Assembly: GCA_013140575.1 (NCBI GenBank)
Contig: JABFSN010000184.1
Location: forward strand, 1 to 64,000
Source: Phycisphaerales bacterium
GTDB lineage: Bacteria; Planctomycetota; Phycisphaerae; UBA1845
Length of the DNA stretch: 64,000 nt
Reading direction: 5' to 3'
Below, in pieces: positions 1-64,000 of this stretch. A program made the translations under genes and the position numbers. Each line of letters starts with the position of its first letter. The first letter of the stretch is position 1. The notes under the pieces are model-generated. The model made no database searches, was not told the DNA's origin, and saw only the letters and a program-made list of their open reading frames with translations.

Positions 1-379
1 ACCCTTGCCCGCGTGGGTTCGAACCCTTCCTCGCGTTCGTTGTTGGATCGGTGCCAAATTGATCCTGTACCATGCCCGGCTGGCACTCAGGAGGGCTGTG
101 AGTTGAAAACTTCATGCGAAATCCTGTTCAACACGGGGTTGGACCCCGACCCGGTCCCACCGAGTCCCGAAGGGACGGCTGAATCGTCGGGTTCGGTTTC
201 AGCCGTCCCTTCGGGACTAATGGTATCGAAAACGGAGCGCCATCCCAGCACCGAAGTGCTGGGCTACATCCATGGCGTCCCTGCGGGACGCCAGACGTGT
301 ACCCTGCCCGTGTGTACATGCGCAGGATGCCCATACCACAGTTTCTGGAACGGTATGTTTGGCGCAATCGAGGACGGTG
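1..379. other. Intergenic leader with repeats, no gene supported
   Basis: No convincing coding region is seen here. The stretch holds a three-hairpin composite repeat at 163-292 (separate entry). Short open frames on both strands in this segment translate the palindromes and are not believed. The symporter gene starts at 380. Confidence 0.6.
163..292 (-). repeat. Composite palindromic repeat, family A, copy 1
   Basis: Perfect 20-nt inverted arms AGTCCCGAAGGGACGGCTGA (163-182) and its complement (199-218) form one hairpin. A second palindrome CCCAGCACCGAAGTGCTGGG lies at 244-263 and a third, GGCGTCCCTGCGGGACGCC, at 274-292. On the minus strand the order and the linker reading ATGnATGTAG match the copy at 60030-60167, and the middle hairpin recurs at 30940-30960. 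The three hairpins therefore travel as one unit. Confidence 0.8.
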
Positions 380-1849
380 ATGGCGACAATTGATCTGACC
401 GTGGTGGCGGCCTATTTCGCCGTTTCGTTGGCGCTGGGCGTTTGGGCCGGCCGCGGCGAACGCAATGCGGACGATTACTTCCTCGGCGGGCGGCGTCAAC
501 ATTGGTTGCTGGTCGGCATATCCATCCTGGCCACGGAAGTCAGCGCCATCACCTTCGTCACCGTACCCGGCAAGGCGTTCACCGGCGATTGGACCTGGTT
601 GCAGTTGTATTTCGGCTCGTTCGTCGGCCGAATGCTGATCGTCTGGTTGCTGTTGCCCGCGTTCTATGGCGGTCGTGTCACCACCGTCTACGAATATCTC
701 GGTCAGCGGTTCGGACCGTGGACGCGCGTGGCCGCCGCGTTGATGTTCTTCGCGTCGCGAATCGTAGGCAGCGGTCTGCGGTTGCTGGCCGCGGGCATCG
801 CCATCAGCGTCGTTTTCGATTGGCCGCTATCGTGGGTGGTCGTGGCTTGCGCGGGCGTTGCGGTGGCGTACACGGCGTTCGGGGGAATCAAGGCCATTTT
901 ATGGACCGACGCGTGGCAGGCGTTCATCTTCCTGGCCAGCGCCGCGTCGATCGTGGTGTTCGTGGTCAACGCGTCGCCGTTGCCGTTCGTTGACGCGGTC
1001 GAAATGGCGGCCGCGTCGGACAAGTTCCGCGTGTTCAATCTCGACGCCCACTGGAACAGCGACCAATGGTTCGGGGCGTTGACCGCGAATTCCCTGTTCC
1101 TGGCGGCTGCGGTGTTCGGGACCGATCAGGACATGACCCACCGCATGTTGACCTGTTCCAACGTACGCAATGGACAGAAATCGCTGACGTTCAACGCGCT
1201 GATCGGTTTGCCGGTCGTGGTTCTGTTTCTGGCCGTTGGATCGGCCATGTGGGTTTACGCTCAATCGTCGCCGACCACCGCCGATCTGGCGAACGAATCG
1301 GTTAATCGCATCTGTCCGCTGTTCATCGCCGATGTCATTCCACCGGGCGTCGGATTACAGGGGTTCCTGATCGCCGGGGTGCTGGCGGCCGCGATGTCCA
1401 GCCTGTCGTCGACCATGGGGGCGCTTTCCTCGACCGCGGTCATTGATTTCTACCGTCCGTTCATTGCCCCGGGACGCAGCAGCGCTCATTACATGGGCGC
1501 GGGTCGGGTCTTCACGGTCCTGTTCGCCGGCATCCTGACCGTGGTCGCGCTTTCGTTTCCGCCGGACAACGATCTTTTGAACGCGGCGTTCGGTTGGGCG
1601 TCGCTGATCTACGGGTCGCTGCTGGGCGTGTTCATGCTCGGCGCGCTGACCCGATCCCGCGGGCACGACGTGTTGAACGCCGTGATTATGTTCGTCGGCG
1701 TCGGAATGTTGGCCGCCGTCAAGTTCGTCGGCGGTGATCAGCCGGTCATCGCCTGGCCATGGTGGATCGTCGTCGGTACGGTGTGGACGTTCGGGGCCGG
1801 CGTGTTATTCCGCGGCCGCAATCACCGGCCGAATCCGTCCGCCGCATGA
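380..1849 (+). CDS. Sodium:solute symporter (SSS family)
   Basis: A 489-residue polytopic membrane protein of the sodium/solute symporter family (SSS, LeuT fold), which couples inward Na+ flow to solute uptake across the inner membrane. The N-terminal part has the family pattern: a first helix (LTVVAAYFAVSLALGVWAG), then DDYFLGGR, then TEVSAITFVTVPG. About thirteen hydrophobic helices follow and there is no soluble domain. ATG 380 is chosen because it begins directly before the first helix; the frame is open 36 codons further upstream, but that stretch is repeat-derived. The gene converges on murQ with a 45-bp overlap of the 3' ends. A sugar or amino-sugar substrate fits the neighbouring peptidoglycan-recycling genes, but this is inference; the substrate cannot be read from the sequence. 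Confidence 0.88.
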   Translation: MATIDLTVVAAYFAVSLALGVWAGRGERNADDYFLGGRRQHWLLVGISILATEVSAITFVTVPGKAFTGDWTWLQLYFGSFVGRMLIVWLLLPAFYGGRVTTVYEYLGQRFGPWTRVAAALMFFASRIVGSGLRLLAAGIAISVVFDWPLSWVVVACAGVAVAYTAFGGIKAILWTDAWQAFIFLASAASIVVFVVNASPLPFVDAVEMAAASDKFRVFNLDAHWNSDQWFGALTANSLFLAAAVFGTDQDMTHRMLTCSNVRNGQKSLTFNALIGLPVVVLFLAVGSAMWVYAQSSPTTADLANESVNRICPLFIADVIPPGVGLQGFLIAGVLAAAMSSLSSTMGALSSTAVIDFYRPFIAPGRSSAHYMGAGRVFTVLFAGILTVVALSFPPDNDLLNAAFGWASLIYGSLLGVFMLGALTRSRGHDVLNAVIMFVGVGMLAAVKFVGGDQPVIAWPWWIVVGTVWTFGAGVLFRGRNHRPNPSAA

Positions 1850-2713
1850 TGCCAAACGCCGCCGCGCTTCGTATTGATCGACGCCGCACCAGTGCATGAC
1901 GATCGCGGACTTGACGTTTCCGTCGGCCCGTTCCAACAACGCAGACGCATCGCTTCGTGGAATGCCCAGAACATCGGTCAACACCCGAACGCCGCGATCG
2001 ACCAACTTGGCACATGCCCGCGTGTTCACATCCACCATCAGGTTCTGATAGACCTTGCCCAGTCCCACCATGGTCAGCGTGCTGATCATGTTCAGCACCA
2101 TTTTGGTGGCCGTGCCCGCCTTCATCCGCGTGCTGCCGGTGATGACTTCCGGGCCGGTCAGAACGCGAATCGAAACATCGGCGTGGTCCGAAACCTGATC
2201 CGCGGGCACGCAGGCCAGGAAAACCGTACCGGCGCCGCATTCCCGCGCGCGCTGTATTGCACCATGAACGAACGGCGTCGTCCCACCCGTCGCGATACCG
2301 ATCACCACGTCGCCGCGCCCGATCGATTTACCGTCGATGGCCGCGACGCCGTCTTGGGCATGGTCTTCCGCACCCTCAATGCTGCGATGCAGCGCTTCGT
2401 ATCCGCCCGCGATGATGCCCTGGATCATCGCCGGGTCGGTTAGAAACGTCGGCGGACATTCGGCCGCGTCCAGAACCCCCAACCGGCCGCTGGTTCCGGC
2501 GCCGACGTAGAACAACCGCCCGCCCCGTGACAACGCATCGGTAACCACCCGGACGGCCGCACAGATCGACGGTTTGGCCACTGCGACCGCGGCCGCGATG
2601 GTCGCATCCTCGGCCGATACGACGTCGAATGCATCCTCGACGTCCATGGTGTCGATGGCCCGTGAACCGCTGTTTCGCGCTTCGGTCAGCAGATGACCGC
2701 GATCTTGCATCAT
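1805..2713 (-). CDS. murQ: N-acetylmuramic acid 6-phosphate etherase
   Basis: A 302-residue SIS-domain enzyme that cleaves the lactyl ether of MurNAc-6-phosphate to give GlcNAc-6-phosphate and D-lactate, a cytoplasmic step of peptidoglycan recycling. The signature GAGTSGRLGVLDAAECPPTF lies at residues 71-90. The two family catalytic glutamates fall at E85 and E116 (EGAED), with the same 31-residue spacing as in E. coli MurQ. The phosphosugar-binding GSTRMKAGTATK is also present, and the length is normal for the family. The start ATG overlaps the stop of the upstream SpoIID gene as ATGA, so the two are probably co-translated. No MurNAc kinase (AnmK or PTS) is seen in the window. Confidence 0.95.
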   Translation of the reverse strand: MMQDRGHLLTEARNSGSRAIDTMDVEDAFDVVSAEDATIAAAVAVAKPSICAAVRVVTDALSRGGRLFYVGAGTSGRLGVLDAAECPPTFLTDPAMIQGIIAGGYEALHRSIEGAEDHAQDGVAAIDGKSIGRGDVVIGIATGGTTPFVHGAIQRARECGAGTVFLACVPADQVSDHADVSIRVLTGPEVITGSTRMKAGTATKMVLNMISTLTMVGLGKVYQNLMVDVNTRACAKLVDRGVRVLTDVLGIPRSDASALLERADGNVKSAIVMHWCGVDQYEARRRLASCGGRIRPVIAAAE

Positions 2714-4119
2714 GTGTGTCCGCCGTGGGCGTCGACGCTTGAACCGTCGAAATAGTGCGCCAGAATTGCGGAATGGTCAAAACCCTGCAACGCCATCCCC
2801 AACGCCCCCACCTGACACATCCCGGCCCCATGACCCCATCCGGCGCCGATTAATTCAACCGACAGCACCCGGTCGTGATCGTCACGTTCGATTCGCACGT
2901 CGAACGCGCTGCTGTACAGAAACGACTCGTGCAATGCGTGACGGATCCAATACTGATCGTGAATCGCCAGTGACCGATGCCGGTCGTCGCGGTCCACGTA
3001 TTCAACCGTCAGGTCGATCGCCCGGCCGCCGCGCGCTCGTCGGGTCACGCGCAGATCGCGGAGCGCCGCGATTCCGTCCGATCCCGTTCGCCCGATGCGA
3101 TCTAGACCCTTGCGCTGCAGGATGTCCACCAACTGGTCCGCGCGGTAACCAACCCGCCAACGGAAATGCGTTGATCCGTCGTCCACCCGTCCCAAACACC
3201 GCGCCGCCACCTCGGCCGGCACCACGGCCGGACTGCAATACGCCCGCGTCTCGTTTACGATGGACGCAGCCACGTATTCAGCGATGTTGTTGTCGCCGAC
3301 CCGTGCGAATGCGTGCATCCGATCGCTCGCGGGTGCGTCCACCGACCCACGTTGACCCGACTTGGCATGTCCCCAAACTTCGTCGCCCGATTCCGTTATT
3401 CCGCCGCAACACTTGGCATAGTTCGCATCCACCACGGCTCCGCCACGGTGAATCAACACCTGACCGCGGGTGTCCGAAACGGCCGACCGCGCCGCCGGCG
3501 TGACGGCCGCAGTGCCCTGGTATCGCTGGCAACAATCGTCGTTGCAGAAATCGATCCCCAGCGATTGGTGTTTTCGTTCCGACGCCGCGGCGATCCACGA
3601 CCGCGCCACGACCGCGTGGGCCCGCATAAACGCCCGTGGGCACTCGCCGCTCATTTCCGACGTGATGACGCCTTCGAGATAGGGTTCGATCGGCAGTACG
3701 TTCACCAGCATCAACGCGCTATCCACGACGGACAACTCCAGGTCACCCGCCAGCGTCACATCATGCCCGGACTGCCAGTGAAACCCGCGCCCCGCGACGC
3801 ATCCCTCGACGATGACACCCAATACGTCGCTGCGGGCTGCCACCCCTGCTGCTGGTTCGCCGCCGAATTCACCGCATCGGCCGCCGACCGGCGCGAGGTG
3901 CCAACGGTCCCGGCGCCCGATGTGTTTCCCGTCCGCCTGAACCGCCACCCCGTCGCCGTCGGCGTGTGCCGACAATCTTGCATGGCCCACCGTGCGGCCA
4001 TCCACTCGATACCCGCCGTACGGAAAACGCAAATCCAACGACGCCCGCCGATCAACCGGCAGGACAATCCCGATCCGGACAAACGGTGGACAGGCTGGGT
4101 TCGAGGTGCCATCGGCCAT
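2710..4119 (-). CDS. SpoIID/LytB domain protein (peptidoglycan glycan-strand hydrolase-like)
   Basis: This protein belongs to the SpoIID/LytB family, whose founding member is a lytic transglycosylase acting on stem-peptide-free glycan strands during spore engulfment. Visible landmarks are VLPIEPYLEGVITSEMSG with ECPRAFMRAHAVVARSW (the usual 'E..p.w..eALKAqAvaaRt' segment), NYAKCCGGITESGDEVWG, and GWGHGAGMCQVGALGMA near the C-terminus. There is an unusual Cys cluster (NDDCCQRY). No signal peptide is evident. The frame is open upstream to 4242, but that part is low in family likeness, so ATG 4119 (MADGTSNP) is preferred with moderate certainty. It overlaps murQ by 4 nt, consistent with a glycan-degrading/recycling operon. 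The exact bond cleaved is unknown. Confidence 0.85.
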   Translation of the reverse strand: MADGTSNPACPPFVRIGIVLPVDRRASLDLRFPYGGYRVDGRTVGHARLSAHADGDGVAVQADGKHIGRRDRWHLAPVGGRCGEFGGEPAAGVAARSDVLGVIVEGCVAGRGFHWQSGHDVTLAGDLELSVVDSALMLVNVLPIEPYLEGVITSEMSGECPRAFMRAHAVVARSWIAAASERKHQSLGIDFCNDDCCQRYQGTAAVTPAARSAVSDTRGQVLIHRGGAVVDANYAKCCGGITESGDEVWGHAKSGQRGSVDAPASDRMHAFARVGDNNIAEYVAASIVNETRAYCSPAVVPAEVAARCLGRVDDGSTHFRWRVGYRADQLVDILQRKGLDRIGRTGSDGIAALRDLRVTRRARGGRAIDLTVEYVDRDDRHRSLAIHDQYWIRHALHESFLYSSAFDVRIERDDHDRVLSVELIGAGWGHGAGMCQVGALGMALQGFDHSAILAHYFDGSSVDAHGGHT

Positions 4120-4255
4120 GATTGATACGGCATCATAACGCGAATCATCGCTCCGACGCCAAACGCCCGTCGCCGGCTCGAAGCCCGCCATCCCAGGCTT
4201 CCCGCACCATTGGTTGACACGTGCCCGCGCCACCCCTAGCATGACCCGAACGACG

Positions 4256-4330
4256 CGGGGTGTGGCTCAGTCTGGCTAGAGCGCTTGGTTCGGGACCAAG
4301 AGGTCGCAGGTTCGAATCCTGTCACCCCGA
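4256..4330 (+). tRNA. tRNA-Pro (anticodon CGG)
   Basis: Full cloverleaf: acceptor CGGGGTG paired with CACCCCG, discriminator A, D-arm GCTC/GAGC, anticodon stem CTTGG/CCAAG around loop TTCGGGA, and T-arm GCAGG-TTCGAAT-CCTGT. Anticodon CGG reads proline codon CCG. The 3' CCA is not encoded. It lies 136 bp upstream of and divergent from the SpoIID gene. Confidence 0.95.
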
Positions 4331-4668
4331 GTCATGAAGCCTGCCGTCGGCAGGGTACGTGTATAGCGTGGGGAACCCCGATTCAGAGCCGCGGGCGCAA
4401 GCCCGCGGTTTCTTAAATCGCGGGGCGCCTTCAATCCTCCCAGCACCGGGCTCGCGCCCGGTGCTCTGAAACAAGTGGAATACGCTAAACACGTACGTGG
4501 CAGGCTTTGTGGTTTTTGTGGGTCTTCATCCCAGGGGATCGGTGGAAATCCGTCGATTCCTGCCATGATGGGGGTTGGCAAGCACTACATCGCGAGATCC
4601 CGAAAATTGGCGTTTCTGTCGCGCGTGCCCGGTGAGATTCGGTGCCGCCTTCTACCCTGCCGCTGAGC
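4331..4668. other. Intergenic region after tRNA-Pro
   Basis: No gene is supported. The segment contains two GC-rich palindromes (4389-4408 and 4442-4465, separate entry) joined by A/T-richer linkers. Small open frames here are not believable. Confidence 0.55.
4389..4465. repeat. Pair of GC-rich palindromes
   Basis: CCGCGGGC-GCAA-GCCCGCGG (4389-4408) and AGCACCGGGC-TCGC-GCCCGGTGCT (4442-4465) are perfect hairpins with 4-nt loops. They resemble in style the other dispersed palindromic units of this window but do not share sequence with family A. Confidence 0.7.
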
Positions 4669-5355
4669 ATGCTCCACCTCCGTACCGGGAAACTGCTTCT
4701 TCGCCCCTTCGTACCGGGTGACGCGCCGGCGTTCGCACGGTATCGCTCCGACCCCGATGTGGCTCGCTATCAGAGTTGGACTTCCCCGTATTCGCTCGCG
4801 GCGGCCGAGGAACTGGTCACGCAGATGCAGGGCAGGCACCTCGTCCCACCGCGGCCGGGCGAGTGGAATCAGGTTGCCATCCAATTGACGGACGCGCAGC
4901 CGGGCGATACGACGCTGATCGGTGATTGCGTGTTCCGGGTGCATCCCGACGATGTTGGCCAGGCGGGCATCGGCTTCACGTCCTCGAAACCACTTCAGCA
5001 TCTTGGCTACGCGACCCAAGCCGTGCGGGCACTGCTCCGCGCGTTATTCGACGACATGGGGCTGCATCGCGTGACGGCCGCGTGCGATGTGGAGAACCGA
5101 TCCAGCCAGCGCGTGCTCGAACGGGTAGGAATGCGCCGCGAAGCGCATTTCGTGCAGAACATGTTCTTCAAGGTCGCGTGGCGGAGTGAATACGCCTACG
5201 CGATACTCCGGTCTGAATGGTCGGCGGGCGTAACCCGTCCGCCGCCACCTTTCGTCGGCCTTGCTCCTTCACCTACCGGTCGCCGCTTCTCCGGACTCCC
5301 GGAATTCCCCAACGGCCACCCACTCCCCAGCTTCGCCGACTCCGGCCAACCCTGA
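4669..5355 (+). CDS. GNAT family N-acetyltransferase (RimJ/RimL-like)
   Basis: A 228-residue acetyl-CoA-dependent N-acetyltransferase of the RimJ/RimL type. It opens with LRTGKLLLRPFVPGDAPAF and has the strand-rich FRVHPDDVGQAGIGF. The acetyl-CoA loop region is QHLGYATQAVRALL, followed by ACDVENRSSQRVLERVGM, the family's 'N..S..v.ek.Gf' motif. The acceptor could be a protein N-terminus or a small molecule and cannot be told. ATG 4669 is chosen; an in-frame GTG at 4642 is the alternative. The last ~40 residues (Pro-rich, after ILRSEW) do not look like GNAT fold and may be read-through into formerly non-coding DNA. Confidence 0.85.
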   Translation: MLHLRTGKLLLRPFVPGDAPAFARYRSDPDVARYQSWTSPYSLAAAEELVTQMQGRHLVPPRPGEWNQVAIQLTDAQPGDTTLIGDCVFRVHPDDVGQAGIGFTSSKPLQHLGYATQAVRALLRALFDDMGLHRVTAACDVENRSSQRVLERVGMRREAHFVQNMFFKVAWRSEYAYAILRSEWSAGVTRPPPPFVGLAPSPTGRRFSGLPEFPNGHPLPSFADSGQP

Positions 5356-5462
5356 TGGCGTTGCCCTCCGAACGAAGACTGCCCTGTCCACCCGACACGG
5401 GGGCGCGGTTGGCCAAACGGACACGCGATTCTTCGCGTGGAGGCTGGTGTCATGGCCCGTGA

Positions 5463-5700
5463 ATGGCATTGATTCCGGGCACACGATTCGGTCCCTGCGA
5501 AATCCTCTCGCTCCTTGGCGCGGGCGGGATGGGCGAGGTCTATCGCGCGCGGGACACGCGCCTCAATCGTGACGCGGCCATCAAGGTACTGCCCGAAGCA
5601 ATGATGCGGGATGCGGATCGCATCGCCCGCTTCGAATGCGAGGCCAAGGTGCTGGCCCTCCCTCAATCATCCCGGCGCTAACCGCACCGGCAAGGTAACC
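5463..5700 (+). pseudogene. Truncated serine/threonine protein kinase, N-lobe fragment
   Basis: Translation gives a perfect start of a PknB-type kinase: [20 protein letters not shown] with the Gly-rich loop, then [20 protein letters not shown] with the VAIK-type lysine, then [13 protein letters not shown]. The expected continuation 'SLNHPNI' is found one base out of frame (SLNHPGAN), so an extra C in the run at about 5657-5662 shifts the frame and gives a stop at 5681. The rest of the kinase (HRD, DFG) is absent because the next sequence is the 3' end of the convergent sensor-kinase gene. It is best read as the remnant of a gene cut by rearrangement. Confidence 0.8.
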
Positions 5701-7109
5701 CTGACGGTCGTTCCATGGAGCGGTCTGCTTTCGATTGCAATTCTTCCGCCGTGGGCTTCGGCGATCGAACGGCAGATGGACAGCCCCAGGCCCGCGCCGC
5801 GGTCCTTGGACGATCTCGAATCGTCCACGCGGTAGAATCGATCGAACACGCGCGGCAGGTGATCGCCGTTGATGCCGATTCCCGTGTCCGCGATCGTCAT
5901 CTCCGCGACGCCGTCGTGACGAATCAGACCGACCACCACCCGTCCCGGTCCGGGCGTGAACTTGACGGCGTTATCGACCAGATTGCTGAGCAGTTGTTTG
6001 ATACGCCCGTTGTCGCCCTCAATCGTCACCGGCGCTACCGGATCAAATTCCAGTTGCAGGCGGCGATCTTCCGCCAGTGGCCGAAACAGATCGACCACGT
6101 CGGACACCGCTTGATTCAGATCGACGCGCTCGCGGATCAGGACGTTTTCCCCCGCGTCCAATCGGGCAAGCAAAAGCAGGTCCTCCGCGATCCGCTGAAG
6201 CCGTTCGTAATGCGACAGTTGTTCTTCAAGAACCTGACGCAGTTCATCGGACGAACGCGGCCGGGACAGCGCCACCTCCGCCGCGCCGCGTAACGCCGAC
6301 AGCGGAGTGCGTAACTCATGCGATGCGTCGGCCGTGAACTGCTTGAGTTGCCGCACATAGCGTTCAATTTTCGCGAGCATCTCGTTCAGCGTCACCGCCA
6401 GCCGATCGAATTCGTCCCCGACGCCCGCGACCGGCATTCGTTGGTTCAGCTTCGCGGCGCCAATGCCCTGAGCCGTCGCCGCCAGTTGCCGCAGCGGCAC
6501 CAGGCTCCGCCACGCGAGAAATCGGCCGGCCGCCAGCGCCAGCAAGACAGCCAATGCAAGCACCACCGCGCAAATCCGGCGAAACTCCCCGAGCGATGCC
6601 GCCGTCCACTCGAGCGAGTAACTCGCCTGGGCGAAACAATCCCGGCCATCCGGGAGCCGTTCCCGGAGAGTACACAATCGGTACGCAACCGTGCCGTCGG
6701 GTGGGACGATGGTCTCGAAAAAGGGTCTTGACCCTGGTTGCGGATCGTGCCTCGGTGGTCGCCAGTGAGCGGCCACCATGTCGTTCGCGTCGCTGGTAAT
6801 AATGAGCTTTCCGTGGAGATCGAGAATGCGGAAGCCCAGATCGTTCCGCAAGCGGGATCCAAGTTCCTGTCGGATGTCGCCTTCCAATTGGACTTCGCTC
6901 CCCGTGTGGTGATGGGTCGCGCCGAGGAACTCGTACACCTCGCCCACCAGAAACGCGTCCACCTGGTCGCGCAGCGAGATGGAGACGCCGACGTAAAGCG
7001 CTCCGCACAGGAGTAATGAAATCGCGAGGGTGACCGCCGTTCCCCAAAGGGTGAGCGTCCAACCGATGGGCACGCGCCGCCCGCTACGATTCGGCGGATC
7101 GAAGGACAT
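5667..7109 (-). CDS. Sensor histidine kinase of a two-component system (CusS/CzcS-like)
   Basis: A 480-residue membrane sensor kinase. Helix 1 is at about residues 16-46 and helix 2 at about 178-200, enclosing a periplasmic domain with a HHH cluster (66-68) and many acidic residues. A HAMP domain follows, then the HisKA H-box [18 protein letters not shown] (phospho-His264), N-box [13 protein letters not shown] (N380), and ATP-lid motifs ADTGIGI and [18 protein letters not shown]. The arrangement matches heavy-metal sensor kinases. The gene start overlaps the response regulator by 26 bp, so they form one operon with the regulator first. The 3' end overlaps a kinase-gene remnant. Metal sensing is inferred from the efflux genes at 8.4-15.9 kb. 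Confidence 0.9.
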
Positions 7110-7848
7110 AGCCCACTCCGCGGACGGTGTGAATCAACGGCGGATCGAACCGGGCGTCGATTTTCTTTCTCAGCCGGTTGACGTGCACGTCGATCACGTT
7201 GGTCATGGGATCCTGATTCATGTCCCAGACGTGTTCCAGAATCATGGTGCGTGAGAGCACGCAGCCCGCGTTACGGGCCAGGTACTCGAGCAGTCGGTAT
7301 TCGTTCGCGGAAAGGTCAATACGGGTTCCACCGCGGCGCACGTCGCGGGCCAGTATGTCGATGGTCAGATCGCTGACCACGATGGGGTTGCCCACCATCG
7401 CCCGCCCCCGGCGCAACAACGCCCGAATCCGCGCCAGCAACTCGGCGAAGCTGAACGGCTTGGCCAGATAGTCGTCGGCCCCCAGATCCAGACCCTTCAC
7501 CCGGTCATCCACCGAATCGCGCGCGGTCAGGCAAATCACGGGGGTTTGCTTTTCCCCACGGCGCAGGTCATGCAGAACCTTGAAACCGTCCTTGCCCGGC
7601 AGCATCAGGTCGAGCACGACGACATCGTAGTCATTGGTCAGCGCCAGACGGCATCCGTCAATTCCGTTGTCGGCCAGTTCGACGACGAACGAAGCCTCGC
7701 GCAGGCCCTTGCCCACGAATCCCGCGACCGCCGGCTCATCTTCAATCACCAAAGCCCGCAAATACAATTCTCCTTCCGCCCCATTCGCTGACGCCAACGA
7801 CTTCGGCGACGCCGAGACCAGTCTAGTTCCCGGATCATCGTCGGCCAA
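7084..7848 (-). CDS. Two-component response regulator, OmpR/PhoB family
   Basis: Receiver domain with acidic pocket IEDEPA (about 35-40), phospho-acceptor VVVLDLMLPGKDG (D80) and the conserved lysine in ADDYLAKPFSF. The C-terminal OmpR-type winged helix is RLLEYLARNAGCVLSRTMIL then DPMTNVIDVHVNRLRKKID, ending VRGVGYVLR. It is the partner of the kinase encoded downstream with a 26-bp overlap. The first 28 residues are an atypical extension; translation may really begin near residue 29 (LYLRALVIED). It is probably a transcription activator of the divergently oriented metal-efflux genes, as in CusRS/CzcRS loci; that target is inference. Confidence 0.92.
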   Translation of the reverse strand: MADDDPGTRLVSASPKSLASANGAEGELYLRALVIEDEPAVAGFVGKGLREASFVVELADNGIDGCRLALTNDYDVVVLDLMLPGKDGFKVLHDLRRGEKQTPVICLTARDSVDDRVKGLDLGADDYLAKPFSFAELLARIRALLRRGRAMVGNPIVVSDLTIDILARDVRRGGTRIDLSANEYRLLEYLARNAGCVLSRTMILEHVWDMNQDPMTNVIDVHVNRLRKKIDARFDPPLIHTVRGVGYVLRSAES

Positions 7849-8001
7849 TCGACGTCGCCCACCGATGAACGACTTGTCATCATCACGTCACACGGGCGTG
7901 CGGGACGACCGCTAAGATACCGACCGTGTGGACGCTCGCCGGCGGCGCGATGCGCGTGGCATCGCGGGCCATGCGTGAGCCGTATGACCAGGAGAAAACT
8001 C

Positions 8002-8127
8002 ATGAGTTTCGGGTGGATCTGGACGGCGTTGATTGGTTTGGCGGCGTTATTCCTGTTGTCCAGCGGTCTGAGCGCGGTTCCGTCCGACCTTGTTTCCGAC
8101 AGCTTCGCGGATGTGATCCTGTCCTGA
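8002..8127 (+). CDS. 41-residue single-helix membrane peptide, unknown function
   Basis: A small open frame beginning MSFGWIWTALIGLAALFLL and ending SDSFADVILS. It has one hydrophobic helix (about residues 4-28) and a short acidic tail. A good Shine-Dalgarno AGGAG stands 7 nt before ATG 8002, rare in this window, and a strong hairpin follows the stop by 26 nt, so it looks like a complete transcription unit. An in-frame ATG at 7984 would add six residues. It is divergent from the regulator gene and upstream of the efflux genes. I do not recognise a family; a role as a pump accessory or stress peptide is only a guess. Confidence 0.5.
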   Translation: MSFGWIWTALIGLAALFLLSSGLSAVPSDLVSDSFADVILS

Positions 8128-8153
8128 TGCGGATTGCTCGGGCCACTGCGATC

Positions 8154-8191
8154 CCCCGTGACCCGCGACGCCCTCGCCGCGGGTCGCGGGG
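8154..8191 (+). terminator. Strong hairpin, probable terminator
   Basis: Arms CCCCGTGACCCGCG (8154-8167) and CGCGGGTCGCGGGG (8178-8191) pair over 14 bp with one G-U, loop of 10 nt. Only a short T run (GTTTG) follows, so it is a weak classical terminator, but its place 26 nt after the small gene's stop supports that role. Confidence 0.55.
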
Positions 8192-8393
8192 TTTGCGGTT
8201 CCCGCGTCAATTATTACAGGAATGTCATTTTGACGACCGTTGATTGCCCGTGCGGCGCGGTTATCATCCCCGGCGGGACGTTCCCCATTGGCAGGGGAGC
8301 CGTTCATCGATGCCCGGTGGCGCGTTTCCTGCGCGGTCGGAGACGCGGGTCGCCGGCGGTGTTCGAAGTAGTATCTCGAAGGAGTCATTGCCC

Positions 8394-9281
8394 ATGCGAA
8401 AGGATTGCGCACTTCGGAATGCAGCCACGATCGGAGTCGTTTGCCTCGGCGCGGCGGTCCCGCTTCACGCCCAAACGTCGGACGGGGCGACGGAACCTGG
8501 GATGTTCAGCCTGCAGTCAGGAATCTGGCAGGCCGACCCCGGACTCGCGCAGGATGCGGCGTCGGCCGACGCGACCGAGCTCGAAGAATCATGGGAAATC
8601 AGCGGTCCCATCTTCCTGCGTAGCGCCGATCCCGAACCGCCGGGCGAGGTCGTGGTCAAAAACATCTTCGGGTGGGAAACGACCAAGGGTGGCGGCAACA
8701 GCGACTGGGAATACGAACTTGAAATCGAGTGGGGCGTGGTCGAGCACCACGAGTTCATTTTCGAAGTGCCGTTCGAACTGGGCGACGGACGCGTCGAGGG
8801 CAACGGCGACATCACGTTGGGGTACCATTGGCGGCTGTGGAAGGAAGAGGGTGACTGGCCGGCGTTCGCCATGCGCCAGTTTGTTCGCTTGCCGTCCGGT
8901 TATCATTCCAGCGGCGTCGACTACGAATGGCGGGGGTTGTTCACCCGCACGCTCATCCCCGACACCATGCGCCTTCATTTCAATCCGTTCGTCAAATGGA
9001 TCAACGGCGACAATGAAGAGGAGGCCCGTTCGTTCCGATTCGGCGGGGCGCTGGGCGTTGACTATCGCCTTTCCGCCGACCTGCTTCTCATTGGCGACTA
9101 CATTTATTCGAGCGGCGAGCTGGAAGATACGCGCGACAACCATACGGCCGAGTTGGGCGTGGACTGGAAAATCGACGAGCGCCAGAAGCTGGGCGTCGCG
9201 GCGGAGATCGGCTTGGACGGCGACGAGAACGGGCCGAGTTTCGGCGCGAAGATCAGCTACATGCTCTCGTTCGGCGGCTAG
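8394..9281 (+). CDS. Secreted/outer-membrane beta-strand-rich protein of the metal-efflux locus
   Basis: A 295-residue exported protein. ATG 8394 has AAGGAG 9 nt upstream and begins a signal peptide MRKDCALRNAATIGVVCLGA ending near LHAQ. The mature part alternates hydrophobic and polar residues with many aromatics (EWGVVEHHEFIFEVPFELG, FAMRQFVRLPSGYHSSG, DYRLSADLLLIGDYIYSSGE) and ends ISYMLSFGG. This is what an outer-membrane barrel of the MetA-pathway/transporter-like type looks like. Barrels of this kind are often encoded beside metal RND pumps. No enzyme motif is seen. It is followed by a palindromic repeat and the TolC-like gene. Confidence 0.6.
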   Translation: MRKDCALRNAATIGVVCLGAAVPLHAQTSDGATEPGMFSLQSGIWQADPGLAQDAASADATELEESWEISGPIFLRSADPEPPGEVVVKNIFGWETTKGGGNSDWEYELEIEWGVVEHHEFIFEVPFELGDGRVEGNGDITLGYHWRLWKEEGDWPAFAMRQFVRLPSGYHSSGVDYEWRGLFTRTLIPDTMRLHFNPFVKWINGDNEEEARSFRFGGALGVDYRLSADLLLIGDYIYSSGELEDTRDNHTAELGVDWKIDERQKLGVAAEIGLDGDENGPSFGAKISYMLSFGG

Positions 9282-9307
9282 AAGTCTGTTACTCTTTGTT
9301 TCTCGTT

Positions 9308-9405
9308 CAGCCCCGAAGGGGCGAAAGTCAGTAGCGGGGGGCGCAAACCCCCGGACCCTTCACCCTCGGAGGACTAGCCCCGGAGGGGCGAAAGACCGGC
9401 GGTGT
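9308..9405 (+). repeat. Composite palindromic repeat, family B, copy 1
   Basis: Starts CAGCCCCGAAGGGGCGAAAG, continues with AGTCAGTAGCGGGGGGCGCA and a C-run, and ends with a second AGCCCCGGAGGGGCGAAAGA. The same order (pal-AGTCA-AGC-G run-...-pal) is found at 29179-29290. It lies between the outer-membrane protein and TolC genes. Confidence 0.7.
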
Positions 9406-9596
9406 ACGCCACCCTCTCGTTACCTGAAAACTGAAAACGTACCGACTACCAGCGCCGGCGCGCGAACGGGAAGGCTTCGAAAATGATGCCATCCGTTTTA
9501 CCATTCGGCGACCGATTGCTTCCGCGCCCTGCTTCAAATGTGCGGCCGGGTTCCCCTCTCCCCGATTGGGGGAGAGCGCAAACTGAAGGGGTGTTC

Positions 9597-11135
9597 GTGT
9601 GCAATCCCGTCCGGTCGGGGATTTCCTTGAAACTGGCGATCGCATGCGTGTCCATCGCGCTCACGGCCGGCGGTGGGTGCGTCGGAGTTGATTCCAACGG
9701 CGATTTCCGAAACACATCGGATCAGATCCGCCAGCACACCGGCGCCGAGCAGGTGTACGACCCGGACGGCGACGCCGGGACTGCGGAGAAAGTGAACGAC
9801 CTTCTCGCCGGCGGCCTGACCGAAGAGGAAGCCGTCAGCGTCGCGCTGCTGAACAACCCCACGTTCCAGGCGTTGTTTCAGGAAATCGGGGCGTGCCGCG
9901 CCGACGTCGTTCAGTCCGGCCTGCTGTCCAATCCCACTTTGTCCCTCGGCTTCCGGCTTGTCGAAGGCGGCGGACGCGCGGAAATCACGGGTTCGCTGGC
10001 GCAGCAAATCGTCGATCTATGGCAGATTCCCGTTCGCAAACGCATTGCCGAAGCGCAGTTGCAGCGCACCGTCGCGGTCGTCGTCGAGCAGGCCACCCGC
10101 GTCGCGGCCGAAGTTCGCGCCCGGTATTACCGCGTGCTGGCCGGTAAACGCGCCGAGGAACTATCCGCCGACAACATGGCATTGATCCAACAGGCGCTCG
10201 ACGTCGCCCAAGCCCGCCTGCGCGCGGGCGATGCAGGCCCGCTCGATGTGAATCTGGTGCGTATGAATCTGCTGGACGCCGAAATTGAACGGCAGTCCGC
10301 GGAAAGAGATCGCGTGGTTGCGGAAGTGGCGTTGGCCGGTGCGCTCGGCTTGAGCAGGTCAAACGCGCCTTTGACGCTCGCCGGCGCACTTCCGCAACCA
10401 CTCGCGCCGGAGCATGACGAAGCCGAATTGCAAACCGTCGCGACCGAACAGCGGCTCGACCTCCGCGCCGCCCGGCTCGCGGTGACTTCCGCCGAAAACG
10501 AATTGGAACGCGAGTGCCGAAACGTCTTCCCTTCCATCGTCCTGGGAATCAACGGCGAGCGCACCGAGCGTCGCGCCATGCCCGGCCGCGACATTCTTGC
10601 CGACACCTTGCGCTCCTCCGTAACCGCCGGAACGTTGACGGCTCCGAGCATTCAACCGCGCTCCGAGCGCGAACAGGCCCGCCGGCAGTTCATCGATTCT
10701 CTGCTGGGCGCCACCGTCTCCATCACCCTGCCGATCTGGGATCAGAACCAGGCACGGATCGCGCGGGCGCGCTTTGAAGTCATCCGCCGCCGCAAGCTTC
10801 TGGACGCGGTGGCCGAAGCGGCCGCACAGCAAGTTCGCGAAAGCCTCGTCCGCAGCCGCGCGGCGCGGGAACTTGCCGTGCTTTTTGATCAGGAAGTGCT
10901 TCCCCAAGCCGTTCAGAACCTCGAAGGCGCTCAGTCTCTCTATCGCACGGGGGAACAAGGCATTCTTCCGCTGATCGAGTCTCAGGAAACGCTTGTTCGA
11001 CAGCGGCGCCGTCACGTGACCGTCCTTCAGGAGTACGCGCTGGCCATGGTCGATCTCGAACTCGCCGTGGGCGGGCGATTGCCGCCGTCGGACGGCGCGA
11101 CGGAGGAGTCGCCAACCCAGGGCGACTCGGAATGA
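9597..11135 (+). CDS. TolC family outer-membrane efflux protein (CzcC/CusC-like)
   Basis: The outer-membrane channel subunit of a tripartite efflux pump. The N-terminus has a basic-hydrophobic export signal (SLKLAIACVSIALTAGGGC) ending at a Cys that may be lipidated, though the lipobox is imperfect. Two OEP (outer-membrane efflux protein) repeats follow with long amphipathic helices (EEAVSVALLNNPTFQALFQE; LARAGDAGPLDVNLVRMNLL-type; RTGEQGILPLIESQETL). Length is about 510 residues, slightly above the family norm. GTG 9597 with GAAGGGG just upstream is preferred; GTG 9591 and ATG 9483 are in-frame alternatives. It is followed by a repeat and then by the adaptor and RND genes, the usual C-B-A order of HME-RND operons. 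Confidence 0.88.
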   Translation: MCNPVRSGISLKLAIACVSIALTAGGGCVGVDSNGDFRNTSDQIRQHTGAEQVYDPDGDAGTAEKVNDLLAGGLTEEEAVSVALLNNPTFQALFQEIGACRADVVQSGLLSNPTLSLGFRLVEGGGRAEITGSLAQQIVDLWQIPVRKRIAEAQLQRTVAVVVEQATRVAAEVRARYYRVLAGKRAEELSADNMALIQQALDVAQARLRAGDAGPLDVNLVRMNLLDAEIERQSAERDRVVAEVALAGALGLSRSNAPLTLAGALPQPLAPEHDEAELQTVATEQRLDLRAARLAVTSAENELERECRNVFPSIVLGINGERTERRAMPGRDILADTLRSSVTAGTLTAPSIQPRSEREQARRQFIDSLLGATVSITLPIWDQNQARIARARFEVIRRRKLLDAVAEAAAQQVRESLVRSRAARELAVLFDQEVLPQAVQNLEGAQSLYRTGEQGILPLIESQETLVRQRRRHVTVLQEYALAMVDLELAVGGRLPPSDGATEESPTQGDSE

Positions 11136-11184
11136 CTTATGCCGCGCGTCTTGGGCGGCGCGCGACAACAAATGGAACGCTTGA

Positions 11185-11310
11185 GAATGGACAGGATCAA
11201 CAAGATTCACAAGATTCACGGAATTCACAGAAGGAATGCCTGTTGGGTCCGCGGAGATTGGTACCGGTCAGTCCTCTGGATCTTGTCAATCTTGTTAATC
11301 CTGTCTATTC
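11185..11310. repeat. Inverted repeat with AACAAGATT tandem motif
   Basis: Left arm (11185-11222) begins GAATGGACAGGATCAACAAG and continues with 9-nt steps (CAAGATTCA, CAAGATTCA, CGGAATTCA). Right arm (11275-11310) is nearly its reverse complement (CTGGATCTTGTCAATCTTG then TTAATCCTGTCTATTC). About 50 nt separate the arms. A small open frame across it (MDRINKIHKIH...) merely translates the repeat. It is much more A/T-rich than its surroundings and sits between the TolC and adaptor genes. Confidence 0.75.
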
Positions 11311-11384
11311 AAAGAGAAAGTGCTTAAGTTGATCCAGAGTGCTGCTTTTGCCGTTGTTTGGGCGTATGGCGGAGTGGTTTTGTG

Positions 11385-12722
11385 ATGTGGCGTCGGTGCC
11401 GAACCTGGCAACTGAATTCGTGTTACGGGCAGTCGGCGCGCGCATTCATCTGCGAATGGCGCCAAGCATTCCGGCGGGTTATTGTCTGCGGTGTATTCGC
11501 CGCGATGAGTTGTGCGCCTCTGACGGCCGCAAGCGACTCACCAGCCCCACCGCCTGCTACCGTTCAGGGAGCCGTCCCCGAGTCGGCGCTGACCACCGTC
11601 AAATTGACCGCGGAGGCGGCCGCACGGCTGGGAATCGAAACCGTTCCGGTTGAGGAGCGTTCCCACGCCGGGGAATCGGTTCTGCCCGGCGAAATCGTCG
11701 TGCCACCGGGCCATCGGCTGACCGTGAGCGCTCCATTCGCCGGCAGCGTGTCCCGACCCCGGGATCGAGACTGGCCGACGACCGGCCAACGGGTTTCGGC
11801 CGGCGAAGTCCTCGCCGACCTGCTGCCCGCTCTCTTCGATGGCGAGGGCGCCCAAGTTTACACCACGGGCGAACGCATCGCCTCGTTCAAACTCCATGCC
11901 GATTTGTCGACCGCGATCACTGACGCCGAAAGCCAGGCCGCGGCATCCCACGTCCAGACCGACGCCGCGCGCATCGCGGTCGCTCGGGCGAAGGAACTCC
12001 TCGACGAAAACGTGGGCAGTCGCCGCGCTTACGACGAAGCCACGGCGGCGCTGGCCACGGCCGAGGCCGCACTTGATGCCGCCGGCAATCGACTCAAGAC
12101 ACTGCGGGCCAATCACGCTGATTTTTCGGCACACGGTCTGTTGCCATTGGCGATTCATTCCCCTCTTGAGGGCGTCCTATCGAATGCAAACGTCGCCCCG
12201 GGTATGGTCGTCTCGCCCGGACACGTGTTGTTTGAAGTCCTCCAGCTCGATCCCGTATGGGTTCGAGTTCCGGTCCTCACGAGTGATTGGCTCCGATTCG
12301 CAAACGCCACGAATGCCGCAGTAACGCGTCTCGCCGACCCACGTCATTCGCCCGGATCGCAGGCGAGGCGCATTCCTGCTCCACCGGCGGCCAACCCAAT
12401 TGCCAACACCATTGACGTTTTCTTCTCGCTTTCCAACCCGGACGGCAGCTGGCGGCCGGGAGAGCGCGTCGCTGTAAAGCTGCACAGCGGTGAGGCCGTC
12501 ACACGCCCCACGGCGCCGTGGTCCGCCGTTGTCTTCGATATCCACGGTGGCGCGTGGGTCTACGTCCAGACCGAAACCTTCACCTTCGCCCGCCGGCGGG
12601 TCGAAATCGAGCAGGTCGACGGCGACACGGCTTTCATTCGGCGCGGCGTCAAACTCGGAGATCGGGTCGTCTCGGTGGGCGTGGCCGAACTTTACGGCAC
12701 CGAATTCGGCATCGGAAAATAA
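11385..12722 (+). CDS. RND efflux periplasmic adaptor (HlyD/CzcB family)
   Basis: The membrane-fusion subunit linking the RND pump to the outer-membrane channel. An export signal (RRVIVCGVFAAMSCAPLTAA) is followed by a barrel-sandwich half-motif (PGEIVVPPGHRLTVSAPFAG), a coiled-coil hairpin rich in Ala and acidic residues (DAESQAAASHVQTDAARIAV ... YDEATAALATAEAALDAAG), the second lipoyl half (AIHSPLEGVLSNANVAPGMV) and beta-barrel segments (DVFFSLSNPDGSWRPGERVA). The frame is open upstream to 11358; ATG 11385 follows GGAG by 10 nt. It lies 27 bp before the RND gene, so they are surely co-transcribed. No His/Met-rich metal-binding tail is seen. Confidence 0.88.
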   Translation: MWRRCRTWQLNSCYGQSARAFICEWRQAFRRVIVCGVFAAMSCAPLTAASDSPAPPPATVQGAVPESALTTVKLTAEAAARLGIETVPVEERSHAGESVLPGEIVVPPGHRLTVSAPFAGSVSRPRDRDWPTTGQRVSAGEVLADLLPALFDGEGAQVYTTGERIASFKLHADLSTAITDAESQAAASHVQTDAARIAVARAKELLDENVGSRRAYDEATAALATAEAALDAAGNRLKTLRANHADFSAHGLLPLAIHSPLEGVLSNANVAPGMVVSPGHVLFEVLQLDPVWVRVPVLTSDWLRFANATNAAVTRLADPRHSPGSQARRIPAPPAANPIANTIDVFFSLSNPDGSWRPGERVAVKLHSGEAVTRPTAPWSAVVFDIHGGAWVYVQTETFTFARRRVEIEQVDGDTAFIRRGVKLGDRVVSVGVAELYGTEFGIGK

Positions 12723-12749
12723 CAGACGAACCATGTCGAGCCCACGCCC

Positions 12750-15700
12750 ATGATGACTTGGATCGTTGAAACGTCTCTTCGATTTCGAATGATCGTCGTG
12801 GCGCTGGCCGCGGCCGTAATCGTCTTGGGCATACAAACCGCGAGCAAGACGCCGCTCGATGTTTTTCCGGAATTCGCTCCGCCCCTCGTCGAGATTCAGA
12901 CAGAATCGCCGGGACTGTCCACCGAAGAGGTCGAAAGCCTCATCACCGTTCCGCTCGAAAACGCGCTCAACGGCACACCCTGGCTGAAGACCATTCGCTC
13001 AAAATCCGTACTCGGCCTCTCCGCCATCGTGCTCATCCTCGAAGACGGCACCGACGTCATGCGCGCTCGTCAAATGGTTCAGGAGCGGCTGGCCATCGAG
13101 GCCCCACGTCTTCCCGCGACCGCCCGGCCGCCCGTCATTCTCTCTCCGCTGTCCAGCACCAGCCGCGCCATGAAAATCGGCGTGTCTTCAGACGCTCTGT
13201 CGCAGATGGAGCTCACCGATCTCGCGAAATGGACCATCCGGCCCCGTCTGATGGCCATTCAGGGCGTCGCCAACGTCGCCATTTGGGGGCAACGCGACCG
13301 GCAGTTTCAGGTCTTGCTTGATCCTGAGCGGCTTCGCCTCAACGGGATCACGCTCAACGAAGTCGTGCGCGCATCGGGCGACGCCGTCGTCGTCAGTGCC
13401 GGCGGATTCATCGACACCCCCAATCAGCGGCTGCCCGTCCGCCAGCCTTCCCCGGTAATGACCACGGACGACTTGGCGCGATCCATCCTGCGCTTTCGTG
13501 ACGGCGTCCCGCTACGTCTAGGCGACGTCGCCGACGTGATGGAAGGGCATCCCGCCCCGATTGGCGACGCGGTCATCAACGACGGCCCCGGCCTGCTGCT
13601 TATCGTTGAAAAACAACCGTGGGGCAATACTCTTGACGTCACCCGCAAGGTCGAAGACGCGCTCGTCGCTCTGCGGCCCGCATTGTCCGGCGTGAATGTC
13701 GATCCCACGATCTTCCGCCCGGCCACGTTTATCGAAACCTCGATCGACAATCTGACCAACGCTATGGGGCTGGGCTGCCTAATCGTGGCCATTGTTCTTA
13801 TCCTCTTCCTGTTCAACTGGCGAACCGCACTTATCAGCCTCATCGCCATCCCATTATCTCTGCTGGCCGCGTCCGTCGTGCTTTATCTCCGCGGCAACAC
13901 CATCAACACCATGACCCTGGCCGGTCTGGTGATCGCGGTCGGTGAAGTTGTGGACGACGCGATTATAGACGTTGAAAACATTGCCCGACGTTTGCGGCTG
14001 AACCGTCAGTTGGGCAATCCACTTTCGCACTTCCGCGTGGTCCTGAGCGCGTCTCTGGAAGTTCGCAGCGCGGTCGTATTCGCCAGCTTGATCGTCATTG
14101 TCGTATTCATGCCCATCTTCTTTATGCACGGGCTTGCCGGTTCATTTTTTCGGCCCCTCGGTCTATCCTACGTGCTCGCCATCACCGCGTCGCTGCTGGT
14201 CGCGTTAACGGTAACACCCGCTCTCTGTCTGCTGTTGCTTCCGTCATCGGTCACGCGAATTGTCGACGCGCCCTTCGTTGCGCGACTCAAGCGATGGTAC
14301 TCCCGCATCCTTCCGTTGACCGTCCACAAGCCGGGGCTCGTCGTTACCTTTCTGCTGATTGCCTTTGTGGTGACCGGTGCGTCGCTTCCCTTCCTGGGAG
14401 AGGAGTTTCTGCCGAATTTTCAGGAACGCGACTTTCTGATGCATTGGGTCGAGAAACCCGGCACGTCACTCGACGCCATGCGGCGAATCACCGTTCAGGT
14501 CAGTCGCGAATTGCGCGGCATTCCCGGCGTTCGCAATTTCGGGTCGCACATCGGACGGGCCGAGGTCGCCGATGAGGTCGTTGGACCGAATTTCACCGAA
14601 TTGTGGATCAGCGTCGATCCGAATGTCGACTACGCATCCACTCTGGCGCGCATTAAAAACGTCGTGGCCGGTTATCCCGGTCTCTATCGCGACGTGCTCA
14701 CCTATCTCAAGGAGCGCATCAAAGAGGTGCTCACCGGCGCCGGCGCCACTATGGTCATCCGTCTCTACGGCCCGAACATGGACATCCTCCGCGAGAAGGC
14801 CGCCGAGGTTCAACGGACCATCGCGGATGTCGACGGCGTTGAGGATCTCAAGATTGAGGCTCAAATAGTGGTTCCCCAGGTAAGCGTTCGCGCCCGGCAC
14901 GACGCCTTGAATCGCTTCGGACTCTCGGCCGCGGACGTTTGCCGCGCGGTCGAAACAATGGTCCGCGGAGTCAAGGTCGGCGAGATTTATGAAGACCAGA
15001 AGATATTCGAGGTCGTCGTCTGGGGGCAGGAATTGGCTCGGCGGGACATCGCCTCTCTGGCCGGCCTTCTTTTGGACACGCCCGGCGGCGGACACGTTCG
15101 CCTGGTCGATCTGGCCGACATTGAAATTGTCCCGACGCCCAATATCATCAATCGCGAACGTGCGTCGCGGCGCATCGACGTCACCTGCAACGTCCGCGAC
15201 CGGGACCTGAGCGCCGTCGCCCGCGAGATTGAGCAACGCGTGGCTCCGCTCGAATTCCCGCACGGCTACCACCCGGAATTCCTCGGTGAGTTCGCCGCCC
15301 GCCAGGAATCTCGTGATCGTCTCCTGGGCTTTTCGGCGTTTGCCCTTATCGGGATATTCCTTCTGCTTCACGCAGATTTTCAGTCCTCGCGCCGTGCGGC
15401 GCTGGTATTCGTGTCGCTGCCCTTCGCCCTTATCGGCGGGGTGATCGGGGCCTTGCTCGGAGGCGGCGTCCTTTCGCTCGGTTCGCTGGTCGGGTTCGTC
15501 ACCGTCCTCGGCATCGCCGCCCGGAACGGCATCATGCTGGTCAGCCACTATCAACATCTCGAGCGCGAAGGCACGCCCTTCGGCGTGGAACTGGTCACGC
15601 AGGGCGCCCTCGAACGCCTCGCGCCCATTCTCATGACCGCCCTCTGCGCAGGGCTCGGACTGTTGCCGCTGGTCCTCGCGGGGAACAAACCCGGGCACGA

Positions 15701-15851
15701 AATCGAGTTCCCCATGGCCGTTGTGATCCTTGGCGGCCTCGCGACCTCGACCGTTCTCAATCTGTTGTTAATGCCTTCCTTGTATCTCCGGTTCGGACGC
15801 CTGCCCACCGCACCGCTTCCTGGTGCGTCGACCGGATCGGCCGGATTCTGA
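12750..15851 (+). CDS. Heavy-metal efflux RND pump (CusA/CzcA family permease)
   Basis: The 1033-residue inner-membrane proton/metal antiporter of the tripartite pump. Start [20 protein letters not shown] gives helix 1; [20 protein letters not shown] and [20 protein letters not shown] are HME-RND hallmarks. Twelve helices are arranged as two halves, each with a large periplasmic domain. The helix-4 signature reads [15 protein letters not shown] (residues 396-410, D402, D403, E409). It therefore lacks the DFGxxxDGA of Zn/Co/Cd CzcA and is nearer to the Ala-x-Gly pattern of Cu/Ag CusA. The three CusA methionines are not all recognisable in the periplasmic cleft, so the metal is left open. A two-component system lies upstream on the other strand. 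Confidence 0.92.
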
Positions 15852-15982
15852 TCGGTGTTAAGACGCGTTGCACGCGACCGTACACCGACTTGACGGCTTG
15901 GGCGCTCGCGTGACAATCCCCCGTACGCGATCGATGGATGAAAGCGTGTGGATTCGGTCGATGGACCCTTGGGGGTCTCAAC

Positions 15983-16468
15983 GTGAAGCGCGCCCGCGCC
16001 ACGCGGAAGGGAATCACCCGACGCCATGTTCTGAAAGGCACGGTCGCCGGCGGAACTGCCTTTTCCGTACTGCCGTTGCTGCCGGGATGCCCCGATTTCC
16101 TGCAGGACATTCTAGAGCAGCAGCCTCGCGAGTGGCGGACGCTGCACTTCGATTTTTCGCATGTGAGCGACGAGCACAGGAATGAACGGCTCGTCGTTCA
16201 CGTTCCGGGCAGCTCTTCACACTTGAGCGTGCTCAGGCCCCATGACGGTGCGTCTCGCCGGCGGTTCCGTGGAGTGAATGCGGCGCTGGGAGACATCACC
16301 GATGAATCGCTTACCCATTACGCCGAAGGCATTTCGCTTCCGGCCGACGCGCTGCAGCTCTACTGGGTGACGCTCGGCGAGCGAAAGACCGGCAATCCCC
16401 GTCTGGTGGGCGCGTTCCTGCATCTACCTCGCGACACCACCGAGGTCATCGACAAGCGGGCGCGCTAA
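15983..16468 (+). pseudogene. Tat-signal lipoprotein-like gene, 5' segment (interrupted by TAA)
   Basis: The frame opens with a twin-arginine signal GITRRHVLKGTVAGGTAF followed by a hydrophobic stretch and LLPGC, which could be a lipobox. GTG 15983 puts the signal near the N-terminus; ATG 15938 is the longer alternative. The sequence continues as a plausible exported protein (REWRTLHFDFSHVSDEHRNE) until TAA at 16466-16468. The same frame then stays open for over 1.2 kb (next entry), so this is the beginning of one larger gene broken by a stop. The family is not recognised. Confidence 0.6.
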
Positions 16469-16486
16469 CGCCCCGGCGGCGCGTCG

Positions 16487-17740
16487 GTGCGCAGCCGCAA
16501 GGTGCGGAAATACGGCGGGCGCGGACAGATCGCGGGCGCCGGCGGGGTAAGTTCCGTCGATCTGATCGACTTTCAGACGCCTCATGACGCCGCGCGGGCT
16601 TTCGTCTTTCAACATCCTGAAATCCGCAACCTGGCCCCGACTCTCGCGGGGGTGGTGCAGGACATCATCGACTCGACGCCGGAACTGGACGATTTCGCGA
16701 CGGCGATCGCCGCCCAGGGACCGGCGGACACGGACAGCGGTTGGATGCGTCTTGTTCCCGTGACGAATGACGATGGCACGCCGGCGCTGGATTCGGCCGG
16801 GAGTCCGCTGATTCAGCAGGATCCGTCGCAGGATACGCTCGACGCGGCACAGCGCGTCATTTTGAGCGTGCTGCGACGCGTGCCGAACGAACCGGATCTG
16901 GAGGGATCGAACTGGCACGGAAACGTCGGCCGGGCATTCGTTAATCAGTCGGCTCCGACCGTGGCGGGCGCTGCGTTTGGCGTCCGACAGTTCGCGGCGA
17001 GCGCCGGGTTCCGCGCTGCGCTCAGTTTCCCCGCCGACACCGCGGTTCCCAACGACCTTTACGGGCTCTTGTTTCGCGCGTTCAACGCAGACGCAGACCG
17101 GAGCTTCTCGGTGGTTGTCGAGAACATTTACCTGAGGTCTCTCGACGCCTGGGTGGAGTTTCGAGACGCGGGGGGGGTGTCGCTGCCCGTCGAAGAGCCC
17201 ACCGCAAGTGATTTGCCGGATCAGCAACTGAAATTCCTCTCAGCTCTACCATCAAACTCCACGATCATGGGCATCCCTCTGTTGGACGACGACACCCTGC
17301 GACACGTGACGCTGGCCGGCACCTTCCCAGCCGATGCAACGACCGCCCGGCTGGTTTTCGGCACTCTCGGTCTGGGAGGGCCGGTGATTTCGCCCGCCGC
17401 GTACCATGCCTCCGTTCGAACGCTGGTGATCAACCTCGCGATTCCTACTTTCCTGCTCGCGCTGGGCATCGGGATTCAGTATTCCGGCGTGCTCCAGCCG
17501 ATTCTGGAAGATCCTGAATTCCTCGCGGGTATCGCCGCGGCGGCGGCGTTTCTCGACGCCGGCGGTTCGTTCGCCTACGTCGCGTCCACCGGTGACTGGC
17601 AGACGGTGTTCGCGACCAACGCCAACCTGATCCTGACGCTGCTCCTCACGCAATCGCCCAAGTTCGCCGCCGCCCTGCTGGGTTATGCCTCGGGCCAGGA
17701 GCTGACTCAGGCCATTCCGTTCGTCGGATGGGCGATCTAG
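16487..17740 (+). pseudogene. Middle segment of the same interrupted exported-protein gene
   Basis: It is in the same frame as the preceding segment, which ends 18 bp before. Coding character is good: FQTPHDAARAFVFQHPEIRN, NVGRAFVNQSAPTVAGAAFG, then a C-terminal run of hydrophobic helices (VINLAIPTFLLALGIGIQYS, LILTLLLTQSPKFAAALLG). It ends in TAG at 17738-17740, after which the frame again stays sensible. A stand-alone protein from ATG/GTG 16487 is conceivable, but it would lack any signal peptide although the sequence looks exported. No known domain is recognised. Confidence 0.55.
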
Positions 17741-18040
17741 GCCGTCTCCCTTGCCGCCGATCTATCGACCTTGGCCGAAACCACCGGGGAGGTGTTGTCC
17801 TCTCCGGCGGTATTCGACAACAGCATCACGCTGACCCAGGACACGACCGTGGTCGTGGGGCACGATCCCGAAAACTTCCAGTACCCGCCGGCGCCACGCG
17901 ACTCCAGCTCTTCGCCACCTACGCGGGCGCGAGCGTCTATCGAGCCGAGGCGGCGATCGAGACGCCGCGCTCCGACCCGCTTTCCGTCTCGTTCGTCGGC
18001 GTGCCCTCCGGTGGAAACGTCGAGATACGCGTGCTAGGCA
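17741..18040 (+). pseudogene. 3' segment of the interrupted gene, with a frameshift
   Basis: After the TAG the same frame continues AVSLAADLSTLAETTGEVLS, then DTTVVVGHDPENFQYP. Near 17885 the sensible reading moves to another frame: AGATRLQLFATYAGASVYRA, then SDPLSVSFVGVPSGGNVEIR. The second part reads like the beta-strands of a secreted immunoglobulin-like domain. Coding likeness is lost after about 18040. One TAA, one TAG and one frameshift in a single reading path argue for gene decay rather than programmed recoding. Confidence 0.55.
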
Positions 18041-18124
18041 ATGTCTCAAAACGGTGCTTTCGCGTGGAGGGCGATGGGGTGAGAATGCGGGGGTGGTTCC
18101 TTTCAGGCCAAGGAGGGCGTACGC

Positions 18125-18421
18125 ATGGCTCGGCTGTCGCAGGCGACCTTGAACGGCGCGAACTTCACCAACGCCGCATTCGCCACCAGCCCGGGCTCGT
18201 GGAGCTTTACCGATCAGGACGGTCTGCCCTACTCCATCTCCTACGGCCCGGCCATCTTCGACCCGCTCGCGACGACGCAATGCATCTGTCCCGACGGTGC
18301 CCCCGGCGGCCTCGGCGGATGTTCCGGCGCAAGGTTGACCCCGCATCGCGCCGGCCCGTTCCCGCCCACGCCCACTTGCGTCCCAAGCCCCACGGCCTGG
18401 TGCCCAAGGCCCTCCGGATAG
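18125..18421 (+). CDS. Possible small protein with strong ribosome-binding site, or decayed 3' fragment
   Basis: A 98-residue open frame starting MARLSQATLNGANFTNAAFA. AAGGAGG stands 8 nt before the ATG, the best Shine-Dalgarno in this region. The first ~60 residues look coding (SPGSWSFTDQDGLPYSISYG, with CICPDG), but the Pro/Cys-rich remainder does not. It follows the decayed exported-protein gene directly and may be a further fragment of it. No family is recognised. Confidence 0.3.
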   Translation: MARLSQATLNGANFTNAAFATSPGSWSFTDQDGLPYSISYGPAIFDPLATTQCICPDGAPGGLGGCSGARLTPHRAGPFPPTPTCVPSPTAWCPRPSG

Positions 18422-18688
18422 CATGCCCATTCATAAACCCCATCAGGGACGACGCACGGCGGCACCGGCCGTCCCCGCACGATCCACGCTCCCGATCTTC
18501 CTCCCACCGGGCAGCGATTCTGCGAAAACGCAGATCAATCCGCGTTTTTCGCCCAGGAATTGTGTTTTTCATCTGCCGGTCGCGAACGGAGACGCCTTGG
18601 GGCAGGCGGCGACAACCGTTACGATTACCATGTCGGGGGTCAGCAAAACTGCCCCGACACGGCGTAACTGGTTGATGCCGGATGATTT
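18422..18688. other. Intergenic region before tRNA-Thr
   Basis: No credible gene is visible. Open frames on either strand are short and Arg/Pro-rich in the manner of non-coding high-GC DNA. Confidence 0.5.
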
Positions 18689-18761
18689 GCCACCGTAGCT
18701 CAGTTGGCAGAGCAGCGGTTTTGTAAACCGCAGGTCGTGGGTTCGAGTCCCACCGGTGGCT
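18689..18761 (+). tRNA. tRNA-Thr (anticodon UGU)
   Basis: Cloverleaf: acceptor GCCACCG with CGGTGGC, discriminator T, D-arm GCTC-AGTTGGCA-GAGC, anticodon stem GCGGT/ACCGC around loop TTTGTAA (anticodon TGT, decoding ACA and related Thr codons), and T-arm GTGGG-TTCGAGT-CCCAC. The CCA end is not encoded. Confidence 0.95.
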
Positions 18762-19277
18762 TGATCGCACGCCTTCGCATCGCTTCGCAATTCATCGCCC
18801 TTTTCGGCAAAAGAACCCGTTCCCTTGATATGACAGCTTGCGGCACTCGGCGACGGCTTTTCGTCATGCGGCGCACCATTTCGCACCGTTTGGCGTCCCA
18901 ACCGCCGTCGTATCTGCTGTCGCGCGGAATCGTAGGTTCCCGTCGCACATTTGCGTTCGCGGTCTGGTCCGTTCGACGGGTACGACACGGCCGACAGGGC
19001 GTCGGCTTGCTCCCCGAACACCGTTTGCGAGCGGCGATCCATCGGTGGCGTGACCGTCGAGCCCTTGTGTTTGAACAAGCTCCCGCCCCCGTACGGCCGC
19101 TGCCGCTTTATCGTGCCACCTTTGCTTTCCGTTTGCCCCCCGCACCGGACGGCGGGCCGATACCAGCCCGTCGGGCTCATCGGTCTTGGCCGCGCCGCGC
19201 GATGCACGCTCCAGTTTTTCAACCGTCGAAATCGACGCCGCGGTCGGGCCGCGTGCCGCGATTTCCCGAATCGGCCA
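18762..19277. other. Intergenic region, nothing recognised
   Basis: About 515 bp between tRNA-Thr and the 3' end of the large secreted-protein gene. I see no gene, repeat or RNA that I can defend. Confidence 0.5.
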
Positions 19278-21884
19278 TCACGGACCGGCCGGGCAGTCGC
19301 AAGTATTGACGCCGGCGAAAGCGTCGAGGACGCCGAGGATGTCAAAAATGTCGATCGTCCCGTCACCGCTCGGGCAGCCGATCAGGTCGACGTTTGACTC
19401 CGTGCACGGGGCGATGAACACGCCGGCGAAGCCGTCCAGGACGCAAAGGATGTCGAAGATGTCCACGCCGGCGTCGTGGTTTACGTCGCCGAATTTGCGC
19501 TGCGGATGGTCGCAGTAACCGAACGCGCACGCGTCCTGCGTGCAGACGCTTTCGTCGTCACAGTCTACGGCGCTAACACAGGGCGCCGGGGCATCGGCCG
19601 CGTGCCAGAAGCCGTCGGAGAACTCGTAGTTGGCGCTGCCGACCACGCCCACGCCGCCGTGCTGGGCGGTGGAGGCGATCAGCGTGTAATTGCCTCCCAG
19701 CCGTTGCGACGCGTGTTCAATCTGGTTCGAGACCAGAATCACCTCAACCGGCCGCTGCGAGTCGTCGCCGCCACGATCGATTCCGGCCGCCGCGGTGTTC
19801 GATTCGCCGGGAACGGGCGCGATGCTCTGCGAGAGCGTGCCACCGCTGTTGATGTCGAACGCGACCAGACTGGCCGGACAATTGGGCGACTCGCATTCGT
19901 CGGGCACGCCGTTGATGTTGCAGTCGAAGCTGTCGCCGCGGCCGATGTCGCAGATGTCGGGCACGTCGTTGCCGTTGCATTCCGGCTGGCACTCGTCGGG
20001 CACGCCGTTGTCGTCGCAGTCCTCGCTGGTGTGGAAGGCGATGTCGCAGGTATCGGGCTGCAGGTTGTTGTTGCAGTCCAAGCTGGTCATGTCCGCCAGG
20101 TCGCATTCATCGGGGATCAGGTTTCCGTTGCAGTCTTCGCTGGTGCCCACCGCAATATCGCAGCCGTCGTCCTGCGTGTTGTTGTTGCAGTCGATGAACC
20201 CTGCCGGCGTCGGCTCCGACGCTTCGGGGCTCAGCGACGGCGGGACGATCCGTCCCCACCATGTTCCCCATCGGTCCGCGTTCGGCCCGACCCCGACGGA
20301 CGTGGCCGCGTACTCCTGAAGCGTCCAGATAGTGCGATCGTCCACCGGATCGATGCACGTGGCGCTGTAATCGCCCCAGCGGTTGGCGCCCGATCCGAAG
20401 TCCTTGAAGTAGGTGTCTTCACCGGCCTTCAACACATGGATCGGGCCCGTTGTTCCGGCGGAGTCTCCGCTGGCCCGACAGGCGTACACGGCTTCGGCGT
20501 AGCGGGTCGCGTCGCTGCGAGAGAATCCGAGGCACAGGTCATTGCCGCAGTTGACCGCGATGCTGGGGAAGAAATGATGCACGTCGAATCCGCCGTCCAA
20601 CACCCCGGACTGCACGATCGGGCTCGGCATGCCCGCCGGGTTGAGCTGATACCAGAACGCGGCCGTTCGATCGAGTGTGGGACTGGGCGCGGCCGGCAGC
20701 CCGCCGGAATGCGTGCACCAGACCGTGCCGTTGCGAAAGACGGCGTTGAGGATCCGCGGATCGTTGGTGCGGATGCGGCTGGACGAGCCGAGTTGTGGGG
20801 CGCTGATCTGGTAGTTTCGAAAGTTGTTGGCGACGGCAAAGAAGCCGGTCGCAGAGAAGACCGAGCCCGGGACGACGGACCAGACCGGCGCTGCGCCGCT
20901 GCCGGTGATTCGGGAGAAGCGGAGCAACTGGGCGTACGACGCAGTAATGTAATAGCCGGGATTGTCCACGATGTACATCACCGGCTCGCCGCCGTCATAG
21001 GTGAGGCAGGGCTGCAGCGTGAAGCTGGAGACCCCGCCGCTGGTATCGAAATACCGCGGAAAAATGGACAGCGTGAACGCGCCGCCCGCGAGCCAGGCGC
21101 TCTTGTCGATGACCCACATCTGGGCGCCGCCGAAGCTGTTGGTCGCGTTGGTGAACATGTTGTTGGTGATGGCCACCCAGGTGGAGTTGATGCCCACGCC
21201 GGGATAGTCGGCCCAGTAGGTGTCCGCCGCGTCGGCGTCGATGAAATAGAAACTCCACGTGCCGGTTGGGTCGTCCGTGGCGCTGGCGGCGAAACAGACT
21301 CTGGAAAATGGGCTGCGCGATTGCGCTACCGCGACCGCGATCCATCGATTGCTCAGCGAATCGAAGTGCACCTTGGGATCGAACGGCGTGCTGGCCACGG
21401 ATGCCCAAAACGTCTGCAGAGAGACGCGGCTGATCAGACAGCCGTTCTTGTTCTGAATCTGAACCTGCGAGTTGAGCATGGTGACGACGTGATTGGGCCC
21501 CACGGCGCCCATGGTGTCCGGGGGAATGGTCACCCCGTTGTCGGGCAGACCGATGAAGTCCTCAACTAATGCCGGCTCTCCGCCGCCGGCGGCACAGCTT
21601 CCGGCGGCCGAAAAGGGCGGCGAGGATTCCGCACGCTCAATCCCGATGGACGAACGGTTGATTCCGTCCGCCGACGACAAGGGACGGGGCGGCGGACCCT
21701 CCAGAAACGGGATCACCTGCGCCGTCTCGGGACCGGGAGGCAGCGCCGCTCGGTGCAATCCCTGAACGATTTCGTCCCACGTCAGCACGGCCGCGGGTTC
21801 CATGCGGATGTGTTCCGGCTGGGGCGCGTCCGGCGCCGCCCCGCAGGCCAACACCAGCACCGTGAGCGTTTGTGTCAGAAGCAT
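19278..21884 (-). CDS. Large secreted protein with DCNxNxxPDxCD repeats and dockerin-like C-terminus
   Basis: An 868-residue exported protein. A signal peptide (MLLTQTLTVLVLACGAA) is followed by a ~500-residue globular part with extracellular-style sequence (NGVTIPPDTMGAVGPNHVVT, VDNPGYYITASYAQLLRFSR), possibly a beta-propeller or sialidase-like fold. Then come about seven Asn/Asp/Cys repeats of the type EDCNGNLIPDECD and DCNNNLQPDTCDI. The C-terminus has two dockerin-like calcium-loop repeats (GDVNHDAGVDIFDILCVLDG and GDGTIDIFDILGVLDAFAGV). Such repeats are typical of Planctomycetota secreted proteins. The Asp/Asn loops suggest calcium binding, and the two end repeats suggest anchoring or docking. 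No catalytic motif is identified. A 697-codon antisense open frame here is a shadow. Confidence 0.8.
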   Translation of the reverse strand: MLLTQTLTVLVLACGAAPDAPQPEHIRMEPAAVLTWDEIVQGLHRAALPPGPETAQVIPFLEGPPPRPLSSADGINRSSIGIERAESSPPFSAAGSCAAGGGEPALVEDFIGLPDNGVTIPPDTMGAVGPNHVVTMLNSQVQIQNKNGCLISRVSLQTFWASVASTPFDPKVHFDSLSNRWIAVAVAQSRSPFSRVCFAASATDDPTGTWSFYFIDADAADTYWADYPGVGINSTWVAITNNMFTNATNSFGGAQMWVIDKSAWLAGGAFTLSIFPRYFDTSGGVSSFTLQPCLTYDGGEPVMYIVDNPGYYITASYAQLLRFSRITGSGAAPVWSVVPGSVFSATGFFAVANNFRNYQISAPQLGSSSRIRTNDPRILNAVFRNGTVWCTHSGGLPAAPSPTLDRTAAFWYQLNPAGMPSPIVQSGVLDGGFDVHHFFPSIAVNCGNDLCLGFSRSDATRYAEAVYACRASGDSAGTTGPIHVLKAGEDTYFKDFGSGANRWGDYSATCIDPVDDRTIWTLQEYAATSVGVGPNADRWGTWWGRIVPPSLSPEASEPTPAGFIDCNNNTQDDGCDIAVGTSEDCNGNLIPDECDLADMTSLDCNNNLQPDTCDIAFHTSEDCDDNGVPDECQPECNGNDVPDICDIGRGDSFDCNINGVPDECESPNCPASLVAFDINSGGTLSQSIAPVPGESNTAAAGIDRGGDDSQRPVEVILVSNQIEHASQRLGGNYTLIASTAQHGGVGVVGSANYEFSDGFWHAADAPAPCVSAVDCDDESVCTQDACAFGYCDHPQRKFGDVNHDAGVDIFDILCVLDGFAGVFIAPCTESNVDLIGCPSGDGTIDIFDILGVLDAFAGVNTCDCPAGP

Positions 21885-22263
21885 CTCATTCCCTCCGTTC
21901 TCTGGGGTCCGTACCTGCGCGCCGCTTCAAACGGCGGCCCCGCTGACCCTTCGTGACCCAAACCGTTCGTTTCCGAGCGCCGACGCCCCCGGTACGATCG
22001 TCGCCGCGATTCACGCCCCCCCGAGCCCACGGTTCCCAGCCCCAGCGGGCCTTCATTTCCACGCCGCCGCCGGCTTCATCCGTGCGTTCTTCCCTTCACA
22101 CCTTCGAACCTTCTCCCCCCCCGTCCCTCCGGGCCTTCGTGCATGTTTCGTCACTTTACCCACATAATCCACGCCACCAACGCGGCTTTACCTCGCCTCG
22201 TCTGCCCGATAAAATGCTCTTGCCGGCGCACGTGATGAGAGACCGGAAAGGAGCAAACGGGCC
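21885..22263. other. Intergenic region, likely divergent promoters
   Basis: About 380 bp between the divergent secreted-protein gene and the toxin-antitoxin pair. Pyrimidine-rich with no coding signal. GGAAAGGAG ends about 10 nt before the antitoxin ATG. Confidence 0.5.
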
Positions 22264-22467
22264 ATGCACGCAATCCGCGGAAGATTCGACGGCGAGAAAG
22301 TTACAGTCCCCGACGCGGCGCTCCAATTGCCCCCCGGCGAAGTGATCGTGGTGTTCGTCGAACGCGGCGATGAACCAGCCGACCGCGACGCTTGGATCAA
22401 GTCCCAGGAACGTGCCTTCGCCGAAGTCTGGACCAACGCCGAGGACGCCGTTTATGACACGATTTGA
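22264..22467 (+). CDS. Antitoxin of a MazEF/PemIK-type pair
   Basis: A 67-residue protein. The N-terminal part (AIRGRFDGEKVTVPDAALQL) is short-strand rich, as in SpoVT/AbrB-like antitoxins. The acidic C-terminal tail (ERAFAEVWTNAEDAVYD) is the sort that occupies the toxin groove. An AAAGGAG stands upstream of ATG 22264. Its stop overlaps the toxin gene start by 14 bp. It should neutralise the toxin and autoregulate the pair; this is family-based inference, as the antitoxin family itself is not firmly recognised. Confidence 0.7.
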   Translation: MHAIRGRFDGEKVTVPDAALQLPPGEVIVVFVERGDEPADRDAWIKSQERAFAEVWTNAEDAVYDTI

Positions 22468-22798
22468 ACCGGGCGACGTCGTCCTCGTTCGGTTTCCATT
22501 CACCAACCTCTCCGCGGTCAAGAAACGACCGGCGTTGGTCGTCAGCCCGGGCGATTTCACAGACCGGCACGGCGACGTGGTCATCGTGGCCTTGACCAGC
22601 CAACCGCAACCGACCGAAGAGGACAGCCTGCAGGGGTGGATGACGGCCGGACTGCTCAAGGAAACCTGGCTCAAGCCGCTGATCGGGACGGTCGCCGCCG
22701 GAGTTGTCGAGCGACGATTGGGGAGTCTTTCACCGTACGACCGGTCGCGAGTCGCCGCCACCCTTCGCCGCCTCATCGCATCCATGTTCCGTGGGTGA
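22454..22798 (+). CDS. MazF/PemK-family endoribonuclease toxin
   Basis: A 114-residue toxin of the MazF/PemK/CcdB fold, which cleaves mRNA at short sequences in the absence of its antitoxin. FEPGDVVLVRFPFTNLSAVK then KRPALVVSPGDF matches the family's 'GDIv.v.fp..ss..KkRPalVls' opening. DVVIVALTSQPQ and the turn LLKETWLKPLIGTVAAGVVE give the remaining conserved strands (the usual '..s.v....i.ti....i'). ATG 22454 is chosen because it starts right before the fold and overlaps the antitoxin. Length is normal. Confidence 0.9.
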   Translation: MTRFEPGDVVLVRFPFTNLSAVKKRPALVVSPGDFTDRHGDVVIVALTSQPQPTEEDSLQGWMTAGLLKETWLKPLIGTVAAGVVERRLGSLSPYDRSRVAATLRRLIASMFRG

Positions 22799-22839
22799 GA
22801 CGTCATGTCGTCATTCCTGGTTCCCTTCGCGTAACGCCT

Positions 22840-23727
22840 TCACTTCACCCGCATGATCCAGACGACCGACATGTTCGTCGGGCGAACGTACGCGAATATA
22901 GCCGACTCAACGGGGGTGTTTGCGCACCAACAGGCAGGCGAACCATTGTTCTGATTGACGTCAAAAGTGCGGATTCCGTCGTGCTCAAAGGCCCAATTAT
23001 TTGCGTGCGACGTTCGGTACTGCTGTCCGGCCCCACTGTTGCCGTCGTAGACGAAAGTGGCATCCTGCAGGTTCCCGGAGCCCATTCCACCCCTGAGGAA
23101 CCTTCCTCCACCCGTGTATCCAACGGGCGGCGTGTCATTCAACGGTGGGATCAGTTGCCCGTTCAGCGGACTGCCGGAGGCGTTGATCGTCGCCGTCCCG
23201 CTCGGATTCGTGCATTCGATCCATCCGTCGGGCAACGCGGGCACTCCGGGCAGATTCTTGTGCCACGCAATGATCGACCCGATCGGCGGTTGGAACGCGG
23301 CCTGGTGCGAATAGGGCGAGGCCGCCAGCGCGTGGTCCGGCGTCAGTTGTTGAAACCCGTTGACCCCGTCGTTGAACCAGATGCGCAGCTTGGTGTCACC
23401 CGCGTTGAACACCGACGGCGCGAGGGCTGTCATGGTGTAGGCCGGTCCCGTGCCGCCCAGCAGCACGCTGTAAACGCCGGCGTTTACCGTGACGTCCTCG
23501 TGGGCGTTGGGCACGCCGTTGAGCACCAGGTTGGAATTGTCGTTGGTCCATAGATTCACCCCCGCGGCATCGACCACCGCGAACTTGAACTGCCCCGCGC
23601 CGTCGAACGGCACCCCGTCGACCTTCACCACACCCTGATGATTAATCGTCTGCGGCGCGTCGGCCAGCGCCGCCCGACCCGTGAACGCCGCGACCAGTGC
23701 GATTGTCAGTGCCATTACTTGACGCAT
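22840..23727 (-). CDS. Secreted protein with phage tail-collar-like C-terminal domain
   Basis: A 295-residue exported protein. The signal peptide MRQVMALTIALVAAFTGRAA ends near ALA-DAPQ. The first half (INHQGVVKVDGVPFDGAGQF, KFAVVDAAGVNLWTND, SPYSHQAAFQ) is a pattern common in secreted proteins of Planctomycetota and Myxobacteria. The second half resembles a tail-fibre collar domain: PPIGSIIAWHKNLPGVPALP, then PDGWIECTNPSG, then GGGRFLRGG. No enzymatic motif is seen. It stands alone and convergent to the toxin gene. A role as a surface or appendage component is possible but unproven. Confidence 0.7.
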   Translation of the reverse strand: MRQVMALTIALVAAFTGRAALADAPQTINHQGVVKVDGVPFDGAGQFKFAVVDAAGVNLWTNDNSNLVLNGVPNAHEDVTVNAGVYSVLLGGTGPAYTMTALAPSVFNAGDTKLRIWFNDGVNGFQQLTPDHALAASPYSHQAAFQPPIGSIIAWHKNLPGVPALPDGWIECTNPSGTATINASGSPLNGQLIPPLNDTPPVGYTGGGRFLRGGMGSGNLQDATFVYDGNSGAGQQYRTSHANNWAFEHDGIRTFDVNQNNGSPACWCANTPVESAIFAYVRPTNMSVVWIMRVK

Positions 23728-24451
23728 CGACCCGCCTCCTTCCGAAGAATTGCCCGTGATTCAATACCACCGCCCACGCGACTCGCGGCGCAGCCCGCCG
23801 ATCGACCCACCCACCGCCGAAGCGCCGGGCTACCCGGCCGTCAGACCCGATCGGCCGCCGCACCTGCCCGTGATGTCCCGATTGATGGTCGCTGTCGTGA
23901 CCAACCCACGTCCGAATCTACAGCGCCCCCCCCCCCAACGAGTCAAGAAAAATCCGTTGGAAATGGAAAACAACTTTTACGCGTTGCTTGGGAAGCGCGG
24001 ATCGAGACGTGCGAAGGCAGAAACAGCGAGTGATCACCCGCCGGGCGGGCGGCTTACGGCGGTGGGTTTGCGTAATCGGTGGGTGAGGCTCGGCCGGCCG
24101 TCGTTCGCCCCAGCGGGGCGACGGACGGTGGCCACGGGGGGCGATGCGCCGCATCGCGAAACCCGTGGAAACCGTGCCGCATGAATTCCAGCCCCGGCGG
24201 GCGCGGAGGAAAGGTCACAGCCAGCGCCACGCGGGCGCCGGTCCGCACGTGTAGGCCGAGCGACGGCGGGGGAATTCCGCGCTTCACTCCTCGGCGGAAG
24301 AGCTGCGCGGCACCCACCCACGGAAGTTGGTGGGCCGTGCCCACCCTACAACTGCGAGAAAAAGGTGGGCGGTGCCCACCCTGCGATTACGTGTACACGG
24401 GCAAGATGCCCGTGCCGCGAGCGAAACACGGGCGCGACGCCCGTGCCACGA
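23728..24451. other. Intergenic region rich in palindromic repeats
   Basis: About 720 bp without a credible gene. A run of ten C at about 23929 is present, and the second half holds palindromes (separate entry). Confidence 0.55.
24325..24445. repeat. Tandem set of four palindromes
   Basis: GGTGGGCCGTGCCCACC (about 24328-24344), GGTGGGCGGTGCCCACC (about 24364-24380), CACGGGCAAGATGCCCGTG (24396-24414) and CACGGGCGCGACGCCCGTG (24427-24445). The third type recurs at 63595-63613. They lie directly downstream of the clpC stop. Confidence 0.75.
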
Positions 24452-26986
24452 CTATGTCGCTTCCGAAACTTCGCCCGCGGCGACGGGTTCGGGTTCGGCG
24501 TGGCCGCGTTTTTCGCCCTTGAAGACGAGCATTTCGAGGTCGTCGTCGGACTCGCCGCGTTTGACGTCGACCACCACCGTGTCGCATTCAACATAGTCGT
24601 CGCGCAGAATGGCCTCGGACAATGCGTCTTCGACGTATTGCTCAATGGCCCGGCGCAGCGGGCGGGCGCCGAATTTTTCGTCGGTGCCGCGGTCGATCAG
24701 GAAATCCTTGGCGCCCTGCGTGAGCACCAATTCGAGGTTCTTGGCCCGCAGACGGTCGGCCAGCTTTTTGACCTCCAGATCGACGATCAAGGTCATATCC
24801 TTGTGCGTGAGCTTGCGGAAGACAATGATCTCATCGACGCGGTTGATGAACTCCGGCCGGAAGTAGTTCTCCATCTCGGCCTTTAACGTGGTCTTCATTT
24901 TGTCGTACGAGACGTCTTCGTCGCGTTTCTGGAAGCCGAAGGCCTCCTGATGCGTGATTTTCGCGGCGCCGATGTTGCTGGTCATGATCAAAATCGTGTT
25001 CTTGAAATCGACGTGCCGGCCGAAGGAGTCGGTCAGACGACCCTCTTCCATGATCTGCAACAGCATGTTGAACACGTCGGGATGGGCCTTCTCGATTTCA
25101 TCGAGCAGGATGACCGAGTAGGGGCGGCGGCGGACGCGTTCGGTCAGTTGACCGCCTTCTTCATAACCCACGTAACCCGGGGGAGCGCCGATCAACCGCG
25201 ACACGTTGTGCTTTTCCATGTATTCGGACATGTCCAGCACCAGCAACGCGTCGGCGTCGCCGAACATGAACTCGGCGAGGCACTTGGCCAGATAAGTCTT
25301 GCCCACGCCGGACGGGCCGACGAACACGAAACTCCCCATCGGACGGTTCTGGTCCTTCAGACCGCTGCGGCTGCGGCGGACCGAACGGGCGACGGCGTTG
25401 ACGGCCTCATGCTGGCTGACGACGCGTTTGTGCAGTTGATCTTCCAACGCCAGGAGCCGCTGGGCTTCGTCCTTGGCCATGCGCGTCAGCGGGATGCCGG
25501 TCATGCTGGCGACGACCTCGCACATGACTTCGTCGTCGACCACGCCGTCGATCTCCTTGGACTGGTCGCGCCATTCCTGCTTGACCTCGCGTTTCTTGAT
25601 TTTGAGCGACTCGGCCTTGTCGCGCAGCTCGGCCGCCCGTTCGTAATCGGCGGCGCGGACGGCCTCGTCCTTCTCGTTCAACAGGTGTTGAATCTCCTCC
25701 TCGATCTTGGTGAGGCTGGGCGGTTTGGTCATGGAGCGCAGACGCAGACGGGCGCCGGCTTCGTCGATCACGTCGATGGCCTTGTCGGGCTGCACGCGCC
25801 CGGGGATGTAACGGGTGGACAGATCGACGGCCTGAAGCAGCGATTCGTCGGTGTAGCGAACGCGGTGATGGGCTTCGTATCGGTCGCGCAGCCCGCGGAG
25901 GATTTCGACGGTATGGTCGCGATTGGGCGGCTCCACGATGATCTGTTGGAATCGACGTTCCAACGCCCCGTCTTTCTCGATGTATTTCCGGTATTCATCG
26001 AGCGTGGTGGCGCCGATGCACTGAATTTCGCCGCGACTGAGCGCGGGTTTCAGCACGTTGGACGCGTCGATGGCGCCCTCGGCCCCGCCGGCGCCCACCA
26101 GCGTGTGCAGTTCATCAATAAACAAGATGATATTGCGAGCCCGGCGGACCTCGTTCATCACCGATTTGATGCGTTCCTCGAATTGACCGCGATATTTGGT
26201 GCCCGCGACCATCATGGCCAGATCGAGCACGACGATGCGGCGGTCGGCCAGCAGCTCGGGAATGTCGTTGCCCACGATTTTCTGGGCCAGACCTTCCACG
26301 ATCGCGGTCTTGCCCACGCCGGCCTCGCCCAGCAGCACGGGATTGTTCTTCTGACGGCGGCACAGAATCTGCACCACCCGGTCGATCTCGTTGGTCCGCC
26401 CGATGACCGGATCGAGCTTGCCCTCGCGGGCCAGTTCGGTCAGGTCGCGGCCGAATGAATCCAACGCGGGCGTCCGGCTCTTGCCCTTCTTGGCCTCGGC
26501 GCCACCACCGCCGCCGCCACCGGCCGGGGCGCCTTCCTCCGATTCGCTGTTGGCGCCGAGCAGGTTCAGCACTTCCTCGCGTACCTCATCAAGCTTCAAT
26601 CCCAAGTTCATCAGCACTTGTGCGGCCACGCCGTCCTGCTCGCGGAGCAGACCCAGCAGCAGATGTTCGGTGCCGACGTAGTTGTGGTTCAGATTGCGTG
26701 CTTCTTCGATGGCGTATTCGATGACCTTCTTGGCCCGCGGGGTTTGCGGAAGCTTGCCCATGGTGACCATGTCGGGACCGCTCTTGACCAGCTTCTCGAC
26801 TTCCATGCGGACCTTGCGCAGGTCCACATCGAGATTCTTCAGCACGTTGGCGCCGACGCCGGAACCCTCCTTGACCAGCCCCAGCAACACATGCTCGGTT
26901 CCGATGTATTCGTGGTTGAAACGCTGGGCTTCCTGATTGGCCAGCGCCATCACCTTCCGCGCTCGATCGGTAAACCGTTCAAACAT
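24452..26986 (-). CDS. clpC: ATP-dependent Clp protease ATP-binding subunit ClpC
   Basis: An 844-residue class I Hsp100 unfoldase that feeds ClpP. Two N-terminal Clp repeats are present ([20 protein letters not shown] then [36 protein letters not shown]). A Gly-rich linker leads to AAA-1 with Walker [14 protein letters not shown] and Walker [16 protein letters not shown]. The UVR/M-domain is [23 protein letters not shown]-2 has [20 protein letters not shown] and [20 protein letters not shown], and a C-terminal D2 small domain follows. The UVR segment separates ClpC from ClpB and ClpA. Length is typical. No CIRCE or CtsR-like box was seen in the 474 bp upstream. No clpP in the window. Confidence 0.97.
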
Positions 26987-27460
26987 CTTCCCTGGTCTCC
27001 TTCTCGCGGCGGCCGCAAGGACATTCGCGGACCCGACGGCGTCGTGGGGTTCGCGGGTTCATTTCACGGCGGAACCGCGATCTTTCTATCGACCGATTCG
27101 CGCGGCACCACGCATTGACGACCTCGCGCCGGGATTGATCGGACGCTCGTTCGCCGTCTCCCCTTGATTCGCACCGCGTCGTGGGATTCTACCCGTGGTA
27201 TTGGGACCCATCAAGTCGGGCGGGAGCAGTATTCGGGGGCCATGGTTGGTGACCTTGGGTCTCGCGAAGCCGTTCAAGGCACCAGGCGCAGGCCCGGTGA
27301 CGACGGAATCGAACTGGCAGTAGCTCGCGTCATCCACGCAGTGCGTCGCCTGAAAAACCGGAATCGACTCCCCTATCGCTAAAGCGGGAAACCACCGCGA
27401 CGCGAATGCCCGTGCCGCCCGCCAACCGTTCGTGCGTCCCGAAACGCCGGACCCATGACC
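26987..27460. other. Intergenic region upstream of clpC
   Basis: About 474 bp between clpC and the next minus-strand gene. It should hold the clpC promoter, but I cannot place -35/-10 boxes with confidence. A tRNA- or SRP-like impression around 27285-27330 did not hold up. Confidence 0.45.
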
Positions 27461-28033
27461 CTACCGCGTCACCGGCGAGCGTAGCGCCCGTCGGGCAACC
27501 GTGCGTGTTTCGGCATCACGGGCCAGTGCCAGCACGCGCCGCCACGCGCGCCCGGCCTCGGTGTGCGATCCCATTTCCGTCATCAGCTCGGCCCAACAGG
27601 CGTTGGCCGGCACATCTTCGTCGTTGATGGTCAACGCGGTCTCCAGCAAGTGTCGGGCCTCGACCATGCGACCATCGCGGATCGCCCCCCGGGCGCGTTC
27701 GGCCAGCGCGGCCAGCTCGCGATTGATTTCGGGATTCATCGTGTGGCCGATGCGCAGCGCCATCAGCCATTGCCCCCACCACCACACACCGACCGCGGCC
27801 AATCCGGCCGGAATGCCGACCCACCGCGGGATCGTGACCGGGATGATCAGCCAGCCGAGCAGCGCGATCTGCGCGAGCACGCAGAACAACATGGCCACGG
27901 CGAACCCGAGCCACTCGCGGCGCAGCACGATGAGCCCGGCGCCGGGGACGATCAGGTTCAGGATGCGTGCGCGGCGAGTGGACAGGGTGATGGCTCCTTC
28001 GTTTTCGGCCGGTTCGAGCGAATACGACATCAT
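27461..28033 (-). CDS. Membrane protein with C-terminal TPR-like segment, unknown function
   Basis: A 190-residue protein. Two to four hydrophobic helices fall in the first half (ILNLIVPGAGLIVLRREWLG, FAVAMLFCVLAQIALLGWLI, VGIPAGLAAVGVWWWGQWLM). A soluble helical C-terminus with TPR-like wording follows (AIRDGRMVEARHLLETALTI, CWAELMTEMGSHTEAGRAWR). The architecture suggests a small membrane-anchored scaffold; the family is not recognised. It is divergent from the lipoprotein gene at 28121 with 87 bp between. Confidence 0.65.
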   Translation of the reverse strand: MMSYSLEPAENEGAITLSTRRARILNLIVPGAGLIVLRREWLGFAVAMLFCVLAQIALLGWLIIPVTIPRWVGIPAGLAAVGVWWWGQWLMALRIGHTMNPEINRELAALAERARGAIRDGRMVEARHLLETALTINDEDVPANACWAELMTEMGSHTEAGRAWRRVLALARDAETRTVARRALRSPVTR

Positions 28034-28120
28034 AGTGCGGTCGGGCGGCGGAGGCTACGACCTTGCTCGTTGGGCGTTGCTGTTGATAATGGGCGGCACG
28101 GCGATCAGGAGGTCAATGCG

Positions 28121-28666
28121 ATGCGGCAATTACATGGATGGCTCGGCGCGGCGTTGATGGTGGTGAGCGTCGGTTGCGACACAACCGGCGTCCGACGCGA
28201 TCACGGTTCCTATCAGCGGCAACGGTTCATGGGTGTGGAGTTCGCCGCGGCGATGGCCGCCGCCGAGCGCGCCGTCGGCGAGCATTTCGCCATCGCCGAG
28301 CGCGACGCCGACGCGGGCGTGGTGCGTTCGGAACCAACCGAAGGCGGCGCGGGCGAGGCCGGCGATCCCGCCCACGTCAACTTGGGCACGCCGTCGCGGG
28401 CCCGGCGGCTGGCCGAGGTGCGCGTGGTGCGCGACGGCGACGAGATCGAGGTGCTGTGCCGGGTGCAGTTGCAGCAGTTGGAGACCGACCCGTTCCGCTC
28501 GCGGCAGTACGACCGCGGCACGTTCGACGAGCCGACCGACTCGCCCGCCGAACGCGACGCGAGCACGACGCCCGAGCAGAATGCCCTGTGGCAGACCCGC
28601 CGGCGCGATCGGATGATGGAACGGGCGATTCTCGCAGCCGTGGCCGAACAACTCGGCCGGACTTGA
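28121..28666 (+). CDS. Predicted lipoprotein, unknown function
   Basis: A 181-residue exported protein with a perfect Shine-Dalgarno AGGAGG 8 nt before ATG 28121. This decides the start, although the frame is open far upstream. The signal MRQLHGWLGAALMVVSVGCD has a lipobox VSVGC. The mature part is charged (FAAAMAAAERAVGEHFAIAE, then RRLAEVRVVRDGDEIEVLCR) and ends in a helix ERAILAAVAEQLGRT. No known domain. It is likely tethered to a membrane leaflet on the periplasmic side. Confidence 0.7.
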   Translation: MRQLHGWLGAALMVVSVGCDTTGVRRDHGSYQRQRFMGVEFAAAMAAAERAVGEHFAIAERDADAGVVRSEPTEGGAGEAGDPAHVNLGTPSRARRLAEVRVVRDGDEIEVLCRVQLQQLETDPFRSRQYDRGTFDEPTDSPAERDASTTPEQNALWQTRRRDRMMERAILAAVAEQLGRT

Positions 28667-28733
28667 CTGGCGCGATCGCACGCGGCGCCGAGTGGCTCGG
28701 GAGGGCGGCTTTCACCTGTCGCTGGTCAGCGGG

Positions 28734-28771
28734 GGGTGGCACGGACAACGGTACTCCGTTGTCCGTGTGCG
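28734..28771. repeat. Palindromic repeat, family C, copy 1
   Basis: GGTGGCACGGACAACGGTAC followed by its near-complement TCCGTTGTCCGTGTGCG gives a hairpin (ACGGACAACGG/CCGTTGTCCGT). An almost identical 38-nt copy occurs at 59912-59950. Confidence 0.75.
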
Positions 28772-28851
28772 ACGCGCGTCCGTGCGCGGCATTACCGAAG
28801 CAGAGCGCAGGACGAGACCCGTTCGACGTTCATCGAGCCCGGGAGTGAACC

Positions 28852-29148
28852 ATGCTGCGATGTGAGGATTGCGAATTCTTCAGCCGCGGACCCGACGGTC
28901 GGCCGATGCTCGCCTGCGACGTGTACTCCACCATCAAGGAGCCCGAATGCGTCGGCAAAATTCAGGTGAACCTGCTGCAGCGCATGGTGCGGGCGTTCGA
29001 AGCCACGCTGGACCTGAACCGCCGCCTGGCCCCCCTTCAAGAAAAGATGATGCGCCACGTCGAGCGGGAAATCGACGAGGCGGACGACGCCGACAAGTGG
29101 AAATTCGGCGGGGCGAACGACGACGAGGCGGAAGATGACAGGCTGTGA
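28852..29148 (+). CDS. Small four-cysteine protein, probable metal-binding, unknown function
   Basis: A 98-residue protein. The N-terminus MLRCEDCEFFSRGPDGRPML has a CxxC pair (C4, C7), with two more cysteines at about C22 and C33 (LACDVYSTIKEPECVGK), enough for one zinc site. A helical middle (LLQRMVRAFEATLDLNRRLA, QEKMMRHVEREIDEADDADK) and an acidic tail follow. It looks cytoplasmic. I recognise no named family. Good codon regularity and the cysteine pattern support a real gene. Confidence 0.65.
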   Translation: MLRCEDCEFFSRGPDGRPMLACDVYSTIKEPECVGKIQVNLLQRMVRAFEATLDLNRRLAPLQEKMMRHVEREIDEADDADKWKFGGANDDEAEDDRL

Positions 29149-29178
29149 CATTATCGCCCGGTCCCGCTTTGTTGTTTG

Positions 29179-29290
29179 GTTAGCCCCGAAGGGGCGGCAG
29201 TCAACAGCCGGGGGTGCAGTCCGCGACAGCGGACGAAAGCTCCGGAATCGTCCGCGTAGCGACAACCAGCCCCAGCGGGGCGAAAGAAGC
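29179..29290 (+). repeat. Composite palindromic repeat, family B, copy 2
   Basis: TAGCCCCGAAGGGGCGGCAG, then AGTCAACAGCCGGGGGTGCA, a further hairpin (GTCCGCGACAGCGGAC), and a closing CAGCCCCAGCGGGGCGAAAG. The order and spacing follow the copy at 9308-9405. It lies in the leader of the porin gene. Confidence 0.7.
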
Positions 29291-29338
29291 CATCACCGGA
29301 GGCGTGCCCATAGTGTTGTCGTCAGAGGCGCTTCGCAC

Positions 29339-30826
29339 ATGGCTATGGCGTCAATCGCGGCGATCGTGATCGGCGTATTGCCCGTGCGTGTTCATGCCGG
29401 CGGACCGTCGGCCGCGGACTATCGCAAGAACGACGGCAGCGGGGCCAAATACTTCAATCTGCGCTACGACGAGGATTTCCGCTATTTCGACGAGCAGCCC
29501 GAACTGCGCGACAGCGACTTTCGCAACCGGCTCAAGAACATCCACCTCGGCGATGAATGGCGTCTGGACCTCGGCGGCGAGTTCCGCCTGCGTCTGGACG
29601 CGCGCAGCAATCAGGCCTTCGGCTTCGATCGCCGCACACAGAGCACCAAACAAAACTACCGTTGGCTGCTGCACGCCAATGTGCGGCACGGCGATCTGTT
29701 TCGGGTGTTCGTGCAGGGCGTGTTCAACCATGTGGAAGATCAGGATTCCCCGTTCGAACCCACGCAGGAAAACCGCGGCGACATTCAACAGTTGTTCTTC
29801 GATGTGCGTTTCCCCGGCGAAGACGTACCGTTGACCTTGCGCGTCGGCCGACAGGAGCTGTCCTACGGCGCCAACCGCTGGGTCGGCCCGCTCGAATGGA
29901 CCTCCAACCGCCGTCGCTTCGACGCCGTCAAACTCTTCTACGAACACGAGCTGTGGAACATCGACGCGTTCTATGCCAAGCCCGTCGTCGTCCAGCGGAA
30001 CCAGCGCGACCGCTGGGACGAAGACGTCGATTTCTACGGCCTGTTCGCCACCTACAAGGGCATTCCCGGCCATGGTCTCGATTTCTATTTCTTCGCGCTC
30101 GATCACACTGGCAACGTCATTAACCCCAACGGCCGCAGCGGCGATCAGGACGTCTACACCTTCGGTTCCCGCTTCTGGGGCCATACGCGGCCGACCGACG
30201 GCGATGGCGACCGTCCGCAGTCAACCTGCCCCACCTGCGGATCGGGCGGCCGCGGCGCGGTCGATTACAACACCGAGCTCGCGGGCCAGTTCGGCCACTC
30301 CGCCGGCGACCGGATTCAGGCGTTGAGCTGGAACTTCGACCTGGGTTATACGTTTGACGTGCCGTGGAAGCCGCGTCTGGGCGTGGGGTTCGATCTGACC
30401 ACCGGCGACGACGATCCCGACGACGGCACGGTCGGCACGTTCAACCAGTTGTACTCCTACAACAACGTCTGCATCGGCCTGCTCGATCTCGTCGGCAGCC
30501 AGAACATGTACATGACCTACGTCGGCCTCGACGCCTGGCCGATCGAGAACAAGATCAAGACGTCCCTGGTCTTCCATTCGTTCTGGCTGTTCGCCGAAGA
30601 GGATGCCTTCTATAACGCCGGCCGCGGGGTCAACCTCCGCGACCCGACGGCGCGCAGCGGTCGCGAACTGGGCCACGAACTGGACATAGCCGTCGAATGG
30701 ATCATCAACCCCAATTCCAGCGTCTGGACGTCCTATTCCTATTTCTGGACCGACAATTACATCAACAACCTATCCCCCGGCGACGATCCGCAGTTGTTCC
30801 TGGTGCAGTATCAATACCGGTTCTGA
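29339..30826 (+). CDS. Alginate-export family outer-membrane porin
   Basis: A 495-residue outer-membrane beta-barrel like AlgE and related planctomycete barrels. ATG 29339 begins a signal peptide (MASIAAIVIGVLPVRVHAGG). Earlier in-frame codons lie in repeat DNA and are rejected. Family features are EWRLDLGGEFRLRLDARSNQ, VRFPGEDVPLTLRVGRQELS then SYGANRWVGPLEWTSNRRRF, FDAVKLFYEHELWNIDAFYA, and a C-terminal strand ending LFLVQYQYRF (terminal Phe, the Bam signal). An unusual inserted loop STCPTCGSGGRG carries a CxxC. The substrate is probably anionic polysaccharide or another solute; no polysaccharide synthesis genes adjoin it. Confidence 0.85.
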   Translation: MAMASIAAIVIGVLPVRVHAGGPSAADYRKNDGSGAKYFNLRYDEDFRYFDEQPELRDSDFRNRLKNIHLGDEWRLDLGGEFRLRLDARSNQAFGFDRRTQSTKQNYRWLLHANVRHGDLFRVFVQGVFNHVEDQDSPFEPTQENRGDIQQLFFDVRFPGEDVPLTLRVGRQELSYGANRWVGPLEWTSNRRRFDAVKLFYEHELWNIDAFYAKPVVVQRNQRDRWDEDVDFYGLFATYKGIPGHGLDFYFFALDHTGNVINPNGRSGDQDVYTFGSRFWGHTRPTDGDGDRPQSTCPTCGSGGRGAVDYNTELAGQFGHSAGDRIQALSWNFDLGYTFDVPWKPRLGVGFDLTTGDDDPDDGTVGTFNQLYSYNNVCIGLLDLVGSQNMYMTYVGLDAWPIENKIKTSLVFHSFWLFAEEDAFYNAGRGVNLRDPTARSGRELGHELDIAVEWIINPNSSVWTSYSYFWTDNYINNLSPGDDPQLFLVQYQYRF

Positions 30827-30860
30827 TGCTACCGCGCTACGACGATCCCCGACCCGATTT

Positions 30861-30962
30861 CGCCCGGAGGGCGCGCGACATCAGCCAGGGACTTCAGTCC
30901 CGTACGTGTTTAGCGTCCCGCACGGACGCGATGAATGTAGCCCAGCACTTCAGTGCTGGGGG
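30861..30962 (+). repeat. Family D unit plus partial family A unit
   Basis: CGCCCGGAGGGCGCGCGACA then AGCCAGGGACTTCAGTCCC (30861-30901) matches 62458-62502. It is followed by TAGCGTCCCGCACGGACGCG and ATGAATGTAGCCCAGCACTT-CAGTGCTGGG, the first two hairpins of family A, without the third. Confidence 0.7.
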
Positions 30963-30988
30963 GACACCCCATTTTCGATTCCGCTAGT

Positions 30989-31060
30989 GCATCGATCCAC
31001 TTGAATCTTCGGGTCGCAGCGCCGACATCGGAACCGCGGACGCAAGTCCGAGGCCGAACG
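30989..31060 (+). repeat. Dispersed repeat, family E, copy 1
   Basis: Begins GCATCGATCCACTTGAATCT and contains the hairpin CGGACGCAAGTCCG. It is an imperfect match to the minus strand of 38085-38154 over ~70 nt. Chance frames through both copies give the same wording (SIHLNxRVA...SEPRT), which shows the kinship. Confidence 0.65.
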
Positions 31061-31170
31061 CCAGCCGGGTCCATCCTCCCGTGGAATCACCCCCGATCCC
31101 GTCATCGCCGCCATTCGCCACCCGGCCCGACTCTCAACAACGACAGTAAGGCGATCGCTTCACGCCGCGT

Positions 31171-32517
31171 TCAGTTGCCGGTGTCCGCGAAGCCAATGAA
31201 CTGCTCGTCGTTAATTTCATATTTGAAAACCAGCAGATTGCCGGCGGCGTTCGTGGTCACGTCGCTCGCCGTAAAAAAGAGCGTCGGATCCACCTCGTCC
31301 GCGGTGAGCGTCCACGCCGCACCGGTGGAACTCTGCTGGAAAGCGTTGGGGGTCAGGACGTCATCAATGCCGCCGAGAAACCACATCGGGGCGGCATCGG
31401 TTCCGGCGACCGCCAGCGAATCACCATAACCGAACCGTCCGAGGTTCGCCGAATTCTCCAGAATCGTCATTCCCTCCGAGATATTCGGATTCGTGGAAGG
31501 CATGACGCCAATCGCGGCCGTCGGTCCCTGGGAGGCGGGACCTTCATAGACAAATCCAAAGTTCAGCCCGCGCAACTGGAACTGCCGCGCGCCGCGGTTG
31601 GGCGTGCTGATCGCCACCGGCGTGTTCGCCGCGTCGGTCACGTCGAGGTAATAGACAATTCCTTCGGAATCATCGGAATAAAGGAGTACGCCGTCACCGA
31701 AGGCCACGATTTCATCAGCGATGCCGTCCAAATCGTTTACATCGAACGCCGTGGGCATGGCATCGGGGGCATTGATGTCATAAACATGAAAAACGCCGCT
31801 GTTCACCGCGACGGCCAGTTCCGACTCGGCATCTACCGCGACCTGCTGCACCGAGAACCCGCTGGAGGCGCCGCCCGGATTGTTGGTCAAGGGGATCACG
31901 ACCGGTGTGTCGCCGCGAATGTCGATGATTTTGACGACGATGTCGTCATCGGTGTCGTTGCGGGTGACTACGAAGCCGCCGTCCGCCTGAATATACCCCG
32001 TGGCGTAATTGCCGATGGGAATGTTCACCAGGCGGATTTCCTCGATGGGTAGGGCGGAAAACGTGCCCGTTTCCGTGTCGAAAACCGTGAGCCCGAAGGA
32101 CCGATCGCCGGAATCGTCCGAGAGAATGATCTTCTTGCCGCTGACCGCGAAGGAGTCCTCGTCAAAGTTTTCCGCGCCGTCAATGCTGCGCGGAACGACC
32201 GGATCATCTGAAGGGACGAAGAAATTGACCACGCCGGGCGTACGATCGTCGTTGATATCGGTGTAGGCCACCATGTCGTCGCCGACCGCGATGCGACCCT
32301 GCACGTGAATGGCGATGTCGGTCAGGTTGAGCCCCACGGCGCCGCCGCCTCCGCCGTCGCCCCCGTCGCCGTCGCCCCCATCCCCGTCGCCACCGCCGTC
32401 CATTCCACCACCGCCGCCGTCACCTCCCCCGCCACCCGCGGCGGGACAGCCGACGTTGGCGACGAGGATCCCGCAGCACAACACCACAACCGACAACCGC
32501 GCCAATTCCCTGAGCAT
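31171..32517 (-). CDS. Secreted lipoprotein with Gly/Asp linker and propeller-like repeats
   Basis: A 448-residue protein. Signal MLRELARLSVVVLCCGILVA leads to a lipobox NVGC. Next is a low-complexity linker of Gly, Asp and Met (residues ~28-60, GGGDGDGGDGDGGDGGGG type). A ~380-residue beta-rich domain follows with repeated 'value/display' segments (GRIAVGDDMVAYTDINDD, AVSGKKIILSDDSGDRSFGL, ELAVAVNSGVFHVYDINAPD), compatible with a beta-propeller. The linker should tether the domain off the membrane. No catalytic residues were recognised. It stands alone on the minus strand. Confidence 0.75.
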   Translation of the reverse strand: MLRELARLSVVVLCCGILVANVGCPAAGGGGGDGGGGGMDGGGDGDGGDGDGGDGGGGGAVGLNLTDIAIHVQGRIAVGDDMVAYTDINDDRTPGVVNFFVPSDDPVVPRSIDGAENFDEDSFAVSGKKIILSDDSGDRSFGLTVFDTETGTFSALPIEEIRLVNIPIGNYATGYIQADGGFVVTRNDTDDDIVVKIIDIRGDTPVVIPLTNNPGGASSGFSVQQVAVDAESELAVAVNSGVFHVYDINAPDAMPTAFDVNDLDGIADEIVAFGDGVLLYSDDSEGIVYYLDVTDAANTPVAISTPNRGARQFQLRGLNFGFVYEGPASQGPTAAIGVMPSTNPNISEGMTILENSANLGRFGYGDSLAVAGTDAAPMWFLGGIDDVLTPNAFQQSSTGAAWTLTADEVDPTLFFTASDVTTNAAGNLLVFKYEINDEQFIGFADTGN

Positions 32518-33282
32518 ACTTGATTCTCCCTTATCGACCGAGGTTCCGATTTCAGCATTCGTTGACCGCGCGAAGACTGCGCGAAGAAGTCTGAATCCAA
32601 GCCCGTCTGTTCATAATCATTATCTCGATGGGATAAAGCTCGTCAACTCGACGGGTCACACGGACAGGGTCTTTCCGTTTTCTGGTACGGGGTGGTCGGT
32701 AGAGGTAGCGGTCAAAGAGGACCATGCCATGTCGCCGGTTATTTCACTGTGGGAAGGGGTCGTAGGTCGGGTCATCGACCCGACATTGCCCCACGATGGC
32801 TTGACGCACGGACCGCCGCCGCGAGGTCACCAAAAAAATCTTCCAGCCCATACCCGGGCACCGTGGGCGTTCCATCCCGCCGATCGTAAAACAGGGCGGT
32901 CACCTACCGGCGAGAGTCACAAGGACCGCCCATCGTCATTCGGCGGGGATCAATGCCCGCGATTCGAATGACCAGCCGTAGCCGGGACGGCGATCGCCCC
33001 GCTGGTCGGCATGAACGGTGCTCGCCCAGCATCGTGGAATGCGCAGATTTGACGTCCTCGCGGTTTGGGGTGATTCCGGCGGAAACATAATCGGACGAAC
33101 GGGCTTCGTCGCATCCAGGTGGTGACGCTGGCCGGCGGTCGGCGTGCCCATGTCGTGGCCGTCCGCGGGACGTACCCGCGACGCTTGGTGAGGGATGGCG
33201 GGCACCCTATAATCAATGGGCTGATCGGGTGGTCGGACCGACCCGCCGGGGCGGACAAGAGTGGCTTTCAACCGGGGATTCG
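32518..33282. other. Intergenic region, no gene supported
   Basis: About 765 bp between divergent genes. The sequence has normal GC but no frame with believable protein character. The kinase frame is open from 33229, but the stretch before 33283 lacks family similarity. Confidence 0.5.
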
Positions 33283-34140
33283 ATGCCGCGGGAGCTTGAC
33301 GGGTATCGTTACGTGGGCCAGATCGGCGTGGGGGCGCGATCGACCATCGCGCAGGTCGTCCGCATCACGTCGGGGCAGTATTTCGCGGTCAAGCGCGTCG
33401 TGCGCCGCTCGGCCGAGGACGACGCGTTCCTGCGGCAGGCGGAAAACGAATACGCGGTGTGCGCCCGCATCGACCATCCGGCCTTGCGGCGGTGCTTCGA
33501 GCTGCAGCGTCGCAAAAAGTGGCTGCGGACGGCGGAATTGCTCGTGATTATGGAGTTCGTGACCGGAAAGACGCTGGAACATGCCCGGCCGACCGACCTC
33601 GCGGAGACGATCGGGGTCTTTCGGCGGGTGGCGACCGGCTTGAACGCGCTTCACCAGGCCGGTTTCGTTCATGCGGACATCAAGCCGAATAACATCCTGT
33701 TGACGGACAAGCGGGAGGTGAAGATCATCGATTTCGGGCAAAGCTGCCCGATCGGTCACAAAAAGGACCGCATCCAGGGGACGCCGGACTACATCGCGCC
33801 GGAACAGGTGCGGCGGTTGCCGTTGGATCGCCGCACCGACGTGTTCAACTTGGGGGCAACGCTGTACTGGGTGTTGACCGAACGGACCTACCCGACGGCC
33901 ATCCGTCAGACCGTCCGGCCGGGCAGTCACGAGGTCGTGGGTGCGACACGTGCACCAAAGGAACTGCTCCCGGCCATCCCGGCCGCGTTGTCAACATTGG
34001 TGATGGACTGCTGCAAGGACAATCCCGACGAGCGGCCGCCCGACATGCCGCGGTTCATCGCCCGGCTGGACGTCGCCGAGCAGATGTGGCAACGCGCCGC
34101 GGCGACCGCGCTGGAAAGCGAGCCGTCCCCGCCACCATGA
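33283..34140 (+). CDS. Soluble serine/threonine protein kinase (Hanks type, non-RD)
   Basis: A 285-residue kinase with no transmembrane or sensor domain. Gly-rich loop GQIGVGARSTIAQV, ATP lysine K37 (YFAVKRVV), αC glutamate in RQAENEYAV, catalytic loop HADIKPNNILL (H130, D132, K134, N137), DFG as IIDFGQSC (150-152), and APE as GTPDYIAPEQVRRL. Arg before the catalytic Asp is replaced by Ala, so activation-loop control should differ from RD kinases. ATG 33283 (MPRELDGYRY) is chosen as the start of homology. Its stop overlaps the next gene's start as ATGA, coupling it to the phosphatase. Confidence 0.9.
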   Translation: MPRELDGYRYVGQIGVGARSTIAQVVRITSGQYFAVKRVVRRSAEDDAFLRQAENEYAVCARIDHPALRRCFELQRRKKWLRTAELLVIMEFVTGKTLEHARPTDLAETIGVFRRVATGLNALHQAGFVHADIKPNNILLTDKREVKIIDFGQSCPIGHKKDRIQGTPDYIAPEQVRRLPLDRRTDVFNLGATLYWVLTERTYPTAIRQTVRPGSHEVVGATRAPKELLPAIPAALSTLVMDCCKDNPDERPPDMPRFIARLDVAEQMWQRAAATALESEPSPPP

Positions 34141-35006
34141 AGCTTCACGCCGCCGGTCATGGGTACGACGCCGCCGCGGACGCGGACACGCTGCACCGCG
34201 CCGCGGAGCTCAATCGTCACGATCCGTTGCGCGACGGGGCCATGCTGCGCTTCCCCGATTACGGGCAGGTGGTCATGACCGGCGACCTGCACGGTCACGA
34301 ACGCAATTTTTCCAAGTTGCAGCGCTACGCCGACCTGGGAAATACCGGCGCCCGGCACGTCATCCTGCACGAGCTGATCCACGCCGACGTACCCGGCGAC
34401 GATTTGTCGCACCGCGTGCTGGTGCGTGCCGCGCGATGGAAAACCGAATTCCCCGACCAAGTTCATTTCCTGCAGAGCAACCACGAGCTGTCGCAGTTGA
34501 CGGGCAAGGAAATCTGCAAGGGCGGCCGGATCGTCACGTTCTCGTTTGAGGCCGGCGTCGCGACCACCTACGGCAAGCGCGCCGGCGAGGTGTTGGACGC
34601 CGTGATGGACTACATCGAATCGCTGCCCGTCGCGGCCCGCACGGCCAACCGCATTCTGCTGTCCCACTCGCTGCCCAATGCCAACGCCTGGCCGGTGTTC
34701 GATGCGACGGCGCTCAAACGCCTGCCGCTGTTCGACGATTTTAACGAGGGCGGTCCGGTCTATTCGATGGTGTGGGGGCGCTACCACACGCCCGATCTGC
34801 TGGACGAAATCGCCCGGGCGTTCAACGTCGATTGTTTCATCGTCGGCCACCAGCCGCAGGAAAGCGGCTACGACGTGGTCCACGGTCGAATGATCATTCT
34901 GGCCAGCGACCACGACCACGGCGTCTTCTTGCCGTTCGATCTGAAAAAAACACAAACCGTGGCCGACCTGACCCGCCTGATCCGGCCGTGCGCATCCATC
35001 GCCTGA
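34137..35006 (+). CDS. PPP-like metallophosphatase, coupled to the kinase
   Basis: A 289-residue calcineurin-like metallophosphoesterase. The metal motif VVMTGDLHGHERNF (GDxHG, residues 49-53), SNHELSQLTG (the GNHE box, 114-123), RILLSHSLPN and CFIVGHQPQ (the two later histidines) are in the usual order. The second PPP motif GDxxDRG is missing; the corresponding place reads HVILHELIHAD. It overlaps the kinase gene by 4 nt, so the two proteins are made together. The natural inference is that it reverses that kinase's phosphorylation. It could instead act on nucleotides or small molecules. Confidence 0.82.
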   Translation: MKLHAAGHGYDAAADADTLHRAAELNRHDPLRDGAMLRFPDYGQVVMTGDLHGHERNFSKLQRYADLGNTGARHVILHELIHADVPGDDLSHRVLVRAARWKTEFPDQVHFLQSNHELSQLTGKEICKGGRIVTFSFEAGVATTYGKRAGEVLDAVMDYIESLPVAARTANRILLSHSLPNANAWPVFDATALKRLPLFDDFNEGGPVYSMVWGRYHTPDLLDEIARAFNVDCFIVGHQPQESGYDVVHGRMIILASDHDHGVFLPFDLKKTQTVADLTRLIRPCASIA

Positions 35007-35195
35007 CGGGCGTGTGGGATTCCGAGTTTGCGAATTCCGGACCATTTCGGCGGCGGCGCTTATCGGGCTGCATGGCACGTGGCCATCGTGCGACGCTCGT
35101 TCGCTGCGCGCCGACCGTCGATATATGTCAGAATGCACGATGAGAGGCGGGCGGTTGGGGGAATACCGCGTTCATTTGACTGGGGCTTGATTTCA

Positions 35196-35834
35196 ATGAC
35201 GCAGACAATGTTGGATCATCCGCAACGTCACGCCGCGTCGCCGCAGGGCGCGCCGGCGGAAGAGCCTGTCAATCGACAACCACATCGCCCCGCGGCGCCT
35301 CCGCGGCCGGCCGAATCATTTCGCCACCCATCGGCGGCCCGGACCCATCGTTCCGGCGAGCCGGTCGACGCCGCCCGCGGCACCGGCGTATCCGTAATCG
35401 CATGGATGGTGCTGATCAGCGGCGCGGTGTTGATCGTCCTTCAGTTCGGTTCCTTTGCGGGCGAAACGGCGCCGGCACAGGGCACTACGATGGGGGTCGC
35501 GTTCGCCGCCCTTTTGGGGGGCGCGGGTCTGGCCCGCAAGCGCGGTTGGGGCTGGTGGATCACCTGCGGGCTGCTGTACCTGCTGGTGCTGCAAAGCGCG
35601 GTGATGACCGCCGATGCGCTCATCGACGGCGACTGGACCGCGACCGCGGCGCCCTTGATCGCGCTGGCCAACTGCCTGTTCGCCATCGTGTGGCTGAACC
35701 GCCAACCGGTCATGGAAACGATGCAATTCGACGGGCCGTTTGATTCCATCATCCGGTCGCGGGTGACGCCGGCCACGGCCGCATTCGCCATCTTGATTCT
35801 GAGCGCCATTTTCCGGGCGGTCGATGGGTTGTGA
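35196..35834 (+). CDS. Four-helix membrane protein, unknown function
   Basis: A 212-residue protein. ATG 35196 (MTQTMLDHPQ) starts a ~65-residue Pro/Arg/Ala-rich cytoplasmic part. Four helices follow: VIAWMVLISGAVLIVLQFGS, TMGVAFAALLGGAGLARK, WWITCGLLYLLVLQSAVMTA, and one in LIALANCLFAIVWLNRQPVM; a terminal hydrophobic stretch is ATAAFAILILSAIFRAV. It lies 189 bp after the kinase-phosphatase pair on the same strand and might be a substrate, but nothing in the sequence shows this. No family is recognised. Confidence 0.6.
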   Translation: MTQTMLDHPQRHAASPQGAPAEEPVNRQPHRPAAPPRPAESFRHPSAARTHRSGEPVDAARGTGVSVIAWMVLISGAVLIVLQFGSFAGETAPAQGTTMGVAFAALLGGAGLARKRGWGWWITCGLLYLLVLQSAVMTADALIDGDWTATAAPLIALANCLFAIVWLNRQPVMETMQFDGPFDSIIRSRVTPATAAFAILILSAIFRAVDGL

Positions 35835-36173
35835 TTTTTTCGCGGGTCGACCCGCGGCGACCGATTCGCGCGCCGAGCGCAAGTTCTGCGCTTCCAACGA
35901 CTTGCGTCCCATTCAGCACCCATCGGTTGAGTTGGTCACGTCCGATATGCCCGGCCCCGTCTGATAGAACGATAATTTCCTTCAAGGCCGGACGTTGCAC
36001 CCGTCGATAACACTGCCGACAACGGCGATGATGTCACCCACGCGCGGCAAGGACGCAGCGTCGGGCGTGACGGTTCGGGGTTCCCGCCACGTCGCATTCC
36101 CGCCAAGGATGGCAAACGCCGCTGACGATCGTGCGTCACGGCGAACGTGTCACCGACCGAAGCCGAGGCGAGA
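35835..36173. other. Intergenic region with a perfect 16-bp palindrome
   Basis: CGCGGGTCGACCCGCG (35841-35856) follows the previous stop by 6 bp. A TTTTTT run precedes it on the plus strand, the wrong side for a terminator. No gene is supported in the rest. Confidence 0.5.
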
Positions 36174-36485
36174 ATGGATTCCATCAACAACGTCAAGAGC
36201 AGCAACGTCAACAGCGTCCCCGGTCCTCAACGCAAGACCATCGGCGAAGAATCCGACGGCGGGCGCTTCGGCCCCAGCCGATCCGCGTCGGCGGGCGACT
36301 CGGCTGTTTTTTCGTCCGCCAGTCTGCAACTGGCGCGGACCGACGACCTCACCAACATCCGGGCCGGCTTGATCGACCGAGTTCGCGCGGAAATCGCCGG
36401 CGGCCGATACGACACCGACGAGCGCATCGATGCCACCGTCGACCGGGTGCTGGCGGACATCAGCCGGGTAGATCTCCACGTCTAG
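36174..36485 (+). CDS. FlgM-like anti-sigma-28 factor
   Basis: A 103-residue protein. A disordered Ser/Asn/Gly-rich N-terminus (MDSINNVKSSNVNSVPGPQR) is followed by the FlgM C-terminal pattern: DLTNIRAGLIDRVRAEIAGG, then RYDTDERIDATVDRVLADIS. In FlgM the 'ri..lr..I..G.Y.vD...iA..ll' segment binds and inhibits FliA. ATG 36174 is favoured; an ATG at 36147 is the alternative. No other flagellar gene lies in the window, so the assignment rests on the C-terminal 50 residues. Confidence 0.5.
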   Translation: MDSINNVKSSNVNSVPGPQRKTIGEESDGGRFGPSRSASAGDSAVFSSASLQLARTDDLTNIRAGLIDRVRAEIAGGRYDTDERIDATVDRVLADISRVDLHV

Positions 36486-36673
36486 CCGGGCGTGTGGGAA
36501 GGCCCGGCCTGGGGTACCGATCCAGACATTCACAGAAGCCACGTGCCCCGCGGGTTTTGCCTCAATAGGGCCGAACGGCCGCGAAGTATCGGACTTGGCG
36601 CCCGCACCGCCGGCTTGTCCGCACCTTAACCAACCCATATAATGCACCGTTCAACCGCAGGGGTGCCCGTCGC

Positions 36674-37918
36674 ATGTCGCAACCACCGGTGATTCTTCAG
36701 ACCGGACCCGAAACATCCGGCCTGCAATTTGATTTCGACCAGCTCATAAACGTCTGCGCCAAGCTGAACGAACCCGGTCCGGTCGAGGAGGTTCTGAACG
36801 AGCTGTTGCTGCAGGCCCGGCGATTCGTCCGCGCAGAGGCCGGCACCGTGTTTGTCGTGGTCGACGACCGCCTGCGATTCGTCTGCTGCCAGAACGACGC
36901 CCGACCCGACCTGTGCGTCGTTCCCCGGCCCGGGCAGTTGCAGTCGTTGAGCGCCCTCAAGGGCGTGACCATTCCCATCAACGAATCGTCGCTGGCCGGC
37001 CACGCGGCATTGCATGGTCGCCCGCTGCGCATCGACGATGCCTACGCCCTCCCCGACGACGCCCCCTATAGATTCGATGGAAAATACGATCAGTCCACCG
37101 GCTACCGAACGCATTCGCTGCTGGTCATTCCGTTGATGGCTCCCGAGGGGAAGGCGGTCGGCGTCCTGCAGCTGATCAACCACGCCGCCGTTCCGGGCCG
37201 GATCGATGCGTTTCGTTCTCGCGACCAGCACGTCGCCATGGCCTTGGCGTCGATGGCCGCCATCAGCGTCCGGAACGCCAAGCTGCACGAAGCGCTGCGC
37301 ACGTCGCACCTCGACACCATCATGCGTCTATCCACCGCGGCCGAGTTCCGCGACGACGACACCGGTCAGCACATCCGCCGGGTCAGCATGTATTGCGAGA
37401 CCGTGGCCCGCACGCTGGGTCATGCGCACGAATTCACGCAGTTGATGCTGTTCGCCGCGCCCATGCACGACATCGGCAAGCTGGCCATTCCCGATTCCAT
37501 TCTGAAAAAACCGGGCCGGCTCACCGACGACGAACGCAAGATCATGCAGACCCACACCATCAAGGGGGCCCAGATTCTGCGCGGCTCGGGCAGCGAACTG
37601 CTGAAGGTGGCCGAGAAGATCGCCATCGCCCATCACGAAAAATGGGACGGCACCGGCTATCCCTACGGGCTGGTCGGCGACGCGGCCAACTTCGAAGGCC
37701 GCATCTGCGCCATCGCCGACGTGTTCGACGCCCTGACGTCCAAGCGCTGCTACAAGCCCGCCGGCGGGTTGGACGAATCGTTCAACATCGTGGTCAAGGA
37801 CGCGGGCACGCATTTCGACCCCGACGTGGCCCGCGCCTTCGTCGACGCCCGCGAGGAAATCGAGGCCATCTACGACGCCTACCACGAAGCCCCGCCCGCC
37901 GAAAAACCGCCCGTCTGA
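36674..37918 (+). CDS. GAF plus HD-GYP domain protein (cyclic-di-GMP phosphodiesterase-like)
   Basis: A 414-residue cytoplasmic protein. An N-terminal GAF sensor domain (about 20-205; VEEVLNELLLQARRFVRAEA, SLLVIPLMAPEGKAVGVLQL) leads to an HD-GYP domain (about 210-395). The metal and catalytic residues are MHDIGKLAIPD (H265, D266), AHHEKWDGTGYP (H320, H321, GYP 328-330) and ICAIADVFDALTS. All motifs expected for c-di-GMP hydrolysis to pGpG/GMP are present. The ligand of GAF is unknown. The gene is monocistronic; its neighbour upstream is an FlgM-like gene, compatible with control of motility. Confidence 0.93.
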   Translation: MSQPPVILQTGPETSGLQFDFDQLINVCAKLNEPGPVEEVLNELLLQARRFVRAEAGTVFVVVDDRLRFVCCQNDARPDLCVVPRPGQLQSLSALKGVTIPINESSLAGHAALHGRPLRIDDAYALPDDAPYRFDGKYDQSTGYRTHSLLVIPLMAPEGKAVGVLQLINHAAVPGRIDAFRSRDQHVAMALASMAAISVRNAKLHEALRTSHLDTIMRLSTAAEFRDDDTGQHIRRVSMYCETVARTLGHAHEFTQLMLFAAPMHDIGKLAIPDSILKKPGRLTDDERKIMQTHTIKGAQILRGSGSELLKVAEKIAIAHHEKWDGTGYPYGLVGDAANFEGRICAIADVFDALTSKRCYKPAGGLDESFNIVVKDAGTHFDPDVARAFVDAREEIEAIYDAYHEAPPAEKPPV

Positions 37919-38294
37919 ACCCGATCGTAAAGCGTTCGTCTGACAGCGCTGATTCAAATCCGCGCCATGAATGGCGGGCCGGAATGGCGGATCGGAGCCC
38001 GCCCCGGGAGTGGCGGGCGGGACGGCGGAGGGCGGCGGTCGCGATGCGGCGGGCTTCGCCGGCGAGATTCCGAACCGGTCGAGGCTCGGTCCCGGACTTC
38101 CGTCCGGGGTTCTGAAATCCGCACCGCAACCCGAACATTCAAGTGGATCGACGCACGAGGCCAGGCCCCGCGCACGCCGTGCCGACGATCGACACCAGTT
38201 GTTGGTCACGCCAACTGTCCGGGCAACCCGTATCCAACCCCGGAAGCCGGGATTGCACCGAACACGGCAGAATCCACGGCAGCCGCGGTCGCGG
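37919..38294. other. Intergenic region between convergent genes
   Basis: About 376 bp with no gene. GC-rich short repeats of GGCGGG type occur at 37968-38060, and a family E repeat at 38085-38154. Confidence 0.5.
38085..38154 (-). repeat. Dispersed repeat, family E, copy 2
   Basis: Read on the minus strand it begins GCGTCGATCCACTTGAATGT and ends with a hairpin around CCGGACGGAAGTCCGG. It is the counterpart of 30989-31060. Confidence 0.65.
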
Positions 38295-41200
38295 TCAGGG
38301 CTTGATCGTCCAGCGGTCGCTGGCGGCGTTTGATCGGACGTAGGGCGAATACATGGCCGACAGTTGCGTGGGCAGGACGCGGAACGCACCCGGCGTTTCG
38401 CATCGGACGCGGTAGGTCAATCTGTGCGTGCCCTGCGGCAGGTAGCTCGCGAAGAAGGCCACGTGCCGGTCACGCAGCTCGCGGTAGACGTACAACGATT
38501 GCCCGACACTCGCGGGATCGCCGTAATCCGCGCCGCTCAACAGGTCGGCCGGCTCGCAGCCCGCGGGTTTGGGATCCTCGATCAGGATGTATTCGAACGC
38601 GTTGCGCGAATCTATGTCCAGCGCCACCTCGACCAGATCGCCGGCCGACAGCGCGTCACGATCGGAAATGGGTTCGCGGTCGTAGTCGATGGCCTGATAG
38701 GTCTCGTCGATGTAGCGGCGTTTGCCAAAATTCCAGATGCGCCGGGTGCGCTCGACCTGTTTGGGAATCAATCGGGCGTAGCCGCGCTTGACGATGATGT
38801 CGTGACCGGCCGCGTGAATCGGATCCTGGCGCGTGTAGTAATCGGCGTAGGTCGCGTGGTAGACCGTACCGCGGCCGTCCTTGTCGATGCGAACCGTGTG
38901 CTTGCCGGGGGTAACGTGCTGCGGGGCCAGGATCATGCGGGCGTCGAACGTCAGCACGTTTTCCGGCGTGATTCGGAAACTGCGTTTGACGTCGCGGTCG
39001 TAGGTGACCGTGACGGTCATGTCGGCGTCCAGCTCGCCGGTGTGCAACAGATAGTCGGTCAACGCGTAAATGGCGAACGCGGTGTCTTTCGTGGAATACC
39101 AATGGGCGCCCTGCCGGTTGCGGACCAGCCACGTGCCCGCCATGTTGACGTGCTTGTGATCGGGCGCGACGGCCAACAACGCCCGCAGCACCATGGCCGT
39201 CGATTCCAGGCCGTTGTCGTACCAGAAACGATAGCCCGTGCGATGGCCCCAACTTGCCGTTTGGGTCGTTTCGTCGACGTGCACCGTGTTTTCCAGGTTT
39301 TCAATGACCACGGCCGCCCGGTCGCGATCGCCGGCGGCGTGCAGCGCGATGGCCAGCATGGCCCGGGTGTAGTCGGTCAGGTCGTCGCGCTTTTCAAACG
39401 CCTGATCCAACGCGGTTCGCGTCGGGGCGTCGCGGAGCAGGCCGGGATCGACGGTGGCCAGCGCGTACAGCATCCACATACGCACGTTGGCGTCGTTCGC
39501 GCCGCGCCACGATCGCGCGAATGCGTCGGGCGTGGCGATGGCCGATTTCAACACAGCGACGCCGCGGTCGAGCATGGCCGGATCGATTGTGACGTCCGCC
39601 CGCCGCGCTTCAGCCAGCCCATAGACGACGTAGGCGGTCATGTACGGGTCGGACGCACCCTCGTGGAACCAGCCCCATCCGCCGTCCGGCGATTGCAATT
39701 CAGCCAGCCGGGCCAGCCCGTTGGCCACGATGGTGTCCATGACGTTGGTCCGGAACACCGGATGATCGTTCAGTCCGCGTCGGCCGCGGCCGTCGGGCGG
39801 GGTCGGATCGGCGGCGATTCGACCGGCCAACGTTTCCAGTTTTACGCCCATGCGGTTCAATGTGTGCCGGGTGACGACGGCCGGCAGGAATCGGCTCATC
39901 GTCTGCTCGACGCAGCCGTACGGGTAGTCCAGCAGGTACGGAATCGCGTCCAGAATCACGCCGGCGATCGTCGGGTTGATGTGGATTTCGACGATGGGGG
40001 TGGCGGCGTCGATTTCGTCGGGGATGGTCAGATTCACGACTTCAGACGTGACCTCGTCGCCTTCGCGGATAATGCCGGTGAATGTCTGCAACTGCTGAGC
40101 GCCGAACGGGATGATGGGGATGGTCAATTCGACGGCGTCGGATTCGACGTCGGTCTGAACGGTGGCCTTGAATACCGCGTCGCCCGGGGCGTCGGCGGTC
40201 ACTGCGAAATCGACCACGCGTTCGGCACCGGCGGGCACGTTGAATTCGACGCCGCGCGTCGAATTGGAATACCCCGATTCGACGCCGAAAATCGTAACGT
40301 CCACGTCGACATCGACGCGAAGTGTGATTTCGCGTTTGGCGCCCTCGGGGGTCACATCGCCGAGCAGGATCGGCGGCGACGACTTCAGTTCGACGCGCAT
40401 CTTCTTGTCCTGTTTCAGGTCGTTGCGGGCGATCACGCTGATGGTGGCGCGATCGCCCTGCACCAGGAATCGCGGGGTCTGCAGTCGGGCGATGACGTTT
40501 TTGCGGGTGACGAATTCGTGCGACGCCTCGCCGACGCGGGTGTCGTCGTCGATGGCGACGGCCGTCAGCCGCCACGTGGTCAGCGTGTCGGGGAATTGGA
40601 TCGGCACCGACGCCTTGCCGTCGGCCCCGGTTTGAACGTGTCCCAGCCAGACGACCGAATCGGGAAATTTGCGACGGATGGCCGCGACGGCGAATTCGGC
40701 ACCGCCGCTGCCCGGCGCTTGCTTGGCCATCGCGAAACCGTCCGCGCTGGCCGGTGCAGCCATTTCCATGGCCATGTCGCCGGCTACGGAACTGAACAAT
40801 CCCGCCTCGCCGCCGCGGCGGTCGCTGGATTTGTAACTGTATTGGTCGGTGTGTAACGACGTCTGCGTCTGCACGCCGTGATAGCGCAATTGACCGTAGA
40901 AAAACTTCTGAACCGCCTCGCGGAATTCGGGCTGAATGGCGTACAAACTGGCGTCGACCATCATGACGGCCAGATCGGCCGCGGCGGGTTCGCCGGTGGC
41001 GTCGGTGGCCGTCATCACGACTTCCGTTTCGTCGCCCGGTTTGAATTCATCGGCGGGGGCGGACACGTCGACGGTAAGGAACCGATCCGTCGGCGGCACG
41101 ATGACCGATCGCCGATCTTCAAACACGCGCTGGTCGTGGACCATGGTGGCCACCAGCTGAAAATTGGGCGTATGACGTTTGGTGACCGGGAATTCGACCA

Positions 41201-44042
41201 CGCCGCCGCCGCCGGTCAAGCGGATGATGCGGTGTTCCAGCAATTCGTCGATTTCGTACGTCAGCAACGCGCGAGCGTCGTCGAACCGTGAATGAATCAA
41301 CAGACGCGCCGTATCGCCCACGTCATATACGGTCTTGTCCAGGACGATTTCGACGTCGCGATACGCCGTTTTCCCGACGGCCTGCCCCGGTTTGCTGATC
41401 CAGATATCGCATTGCCCGGTTGGCTGCGGCTCGCCGTCCGTTGCGGCGGTGACCACGACGCGGAACGGACCGGCCTCGTCGGCCGTGAAACGGAGGACGG
41501 CGGATTCCGGTCCGGCGGATTCGACTGCGCCCTCGGCGACCTGATCGCCGGTCACCAGTTCGACAATGCCGCGACCGTCATCGACCACGCCGCCCGGTGC
41601 GGACGGCGGCGGGCTGACCAACCGGTAGACCCGTGCGGTGCCCTTAAACGCGACGGGTTCGTCGTCGGCCGACCGGGCGTCGATGTCCACGTGGATGGTG
41701 TCGCCCAATTCGTACCACCAGCGCTGCGGGCGGAGTTGCAGGGCGAACGGGAATTTCGTGACGCTGATGGCCCCGCTGCCGGACACGGTTCGGCGTGAAT
41801 TGTCGGTGACGTCGACGTCGACCCGGTACCGATGGCCTATTTGGCCGCCGGCGAACGGCCCGCCGCCGGTCGCGGCGTCGGTCGGAAGATCGGCGGACGG
41901 ATCGATGCGCAGCAGAACGGTTCCGTCGGCATCGGTTCGCAACGTGCCGCGTTGCACGACCGTTTCATGGTCGTCGCCGGGCCACCACGGCATGCCGCAT
42001 CCGCGCATATCGCCGCGGAGATCGTCAAAATACCGGGTGTACGGCGACGGGTAACGGAACCGCGGGTACAGATCGCCGCGGTGGATCGTGTACGTCAATT
42101 CCGCGTCCGCCACCGGCGAACCGAAATAGTAGCGGGCCTCGACGCGGACATCGACCGGTTGATCCAGCGCGTGCCGGCCGTCGCCGGCCGACACCGTCAC
42201 CTCGAATTCCGGTTTGCGGTATTCCTCGACGCGGAACACCCCGCCCGACCCGGTCATCACATATTGTCCGCCGACGGTGACGTTGAACCGGTAGATGCCC
42301 AGCGGGGCGGCCGTCGGCACCAGAAATTCGCCGACGACGGCGCCGCGCTCGTCGGTGCGCATCGTCTTTTCGAACACCGTCTGCCCTTGCGGGTCCATGA
42401 TGGTGACGGCTGCGGCATCGGGCGGGACGGTTTGATAGGTACCGTCGTCGTATTGCCGCACTACGTGTTTGAAATGGACGGTTTGCCCCGGCCGGTAGAT
42501 CGGCCGATCGGTCATGGAATAGGCCCGCAATTGCGCGGCGGACGGCTGACCGTACAGGTACATGGCCCCCTGCACGGCGGCCACGTGGTCGCCGTCGCGC
42601 AGGAAAAACTCGACGCGGCTGCCGCCCTCGCGATGGTTGTCCAGCGTCAATTCCAGAATGCCGTCGGCATCGGTGCGGCCGTCGTGAAATCGGACGCCGT
42701 TCTGGCCGAACCGTTCCTTGACCAGCACGTCGACGTTGGGTTTGGGCTCGCCGGTCACGGCGTCGACGGCCCACACCAGCGTGTCGTTTTGGGCGGCCTT
42801 CACTACGGCGGCCAATCGCGTGACCAGAACCAGCGTGCTGCGGATGACCGGTTTGCCGGCGGTCGGCGTTCCGGTCGCGAACAACACGTACGCGCCCGGC
42901 GGCAGTTCCGGCAGTCGAATGGTCGGCAGCGTCCCGTCGGTGGTGTCGAGATAGCGATGTTCACCGGTGTCGGAAACATCGATCGACCATTCGGCCGCGC
43001 GATCGATGTAATTTGATTCGCGGTCTTCCGCGTCGTGATCGGCGCGGGCGTAATCGAATAGATCAACCCGATACACGCGGAATTGAACAGCGTTGATGTT
43101 GCGAACGTGTACTTGCAATTCGTGAACGCCATCGGGCAGAACGGGGCCAATTGCAGGCAGCTGCAATTGGGGCGACGTGATGCGTCTGCGATCGGCCTCG
43201 GCGCGCGTGGCATATCGCGTCCCCGCGTATCGTTTGATGATCTGATCATATCGCTTGACCGTGGCGACGTAGTCCGCTGGCGGCACTTCCAACAAGCGGG
43301 CGATTTCGAATTCGGCCAACGGCGCTTCTTTCGATTCTGGAAATCGTTCGATCAGTTCTTCAAATCGCTGCTTCCGCGCGTGAATCGTCGCGACGGCGTC
43401 GTCGTTGACCGCCGACCAGTCGGCCATCGTCTGCATCGCACGGGTGTACATGGCGGCCGACGCTACGGCGGAATCGTCGGTCAGATCGATGCCGCGGGTC
43501 AGCCACGCATCGGCGAGCGACCGGCGCAGCGATTCCACGGCGGCCGGGTCGTCGGGCGGTTGCACATCGGGCCACTGCAGGTTTTCCCAATCGCCGAATC
43601 CGATCAGTAGCGTGCCGCATTGGATGGCGGCAACGGCCGCGCCGTGCTTGTCACCGGCCGCCAGTTTCAGATCGAACACCCGTCGCCAGCGGTTCAACGC
43701 GTCGGCCAGTTTGTCGTGGCGGTTCTGTAGCGCTTCCGCGGCGGTTTCGTGCAGGTCGGCGCGCTCGTCGAGCGCTGGATGCGATTGGATAATTTCATTC
43801 AATGCGGCGATGCCCGCGTCGAATTCGTTCAGCTTGAACAGGCATTTGACGCGCAGGATGCCGGCTGCGATTGCCGTGGATTCATCCGGTTGTGTAGTTA
43901 GGACTTGATCAGCCGTGTCGAGTGCGGCCTTGTAATTGTGCCGGTCGAATTGCTGTAACGCCGATTCCAGCGTCGGCGGGCCGACGGGTTGCGCGATCCA
44001 TAATGCCGCGGCGATTATGACTACCGTCCGGATGTCGAACAC
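38295..44042 (-). CDS. Bacterial alpha-2-macroglobulin family protein with thioester
   Basis: A 1915-residue exported protein. A short signal (MFDIRTVVIIAAALWIAQPV) is followed by a helical TPR-like region to about residue 270 (YKAALDTADQVLTTQPDEST, FPESKEAPLAEFEIARLLEV). The MG2-type macroglobulin domains follow (YSMTDRPIYRPGQTVHFKHV, GPFRVVVTAATDGEP), then the bait/A2M core (FPDTLTTWRLTAVAIDDDTR). The thioester site is PYGCVEQTMSRFLPAV (Cys1377, Gln1380), with the thioester alpha/alpha toroid after it and a C-terminal receptor-like domain ending RVLPTQLSAMYSPYVRS. The intact Cys-x-Glu-Gln indicates covalent protease trapping in the periplasm. No PBP1c gene, the common partner in Proteobacteria, is present. 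The deiodinase-like selenoprotein gene lies upstream on the same strand. Confidence 0.93.
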   Translation of the reverse strand: MFDIRTVVIIAAALWIAQPVGPPTLESALQQFDRHNYKAALDTADQVLTTQPDESTAIAAGILRVKCLFKLNEFDAGIAALNEIIQSHPALDERADLHETAAEALQNRHDKLADALNRWRRVFDLKLAAGDKHGAAVAAIQCGTLLIGFGDWENLQWPDVQPPDDPAAVESLRRSLADAWLTRGIDLTDDSAVASAAMYTRAMQTMADWSAVNDDAVATIHARKQRFEELIERFPESKEAPLAEFEIARLLEVPPADYVATVKRYDQIIKRYAGTRYATRAEADRRRITSPQLQLPAIGPVLPDGVHELQVHVRNINAVQFRVYRVDLFDYARADHDAEDRESNYIDRAAEWSIDVSDTGEHRYLDTTDGTLPTIRLPELPPGAYVLFATGTPTAGKPVIRSTLVLVTRLAAVVKAAQNDTLVWAVDAVTGEPKPNVDVLVKERFGQNGVRFHDGRTDADGILELTLDNHREGGSRVEFFLRDGDHVAAVQGAMYLYGQPSAAQLRAYSMTDRPIYRPGQTVHFKHVVRQYDDGTYQTVPPDAAAVTIMDPQGQTVFEKTMRTDERGAVVGEFLVPTAAPLGIYRFNVTVGGQYVMTGSGGVFRVEEYRKPEFEVTVSAGDGRHALDQPVDVRVEARYYFGSPVADAELTYTIHRGDLYPRFRYPSPYTRYFDDLRGDMRGCGMPWWPGDDHETVVQRGTLRTDADGTVLLRIDPSADLPTDAATGGGPFAGGQIGHRYRVDVDVTDNSRRTVSGSGAISVTKFPFALQLRPQRWWYELGDTIHVDIDARSADDEPVAFKGTARVYRLVSPPPSAPGGVVDDGRGIVELVTGDQVAEGAVESAGPESAVLRFTADEAGPFRVVVTAATDGEPQPTGQCDIWISKPGQAVGKTAYRDVEIVLDKTVYDVGDTARLLIHSRFDDARALLTYEIDELLEHRIIRLTGGGGVVEFPVTKRHTPNFQLVATMVHDQRVFEDRRSVIVPPTDRFLTVDVSAPADEFKPGDETEVVMTATDATGEPAAADLAVMMVDASLYAIQPEFREAVQKFFYGQLRYHGVQTQTSLHTDQYSYKSSDRRGGEAGLFSSVAGDMAMEMAAPASADGFAMAKQAPGSGGAEFAVAAIRRKFPDSVVWLGHVQTGADGKASVPIQFPDTLTTWRLTAVAIDDDTRVGEASHEFVTRKNVIARLQTPRFLVQGDRATISVIARNDLKQDKKMRVELKSSPPILLGDVTPEGAKREITLRVDVDVDVTIFGVESGYSNSTRGVEFNVPAGAERVVDFAVTADAPGDAVFKATVQTDVESDAVELTIPIIPFGAQQLQTFTGIIREGDEVTSEVVNLTIPDEIDAATPIVEIHINPTIAGVILDAIPYLLDYPYGCVEQTMSRFLPAVVTRHTLNRMGVKLETLAGRIAADPTPPDGRGRRGLNDHPVFRTNVMDTIVANGLARLAELQSPDGGWGWFHEGASDPYMTAYVVYGLAEARRADVTIDPAMLDRGVAVLKSAIATPDAFARSWRGANDANVRMWMLYALATVDPGLLRDAPTRTALDQAFEKRDDLTDYTRAMLAIALHAAGDRDRAAVVIENLENTVHVDETTQTASWGHRTGYRFWYDNGLESTAMVLRALLAVAPDHKHVNMAGTWLVRNRQGAHWYSTKDTAFAIYALTDYLLHTGELDADMTVTVTYDRDVKRSFRITPENVLTFDARMILAPQHVTPGKHTVRIDKDGRGTVYHATYADYYTRQDPIHAAGHDIIVKRGYARLIPKQVERTRRIWNFGKRRYIDETYQAIDYDREPISDRDALSAGDLVEVALDIDSRNAFEYILIEDPKPAGCEPADLLSGADYGDPASVGQSLYVYRELRDRHVAFFASYLPQGTHRLTYRVRCETPGAFRVLPTQLSAMYSPYVRSNAASDRWTIKP

Positions 44043-44232
44043 GGTGACCTGCCTTTCAGAATGCGCGCGGACGATCCACCGCGGCGCGTATGATTTACTG
44101 AAACATTGGACACGCGGGGTTCCCGCGCGGTTCCAGAAATCTGATCGTCAAGTGTACCGGTTGCGGGCCGTGCGGCCATCGCCGGTGCGGTCGAAAACGG
44201 TCAATGACGATTCAGCGGATCAGAACACCACG

Positions 44233-44916
44233 TCAGGATCGCGGCGGGCCGACGTGTTTTTTCAGCCAGTCGGACAGTTCGTCGGGATTGAATCCGAATG
44301 GTCCGACGCCGCCCGCGTAGCGGACGATTCCGGCGGCGTCGATCACGAACAGGCGTTCCGGCCAGCCGGCGTAGGCGTTGTCAACCGTGTTGTCCATGTC
44401 GTCGACGATGCACGGCATGGTCAAATCGAGCGCCGTCGCACAGCGTTTGGCCGTCGATCGGCGTTCGCCGAATGTTTTGGGTTGCGCGAGAACGACGTTG
44501 TCGGTCCGATTGGATTCCATCTGCCACCCGTCGTCGGGATGGGCTTCGTGGATGTAGACGAACAGGAACGCGACGCGGTCGCGGTAGGCTTGATACATTT
44601 TTTCGAGGTCGCCGGACCGGCGACGGAAAGGCGGTCAGGTGTAGCTGCCGAATATCAGGACCAGCGGCCGGTTTTCATGGAAATCGGACCGGGTGATGGT
44701 CGCGTCGCCGTCGTCGGTCGGCAGGGTGAAATCGGGCGCCTTCTCGTTGACCGCCGGCGCCCGGCGCGCCATCCACGTCTTGACGTCTTCCCAACCCGGC
44801 GGACGCTCGTCCGCGGGTTTGGCGTCCACCATGCGGATGTAATCATCCACGGACGGAGCGCATCCGGAAATCGCGATGACGCTGACGGCGAGCGTCCATG
44901 TCGTGACCCGCGTCAT
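44233..44916 (-). CDS. Deiodinase-like thioredoxin-fold lipoprotein; selenoprotein with Sec at in-frame TGA
   Basis: A 227-residue protein in two open frames joined by one TGA (44637-44635), read here as selenocysteine 94. The signal MTRVTTWTLAVSVIAISGCA has lipobox Cys19. A redoxin opening (NEKAPDFTLPTDDGDATITR) leads to RPLVLIFGSYT-U-PPFRRR, the iodothyronine deiodinase active site (animal enzymes: FGSCT-U-PPF). After the TGA the family wording continues: FLFVYIHEAHPDDGW, PCIVDDMDNTVDNAYAGWPE, RLFVIDAAGIVRYAGGVGPF, NPDELSDWLKKHVG. A SECIS hairpin follows the TGA (separate entry). The true stop is also TGA (44235-44233). Reducing activity on a halogenated or peroxide-type substrate is likely; the substrate is unknown. 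ATG 44916 starts the signal peptide. A1: Cys or Trp at this codon would need a genome-wide code change, contradicted by many other TGA stops here. Confidence 0.92.
44608..44624 (-). promoter_or_regulatory. SECIS-like hairpin for selenocysteine insertion
   Basis: On the minus strand GTCGCCGGTCCGGCGAC is a perfect 17-nt inverted repeat, starting 10 nt after the in-frame TGA. The apex is GGUC. The E. coli fdhF minihelix is also 17 nt, begins 11 nt after its UGA and has the apical loop GGUC that SelB binds. The unpaired bulged U of the E. coli stem is absent. Confidence 0.85.
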
Positions 44917-44963
44917 GGCATGCAAACTACGCCATGTGGTTTCGGAATGCAAATGAACAGCAG

Positions 44964-45746
44964 TCACACCATGGCCATATCGCGGATCATCGCCTGATAG
45001 GCCGGCGCGGGGTCGGGATAGGTGTTGGGCGCGGGCAGGTTCCATTTGGCGAACAGTTTGGCGTTGTCGTCCTGCCCGACGGAGAGATCGGCCCACTTGC
45101 GATCGTCATGGTATTCGTCGTGATGAACCAGGGCGTCGCGGCAGCCGACGACTTTCAAACCGGCGTGCAACTGGATTTTCAGGGCCATGTCGGGGTCGAA
45201 TGCGAAAAAATAGTAGCGCTCGTCCGCGTATCCGATCTGTTGCAGCAGCGTGCGCCGCAGCAGACCGAAATTGGCGTACGGATAGCCGCGGACGTTGTAG
45301 ATTGAATAGCGCATGCCGTCATGTTCGACGGAATCGAGAACATTTCGATCGCGGTTCCAGTCATGGTAAAACGCCACCATGCCGACGTGGTCGAATCGTT
45401 CGATGAATGCAACGGCGGCCTCGACGCCGCCCGGCAACGGATGCGCGTCGTCGTTCAGCCACATCACGTACGTGCCAAGTGCCGCGCGGAAGCCGCGATT
45501 GAACGCCCGGACGGCGCCCTCGCGTCGCGGTTCCAGGATGACCCGCAGACCGTTGGCGTCGGCCAGGAATTCGCGCGTGCCGTCGGTGGACCCGCCGTCC
45601 ACGATGATGATTTCATGGGGCGTCGTCACGTTGGTGCGGATCCGCGACAACGTGTGCGCCAGCCGATCGAGGCGGTTGTACGTTGGGATGACGATACTGA
45701 CGACGGGTGCCGATGGGGCATCGACGGTCATGGCAGTCAATTCCAT
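44964..45746 (-). CDS. Glycosyltransferase family 2
   Basis: A 260-residue GT-A fold transferase. SIVIPTYNRLDRLAHTLSRI and HEIIIVDGGSTDGTREFLAD form the nucleotide-sugar site. The DxD-type metal motif is VMWLNDDAHPLPGG. A later ALVHHDEYHDDRKW segment may be the catalytic base region. No transmembrane helix is present. The frame is open to 45926, but ATG 45746 (MELTAMTVDAPS) is taken because homology starts just after it. The donor and acceptor are unknown. It lies 47 bp upstream of the selenoprotein gene on the same strand and may share its transcript. Confidence 0.87.
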   Translation of the reverse strand: MELTAMTVDAPSAPVVSIVIPTYNRLDRLAHTLSRIRTNVTTPHEIIIVDGGSTDGTREFLADANGLRVILEPRREGAVRAFNRGFRAALGTYVMWLNDDAHPLPGGVEAAVAFIERFDHVGMVAFYHDWNRDRNVLDSVEHDGMRYSIYNVRGYPYANFGLLRRTLLQQIGYADERYYFFAFDPDMALKIQLHAGLKVVGCRDALVHHDEYHDDRKWADLSVGQDDNAKLFAKWNLPAPNTYPDPAPAYQAMIRDMAMV

Positions 45747-45865
45747 TCCCGAGTCGCCGCGGACAAATCCGTACCGGCGTCCACGCCGTATATCGGCAGC
45801 CGGCGGCGACGGACCGGCTGCAATGTTGTAGAATACATCGGCCATGGGTTTCTGGAGTCGATCGG

Positions 45866-46954
45866 ATGCTGTTTCCGTGCATTCCCGCGCATTGGGTGAT
45901 CTGGTTGGGTTTCGCCGCATCCCCACCGCCGGCCGCGGTTGATCCTACCGGCGCGAACGCCGTCCGGGCGAACAGCGTGGACGCTGCGCCGGCGCCCGTT
46001 CCGTCAAGTCCCGCGGACGGATTCTGGCCGACAGCGAAAATGATGGACGGCTTGCTGGCGCGCTGGGCGGACGATAATGCGCTGAAATATGGATTGAACG
46101 CTCCGCTGGCCGAACGACATCGCGAGCAGCTTGTCGACCGATGGAAGCGATTCGCAAGTGAAAACCGGGCAGCATTGCAGCCATTATTGAACGAATACAT
46201 CGAATCGCGATTGGCCGTGACCCCGCCGGACCCGGCGGCTGTACGGAACTGGGCGGAACGGGCGATGCCGATGTTCGAGTCGTTTCGCGAGGAGTTGATG
46301 CAATCGCACAACGAACTGTCGGACGACCTGCCGCCGTTCCAGCGGGCCAGGCTGGCGCTGGACGGCGTGAAGATCGGGGCGGTCATGGAAGGGTTCCGGG
46401 CCCGCCTGCGGGCGTGGGGGGATGGCCGATTCGATGAACACGAGTGGTGGGATCCACCGCGCAGCGTTCGGTCCGAACGGGGTCACGACCCGCCGGGGGA
46501 TTCCGATCGACGGGCGGATGACGCCAACCGCCGGCCGGCGAAGGAAAAGATGGACGAGGAGTTGTTGCGCTGGGATTACCACGTCGCGAAGTTCATCGAA
46601 ATGTTTCAGCTGGACGAGGCACAGCGTCAGGCGGCGTATTCGATTCTGCGGGAATGCCGGGGGAGCGCGCTGGCCCATCTGGATCGCTATCGGGCGCGCA
46701 TGGAGAAGCTGGAACGCTCCATCGCGAAGAACGACGGAAAGATGGATGTTGAACAGCGTGCCGAAGCGACGGCCCTGTATGGTCCGGTTGATTCGGTTTT
46801 CGTGGATTTGAAACGCCGCGTGGACCAAATCCCGACAACGGCCCAGCGCGCGGCGGCGGCGGTTCAAGTATCGCCCCCGACCGACGGGCCGACGGGCGAC
46901 GGTTCCGACGCGGTCGGCAAGGGCACGCCCACCGACGATTCGCCGCCAAACTGA
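45866..46954 (+). CDS. Exported helical protein, unknown function
   Basis: A 362-residue protein. ATG 45866 starts a short signal-like stretch (MLFPCIPAHWVIWLGFAASP). The rest is highly charged and helical, e.g. LLARWADDNALKYGLNAPLA, ERHREQLVDRWKRFASENRA, LLRWDYHVAKFIEMFQLDEA, ECRGSALAHLDRYRARMEKL, with an acidic/Pro C-terminus. It resembles periplasmic helical scaffolds often found in Planctomycetota, but no named family is recognised. It is divergent from the glycosyltransferase gene, with 119 bp between starts. Confidence 0.65.
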   Translation: MLFPCIPAHWVIWLGFAASPPPAAVDPTGANAVRANSVDAAPAPVPSSPADGFWPTAKMMDGLLARWADDNALKYGLNAPLAERHREQLVDRWKRFASENRAALQPLLNEYIESRLAVTPPDPAAVRNWAERAMPMFESFREELMQSHNELSDDLPPFQRARLALDGVKIGAVMEGFRARLRAWGDGRFDEHEWWDPPRSVRSERGHDPPGDSDRRADDANRRPAKEKMDEELLRWDYHVAKFIEMFQLDEAQRQAAYSILRECRGSALAHLDRYRARMEKLERSIAKNDGKMDVEQRAEATALYGPVDSVFVDLKRRVDQIPTTAQRAAAAVQVSPPTDGPTGDGSDAVGKGTPTDDSPPN

Positions 46955-47050
46955 ATTCGAAATCGACGAGACGGCTCGCGTTTTTGGCACACCGGAACAG
47001 GCCGCGTATACTTGCGGCCTGCGAACCGGCGCGCGCAGGGCGGGGACGGT

Positions 47051-48202
47051 ATGGTTTCGTGCGGTCGACGAGTTGTGGTGGCGATGAGCGGGGGCGTGGA
47101 TTCCAGCGTCGCGGCCTGCCTGTTGGCGGAACGGGGATTCAACATCATCGGGCTGTTCATGCGCGTCGGCGCGGACCCGGTCGAAAACGAGGGCGCCGAC
47201 GGCGGGGTCGATCGATCGTCGCGCAAGCAGGGCTGCTGCAGCGCATCGGATGCGTCGGACGCGAGATTCGTGGCCGGCAAGCTGGGCGTTCCATTTTTCG
47301 CGCTGAACTTCAAACGGGAATTCGATCAACTTATCGACGAGTTTTCGGACGCCTATGCCGCGGGCCGGACGCCCAACCCGTGCGTGGTGTGCAATCAGAA
47401 GTTCAAGTTCGGACGGCTGATGGCCTACGCCGACGCGGTGGGCGCGGAATTCGTGGCCACCGGACATTACGCGCGCATCCAACGCAACGGCGCGGAGTGC
47501 AGGCTGGCGCGCAGTGCGGACGCGCAGAAGGACCAGACGTACGTGCTGTTCGGGTTGTCCCCCGCGGTGTTGCCGCGGGTGTTGTTTCCGTTGGGTGACC
47601 TGACCAAGGCGGACGTTCGCCGTGAAGCGCATCGATTCGGTCTGCCGAACGCGGACAAGCCCGATTCGGTGGAAATCTGTTTCGTGCCCGATCAGGATTA
47701 TGCCCGTGTGGTGCGCTCCCGCCGGCCGGATGCGTTTCGTGACGGCGACGTGGTCGATTCGAATGGGCAGGTCGTGGGGCGGCATCGCGGGCTGCCGCGA
47801 TACACGATCGGTCAGCGGCGGGGATTGGGCATCGCGGTCGGCGAACCGATTTACGTGACGCGATTGAACGTATTGGACAACACGGTGACCGTGGGACCGC
47901 GGGGGCACCTGCTGAAGCGCGAATTGACGGTAAACGGGATCAACCTGCTGCGGTCGGATGTTGGGGCGACGTTCCGGGCCGACGTCAAGATTCGGTATCA
48001 TCACGAACCGTCGCCGGCGACGGTGACGATGACCGATGGAATCGCGCAAGTGGTTTTTGACGAGCCGCAGTCGGCGCCGACGCCGGGTCAGGCGGCCGTT
48101 TTCTACAACGATGACGTGGTGGTGGGCGGCGGCTGGATCGATCAGGTCATGGACGAACCGATTGAGACGTCGCCGGCGCTGGCGGCCGGCTGCCCCGTTT
48201 AG
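47051..48202 (+). CDS. mnmA: tRNA-specific 2-thiouridylase MnmA
   Basis: A 383-residue ATP-pyrophosphatase-type enzyme that thiolates U34 of tRNA Lys, Glu and Gln. The PP-loop is VVVAMSGGVDSSVAACLL (residues 9-26). The two catalytic cysteines lie in RTPNPCVVCNQKFKFG and in SVEICFVPDQDYA, as in E. coli (C102, C199). YTIGQRRGLGIAVGEPIYVT and the C-terminal barrel (LKRELTVNGINLL, PSPATVTMTDGIAQVVFDEP) are standard. ATG 47051 begins just before the first strand; a longer frame from 47012 has no support. It is followed after 72 bp by carA. Confidence 0.96.
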   Translation: MVSCGRRVVVAMSGGVDSSVAACLLAERGFNIIGLFMRVGADPVENEGADGGVDRSSRKQGCCSASDASDARFVAGKLGVPFFALNFKREFDQLIDEFSDAYAAGRTPNPCVVCNQKFKFGRLMAYADAVGAEFVATGHYARIQRNGAECRLARSADAQKDQTYVLFGLSPAVLPRVLFPLGDLTKADVRREAHRFGLPNADKPDSVEICFVPDQDYARVVRSRRPDAFRDGDVVDSNGQVVGRHRGLPRYTIGQRRGLGIAVGEPIYVTRLNVLDNTVTVGPRGHLLKRELTVNGINLLRSDVGATFRADVKIRYHHEPSPATVTMTDGIAQVVFDEPQSAPTPGQAAVFYNDDVVVGGGWIDQVMDEPIETSPALAAGCPV

Positions 48203-48274
48203 ATCGGGAGCCATGTCGGTTGCGGGAATGTGGATTGTCGGGGTTGGATGTCGGTTCCGATCGGATCATCGCGC

Positions 48275-49486
48275 ATGAATGAAACGCGTTGCCTGCTGGC
48301 GGTGGAGGACGGCGCCGTTTACGTCGGGGCCGCGTTTGGCGCGACGGGGACGCGGTTCGGCGAGGTGGTGTTCAACACGTCGATGGCCGGTTACGAGGAG
48401 ATTCTGACCGATCCGTCGTACCGTGGGCAGATCGTGGTGATGACCACGCCGCAGATGGGCAATTATGGAATCACCGGCGAAGACGCGGAGTCGTCGCGTC
48501 CCCATCTGGCCGGTTTCGCAATCCGGGAACTGAGCGCCCGGTATAGCAACCATCGCGCCCGGACGGGCCTGGCCGACTACCTGCGGGAACATGGCGTCGT
48601 CGGCATCCAGTCGATCGACACGCGGGCGTTGACGCGCCGGGTGCGGATGACGGGGGCCATGCGGGGCGTGGTCACGACCGAAGTCGACGATCCGGCGCGG
48701 TGCGTGGCCATGGCCCGGGCGGCGCCGTCCATGGAAGGCGCTGATCTGGTTTCGGAAGTGGCGCCCCGCGAACCGTTCGCCTGGCGGGAAGGTACCGACC
48801 CGCGATTCGGAAACGCCCGACCATGTATCGGCCGGCGGGCGGATTTTGCAAGGAATAATGGAAATCCACGCGTGGTGGCGATTGACTGCGGGATGAAGCG
48901 CGGCATTTTGCGGCAGCTGGTCGATCGCGTCGGTCCGGTGCAGGTGGTGCCGCCGACGACAACCGGGCGGGCGGTGCTGGACATGCGACCCGACGGCGTC
49001 GTGGTCAGCAACGGTCCGGGCGATCCGGCCGCGGTACGCGCGACGATCGCGACGTTGCAACAACTGATTGGCCGCGTGCCGATATTCGGCATCTGCCTGG
49101 GACATCAGTTGCTGGCGTTGGCGCTGGGAGCGAAGACGGTCAAAATGAGATTCGGGCATCACGGTGGCAACCACCCGGTTCGCAACGCCGCCACCGGGCG
49201 CGTGGAAATCACGTCGCAGAATCACGGTTTCGCGGTGGACGAGGCTTCCTTGCGTTCGGTCGGCGGCGAGGTGACGCATGTCAATCTGAATGACGGCACG
49301 GTGGAAGGATTTGCGGCGCCGGACCGGGCGGTTCTGGCCGTGCAGTATCATCCCGAGGCAAGCCCCGGTCCGCATGACGCGACGTATCTGTTTGATCGTT
49401 TCGTGGACATGATGACGCCGGCGCCATCCCCGATGGCGAACGAGGCGTCCTACGCTCGCGTGGCGTTGCCAACGCCTGCCCCGTGA
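48275..49486 (+). CDS. carA: Carbamoyl-phosphate synthase small subunit (glutaminase)
   Basis: A 403-residue glutamine amidotransferase subunit supplying NH3 to CarB for arginine and pyrimidine synthesis. The N-terminal domain has CLLAVEDGAVYVGAAFGATG, GEVVFNTSMAGYEEILTDPS and YRGQIVVMTTPQMGNYGI. The class I glutaminase triad is FGICLGHQLLALALGAKT (Cys274) with His and Glu of VQYHPEASPGPHDATYLFD. ATG 48275 is chosen at the start of the conserved domain. carB is not adjacent in the window. The next gene is an O-antigen-ligase-like protein 96 bp away. Confidence 0.96.
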   Translation: MNETRCLLAVEDGAVYVGAAFGATGTRFGEVVFNTSMAGYEEILTDPSYRGQIVVMTTPQMGNYGITGEDAESSRPHLAGFAIRELSARYSNHRARTGLADYLREHGVVGIQSIDTRALTRRVRMTGAMRGVVTTEVDDPARCVAMARAAPSMEGADLVSEVAPREPFAWREGTDPRFGNARPCIGRRADFARNNGNPRVVAIDCGMKRGILRQLVDRVGPVQVVPPTTTGRAVLDMRPDGVVVSNGPGDPAAVRATIATLQQLIGRVPIFGICLGHQLLALALGAKTVKMRFGHHGGNHPVRNAATGRVEITSQNHGFAVDEASLRSVGGEVTHVNLNDGTVEGFAAPDRAVLAVQYHPEASPGPHDATYLFDRFVDMMTPAPSPMANEASYARVALPTPAP

Positions 49487-49582
49487 CGCGGTCCGCCATT
49501 TCGAACACGATGGGCGCCGACTGGAACGCAGCCGGGGGCGGTCTGCGCGTCGAACCGTAACCCAACGCCGAAGACAACTGCC

Positions 49583-51853
49583 GTGCGAACAGACCAGCAC
49601 CATCATCGGGGTTCGAATGCGACCGCAGCCGGTTGGTGGCTGGAACGAGTCTCGCTGCTGGTGGTGCTGGCCATCGTCGGGCTGCGGCCGCTGATCGCGG
49701 AACAGTACGGGTCGGGCGAGTCAACGCTGACGCAGGCCATCGGACTGGTTCACGACCCGTCGCCGGTCACCACGTTGGCGATAGACGCGGCGATTCTCGC
49801 GGCGTGGGTGCTGTGGTTTGCGGCGCAGGCACGGGGCCGCGGGCGGGCGTATCGACCGACGGGGGCGGAATGGGGACTGGCGGTGATCGCCGTCACGGCG
49901 GCCGTTTCGTGTCTGGCGGCGGGAAACAAGCGATTGGCCGTCAACGGGGCGGTGGATTGGGTCTGTTGCGGATCGTTGCTGCCGTTGCTGGTGCAACAGT
50001 TGACCACGCGCGGGCGAGTTCAACTGGCGTTGTGTGTGATACTGGCGAGCGCGGCGGCGCAGGCGGTCGAATGCGTGCATCAGCGATTCTGGGTGTTTCC
50101 GGAGACGGAAGCGATGTACGCGGCGGAGCGCGACGCGATTTGGGGGCGGCAGGGAATCGCGTTGGATTCACCGGAAGTCGCGATGTACGAGGCCCGCATG
50201 GGGTCGCGGGAGGCAAACGGGTATCTGTCGCACAGCAACATCGCGGGGGCCCATCTGATGACGGCGATGATCGTCGCGGCCGGTCTCGCCATTGCGGTGC
50301 TGTGCGCCCCGAATCCCGTCGGCGGCGGCGCGTCGATCGGACCGTGGATGGTGGCCGGGCTGCTGGCCGTCGGGTTGGTTTTGACCCGCGGCCGGGGCGC
50401 GGAAGTTGCCGGGGCGATCGGGTTGGCGGCGTTGATCGCACGAGTTCGATGGCGGGGGTGGATCGACACGCACGCGGAATGGATGTGGCGCGTCGGCTGG
50501 TTGATGGCCGGCGTCGGGATCGTCGCGGTGATCGGGTACGGCGGATGGTCCGGCACGTTGCCGGGCCGATCGTTGGATTTCCGCTGGAAATATTGGACGG
50601 CGTCGGCGGCGATGATCGCCGATCGACCGTTGACGGGCGTGGGCGGTGGAAATTTCGGCCGGCATTATTTGCGATACAAGGGCGTCGACAGCCCGGAAGA
50701 GGTGCAGAACCCGCACAATTTTCTTGTCACGGCGGCGAGCGATTGGGGGATTGGCGGCGCCATCGGCGTCGTGCTACTGGTTTGCGGAGTTTCGCGATTG
50801 ATCGCGCATCCACCGGTCAATCGAGACGTCGAGGCCGTCATTGCGAGTGACGATGACGGACGCGCATGGCCGTGGTGGGGAGTGGCGCTGGCGGTCGCGG
50901 TGTTTGGGCCGCGCACGGCATTGTTGGGCAGCGACGACTCGAACTACATCTATTTCGCGACGGTGGTGCCGTTGTTGGCATGGGTGGGTGCGTTCATCGT
51001 GGTGGCGCGGCGGCCGATCGGCGGATTGAAGATCATCGCCGGCGGCATCGCGATCGCGTTGGCGACATTTTTGTTGCAGGACACGATCAATTTCGCGTCA
51101 CTGGTTCCGGGAACGTTGGCGACGGCATTCGCGCTGGCCGGCGTGGTGGCGGCGATTCGTCATTTGCCGAAAAACGCCGCGGCGCAACCGCGGGAGATGT
51201 CGTCCGCCGGTTCGGCGTGCGTCGCGCTGGGAATTCTGGCGACCGTCGTTTTCGGGATCGTGCGTCCGGTCTACCATAGTCATCGATCGATGTCGGCGGC
51301 GCGCCGGGCAACGTCGTGGACGCAGGCGGTGGCGCTCTACGACGAGGCGGCGTCCGCGGACGGGTTGGATTCCCGGCCGTTGTACGAGTGCGGACGGTTG
51401 TTACAGGCAACGGCGTTAACATCGAGCGATCCGGTGGGCGCACTCGACGGGGCGATTGAGCGTCTGGCAAATGCAATCGACCGCGATCCCGAGAATCTCG
51501 CCATTTACGCGTCAATAAGCCGGTGCCAACTGATCCGCGCGAATCAGACGGGATCGTCGGACGATTATTCGGCAGCCATCGAATCAGGCGAACGGGCGGT
51601 GGCGCTCTATCCGACCGATCCGGCGCAACACGTGTGGTTGGGGGAATGTCTGGCGGCGGAGGGGAGTGCCCGGCAGAATGCCGCCACGTTGCGCCGGGCG
51701 GCCGACGAGTATCGGGAGGCCTTGCGTTTGGACGCGGCACGTCCCGCATGGGAAGTCATCCGCCGATTAACCGGCGCGCAACGGCAAGCGATCGCGGATC
51801 AGTGCGGGCAGGTGGAACGTGACGCGGAGGCGATACGTGGCCGTTCGCCGTGA
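49583..51853 (+). CDS. O-antigen ligase family membrane protein with C-terminal TPR region
   Basis: A 756-residue protein. Some twelve hydrophobic helices span residues ~20-530 and a large extracytoplasmic loop is of the WaaL/Wzy type: FRWKYWTASAAMIADRPLTG, VGGGNFGRHYLRYKGVDSPE, NPHNFLVTAASDWGIGGAIG. These are the conserved 'P..G.G.gnf' and 'H.h' segments of the Wzy_C family. The last ~180 residues are helical repeats (EAASADGLDSRPLYECGRLL, AVALYPTDPAQHVWLGECLA) resembling TPRs. GTG 49583 is the likely start. It should transfer or polymerise glycan chains at the membrane; the glycan is unknown. Confidence 0.85.
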   Translation: MRTDQHHHRGSNATAAGWWLERVSLLVVLAIVGLRPLIAEQYGSGESTLTQAIGLVHDPSPVTTLAIDAAILAAWVLWFAAQARGRGRAYRPTGAEWGLAVIAVTAAVSCLAAGNKRLAVNGAVDWVCCGSLLPLLVQQLTTRGRVQLALCVILASAAAQAVECVHQRFWVFPETEAMYAAERDAIWGRQGIALDSPEVAMYEARMGSREANGYLSHSNIAGAHLMTAMIVAAGLAIAVLCAPNPVGGGASIGPWMVAGLLAVGLVLTRGRGAEVAGAIGLAALIARVRWRGWIDTHAEWMWRVGWLMAGVGIVAVIGYGGWSGTLPGRSLDFRWKYWTASAAMIADRPLTGVGGGNFGRHYLRYKGVDSPEEVQNPHNFLVTAASDWGIGGAIGVVLLVCGVSRLIAHPPVNRDVEAVIASDDDGRAWPWWGVALAVAVFGPRTALLGSDDSNYIYFATVVPLLAWVGAFIVVARRPIGGLKIIAGGIAIALATFLLQDTINFASLVPGTLATAFALAGVVAAIRHLPKNAAAQPREMSSAGSACVALGILATVVFGIVRPVYHSHRSMSAARRATSWTQAVALYDEAASADGLDSRPLYECGRLLQATALTSSDPVGALDGAIERLANAIDRDPENLAIYASISRCQLIRANQTGSSDDYSAAIESGERAVALYPTDPAQHVWLGECLAAEGSARQNAATLRRAADEYREALRLDAARPAWEVIRRLTGAQRQAIADQCGQVERDAEAIRGRSP

Positions 51854-51896
51854 CCAGCCAATCGCTGAAAACCGGACAACGGTCCAGGGAACGCCG

Positions 51897-52835
51897 ATGA
51901 CGGATTCCAGTCTGCCGACGACGGACGGTGCGGGGCCGGCGTTGGCCCATGTGCGACGGCACGTCGCGGCGATCGTCGCGCTGCGCGTTCTGCTGGCGTT
52001 GCTCCTGGTCGTGTCGTTGATTGCCGGCGCCTATTTCGTGATGCAGGCGGTCGCGGCGAAACAGCGGCCGATCAGCCTGAAGAGCTCGCCGCAGGAGGGG
52101 TTCATGCGCATGACCGTCCTGTTGACGGGCGGCATGGTCGCGTTGGTCCTGTCCAACGGCAGCGGGCTGGGCAAGCGCGGGTTTCACGCATTGGGGCTGA
52201 TCGGCATCGCCTGCGCCCTGGCGGGATATGTCGCGGGCATCAACGACACCTGGAACTGGTGGGAATGGATTTGGCCGTTTCGGACCCAGCAGTTCGTGAT
52301 GTCCGTCACCATGTGGTGCTGGTCGGCGGCGTTAGGCCTAATCGGGCTGTTGTCGTTGGTGCGGCTGCCGCGGCATTTGAAATGGCTGCCGGTGGCGACC
52401 TCGCTGGCCATCGGCGGATTGGGATTCCTGTTGGCCGACATGGTTTGGTCGCGCGACCGTCTGCCGCGATCGCGATGGGGATGGGTCGCGGCCGACATCT
52501 GCCTGGTGTTGGTTTCCTGTGGAACGGGCGCCGCGTTGATTATTCACAAACTGGGGTTGGTGAAGCGGGCGCTGACCGCCGCGCGCACCGCCGTTTCCAT
52601 TCGGTTGGAATGTCCGCGCTGCGGGTCGAACGAACTGGCCGACGTCGGGACCGGGTTGTGTTCCCGCTGCGGGCTGAAACTGCACATCGAAGTTGCCGAC
52701 GCCGAATGTGACGGGTGCGGGTATCCGCTGCACGGTCTGACCAGCGAGCGCTGTCCCGAGTGCGGAACGCCGTTCAGGAGGCAACGGGCGGCGAACGATG
52801 GAGCGATGCCGGCCGGCGCGAATAGCGGTGCGTAA
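51897..52835 (+). CDS. Membrane protein with C-terminal double zinc ribbon
   Basis: A 312-residue protein with about six helices (LRVLLALLLVVSLIAGAYFV, MTVLLTGGMVALVLSNGSGL, FVMSVTMWCWSAALGLIGLL). The cytoplasmic tail contains four CxxC pairs: CPRC, CSRC, CDGC and CPEC (in LECPRCGSNEL, GTGLCSRCGLKL, AECDGCGYPLHGL and SERCPECGTPF). These make two zinc ribbons, a combination characteristic of Planctomycetota membrane proteins. ATG 51897 is preferred; the open frame extends 26 codons upstream. The function is unknown. It follows the ligase-like gene by 43 bp and is likely co-transcribed. Confidence 0.75.
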   Translation: MTDSSLPTTDGAGPALAHVRRHVAAIVALRVLLALLLVVSLIAGAYFVMQAVAAKQRPISLKSSPQEGFMRMTVLLTGGMVALVLSNGSGLGKRGFHALGLIGIACALAGYVAGINDTWNWWEWIWPFRTQQFVMSVTMWCWSAALGLIGLLSLVRLPRHLKWLPVATSLAIGGLGFLLADMVWSRDRLPRSRWGWVAADICLVLVSCGTGAALIIHKLGLVKRALTAARTAVSIRLECPRCGSNELADVGTGLCSRCGLKLHIEVADAECDGCGYPLHGLTSERCPECGTPFRRQRAANDGAMPAGANSGA

Positions 52836-52885
52836 ACTCGCCGCGGGAAGGCGCTCGTCGAATCCGGCAGCCGCAAACCTATGAG

Positions 52886-53383
52886 TTATTTGCTGACCGC
52901 CAGCCATCCGCCCGTCGGGCTGCGGCGCAGGCGCAACGTGGGGAAATGGGCGCGGGTCAGTTCCGACGTGTGCCCGTCGATGCGCAGTATGACGCGACGG
53001 TTCCAGTCCGCGGGGACGCGCGAAAGATCGAGAACCACCTGTTCCAATCCGTCGGTTTCGATGACCACCCGGTTTTCAGGCGACACCGCCCCCGTCACCC
53101 ATCCGCCCTTGACGCCGTCGATCAGCCGTTCACCCCGTATCCAACGTTCGGCCGAATCGGGCAGTTCAACCGCACGCAAATCGTCGAGCGTCAATCGGTG
53201 CGTGACCGGCGTTGCGGCCGCGACATCGACCGGCAACGGGCTATCGCCTGCCGGGTCGTTCACCGGATCGACGTGATCGGCCGCCGCGTCCATCGGCGGC
53301 GGGCCGGAGCATGAAAACGGCACGGTGACGGCAACGACGCAAACCGCCGTCGCGTGCCGAACCGCGGTTATACTGCATCGCAT
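52886..53383 (-). CDS. Predicted lipoprotein, unknown function
   Basis: A 165-residue protein. ATG 53383 starts a signal (MRCSITAVRHATAVCVVAVT) with a possible lipobox VPFSC. The mature part has regular beta-strand wording (HRLTLDDLRAVELPDSAERW, GLEQVVLDLSRVPADWNRRV, ILRIDGHTSELTRAHFPTLR). The frame is open upstream into the divergent hslV region and those codons are rejected. No family is recognised. It is convergent with the zinc-ribbon protein gene. Confidence 0.6.
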   Translation of the reverse strand: MRCSITAVRHATAVCVVAVTVPFSCSGPPPMDAAADHVDPVNDPAGDSPLPVDVAAATPVTHRLTLDDLRAVELPDSAERWIRGERLIDGVKGGWVTGAVSPENRVVIETDGLEQVVLDLSRVPADWNRRVILRIDGHTSELTRAHFPTLRLRRSPTGGWLAVSK

Positions 53384-53510
53384 GGGAAACGCCTCGACCG
53401 CGAACCTACGTGCGCCGCGTCGGCCGGTCAACACGTCGAGTTGCCACACCGCGCGTGATGTTGTACCGTCCGTTGCATGCCGCGCTGCGGCGATTTCGGA
53501 GCGTGAATCC

Positions 53511-54047
53511 GTGCCGTTGATTCGATCAACCACTATTCTGAGCGTGCGCCGCGGCGAACTGGTGGCCATCGGCGGCGACGGGCAGGTGTCGCTGGGGCAC
53601 ACCATGGTCAAGCAGGACGCGGTTAAGCTGCGCTCGTTTCAGGACGGCGGGGTGTGGTGCGGATTCGCCGGGGCGGCCGCCGACGCGTTCGCCCTGCTGG
53701 ATCGATTCGGGGCCAAGCTGGACGCATACAAGGGCAACGTCCGTCGAGCGGCCATCGAACTGGCCCGGGAATGGCGGGCGGACAAGGTGTTGCGGCGGTT
53801 GGATTCGCTGCTGATCGCGTGCAGCAAGGATGCGTCGCTGATGGTCAGCGGATCCGGCGACGTGATCGAGCCGAGCGACGGCGTTCTGGGCGTCGGTTCC
53901 GGCGGAATGTACGCGGTGGCCGCCGCGCGGGCCTTGCTGGCGGAAACGGAATTGGCGGCGCCCGCCATCGTCGAGAAGGCGCTGCACATCGCGGCCGACA
54001 TCTGCGTGTACACGAACCACCACGTCACCGTCGAAACGGTGAAGTGA
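53511..54047 (+). CDS. hslV: HslV peptidase subunit of the HslUV protease
   Basis: A 178-residue N-terminal-nucleophile peptidase. The sequence TTILSVRRGELVAIGGDGQV gives the catalytic Thr at the mature N-terminus. It is preceded by a short propeptide MPLIRS if GTG 53511 is the start, as in ClpQ of Bacillus, rather than the bare Met-Thr of E. coli. Conserved CGFAGAAADAFALLDRFGAK, AIELAREWRADKVLRRLDSL, VIEPSDGVLGVGSGGMYAVA and ICVYTNHHVTVE follow. The long open frame upstream is not homologous. hslU begins 63 bp downstream, so they form an operon. Confidence 0.95.
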   Translation: MPLIRSTTILSVRRGELVAIGGDGQVSLGHTMVKQDAVKLRSFQDGGVWCGFAGAAADAFALLDRFGAKLDAYKGNVRRAAIELAREWRADKVLRRLDSLLIACSKDASLMVSGSGDVIEPSDGVLGVGSGGMYAVAAARALLAETELAAPAIVEKALHIAADICVYTNHHVTVETVK

Positions 54048-54110
54048 CAGCACCAACCCGCGACCGGGCGGACGCCGAAGTCGGCTGGGCTCCATGATCG
54101 TCTCCGTTCG

Positions 54111-55451
54111 ATGAAAAACTTGACCCCCAAACAAATCGTCGCCGAACTGAACCGGCACATCGTCGGCCAGAACGACGCCAAACGGGCCGTGTCCGTCGCC
54201 ATCCGCAACCGCTGGCGACGCCAACAATTGCCCGACGGCATCCGGGACGAGGTCGGTCCGCGAAACATCATCATGATCGGCCCCACCGGCGTGGGCAAAA
54301 CGGAAATCGCCCGCCGGCTCGCGACGCTGGTCGGCGCGCCGTTCGTCAAGGTGGAGGCCACCAAATTCACCGAGGTCGGCTACCACGGGCGCGACGTGGA
54401 CAGCATGATCCGTGACCTGCTGGACCGGGCCATGGATATGGTTCGCAGTGAACAGACCGACGTGGTTCGCGCCGAAGGCGAACGCATGACCGAGGAAGCG
54501 CTCATCGATCTGCTGATTCCAGGCGGCGAACCGGAACCGCCGACGGGCGAGGAGGACGAATCGGCCGAACGGCGGCGGCGCAGCCGCGAGAAAATCCGCC
54601 AGCGGCTGCGCGACGGCGAAATGGAAGATCGCATGGTGGAGCTGGCCGTCGCCCAGAAATCCCTGCCGCACGGCATGTTCACCACCATCGGCGGGGACAT
54701 GCTCGACCCGGACATGCACGGTTTTCTCGAGCGCTTGGTGCCCAGCCAGTCGAAACAACGCCGCGTGCCCGTCCGCGAGGCCCGCCGCCTTCTGTTCGAC
54801 CAGAACTGCGACAAATTGATCGACGCCGAAAAGGTCACGGAAATGGCCATCCGCCGCACCGAAAACAGCGGCATCATTTTTCTCGACGAAATCGACAAGC
54901 TGTGTTCGCCGGACCGCGCCCACGGCCCGGACGTGTCACGGCAGGGCGTGCAACGCGATCTGCTCCCCATCGTGGAAGGCTGCGTCGTGTCCACCCGGCA
55001 GGGACCGGTCCGCACCGATCACATCCTGTTCATCGCGGCCGGTGCGTTTCACGGGAGCAAGCCGTCCGATCTGATGCCCGAATTGCAAGGCCGTTTCCCC
55101 ATCCGCGTGGAATTGGAAGACCTGAACGAGGCCGATTTCCTGCGAATTCTGACCGAGCCGGAAGGCGCCATCAGCAAGCAGCAGGTCGCGCTCATGGGCA
55201 CCGAAGGCGTCACCATTTCGTTTACCGCCGACGCTATCAAGGCCATGGCCGAGATCGCCGCCAAGGTCAACCGCTCGTCACAGAACATCGGCGCCCGGCG
55301 TTTGTACACCATCATGGAACGGGTCATGGAAGACCTGTCGTTCAACGCCCCCGATCGGTCCGGCGACGTCGTCTCTATCGACGACGCATTCGTTCGAGAA
55401 CGACTGGCGGCCATTTCATCCGACGAAGATTTGAGCCGATTCATTTTGTGA
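54111..55451 (+). CDS. hslU: HslU ATPase subunit of the HslUV protease
   Basis: A 446-residue AAA+ unfoldase that feeds HslV. The opening MKNLTPKQIVAELNRHIVGQ, Walker A GPTGVGKTEIARRLATLVGA (K63), pore loop KFTEVGYHGRDV, the charged I-domain (EPEPPTGEEDESAERRRRSR), Walker B NSGIIFLDEIDKL and the C-terminal LSRFIL that docks into HslV are all intact. Length is typical. It is co-transcribed with hslV. rpsU follows about 200 bp later. Confidence 0.97.
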   Translation: MKNLTPKQIVAELNRHIVGQNDAKRAVSVAIRNRWRRQQLPDGIRDEVGPRNIIMIGPTGVGKTEIARRLATLVGAPFVKVEATKFTEVGYHGRDVDSMIRDLLDRAMDMVRSEQTDVVRAEGERMTEEALIDLLIPGGEPEPPTGEEDESAERRRRSREKIRQRLRDGEMEDRMVELAVAQKSLPHGMFTTIGGDMLDPDMHGFLERLVPSQSKQRRVPVREARRLLFDQNCDKLIDAEKVTEMAIRRTENSGIIFLDEIDKLCSPDRAHGPDVSRQGVQRDLLPIVEGCVVSTRQGPVRTDHILFIAAGAFHGSKPSDLMPELQGRFPIRVELEDLNEADFLRILTEPEGAISKQQVALMGTEGVTISFTADAIKAMAEIAAKVNRSSQNIGARRLYTIMERVMEDLSFNAPDRSGDVVSIDDAFVRERLAAISSDEDLSRFIL

Positions 55452-55654
55452 CGTCGGCCAAGGCGATGCCCAACCACGCAAGGCGATCGCGAATTGCACA
55501 CACAATGCACTATTCGCAGTAAAAATAAATACCAGAAGCCGTGGTTCGGGGGTGGCGAAGTTGACGGACACCCGGTACATTCCCGGATTCCCGCCGTTGG
55601 AACGCAGCCAGGGCGGACGCGGCTTTTGTACCAGAAGGGAGCGGCAGAAAACAC

Positions 55655-55834
55655 GTGATCAAGGTCCGACCTCGCGGGAACGAATCCATCCAGCAGTTGC
55701 TAAAACGATTCAAACGGCTTTGCATGCGCGAAGGTCTGACGCGCGACATCAAACGCACCAGCTACTACGAAAAACCGTCGGAAAAGAAACGGCGACGTTC
55801 GCGCAAAGCGGTTCGCAAGGTTTTGATGGCCTGA
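55655..55834 (+). CDS. rpsU: 30S ribosomal protein S21
   Basis: A 59-residue basic protein: MIKVRPRGNESIQQLLKRFK, RLCMREGLTRDIKRTSYYEK and PSEKKRRRSRKAVRKVLMA. This is the S21 family: N-terminal strand, then two helices with the typical 'R...YEKPS.kR.R' stretch. GTG 55655 is the start; the purine run AGAAGGGAG lies about 14 nt upstream, which is a weak distance. It is isolated behind hslU. Confidence 0.95.
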   Translation: MIKVRPRGNESIQQLLKRFKRLCMREGLTRDIKRTSYYEKPSEKKRRRSRKAVRKVLMA

Positions 55835-55924
55835 TCCGCCGCGCAGCCGCCGGCCGATGAATTTCGCGGTGCGTGCCGGACACTGTCGGCCGCCTGTTCC
55901 ATCGCCGAGTGCCGTCAACGAGAG

Positions 55925-56413
55925 TTATGCCCCTGCGGACGCCAAGCGTCCGTCAATGCCCGTGCGGATGGTGCGCACCACGCGCATGAACTGCCGGCGA
56001 TCGTCCGGCGACAAATCGGTCAAAATGTTGGACACAAACTCCAGTCGCGTGGACTGATACGACTGGTGAGCCTTCCTGCCCCGAGCCGTGATGGACACGT
56101 CGATCCGGCGGCGGTCGTCGGGATTGATCGTACACTTCACGAAGCCGTCGGCAGCCTTGCCTTCCAGCGAGCGGACGATGCGCGACATCTGCGCCGGCAG
56201 CACACCGATTCGGCGTTGAATTTCGCCAACGGTCAGCGTGTCGCGTTCCATCAATGCATCGAGCGCGAGGAATTCGGCCTCCGTGATTTCCTCCGGTCGG
56301 CCCGCCCGGGCCCGCGCGCGGGCCGCGAATGCGATTTTCATCAGATCGAAAACCTCGCCGACCAGTTCCGTTACATCATGTGGAGATTCGTTTTGTGACA
56401 AAACCAAGCTCAC
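55925..56413 (-). CDS. MarR family transcriptional regulator
   Basis: A 162-residue winged-helix DNA-binding protein. The dimerisation helices flank the wing: ITEAEFLALDALMERDTLTV, GEIQRRIGVLPAQMSRIVRS (recognition helix), LEGKAADGFVKCTINPDDRR and RRIDVSITARGRKAHQSYQS (wing with the conserved D.R). ATG 56413 gives full length. The ligand and operator are unknown. The gene stands alone; no inverted repeat near the start could be defended as its operator. Confidence 0.88.
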   Translation of the reverse strand: MSLVLSQNESPHDVTELVGEVFDLMKIAFAARARARAGRPEEITEAEFLALDALMERDTLTVGEIQRRIGVLPAQMSRIVRSLEGKAADGFVKCTINPDDRRRIDVSITARGRKAHQSYQSTRLEFVSNILTDLSPDDRRQFMRVVRTIRTGIDGRLASAGA

Positions 56414-56540
56414 CCGCGACCCGCCGCCCGAGTATCCCGGATCGTCGTAAAAATCGTATGCGCCATGCGAACAATATGCAAGCGTTAATTATTTCGGATG
56501 GCACCGGACCCTCGAAAACGTCAACGCCGATGCCGGAAGA

Positions 56541-57001
56541 TTCACCGCAGAGGCGCAGAGGACGCGGAGGATCCTTGGAAATTGTGCACCATCCGCTTGA
56601 TGCCATTTCTGAGAACGGGAACGTTGAAGTTGATTAATAGTCCGACGTTCCATCCCCCGAGCTTGAGGTAGGTCAATAGCTGCGCCTCGTGAATGGGGAG
56701 GAGGAGTTCGACGGCCTTCAACTCTACGACGACTGCCCGCTCGATCAGGAAATCAACGCGATAGCCGCAATCGAGATGAACTTCCTTGTAGGTCACGTCA
56801 AGTGCGCGCTGACGATCGAACGCAATCCGGCGTACGCCGAACTCGTACGCCAGGCACTCCTCGTACGCTGATTCAAGCAACCCCGGACCCAGCGCCCGAT
56901 GCACCTCGATCGCCGCCCCAATCACCTGTTCGGTAATGCCGTTTTCCGTAATCATCGCATTTCTCTTATTCTCTCTGCGTCCTCCGCGCCTCCGCGGTGA
57001 A
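56541..57001 (-). mobile_element. ~460-bp GxxExxY element, copy 1
   Basis: The unit is bounded by imperfect ~30-bp inverted repeats: TTCACCGCAGAGGCGCAGAG... at 56541-56571 and the complement ...CCTCCGCGCCTCCGCGGTGA at 56972-57001. It contains only the GxxExxY gene, whose last codons lie inside the left repeat. Size, ends and content match the inverted copy at 58899-59358. Confidence 0.6.
56542..56955 (-). CDS. GxxExxY protein (PD-(D/E)XK-like), copy 1
   Basis: A 137-residue protein of the GxxExxY family; the name motif is GLLESAY in [20 protein letters not shown]. It has [20 protein letters not shown], where D...E-x-K is the pattern of PD-(D/E)XK nucleases, then [20 protein letters not shown]. 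The C-terminus [10 protein letters not shown] is encoded by the element's terminal repeat. Biochemical function is not established for the family; the nuclease signature is my reading. It is about four-fifths identical by eye to the copy at 58944. Confidence 0.88.
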
Positions 57002-57022
57002 TTCTTCCCCGCAGCGCGGGAT

Positions 57023-57904
57023 TCAGGATGCGACGTCTGACGATTGCCGTCTTGACCAGATGGACGCGAATACGCCGAGCAACTGGATGGCCAGGGACGC
57101 CGCGAACACTACGCCCGCGATCACGATGACGTGTAGAAACACGTCGGACGTTCGTGCCAGCCACCAACTGCTGAAATCGCACGCGAGGGCCATCATGGGC
57201 AGCGGCGCGACCACGCTTCGCAATGTCGACCGCCGGTCGCCGAGCAGGAACAGTCCGGAAACGATCAACGTGAACACCGGGATGCTGAGCATGTGAATGT
57301 GCGTCACCAGAAACAGATGAGCCAACGGCTGCGGCCCCAATCGCTTCGCGGCACCGCCGACGGGCGCGGGTCCCTTGGCCGTGCCGGGCGCGGCGAACAC
57401 CTGAACCATCGCCGGATCGACCGTGAACAAGTCGGGACCGAAGGGCGCGTCGGCCTTCTCGCCGGACTCCGCGTTGTGGCAATCGAGGCATTGGGCGACG
57501 ATCACGTCCTGCGGCGACGGTGCCCCTTGTTCGACGGGATCGGCCCGCAGCCAATCGTCGGACGACGCCCCACGTTGCAACCATGCCTCCAACGTGCGCA
57601 CGGCCAACGGTCCGCCCTTGTTCAGGTGCTTGCGCATCTTTCCGCCCGGTTCGATCATCTCCATCATCCGCGACCGCGGAACCCCCGACACGCCCGCCGC
57701 GGCCGGTTCGCCCTCGACGGTCATTCCGTGAAATACGGCGCGAAGATCATCGATGGTCAGCCCGTCGCGGCCATCGGCGCCGGCATGTTGATGGTACAGG
57801 TTGCCCAGCGCGAACAGATACCCGGCGCCGATCATCGCCAAAAAGAGTGTCAGGATGAGTTTCCCGGGCGCCGGCAGCGACGCGAGTCGGACGTTCGTAA
57901 ACAT
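57023..57904 (-). CDS. Membrane protein with c-type haem motif
   Basis: A 293-residue protein. Helix 1 is at about residues 15-35 ([20 protein letters not shown]). An extracytoplasmic part has a single haem-attachment motif CLDCH (Cys139, Cys142, His143) in [13 protein letters not shown]. Three or four helices follow ([60 protein letters not shown]), with His in the first two that could bind haem. It may be an electron-transfer or elongation-type planctomycete cytochrome protein. No partner oxidase is nearby. It lies between two inverted GxxExxY elements. Confidence 0.72.
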
Positions 57905-57929
57905 GGCCGGGAGGATACTCGAAACCGGG

Positions 57930-58700
57930 TCAGCCGCCGACCGTGCCGCGCTCGGACACCTGCCGCGCGGGGTCGAGGCGGTTCAACGTATGCCGCCGGA
58001 GCTTGAGCAGCGGTCGGGTGATCCATCCGTGCCACCGGACCCATATCGGTTTGCGGTACGATTGCCGCACTTGATCGTCGGTGAGCTGATCGCGGCGAAA
58101 CCGGCGCTGCAGCTTGAGCAGGTGATACCGATCGCCCTCCTGAAACCGGCGGAGGAGCCAGCGCACCGGCGGCCACGTCCGGGCAGTTCGTTCGGACACG
58201 CGCAGCGCGATCTGAAAATCGACCAAATGAGGGCGCCCGTCGTCGCCCAGCAGGACGTTTTGCGGTTTCTCCAGATCGACGACGGCGATGTTCCGTCGAT
58301 GAATCGTATCGACCACCCGTCGCAATTCCGAAAAGAAATCGTCGGGGACTCCGGAATCGCGAGTCAAATGCGCCCCCTCGACGTACTCGTGGACCACGCC
58401 GGTGTCCCCCCATCGCCCCAGACAGGTCGGAACGGCGTCGAGATCGTGCAGGTCGCGAAGCACGGCCGCCTCGTTCCCGGCGAGCAGCCGGCCGATCCAC
58501 AGCGTCGGCAGGCCCAGGAAATCCGCCCGCCGTCCGATCTTCAGCACGATCTTGCCGCGCTCCCCCTCGTACAACGCGGTGGCCGCGAAGAAATCGTGCT
58601 TGAAGACCCGCGCCAGCGCATAGCGTCCGCCGTCGACGTCGACCGTCGTCGGCGGCTCGCCGCGTCCCAACGCACGCAAGCTATCCGGAAGGCGCTTCAT
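57930..58700 (-). CDS. Kinase-fold protein (RIO/lipopolysaccharide-kinase-like)
   Basis: A 256-residue protein. RYALARVFKHDFFAATALYE and GERGKIVLKIGRRADFLGLP give the N-lobe lysine. HRRNIAVVDLEKPQNVLLGD is a catalytic loop with D, K and N in kinase order (DLxKPxN), then RPHLVDFQIALRV in place of DFG. This is the style of RIO, ABC1 and Kdo kinases rather than Hanks kinases. ATG 58700 (MKRLPDSLRA) is preferred over the earlier in-frame ATG 58754. The substrate is unknown: a lipid sugar or a protein. It is 25 bp upstream of the haem-motif gene on the same strand. Confidence 0.75.
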   Translation of the reverse strand: MKRLPDSLRALGRGEPPTTVDVDGGRYALARVFKHDFFAATALYEGERGKIVLKIGRRADFLGLPTLWIGRLLAGNEAAVLRDLHDLDAVPTCLGRWGDTGVVHEYVEGAHLTRDSGVPDDFFSELRRVVDTIHRRNIAVVDLEKPQNVLLGDDGRPHLVDFQIALRVSERTARTWPPVRWLLRRFQEGDRYHLLKLQRRFRRDQLTDDQVRQSYRKPIWVRWHGWITRPLLKLRRHTLNRLDPARQVSERGTVGG

Positions 58701-58898
58701 TCCATTCAATCCCCGGTGCGGCGCCGCCACCAACCACGCGCCATGACCGGCCATGCTAAGGTGGATTCACGGGAAATTCAAAAGGCGCGGCGGAGCCGAC
58801 GGATCACAAAGCTTCACGCCATGTCGCCGGAGGCCGGACCTGTTAGCATGCTTGACCGACAACCTGCACTACGGCGTTTCTCCGTGCGGGCACAGGGA

Positions 58899-59358
58899 TT
58901 CACCGCAGAGGCGCGGAGGACGCAGAGAGAATAAGAGAAATGGGTGATGACGGAAAACGACATAACGGAACAGGTGATTGGAGCGGCGATCGAGGTGCAT
59001 CGGACACTCGGTCCGGGATTGCTTGAATCAGCGTACGAGGAGTGCCTGCCCCATGAATTCAGCGTCCGCCGAGTCCAATTCGAACGCCAACGCGCCTTGG
59101 ACGTGACCTACAAGGAAGTTCACCTCGATTGCGGCTATCGCCTTGATTTTCTGATCGAGCAAGCCGTCGTCGTCGAGCTAAAGGCCGTCGACGCCCTCCT
59201 CCCGATTCACGAAGCGCAGTTATTGACCTATCTGAAGCTCGGAGGATGGAAGGTAGGCCTGCTCATCAACTTCAATGTTCCGCTGCTCAAGAACGGCAGC
59301 AAGCGATTAGTTCGCCATTTCACGGACCCCTCTGCGTCCTCCGCGCCTCCGCGGTGAA
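58899..59358 (+). mobile_element. ~460-bp GxxExxY element, copy 2 (inverted)
   Basis: Left repeat 58899-58929 (TTCACCGCAGAGGCGCGGAG...) and right repeat 59331-59358 (...CTCCGCGCCTCCGCGGTGAA) are inverted copies. The single gene reads outward, away from copy 1, and its end lies inside the right repeat. No clear target duplication was found at either end. Confidence 0.6.
58944..59357 (+). CDS. GxxExxY protein (PD-(D/E)XK-like), copy 2
   Basis: A 137-residue protein beginning [20 protein letters not shown]. It has the same family motif GLLESAY, the same D...ELK signature ([20 protein letters not shown]) and [20 protein letters not shown]. The C-terminus [10 protein letters not shown] is encoded by the terminal repeat. 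Protein length is identical to copy 1. About 25 residues differ, so the duplication is not recent, or the copies arrived separately. Confidence 0.88.
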
Positions 59359-59911
59359 TCTCTTCCGACTCGGAAACTCGTGGACACGGTTCCCTGCGAG
59401 AACGGTAGTGTAGGATCCCGGCGTGGGTGAATGCGGCGATTGGCTTCAAACCACAACACCCTCACAACCGGTCAAATGGCTACGATGGCGGCAAGCCGGG
59501 ACCCTACACTGCTCCTTCACCCTCCGGCCGGCGATTCAATCGCCGGTCGGACGCGCGGCAAGCGCCGTGCGTTATTCCCGCCCCCGGGGGGCCGGTGGCG
59601 GAATTCCTGATTGATCGGCTCGACCACGAACGAACGGAACAAACCCAGAACGTGCATTCGTTACGATCTTAAGAACGAGGATCGCCGGGTCAACGGCGGT
59701 CTCTCAATTGAGACGCCGACCACGGCAGCGCCGTCTCGATCGACCATTTCCCCGCTCCTCGCGCTCGGAATATCAGTGGCGAAACGATTCGTTCGTTCGA
59801 CGGCGATCGGTGCCGCCGTCGTTCATTGATGATACGGCGGCGGCGACAAAACCTGTCACCGCGTGTGCCATGGAGTTGTTCGAGCCGCGCCCGGTTCGCG
59901 TAAACGCCGTC

Positions 59912-59950
59912 GGGTGGCACGGACAACGGTACTTCGTTGTCCGTGTGCGG
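59912..59950. repeat. Palindromic repeat, family C, copy 2
   Basis: GGGTGGCACGGACAACGGTA and then CTTCGTTGTCCGTGTGCGG form the same hairpin as at 28734-28771 with about two differences. Confidence 0.75.
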
Positions 59951-60029
59951 TGTGTGAGCATGGGCGTGTGCGTGATGAAACCGAGGTGCGGGCGATAGTT
60001 TGGGACTACGGGCAAGCGCGTGCGATGGT

Positions 60030-60240
60030 GCGTGTCTAGCGTCCCTTGGGGACGCCATGAATGTAGCCCAGCACTTCAGTGCTGGGATGACGGCGCCGCC
60101 GGGAACCCATAGTCCCGAAGGGACGGCTGATGCGCCGTGCGGGATTTCAGCCGTCCCTACGGGACTCGACGCCCGTTGGGCTCCGGCGTACCCCGCGTTG
60201 AAACGAGGGGCTACATTCAGTTTTGCCTGCGGCAGGCACT
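60030..60240 (+). repeat. Composite palindromic repeat, family A, copy 2, with extension
   Basis: GCGTCCCTTGGGGACGC, then ATGAATGTAG, then CCCAGCACTTCAGTGCTGGG, a ~25-nt spacer, then AGTCCCGAAGGGACGGCTGA with the opposing arm TTTCAGCCGTCCCTACGGGACT. It has the order of copy 1 (163-292, minus strand). Downstream, GTTGAAACGAGGGGCTACAT and TTTGCCTGCGGCAGGC extend it to about 60240. Confidence 0.75.
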
Positions 60241-60345
60241 CCGCGGAGACGCCAATCACGTACGTACGCTCGCCCGTGCCACCCGAAACACATGATTCGT
60301 CCATCCAGGAGTTTTGTCGCCGACGAGCGACGCGATCGCTCGAAC

Positions 60346-62382
60346 TCACGGATTGCCGCCGTAGCGATCCACGAACGCCCCCTCGTCGAGGATCTCCACG
60401 CCCAGCTCGCCGGCCTTGTCGGCCTTGCCACCCGGCGACTCGCCAATCAGCACCAGATCGGTCTTCTTGCTGACCGACGACGCCACCTTGCCGCCCAGCG
60501 ATTTGATCTTGTCCTGAATCGCCCCCCGCGTGAATCGTTCCAGCGTCCCCGTGACCACGACCGTCTTGCCCGCCAGCGGTTGATCGGCCGACCGCCGCGC
60601 CCGCGGCTGGGTCATGTTCACGCCCGCGTCGCGCAACGCCTGCCACGTGCGCAGCCCCGGCTCGCTCCCGAAAAACTCGCGGATCGACGCGGCCAATTCC
60701 GGTCCGATGCCATCGACGGCCATCAGTTCGTCTTCACCGGCGTCGGCCAACGCCTGCATGTCGCCGAAATGCTCCGCCAGCAACTCGGCCGACGTGCCCC
60801 CTACGTGGCGGATGTTCAACGCGGCCAGCACCCGTGACAGCGGTTGTCCCTTGCTGCGTTCCAGCCCGGCCAGCAGCGAATCAGTCTTCTTCCCGCCGAA
60901 TTGCTTGTCGCCCAGTTTCAATGCAAACAGGGTGTCACGATCCAGCCGGTACAAATCCGCAAACGTCTTGACGTACCTCTTCTCGACCAATGTCTCGATC
61001 AAAACGCCCCCCGCGCCCTCGATGTCCATCTGGTTCCGTCCCGCGAAGTGGATCAGCCGTTCGGTGATCTGTTTCGGACATTCCGGGTTGATGCAACGGA
61101 TGTACACCCCACCCTCGTCCCTCGCAACCGTTCCCCTGCAAACCGGGCACTCCGTCGGCGGAACCGTCTTCCGCGCCCCCCGGGGCCGCTTGTCCATCAC
61201 CACCTCGATCACCTGCGGAATGATCTCGCCGGCCTTCTCGACGATGACCGTGTCGCCCACGCGCACGTCCAGCCGTTCCACCTGATCAAAATTGTGCAGA
61301 CTGGCGTGCCGAACTGTAGTGCCGGACAACGGCACCGGGTCCATAACCGCCCGCGGCGTGATCGTCCCCAGCTTGCCCACCTGAAAATCGATCTGCCGGA
61401 TCACGCTCTCCGCCCGTTCGGCCGCGAACTTGTAGGCGATGCACCAACGCGGATACCGCGACGTCGCCCCCAGCGCCGCCTGCTGCTCGATATCGTCCAC
61501 CTTGATGACCAGCCCATCGGTTTCGTACGGTAACCCACGCCGCCGCGCGTCCCATTCGTGAACCGCGGCCGCCACCGCGTCCACGTCCTTCGCGATTGAC
61601 CGATGCCGATTGGCCGGCACCCCCCACGATTCGATCGCGTCGAACAGTTCCGATAGCCGCTTGAATCGCATCGGCTCGACCTGTCCGTACCCGTGGGCAA
61701 TGAAGCTCAACCCCCGCCCGGCCACGTTCCGCGGGTCCAGTTGTTTCAACGTACCGGCCGTCGCGTTCCGCGGATTGGCGAACAACGGCTCCCCCGCCTC
61801 TTCACGTTGCTTGTTGAACCTATCGAACGCCTCCCGCGGCCAATAGACCTCGCCGCGAATCTCCAGCACATCAGGAATGCGATCGCCGGACAGTTGAATA
61901 GGCACCGCCCGGATGGTCCGCACCGAATGGGTCACGTCATCGCCCACCTGCCCGTCGCCGCGTGTCGCCGCCAACACCAACCGCCCCGATTCATAGCGCA
62001 GCGAAATGGCCACCCCGTCGATCTTCGGATCGATGACGTATTGATAGGCTTCCCCGTCCAGCCCCTTCCGCACCCGGGCGTCAAACTCCCGCACCGCGGC
62101 CTCGTCGTAGGTATTGTCGATGGACCGCATCGGGACCGCGTGCGTGACGTGCTCGAATCCCTCGATCGGCTCGCCCCCGACGCGTTGGGTGGGTGAATCC
62201 GGCGTCGCCAGCTCAGGATGTTCGCTTTCGAACTGCCGCAGCTCGTCCATCAGCGCGTCGTATTGACGATCCGTGATGGACGGCGCGGCCAATACATAAT
62301 AACGATGATCGTGCTCGCGAATTAGTTTGCGAAGCGATTCGACGCGCTTCCGGGTCTTGTCTGGTGTACCGCTGCCGGCCAT
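60346..62382 (-). CDS. ligA: NAD+-dependent DNA ligase
   Basis: A 678-residue replicative ligase. Domain Ia (REHDHRYYVLAAPSITDRQY), the adenylation motif VIDPKIDGVAISLRY with catalytic Lys120, OB fold, four-Cys zinc finger (CPVCRGTVARDEGG ... RCINPECPKQ), helix-hairpin-helix array (LNIRHVGGTSAELLAEHFGD, VDGIGPELAASIREFFG) and a C-terminal BRCT domain (LAGKTVVVTGTLERFTRGAI, SKKTDLVLIGESPGGKADKA) are all there. ATG 62382 (MAGSGTPDKT) is preferred over ATG 62412. It stands alone. Confidence 0.97.
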   Translation of the reverse strand: MAGSGTPDKTRKRVESLRKLIREHDHRYYVLAAPSITDRQYDALMDELRQFESEHPELATPDSPTQRVGGEPIEGFEHVTHAVPMRSIDNTYDEAAVREFDARVRKGLDGEAYQYVIDPKIDGVAISLRYESGRLVLAATRGDGQVGDDVTHSVRTIRAVPIQLSGDRIPDVLEIRGEVYWPREAFDRFNKQREEAGEPLFANPRNATAGTLKQLDPRNVAGRGLSFIAHGYGQVEPMRFKRLSELFDAIESWGVPANRHRSIAKDVDAVAAAVHEWDARRRGLPYETDGLVIKVDDIEQQAALGATSRYPRWCIAYKFAAERAESVIRQIDFQVGKLGTITPRAVMDPVPLSGTTVRHASLHNFDQVERLDVRVGDTVIVEKAGEIIPQVIEVVMDKRPRGARKTVPPTECPVCRGTVARDEGGVYIRCINPECPKQITERLIHFAGRNQMDIEGAGGVLIETLVEKRYVKTFADLYRLDRDTLFALKLGDKQFGGKKTDSLLAGLERSKGQPLSRVLAALNIRHVGGTSAELLAEHFGDMQALADAGEDELMAVDGIGPELAASIREFFGSEPGLRTWQALRDAGVNMTQPRARRSADQPLAGKTVVVTGTLERFTRGAIQDKIKSLGGKVASSVSKKTDLVLIGESPGGKADKAGELGVEILDEGAFVDRYGGNP

Positions 62383-62454
62383 GCTCGTTTGTCCTTGCGG
62401 ACTGTCGCCCAAGGGTCGGACGCTGCTCTGGAATTACGGTCGCTGGTGACCTAC

Positions 62455-62540
62455 CCTCCGCCCGGAGGGCGCGCGATTCTAGCCAGGGACTTCAGTCCCT
62501 GGATGACGACCTCCTTATTACCACCGCCCGGAGGGCGGAC
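62455..62540. repeat. Dispersed repeat, family D, copy 2
   Basis: CCGCCCGGAGGGCGCGCGAT, then TAGCCAGGGACTTCAGTCCCTGG, then a second CCGCCCGGAGGGCGGACG. The first two parts match 30861-30901. It lies upstream of ligA. Confidence 0.7.
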
Positions 62541-62743
62541 GAAACGTAACGACCGCCACCGACGCGCGAACCGCCGGCGAGAAAACCACCGGTGCGAGAA
62601 CCGCTCGTGCGAGAATCCCTCCTCGCACGCGTCCTCGCGGGAATCCCTTCCCGCACAACCCCCTCCTCCATTTTCTCGCCTTCGCGTGATGCCCTTCCCG
62701 ATTTCGCCTTTCGCCGTTTCGCCTTTCGCCTTTTTTTCTTCCG
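62541..62743. other. Low-complexity intergenic region
   Basis: Alternating GCGAGAA and TTTCGCC type repeats (for example TTTCGCCGTTTCGCCTTTCG and a T7 run near 62732). No gene is seen. The T run lies beside the nitroreductase stop on the opposite strand. Confidence 0.5.
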
Positions 62744-63523
62744 TCACTCCCCCTGCGTATTCAATCCCTGCCGCCGCAACGCCGCCCCGACATCCTTCCG
62801 CCGCGCCATCCCCGCCGCCCGTTTCGCCGCCACCGAGCTCCACCGCGGATCGGACGGGTGCATTCCCTGGCTATCGTAAAACGCGGACATGATCCCGTCA
62901 TGCGCCTCGATCATGGGGATCAACTCGTCGTCGGCGCGATACGTGTTCTCGTGCCAGACCGCCTCCAGCGGCAGACGCGGCTTGGGCTCGTTCTTCTCCG
63001 CCGGCCAACCGATGCACAGCCCAGACACCGCGAACACCAGCGGCGGCAGCTTCAACGCTTCCCGCACCTCGAACGGGTGCCCGCGCATCTCGCCGATCAT
63101 GCACACGCCCAGTCCCAGCGACTCGGCCGCCACGGCCACGTTCTCCATCACCAGCGCCGTATCGACGACGGCCATGACGAATGCCTCGGCCAACCCGAAA
63201 TCGACGCCCTCCACGTCATGCATTCCGCAACACAGTTGCAGCCGGTGCAGATCGACACAGAACGCAAGAAACACCGGCGCCTTATGAATCTGCGGCTGGT
63301 CCGCGCACAGATACGCCATCCGTCGCTTCAACTCCGCATCGGTGATCGAAATCACCGTGTACGCCTGCATGTTGCTCGACGTTGACGCCCGCGTACCGGC
63401 CTCAATCAACGTCTCCACCACGTCGCGATTCACCGGCTCGTTCACGAACCGCCGGCACGATGTGTGGCCGTGCATCACGTCAATCGTCGACCGCGTCTGC
63501 GGATAGACCGCCGATTCCGTCAT
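62744..63523 (-). CDS. Nitroreductase family protein (NfsA/FRP-like)
   Basis: A 259-residue flavoprotein. AAGGAG 6 nt before ATG 63523 fixes the start (MTESAVYPQTRS). FMN-binding segments are HTSCRRFVNEPVNRDVVETL and STSSNMQAYTVISITD, then DTALVMENVAVAAESLGLGV and CMIGEMRGHPFEVREALKLP. FAVSGLCIGWPAEKNEPKPR is the NfsA/FRP 'P.aGl.iG.P' motif, and a C-terminal arm follows. It should reduce quinones or nitro compounds with NADPH. The metG end lies 100 bp upstream. Confidence 0.93.
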   Translation of the reverse strand: MTESAVYPQTRSTIDVMHGHTSCRRFVNEPVNRDVVETLIEAGTRASTSSNMQAYTVISITDAELKRRMAYLCADQPQIHKAPVFLAFCVDLHRLQLCCGMHDVEGVDFGLAEAFVMAVVDTALVMENVAVAAESLGLGVCMIGEMRGHPFEVREALKLPPLVFAVSGLCIGWPAEKNEPKPRLPLEAVWHENTYRADDELIPMIEAHDGIMSAFYDSQGMHPSDPRWSSVAAKRAAGMARRKDVGAALRRQGLNTQGE

Positions 63524-63541
63524 CTCGCTCTCCTTGCGTGG

Positions 63542-63613
63542 CATGGACGTCACGTCCATGTCTTGCGTGGCATGGGCGTCCTCGCCCATGTCCTCACGGG
63601 CAGGATGCCCGTG
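63542..63613. repeat. Array of three different palindromes before the nitroreductase gene
   Basis: CATGGACGT-C-ACGTCCATG (63542-63560), CATGGGCG-TCCT-CGCCCATG (63571-63590) and CACGGGCAGGATGCCCGTG (63595-63613), with TGGC linkers between. The last type also occurs at 24396-24414. Confidence 0.75.
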
Positions 63614-63623
63614 CCACAGGCCG

Positions 63624-64000
63624 TCACGTCCCGAACAACTCCACCGCGTCCAGCTTCTTGAACAACATCACCGCACCGCCCAGCGCCGCCCCGTCCCGCA
63701 ATTCCTCGCACGCCGAATCCCATCGCTTCGCCGGTTCATCCAGCGTTAACATCCGCCGGCATTTCTCCGCACTGTCCGGCAAGAACGGGTCCATGATCGT
63801 ACTCATCGTTCGGCACGTCTGTAAACAAACGTTGATCGCCCGCCCGCAAGCGGCCATGTCCGTCTTCCGTGTTCGGAACGGCGCCGTCGCGTCGAAATAC
63901 CCGTTCGCATCCCGCGCCAGTTGCATCAGTCTGCCCAGCGCCGACCGGAACCGGCATTCCTCCAGTTCAACCGCCACCTCGTCCACGGTCCGCCGACATC
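63624..64000 (-). CDS. metG: Methionyl-tRNA synthetase, C-terminal part (cut by window edge)
   Basis: The last ~125 residues of a class I synthetase anticodon-binding domain: CRFRSALGRLMQLARDANGY, FDATAPFRTRKTDMAACGRA, then INVCLQTCRTMSTIMDPFLP and DSAEKCRRMLTL. This is the wording of bacterial MetRS ('N.Y....pW...K.d...c...l...l........PflP.sa.ki...L'). The frame is open through 64000, so the start lies outside. No C-terminal EMAPII-like tRNA-binding domain: the protein ends soon after the helix bundle (LDAVELFGT). Confidence 0.8.
   Translation of the reverse strand, partial: CRRTVDEVAVELEECRFRSALGRLMQLARDANGYFDATAPFRTRKTDMAACGRAINVCLQTCRTMSTIMDPFLPDSAEKCRRMLTLDEPAKRWDSACEELRDGAALGGAVMLFKKLDAVELFGT

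Follow-up and report, generated by a model that had tools for sequence, protein, structure and literature searches.

Deiodinase-like selenoproteins of bacteria were reported in 2005 from the Sargasso Sea, as four sequences with selenocysteine (Sec) and six with cysteine (Cys), the former with a bacterial Sec insertion element (SECIS) (PMC1088965). The GOS survey of 2008 brought 22 deiodinase-like selenoprotein sequences (PMC2398784), and a form fused to EF-hands was reported in 2021 (PMC9402790). Two reviews, of 2022 and 2026, give the family motif as UxxC, and the later one states that what such families do is still mostly unknown (PMC9312934, PMC13188914). We do not take UxxC as family-defining, because the 2008 survey gives the family no motif. 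Planctomycete selenoproteins have been studied in two algal-associated genomes, in a paper whose main text makes no mention of a deiodinase (PMC4807772). Our literature search, with subscription journals mostly outside its range, found nothing that ties PF00837 selenoproteins to Planctomycetota.

Here we describe a gene of this family in a stretch of 64,000 nucleotides from a Phycisphaerales bacterium (the window). With the marine proteins it shares membership of PF00837, a UGA at the catalytic site, a SECIS just downstream and Cys homologues. The marine set comprises metagenome sequences, four and later 22, and is listed with UxxC, whereas the window protein reads U-P-P-F, is a predicted lipoprotein and belongs to a Planctomycetota clade. 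The EF-hand-fused form (PMC9402790; NF038285, deiodinase_rel) has the same catalytic domain, with Sec or Cys at the site, and also occurs in Planctomycetota; the window protein lacks the EF-hand half, and its UPPF differs from the UGPF/UGPY or CGPF that predominate in the EF-hand forms we saw. Animal deiodinases Dio1-3 (structures 4tr3 and 9h48) have in common with it a thioredoxin fold with an omega-loop, FGSxT-U-PPF, the Tyr/Glu/His relay residues and Sec. It differs from them in being a bacterial lipoprotein of 34-36% identity, with Tyr92 in place of the proximal Cys and Pro146 and Val204 in place of Dio3 H219 and R275. The original prediction for this locus held such membrane-anchored proteins to be scarcely characterised, which needs qualifying: bacterial forms have been known since 2005, but we found no description of their spread in Planctomycetota, of the lipoprotein form, of repeated Sec/Cys exchange or of a multihaem-domain fusion.

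One gene across an in-frame TGA

Read on the minus strand from 44916 to 44233 with TGA as Sec, the frame yields 227 residues, with Sec at residue 94 in the context FGSYT-U-PPF (Table 1). The translation runs from a lipobox-bearing signal peptide (MTRVTTWTLAVSVIAISGC) through a linker into a thioredoxin-fold domain, and the last codon is a second TGA, a true stop at the C-terminus usual for the family. ORF calling under table 11 splits the gene into pieces of 153 aa (GTG at 45096 to the TGA) and 121 aa (ATG at 44598). The original prediction had joined two same-frame segments into one lipoprotein of this length, without naming the strand, had placed the TGA exactly at the active-site Sec of deiodinases and had expected a gene caller to report two proteins; the sequence bears it out on each point. 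The family wording that it cited on either side of the codon (EAHPDDGW, VDDMDNTVDNAY and GPFGFNPDEL) is likewise present in the translation. PF00837 matches across the TGA (residues 58-221; E 1.1e-33; 116.9 bits against a cut-off of 27), and the same codon recurs in all 53 TGA-bearing sequences that we compared, so that the split gene is, by these comparisons, one intact full-length selenoprotein gene and not a product of chance.

Table 1. Positions of the gene and of its features in the window
Feature	Position	Strand	Details	Basis
Deiodinase-like selenoprotein gene	44233..44916	(-)	227 aa plus TGA stop; one internal TGA read through	Translation with TGA=U
Signal peptide with lipobox (AISGC)	44860..44916	(-)	Predicted lipidated Cys19	Sequence; close orthologues (L023, L024, L030, L031, L039) share the lipobox
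T4_deiodinase (thioredoxin-fold) domain	44254..44745	(-)	Residues 58-221	Pfam, AlphaFold; best PDB folds 4tr3 (Dio3), 9h48 (Dio2)
In-frame UGA, Sec codon U94	44635..44637	(-)	TGC/TGT (Cys) in relatives	Same codon in 53/53 TGA-bearing sequences
Predicted bacterial SECIS hairpin	44608..44624	(-)	7-bp stem GUCGCCG/CGGCGAC, loop GUC	Covariation and RNA fold
Y121-x-x-E124-x-H126	44539..44556	(-)	Corresponds to the proton-relay Tyr, Glu and His in animal deiodinases	53/53; Dio2/Dio3 alignment
C159	44440..44442	(-)	Candidate resolving Cys (putative role)	32/53 Sec sequences
C169	44410..44412	(-)	Candidate resolving Cys (putative role)	34/53 Sec sequences

Selenocysteine machinery and conservation of the codon

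The window's own assembly is 96.5% complete, and the Sec machinery was sought in it family by family. It contains selA (560.7 bits, 2.8e-168) and, adjoining it on contig C263, selB (305.4 + 34.8 bits, 6.8e-91). A tRNA-Sec with anticodon UCA scores 66.4 bits (gathering score 47). The selD match (365.9 bits, 2.6e-109) has an in-frame TGA of its own (L010:1531-1533, contig C143) that places Sec in SCAGUAGK; SelD of this genome is thus itself a selenoprotein, which is an independent sign of Sec use. The search for selA, selB, selC and selD that the original prediction proposed has therefore returned the complete set.

A whole-genome HMM search of 397 genomes of the class (Phycisphaerae) found PF00837 in 66. 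The TGA form accounts for 52 matches in 46 genomes, the window gene included; the set of 53 TGA-bearing sequences used throughout consists of the window gene, the 51 other class matches and one sequence from a named MAG, Planctomycetia bacterium (L021). The TGA lies at the identical codon in all 53, within UPPF 51 times and UHPF twice. The remaining 20 class genomes with PF00837 carry a separate subfamily with Cys, Ser, Glu or Ala as the catalytic residue (18 sequences read). Glu occupies the catalytic position in a subfamily within family f9, and Ser or Ala in members of f11; these Glu, Ser and Ala members (L071, L078, L081, L084, L085, L087, L089) appear to retain a deiodinase-like fold after loss of the chalcogen.

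The TGA form and selA go together. Within the class, selA is present in 45 of the 46 TGA-form genomes, against 147/397 overall (Fisher p 9e-21) and 3/20 with the other subfamily (p 8e-12), and in the wider phylum it is found in 62/67 TGA-form genomes. No selA match was obtained for six TGA-form genomes (five from the phylum sample and one from the class), which are MAGs of 67-92% completeness, but selB is matched in each of them: above the cut-off in five, and by a fragment in the sixth. One selA match (G349:C353:463-1812) itself contains an in-frame TGA, either an error or real recoding.

In a phylum-wide sample, the family was found in 99 of 392 genomes. Among the phylum matches listed, 13 have no TGA and every other has exactly one; L145, one of the 13, is a Sec form merely cut at a contig end. 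True Cys orthologues read FGSFTCPPF, FGSYTCPPF or FGNFTCGPF, with the codon TGC and, once, TGT; L146-L148 and L150 carry CPPF, and an EF-hand group carries CGPF. Relatives thus have Cys at the very site, a replacement that the original prediction had advised looking for. Six of the ten Cys-only genomes lack selA, and none of these six, at 99-100% completeness, has selB or tRNA-Sec either. In our tree, Sec and Cys forms group in a single clade (SH-aLRT 99) within which the Cys forms are nested at three points, which points to repeated Sec/Cys exchange within the clade. In one genome (G736) the EF-hand-type form is present twice, once with Cys and once with Sec (L142, L143), possibly as a selenium-responsive pair.

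A covarying hairpin downstream of the UGA

The predicted SECIS hairpin starts 10 nt past the UGA, with 17 nt between the UGA and a loop whose first base is an invariant G. A hairpin at the same place is found in 41 sequences (40 from the class and L021), with 93% of cells paired and compensatory change at all seven stem pairs. Double-change cells number 38, where shuffled alignments average 12.5. The covariation score reaches 0.413, compared with 0.147 in shuffled alignments and at most 0.226 when the hairpin is slid; on four of five measures, 0/500 shuffles reach the observed values. The window RNA folds at -13.1 kcal/mol (z -2.07), and synonymous-codon resampling reveals excess structure at this place in Sec genes (offset +12, mean z -1.69) as opposed to non-Sec homologues (0.01). 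The 2005 study (PMC1088965) recognised a bacterial SECIS by a hairpin right after the UGA whose small apical loop contains a G, and the window gene has such a hairpin; the SECIS check suggested in the original prediction thus speaks for it. An Rfam scan of the region gave no match near any gathering score.

Outside the class, all seven pairs occur in this exact register in only 8/28 Sec homologues, and in many of the others the hairpin appears, by eye, to be shifted by a few bases. A distant clade of 12 Sec sequences is without the main hairpin but may form a different one further downstream, where a near-palindrome (CTTGTACGCGTCGTACAAG is an example) lies at UGA+39 to +57 (A2 alignment; L041, L050, L066 and others). 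This near-palindrome may be the SECIS of that clade or just the codons of LYxxYK. For the window gene, five largely independent lines of sequence evidence agree that the TGA almost certainly encodes selenocysteine.

Family, fold and active site

The nearest solved relatives of the window protein are the animal deiodinases. A PDB sequence search returned Dio3 (1.7e-25) and Dio2 (9.1e-23) and no other entry below 1e-3. The AlphaFold model (46 sequences; pLDDT 91.1, pTM 0.85) gave the same order in Foldseek, with Dio3 (6.5e-15, TM 0.81 on target) and Dio2 (8.8e-14, 0.82) on top, followed by ResA (5.4e-9) and AhpE (1.4e-8). Pfam also gives AhpC-TSA/Redoxin matches, weaker than T4_deiodinase. The score for NF038285 is 222.5 bits, under the cut-off of 250, because the N-terminal half of that model is absent from the window protein.

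The catalytic network described for Dio2 consists of S127, T129, Y157, E160 and H162 (PMC11592359). Its counterparts here, S91, T93, Y121, E124 and H126, are invariant in the 53 Sec sequences, as are R152 and D172, and the omega-loop EAHxxDGW is retained. The position of the second relay His (H182 in Dio2, Pro146 here) is His in 16/53 Sec sequences, and that of the substrate-carboxylate clamp (K241 in Dio2, Val204 here) is Arg in 32/53; the clamp residue is missing from Dio1 too (PMC11592359). A phylum-level Sec homologue (L131, G597) reads ASCTUPPF, the proximal-Cys arrangement of animal Dio1 and Dio3. In the 53 sequences the proximal position, two before Sec, is never Cys, and Dio2 lacks this Cys as well. 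In Dio1 the proximal Cys is the resolving residue (PMC9141512). The deiodinase-like reading of the original prediction therefore stands for family, fold and Sec, but with the counterparts of Dio3 H219 and R275, which are implicated in handling thyroid hormone, missing, 'deiodinase' is a family name here and not a demonstrated activity.

The lipobox is confined to close orthologues, 11/53 by a strict rule, and the other sequences have different signal-peptide-like N-termini. Since the window protein is predicted to be exported and lipid-anchored, it would work outside the cytoplasm. At least one Cys lies 48-75 residues past Sec in every Sec sequence, and in the alignment C169 is offset by no more than two residues from C239, the distal Cys in Dio3.

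Fusions and gene neighbourhood

EF-hand fusions are common. In a minus-strand ORF of L073 (G198), the Sec domain is followed in frame by a further domain and then by six CXXCH haem motifs (Cytochrom_c3_2-like), possibly a built-in electron donor. Two Cys-form EF-hand proteins (L134:754-3354 and L151:2-2302) end in an AhpD/CMD-like domain (TIGR01926 4.7e-9, NF053654 2.4e-8; the Pfam matches lie below the cut-off). Both kinds of fusion hint weakly at redox partners.

A conserved neighbourhood was sought in 20 homologous regions, and shared neighbours were found only among three close relatives. Around the window gene lie genes for an alpha-2-macroglobulin, a family 2 glycosyltransferase, MnmA, CarA and a Wzy-like ligase, which suggest no functional link to it. 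The alpha-2-macroglobulin (1915 residues, bacterial type) is encoded by the next gene downstream (38298-44042, minus strand) and has no conserved link to the selenoprotein.

Discussion

Sec coding, PF00837 membership, the fold, the active-site network and the predicted lipoprotein nature are strongly supported by the sequence and fold comparisons, while we infer export in vivo, the chemistry, the resolving Cys and the electron donor of the window protein. Our best guess for its function is an extracytoplasmic selenol-based reductase, and the question is which substrate Sec94 would reduce.

We rank the reduction of peroxides, sulfenic acids or disulfides, with a deiodinase fold kept by descent alone, above dehalogenation, and regard the case for it as evenly poised. 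A redox role was proposed in 2005 (PMC1088965), and the next-best folds after the deiodinases are ResA, an extracytoplasmic redox enzyme, and the 1-Cys peroxiredoxin AhpE, to which the weaker AhpC-TSA/Redoxin matches may be added. The fusions point the same way, with the AhpD/CMD-like domains in Cys forms and the multihaem domain in a Sec form, although the CMD matches fall under the Pfam cut-off. AhpE and ResA have the thioredoxin fold in common with the window protein but lie far below the deiodinases in both sequence and fold searches, and their signatures are missing: in LIFGSYTU, Leu87 stands where PxxxT/SxxC has Pro, and U94-P-P-F97 contains no CxxC, UxxC or CxxU; the +3 residue is Phe throughout the 53 Sec sequences. 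Membership of the peroxiredoxins or of the CxxC thioredoxins was rejected on these signatures.

A true reductive dehalogenase, in which a periplasmic Sec selenolate takes I or Br as a cation from an aryl halide as animal deiodinases do, seems to us rather unlikely, if worth keeping in view. It would fit the two nearest solved relatives and the retained Ser/Thr/Tyr/Glu/His set and omega-loop. It would also fit the alignment with mouse Dio2 and Dio3 (letters taken from the PDB search alignments), which in it come nearest to Sec-clade members (the best rows reach 38-39% identity and the window protein 34-36%) and lie far from the Ser/Glu forms (19-23%). Against it stand the two missing substrate and relay residues of Dio3 and a neighbourhood without dehalogenation genes; thyroid hormone, moreover, is not expected in such bacteria, as argued in PMC1088965. 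Broader still, and quite improbable in our judgement, is a scenario in which Planctomycetota hold a large old family of exported Se-dependent reductive dehalogenases whose periplasmic substrates are naturally occurring aromatics bearing iodine or bromine and whose electrons come from cytochromes or thiol carriers, and from which the animal deiodinases descended. Our tree held Planctomycetota and two animal chains only, so it does not fix the direction or source of any transfer. A viral fold search returned mainly glutathione peroxidases and thioredoxins. It also matched a 103-residue giant-virus protein annotated as iodothyronine deiodinase (BFVD A0A3G4ZQR0, Terrestrivirus; 28% identity), whose short length might reflect truncation at a UGA.

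That the TGA is a genuine stop, in a pseudogene, an assembly error or a pair of separate proteins, agrees with the split made by standard ORF calling, but it is hardly credible and in practice refuted by the same TGA in 53 sequences with both flanks conserved, the Cys orthologues, the co-occurrence with Sec machinery and the covarying hairpin. Remotest of all is a TGA decoded as Trp, or as some residue other than Sec, through an altered code or suppressor, for which we found no support: the gene itself ends in TGA, its relatives have Cys and never Trp, and the Sec machinery is complete.

We consider it highly probable that the locus encodes one full-length PF00837 selenoprotein, with Sec inserted by way of the hairpin, that is exported, anchored as a lipoprotein and acts as a selenol reductase. 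In this selenol-reductase model, a ribosome reaching the UGA at codon 94 would meet the hairpin 10 nt downstream, which would recruit SelB carrying Sec-tRNA, and Sec would be inserted in place of termination. The product would then be exported and anchored. Its thioredoxin-fold core would set the Sec94 selenol in the Ser-x-Thr-Sec/Tyr/Glu/His network, as in animal deiodinases. Sec94 would attack an atom of the substrate, either a halogen or the O or S atom in an oxidised compound, giving a selenenyl intermediate. This may be resolved as a selenenyl-sulfide by C159 or C169, the downstream Cys residues, and a donor outside the cytoplasm would reduce the selenenyl-sulfide to regenerate the enzyme.

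About one in four of the Planctomycetota genomes sampled has a member of this family, which ordinary gene finding splits, and what the bacterial deiodinase-like selenoproteins do has been a standing question since 2005. This clade offers material for testing it: a gene that is intact and has a well-supported SECIS, natural forms with Sec or Cys that change along with the Sec machinery, a genome holding both, and fusions that hint at the donor. If any member removes halogens, that would bear on the origin of the animal thyroid-hormone deiodinases and on halogen cycling.
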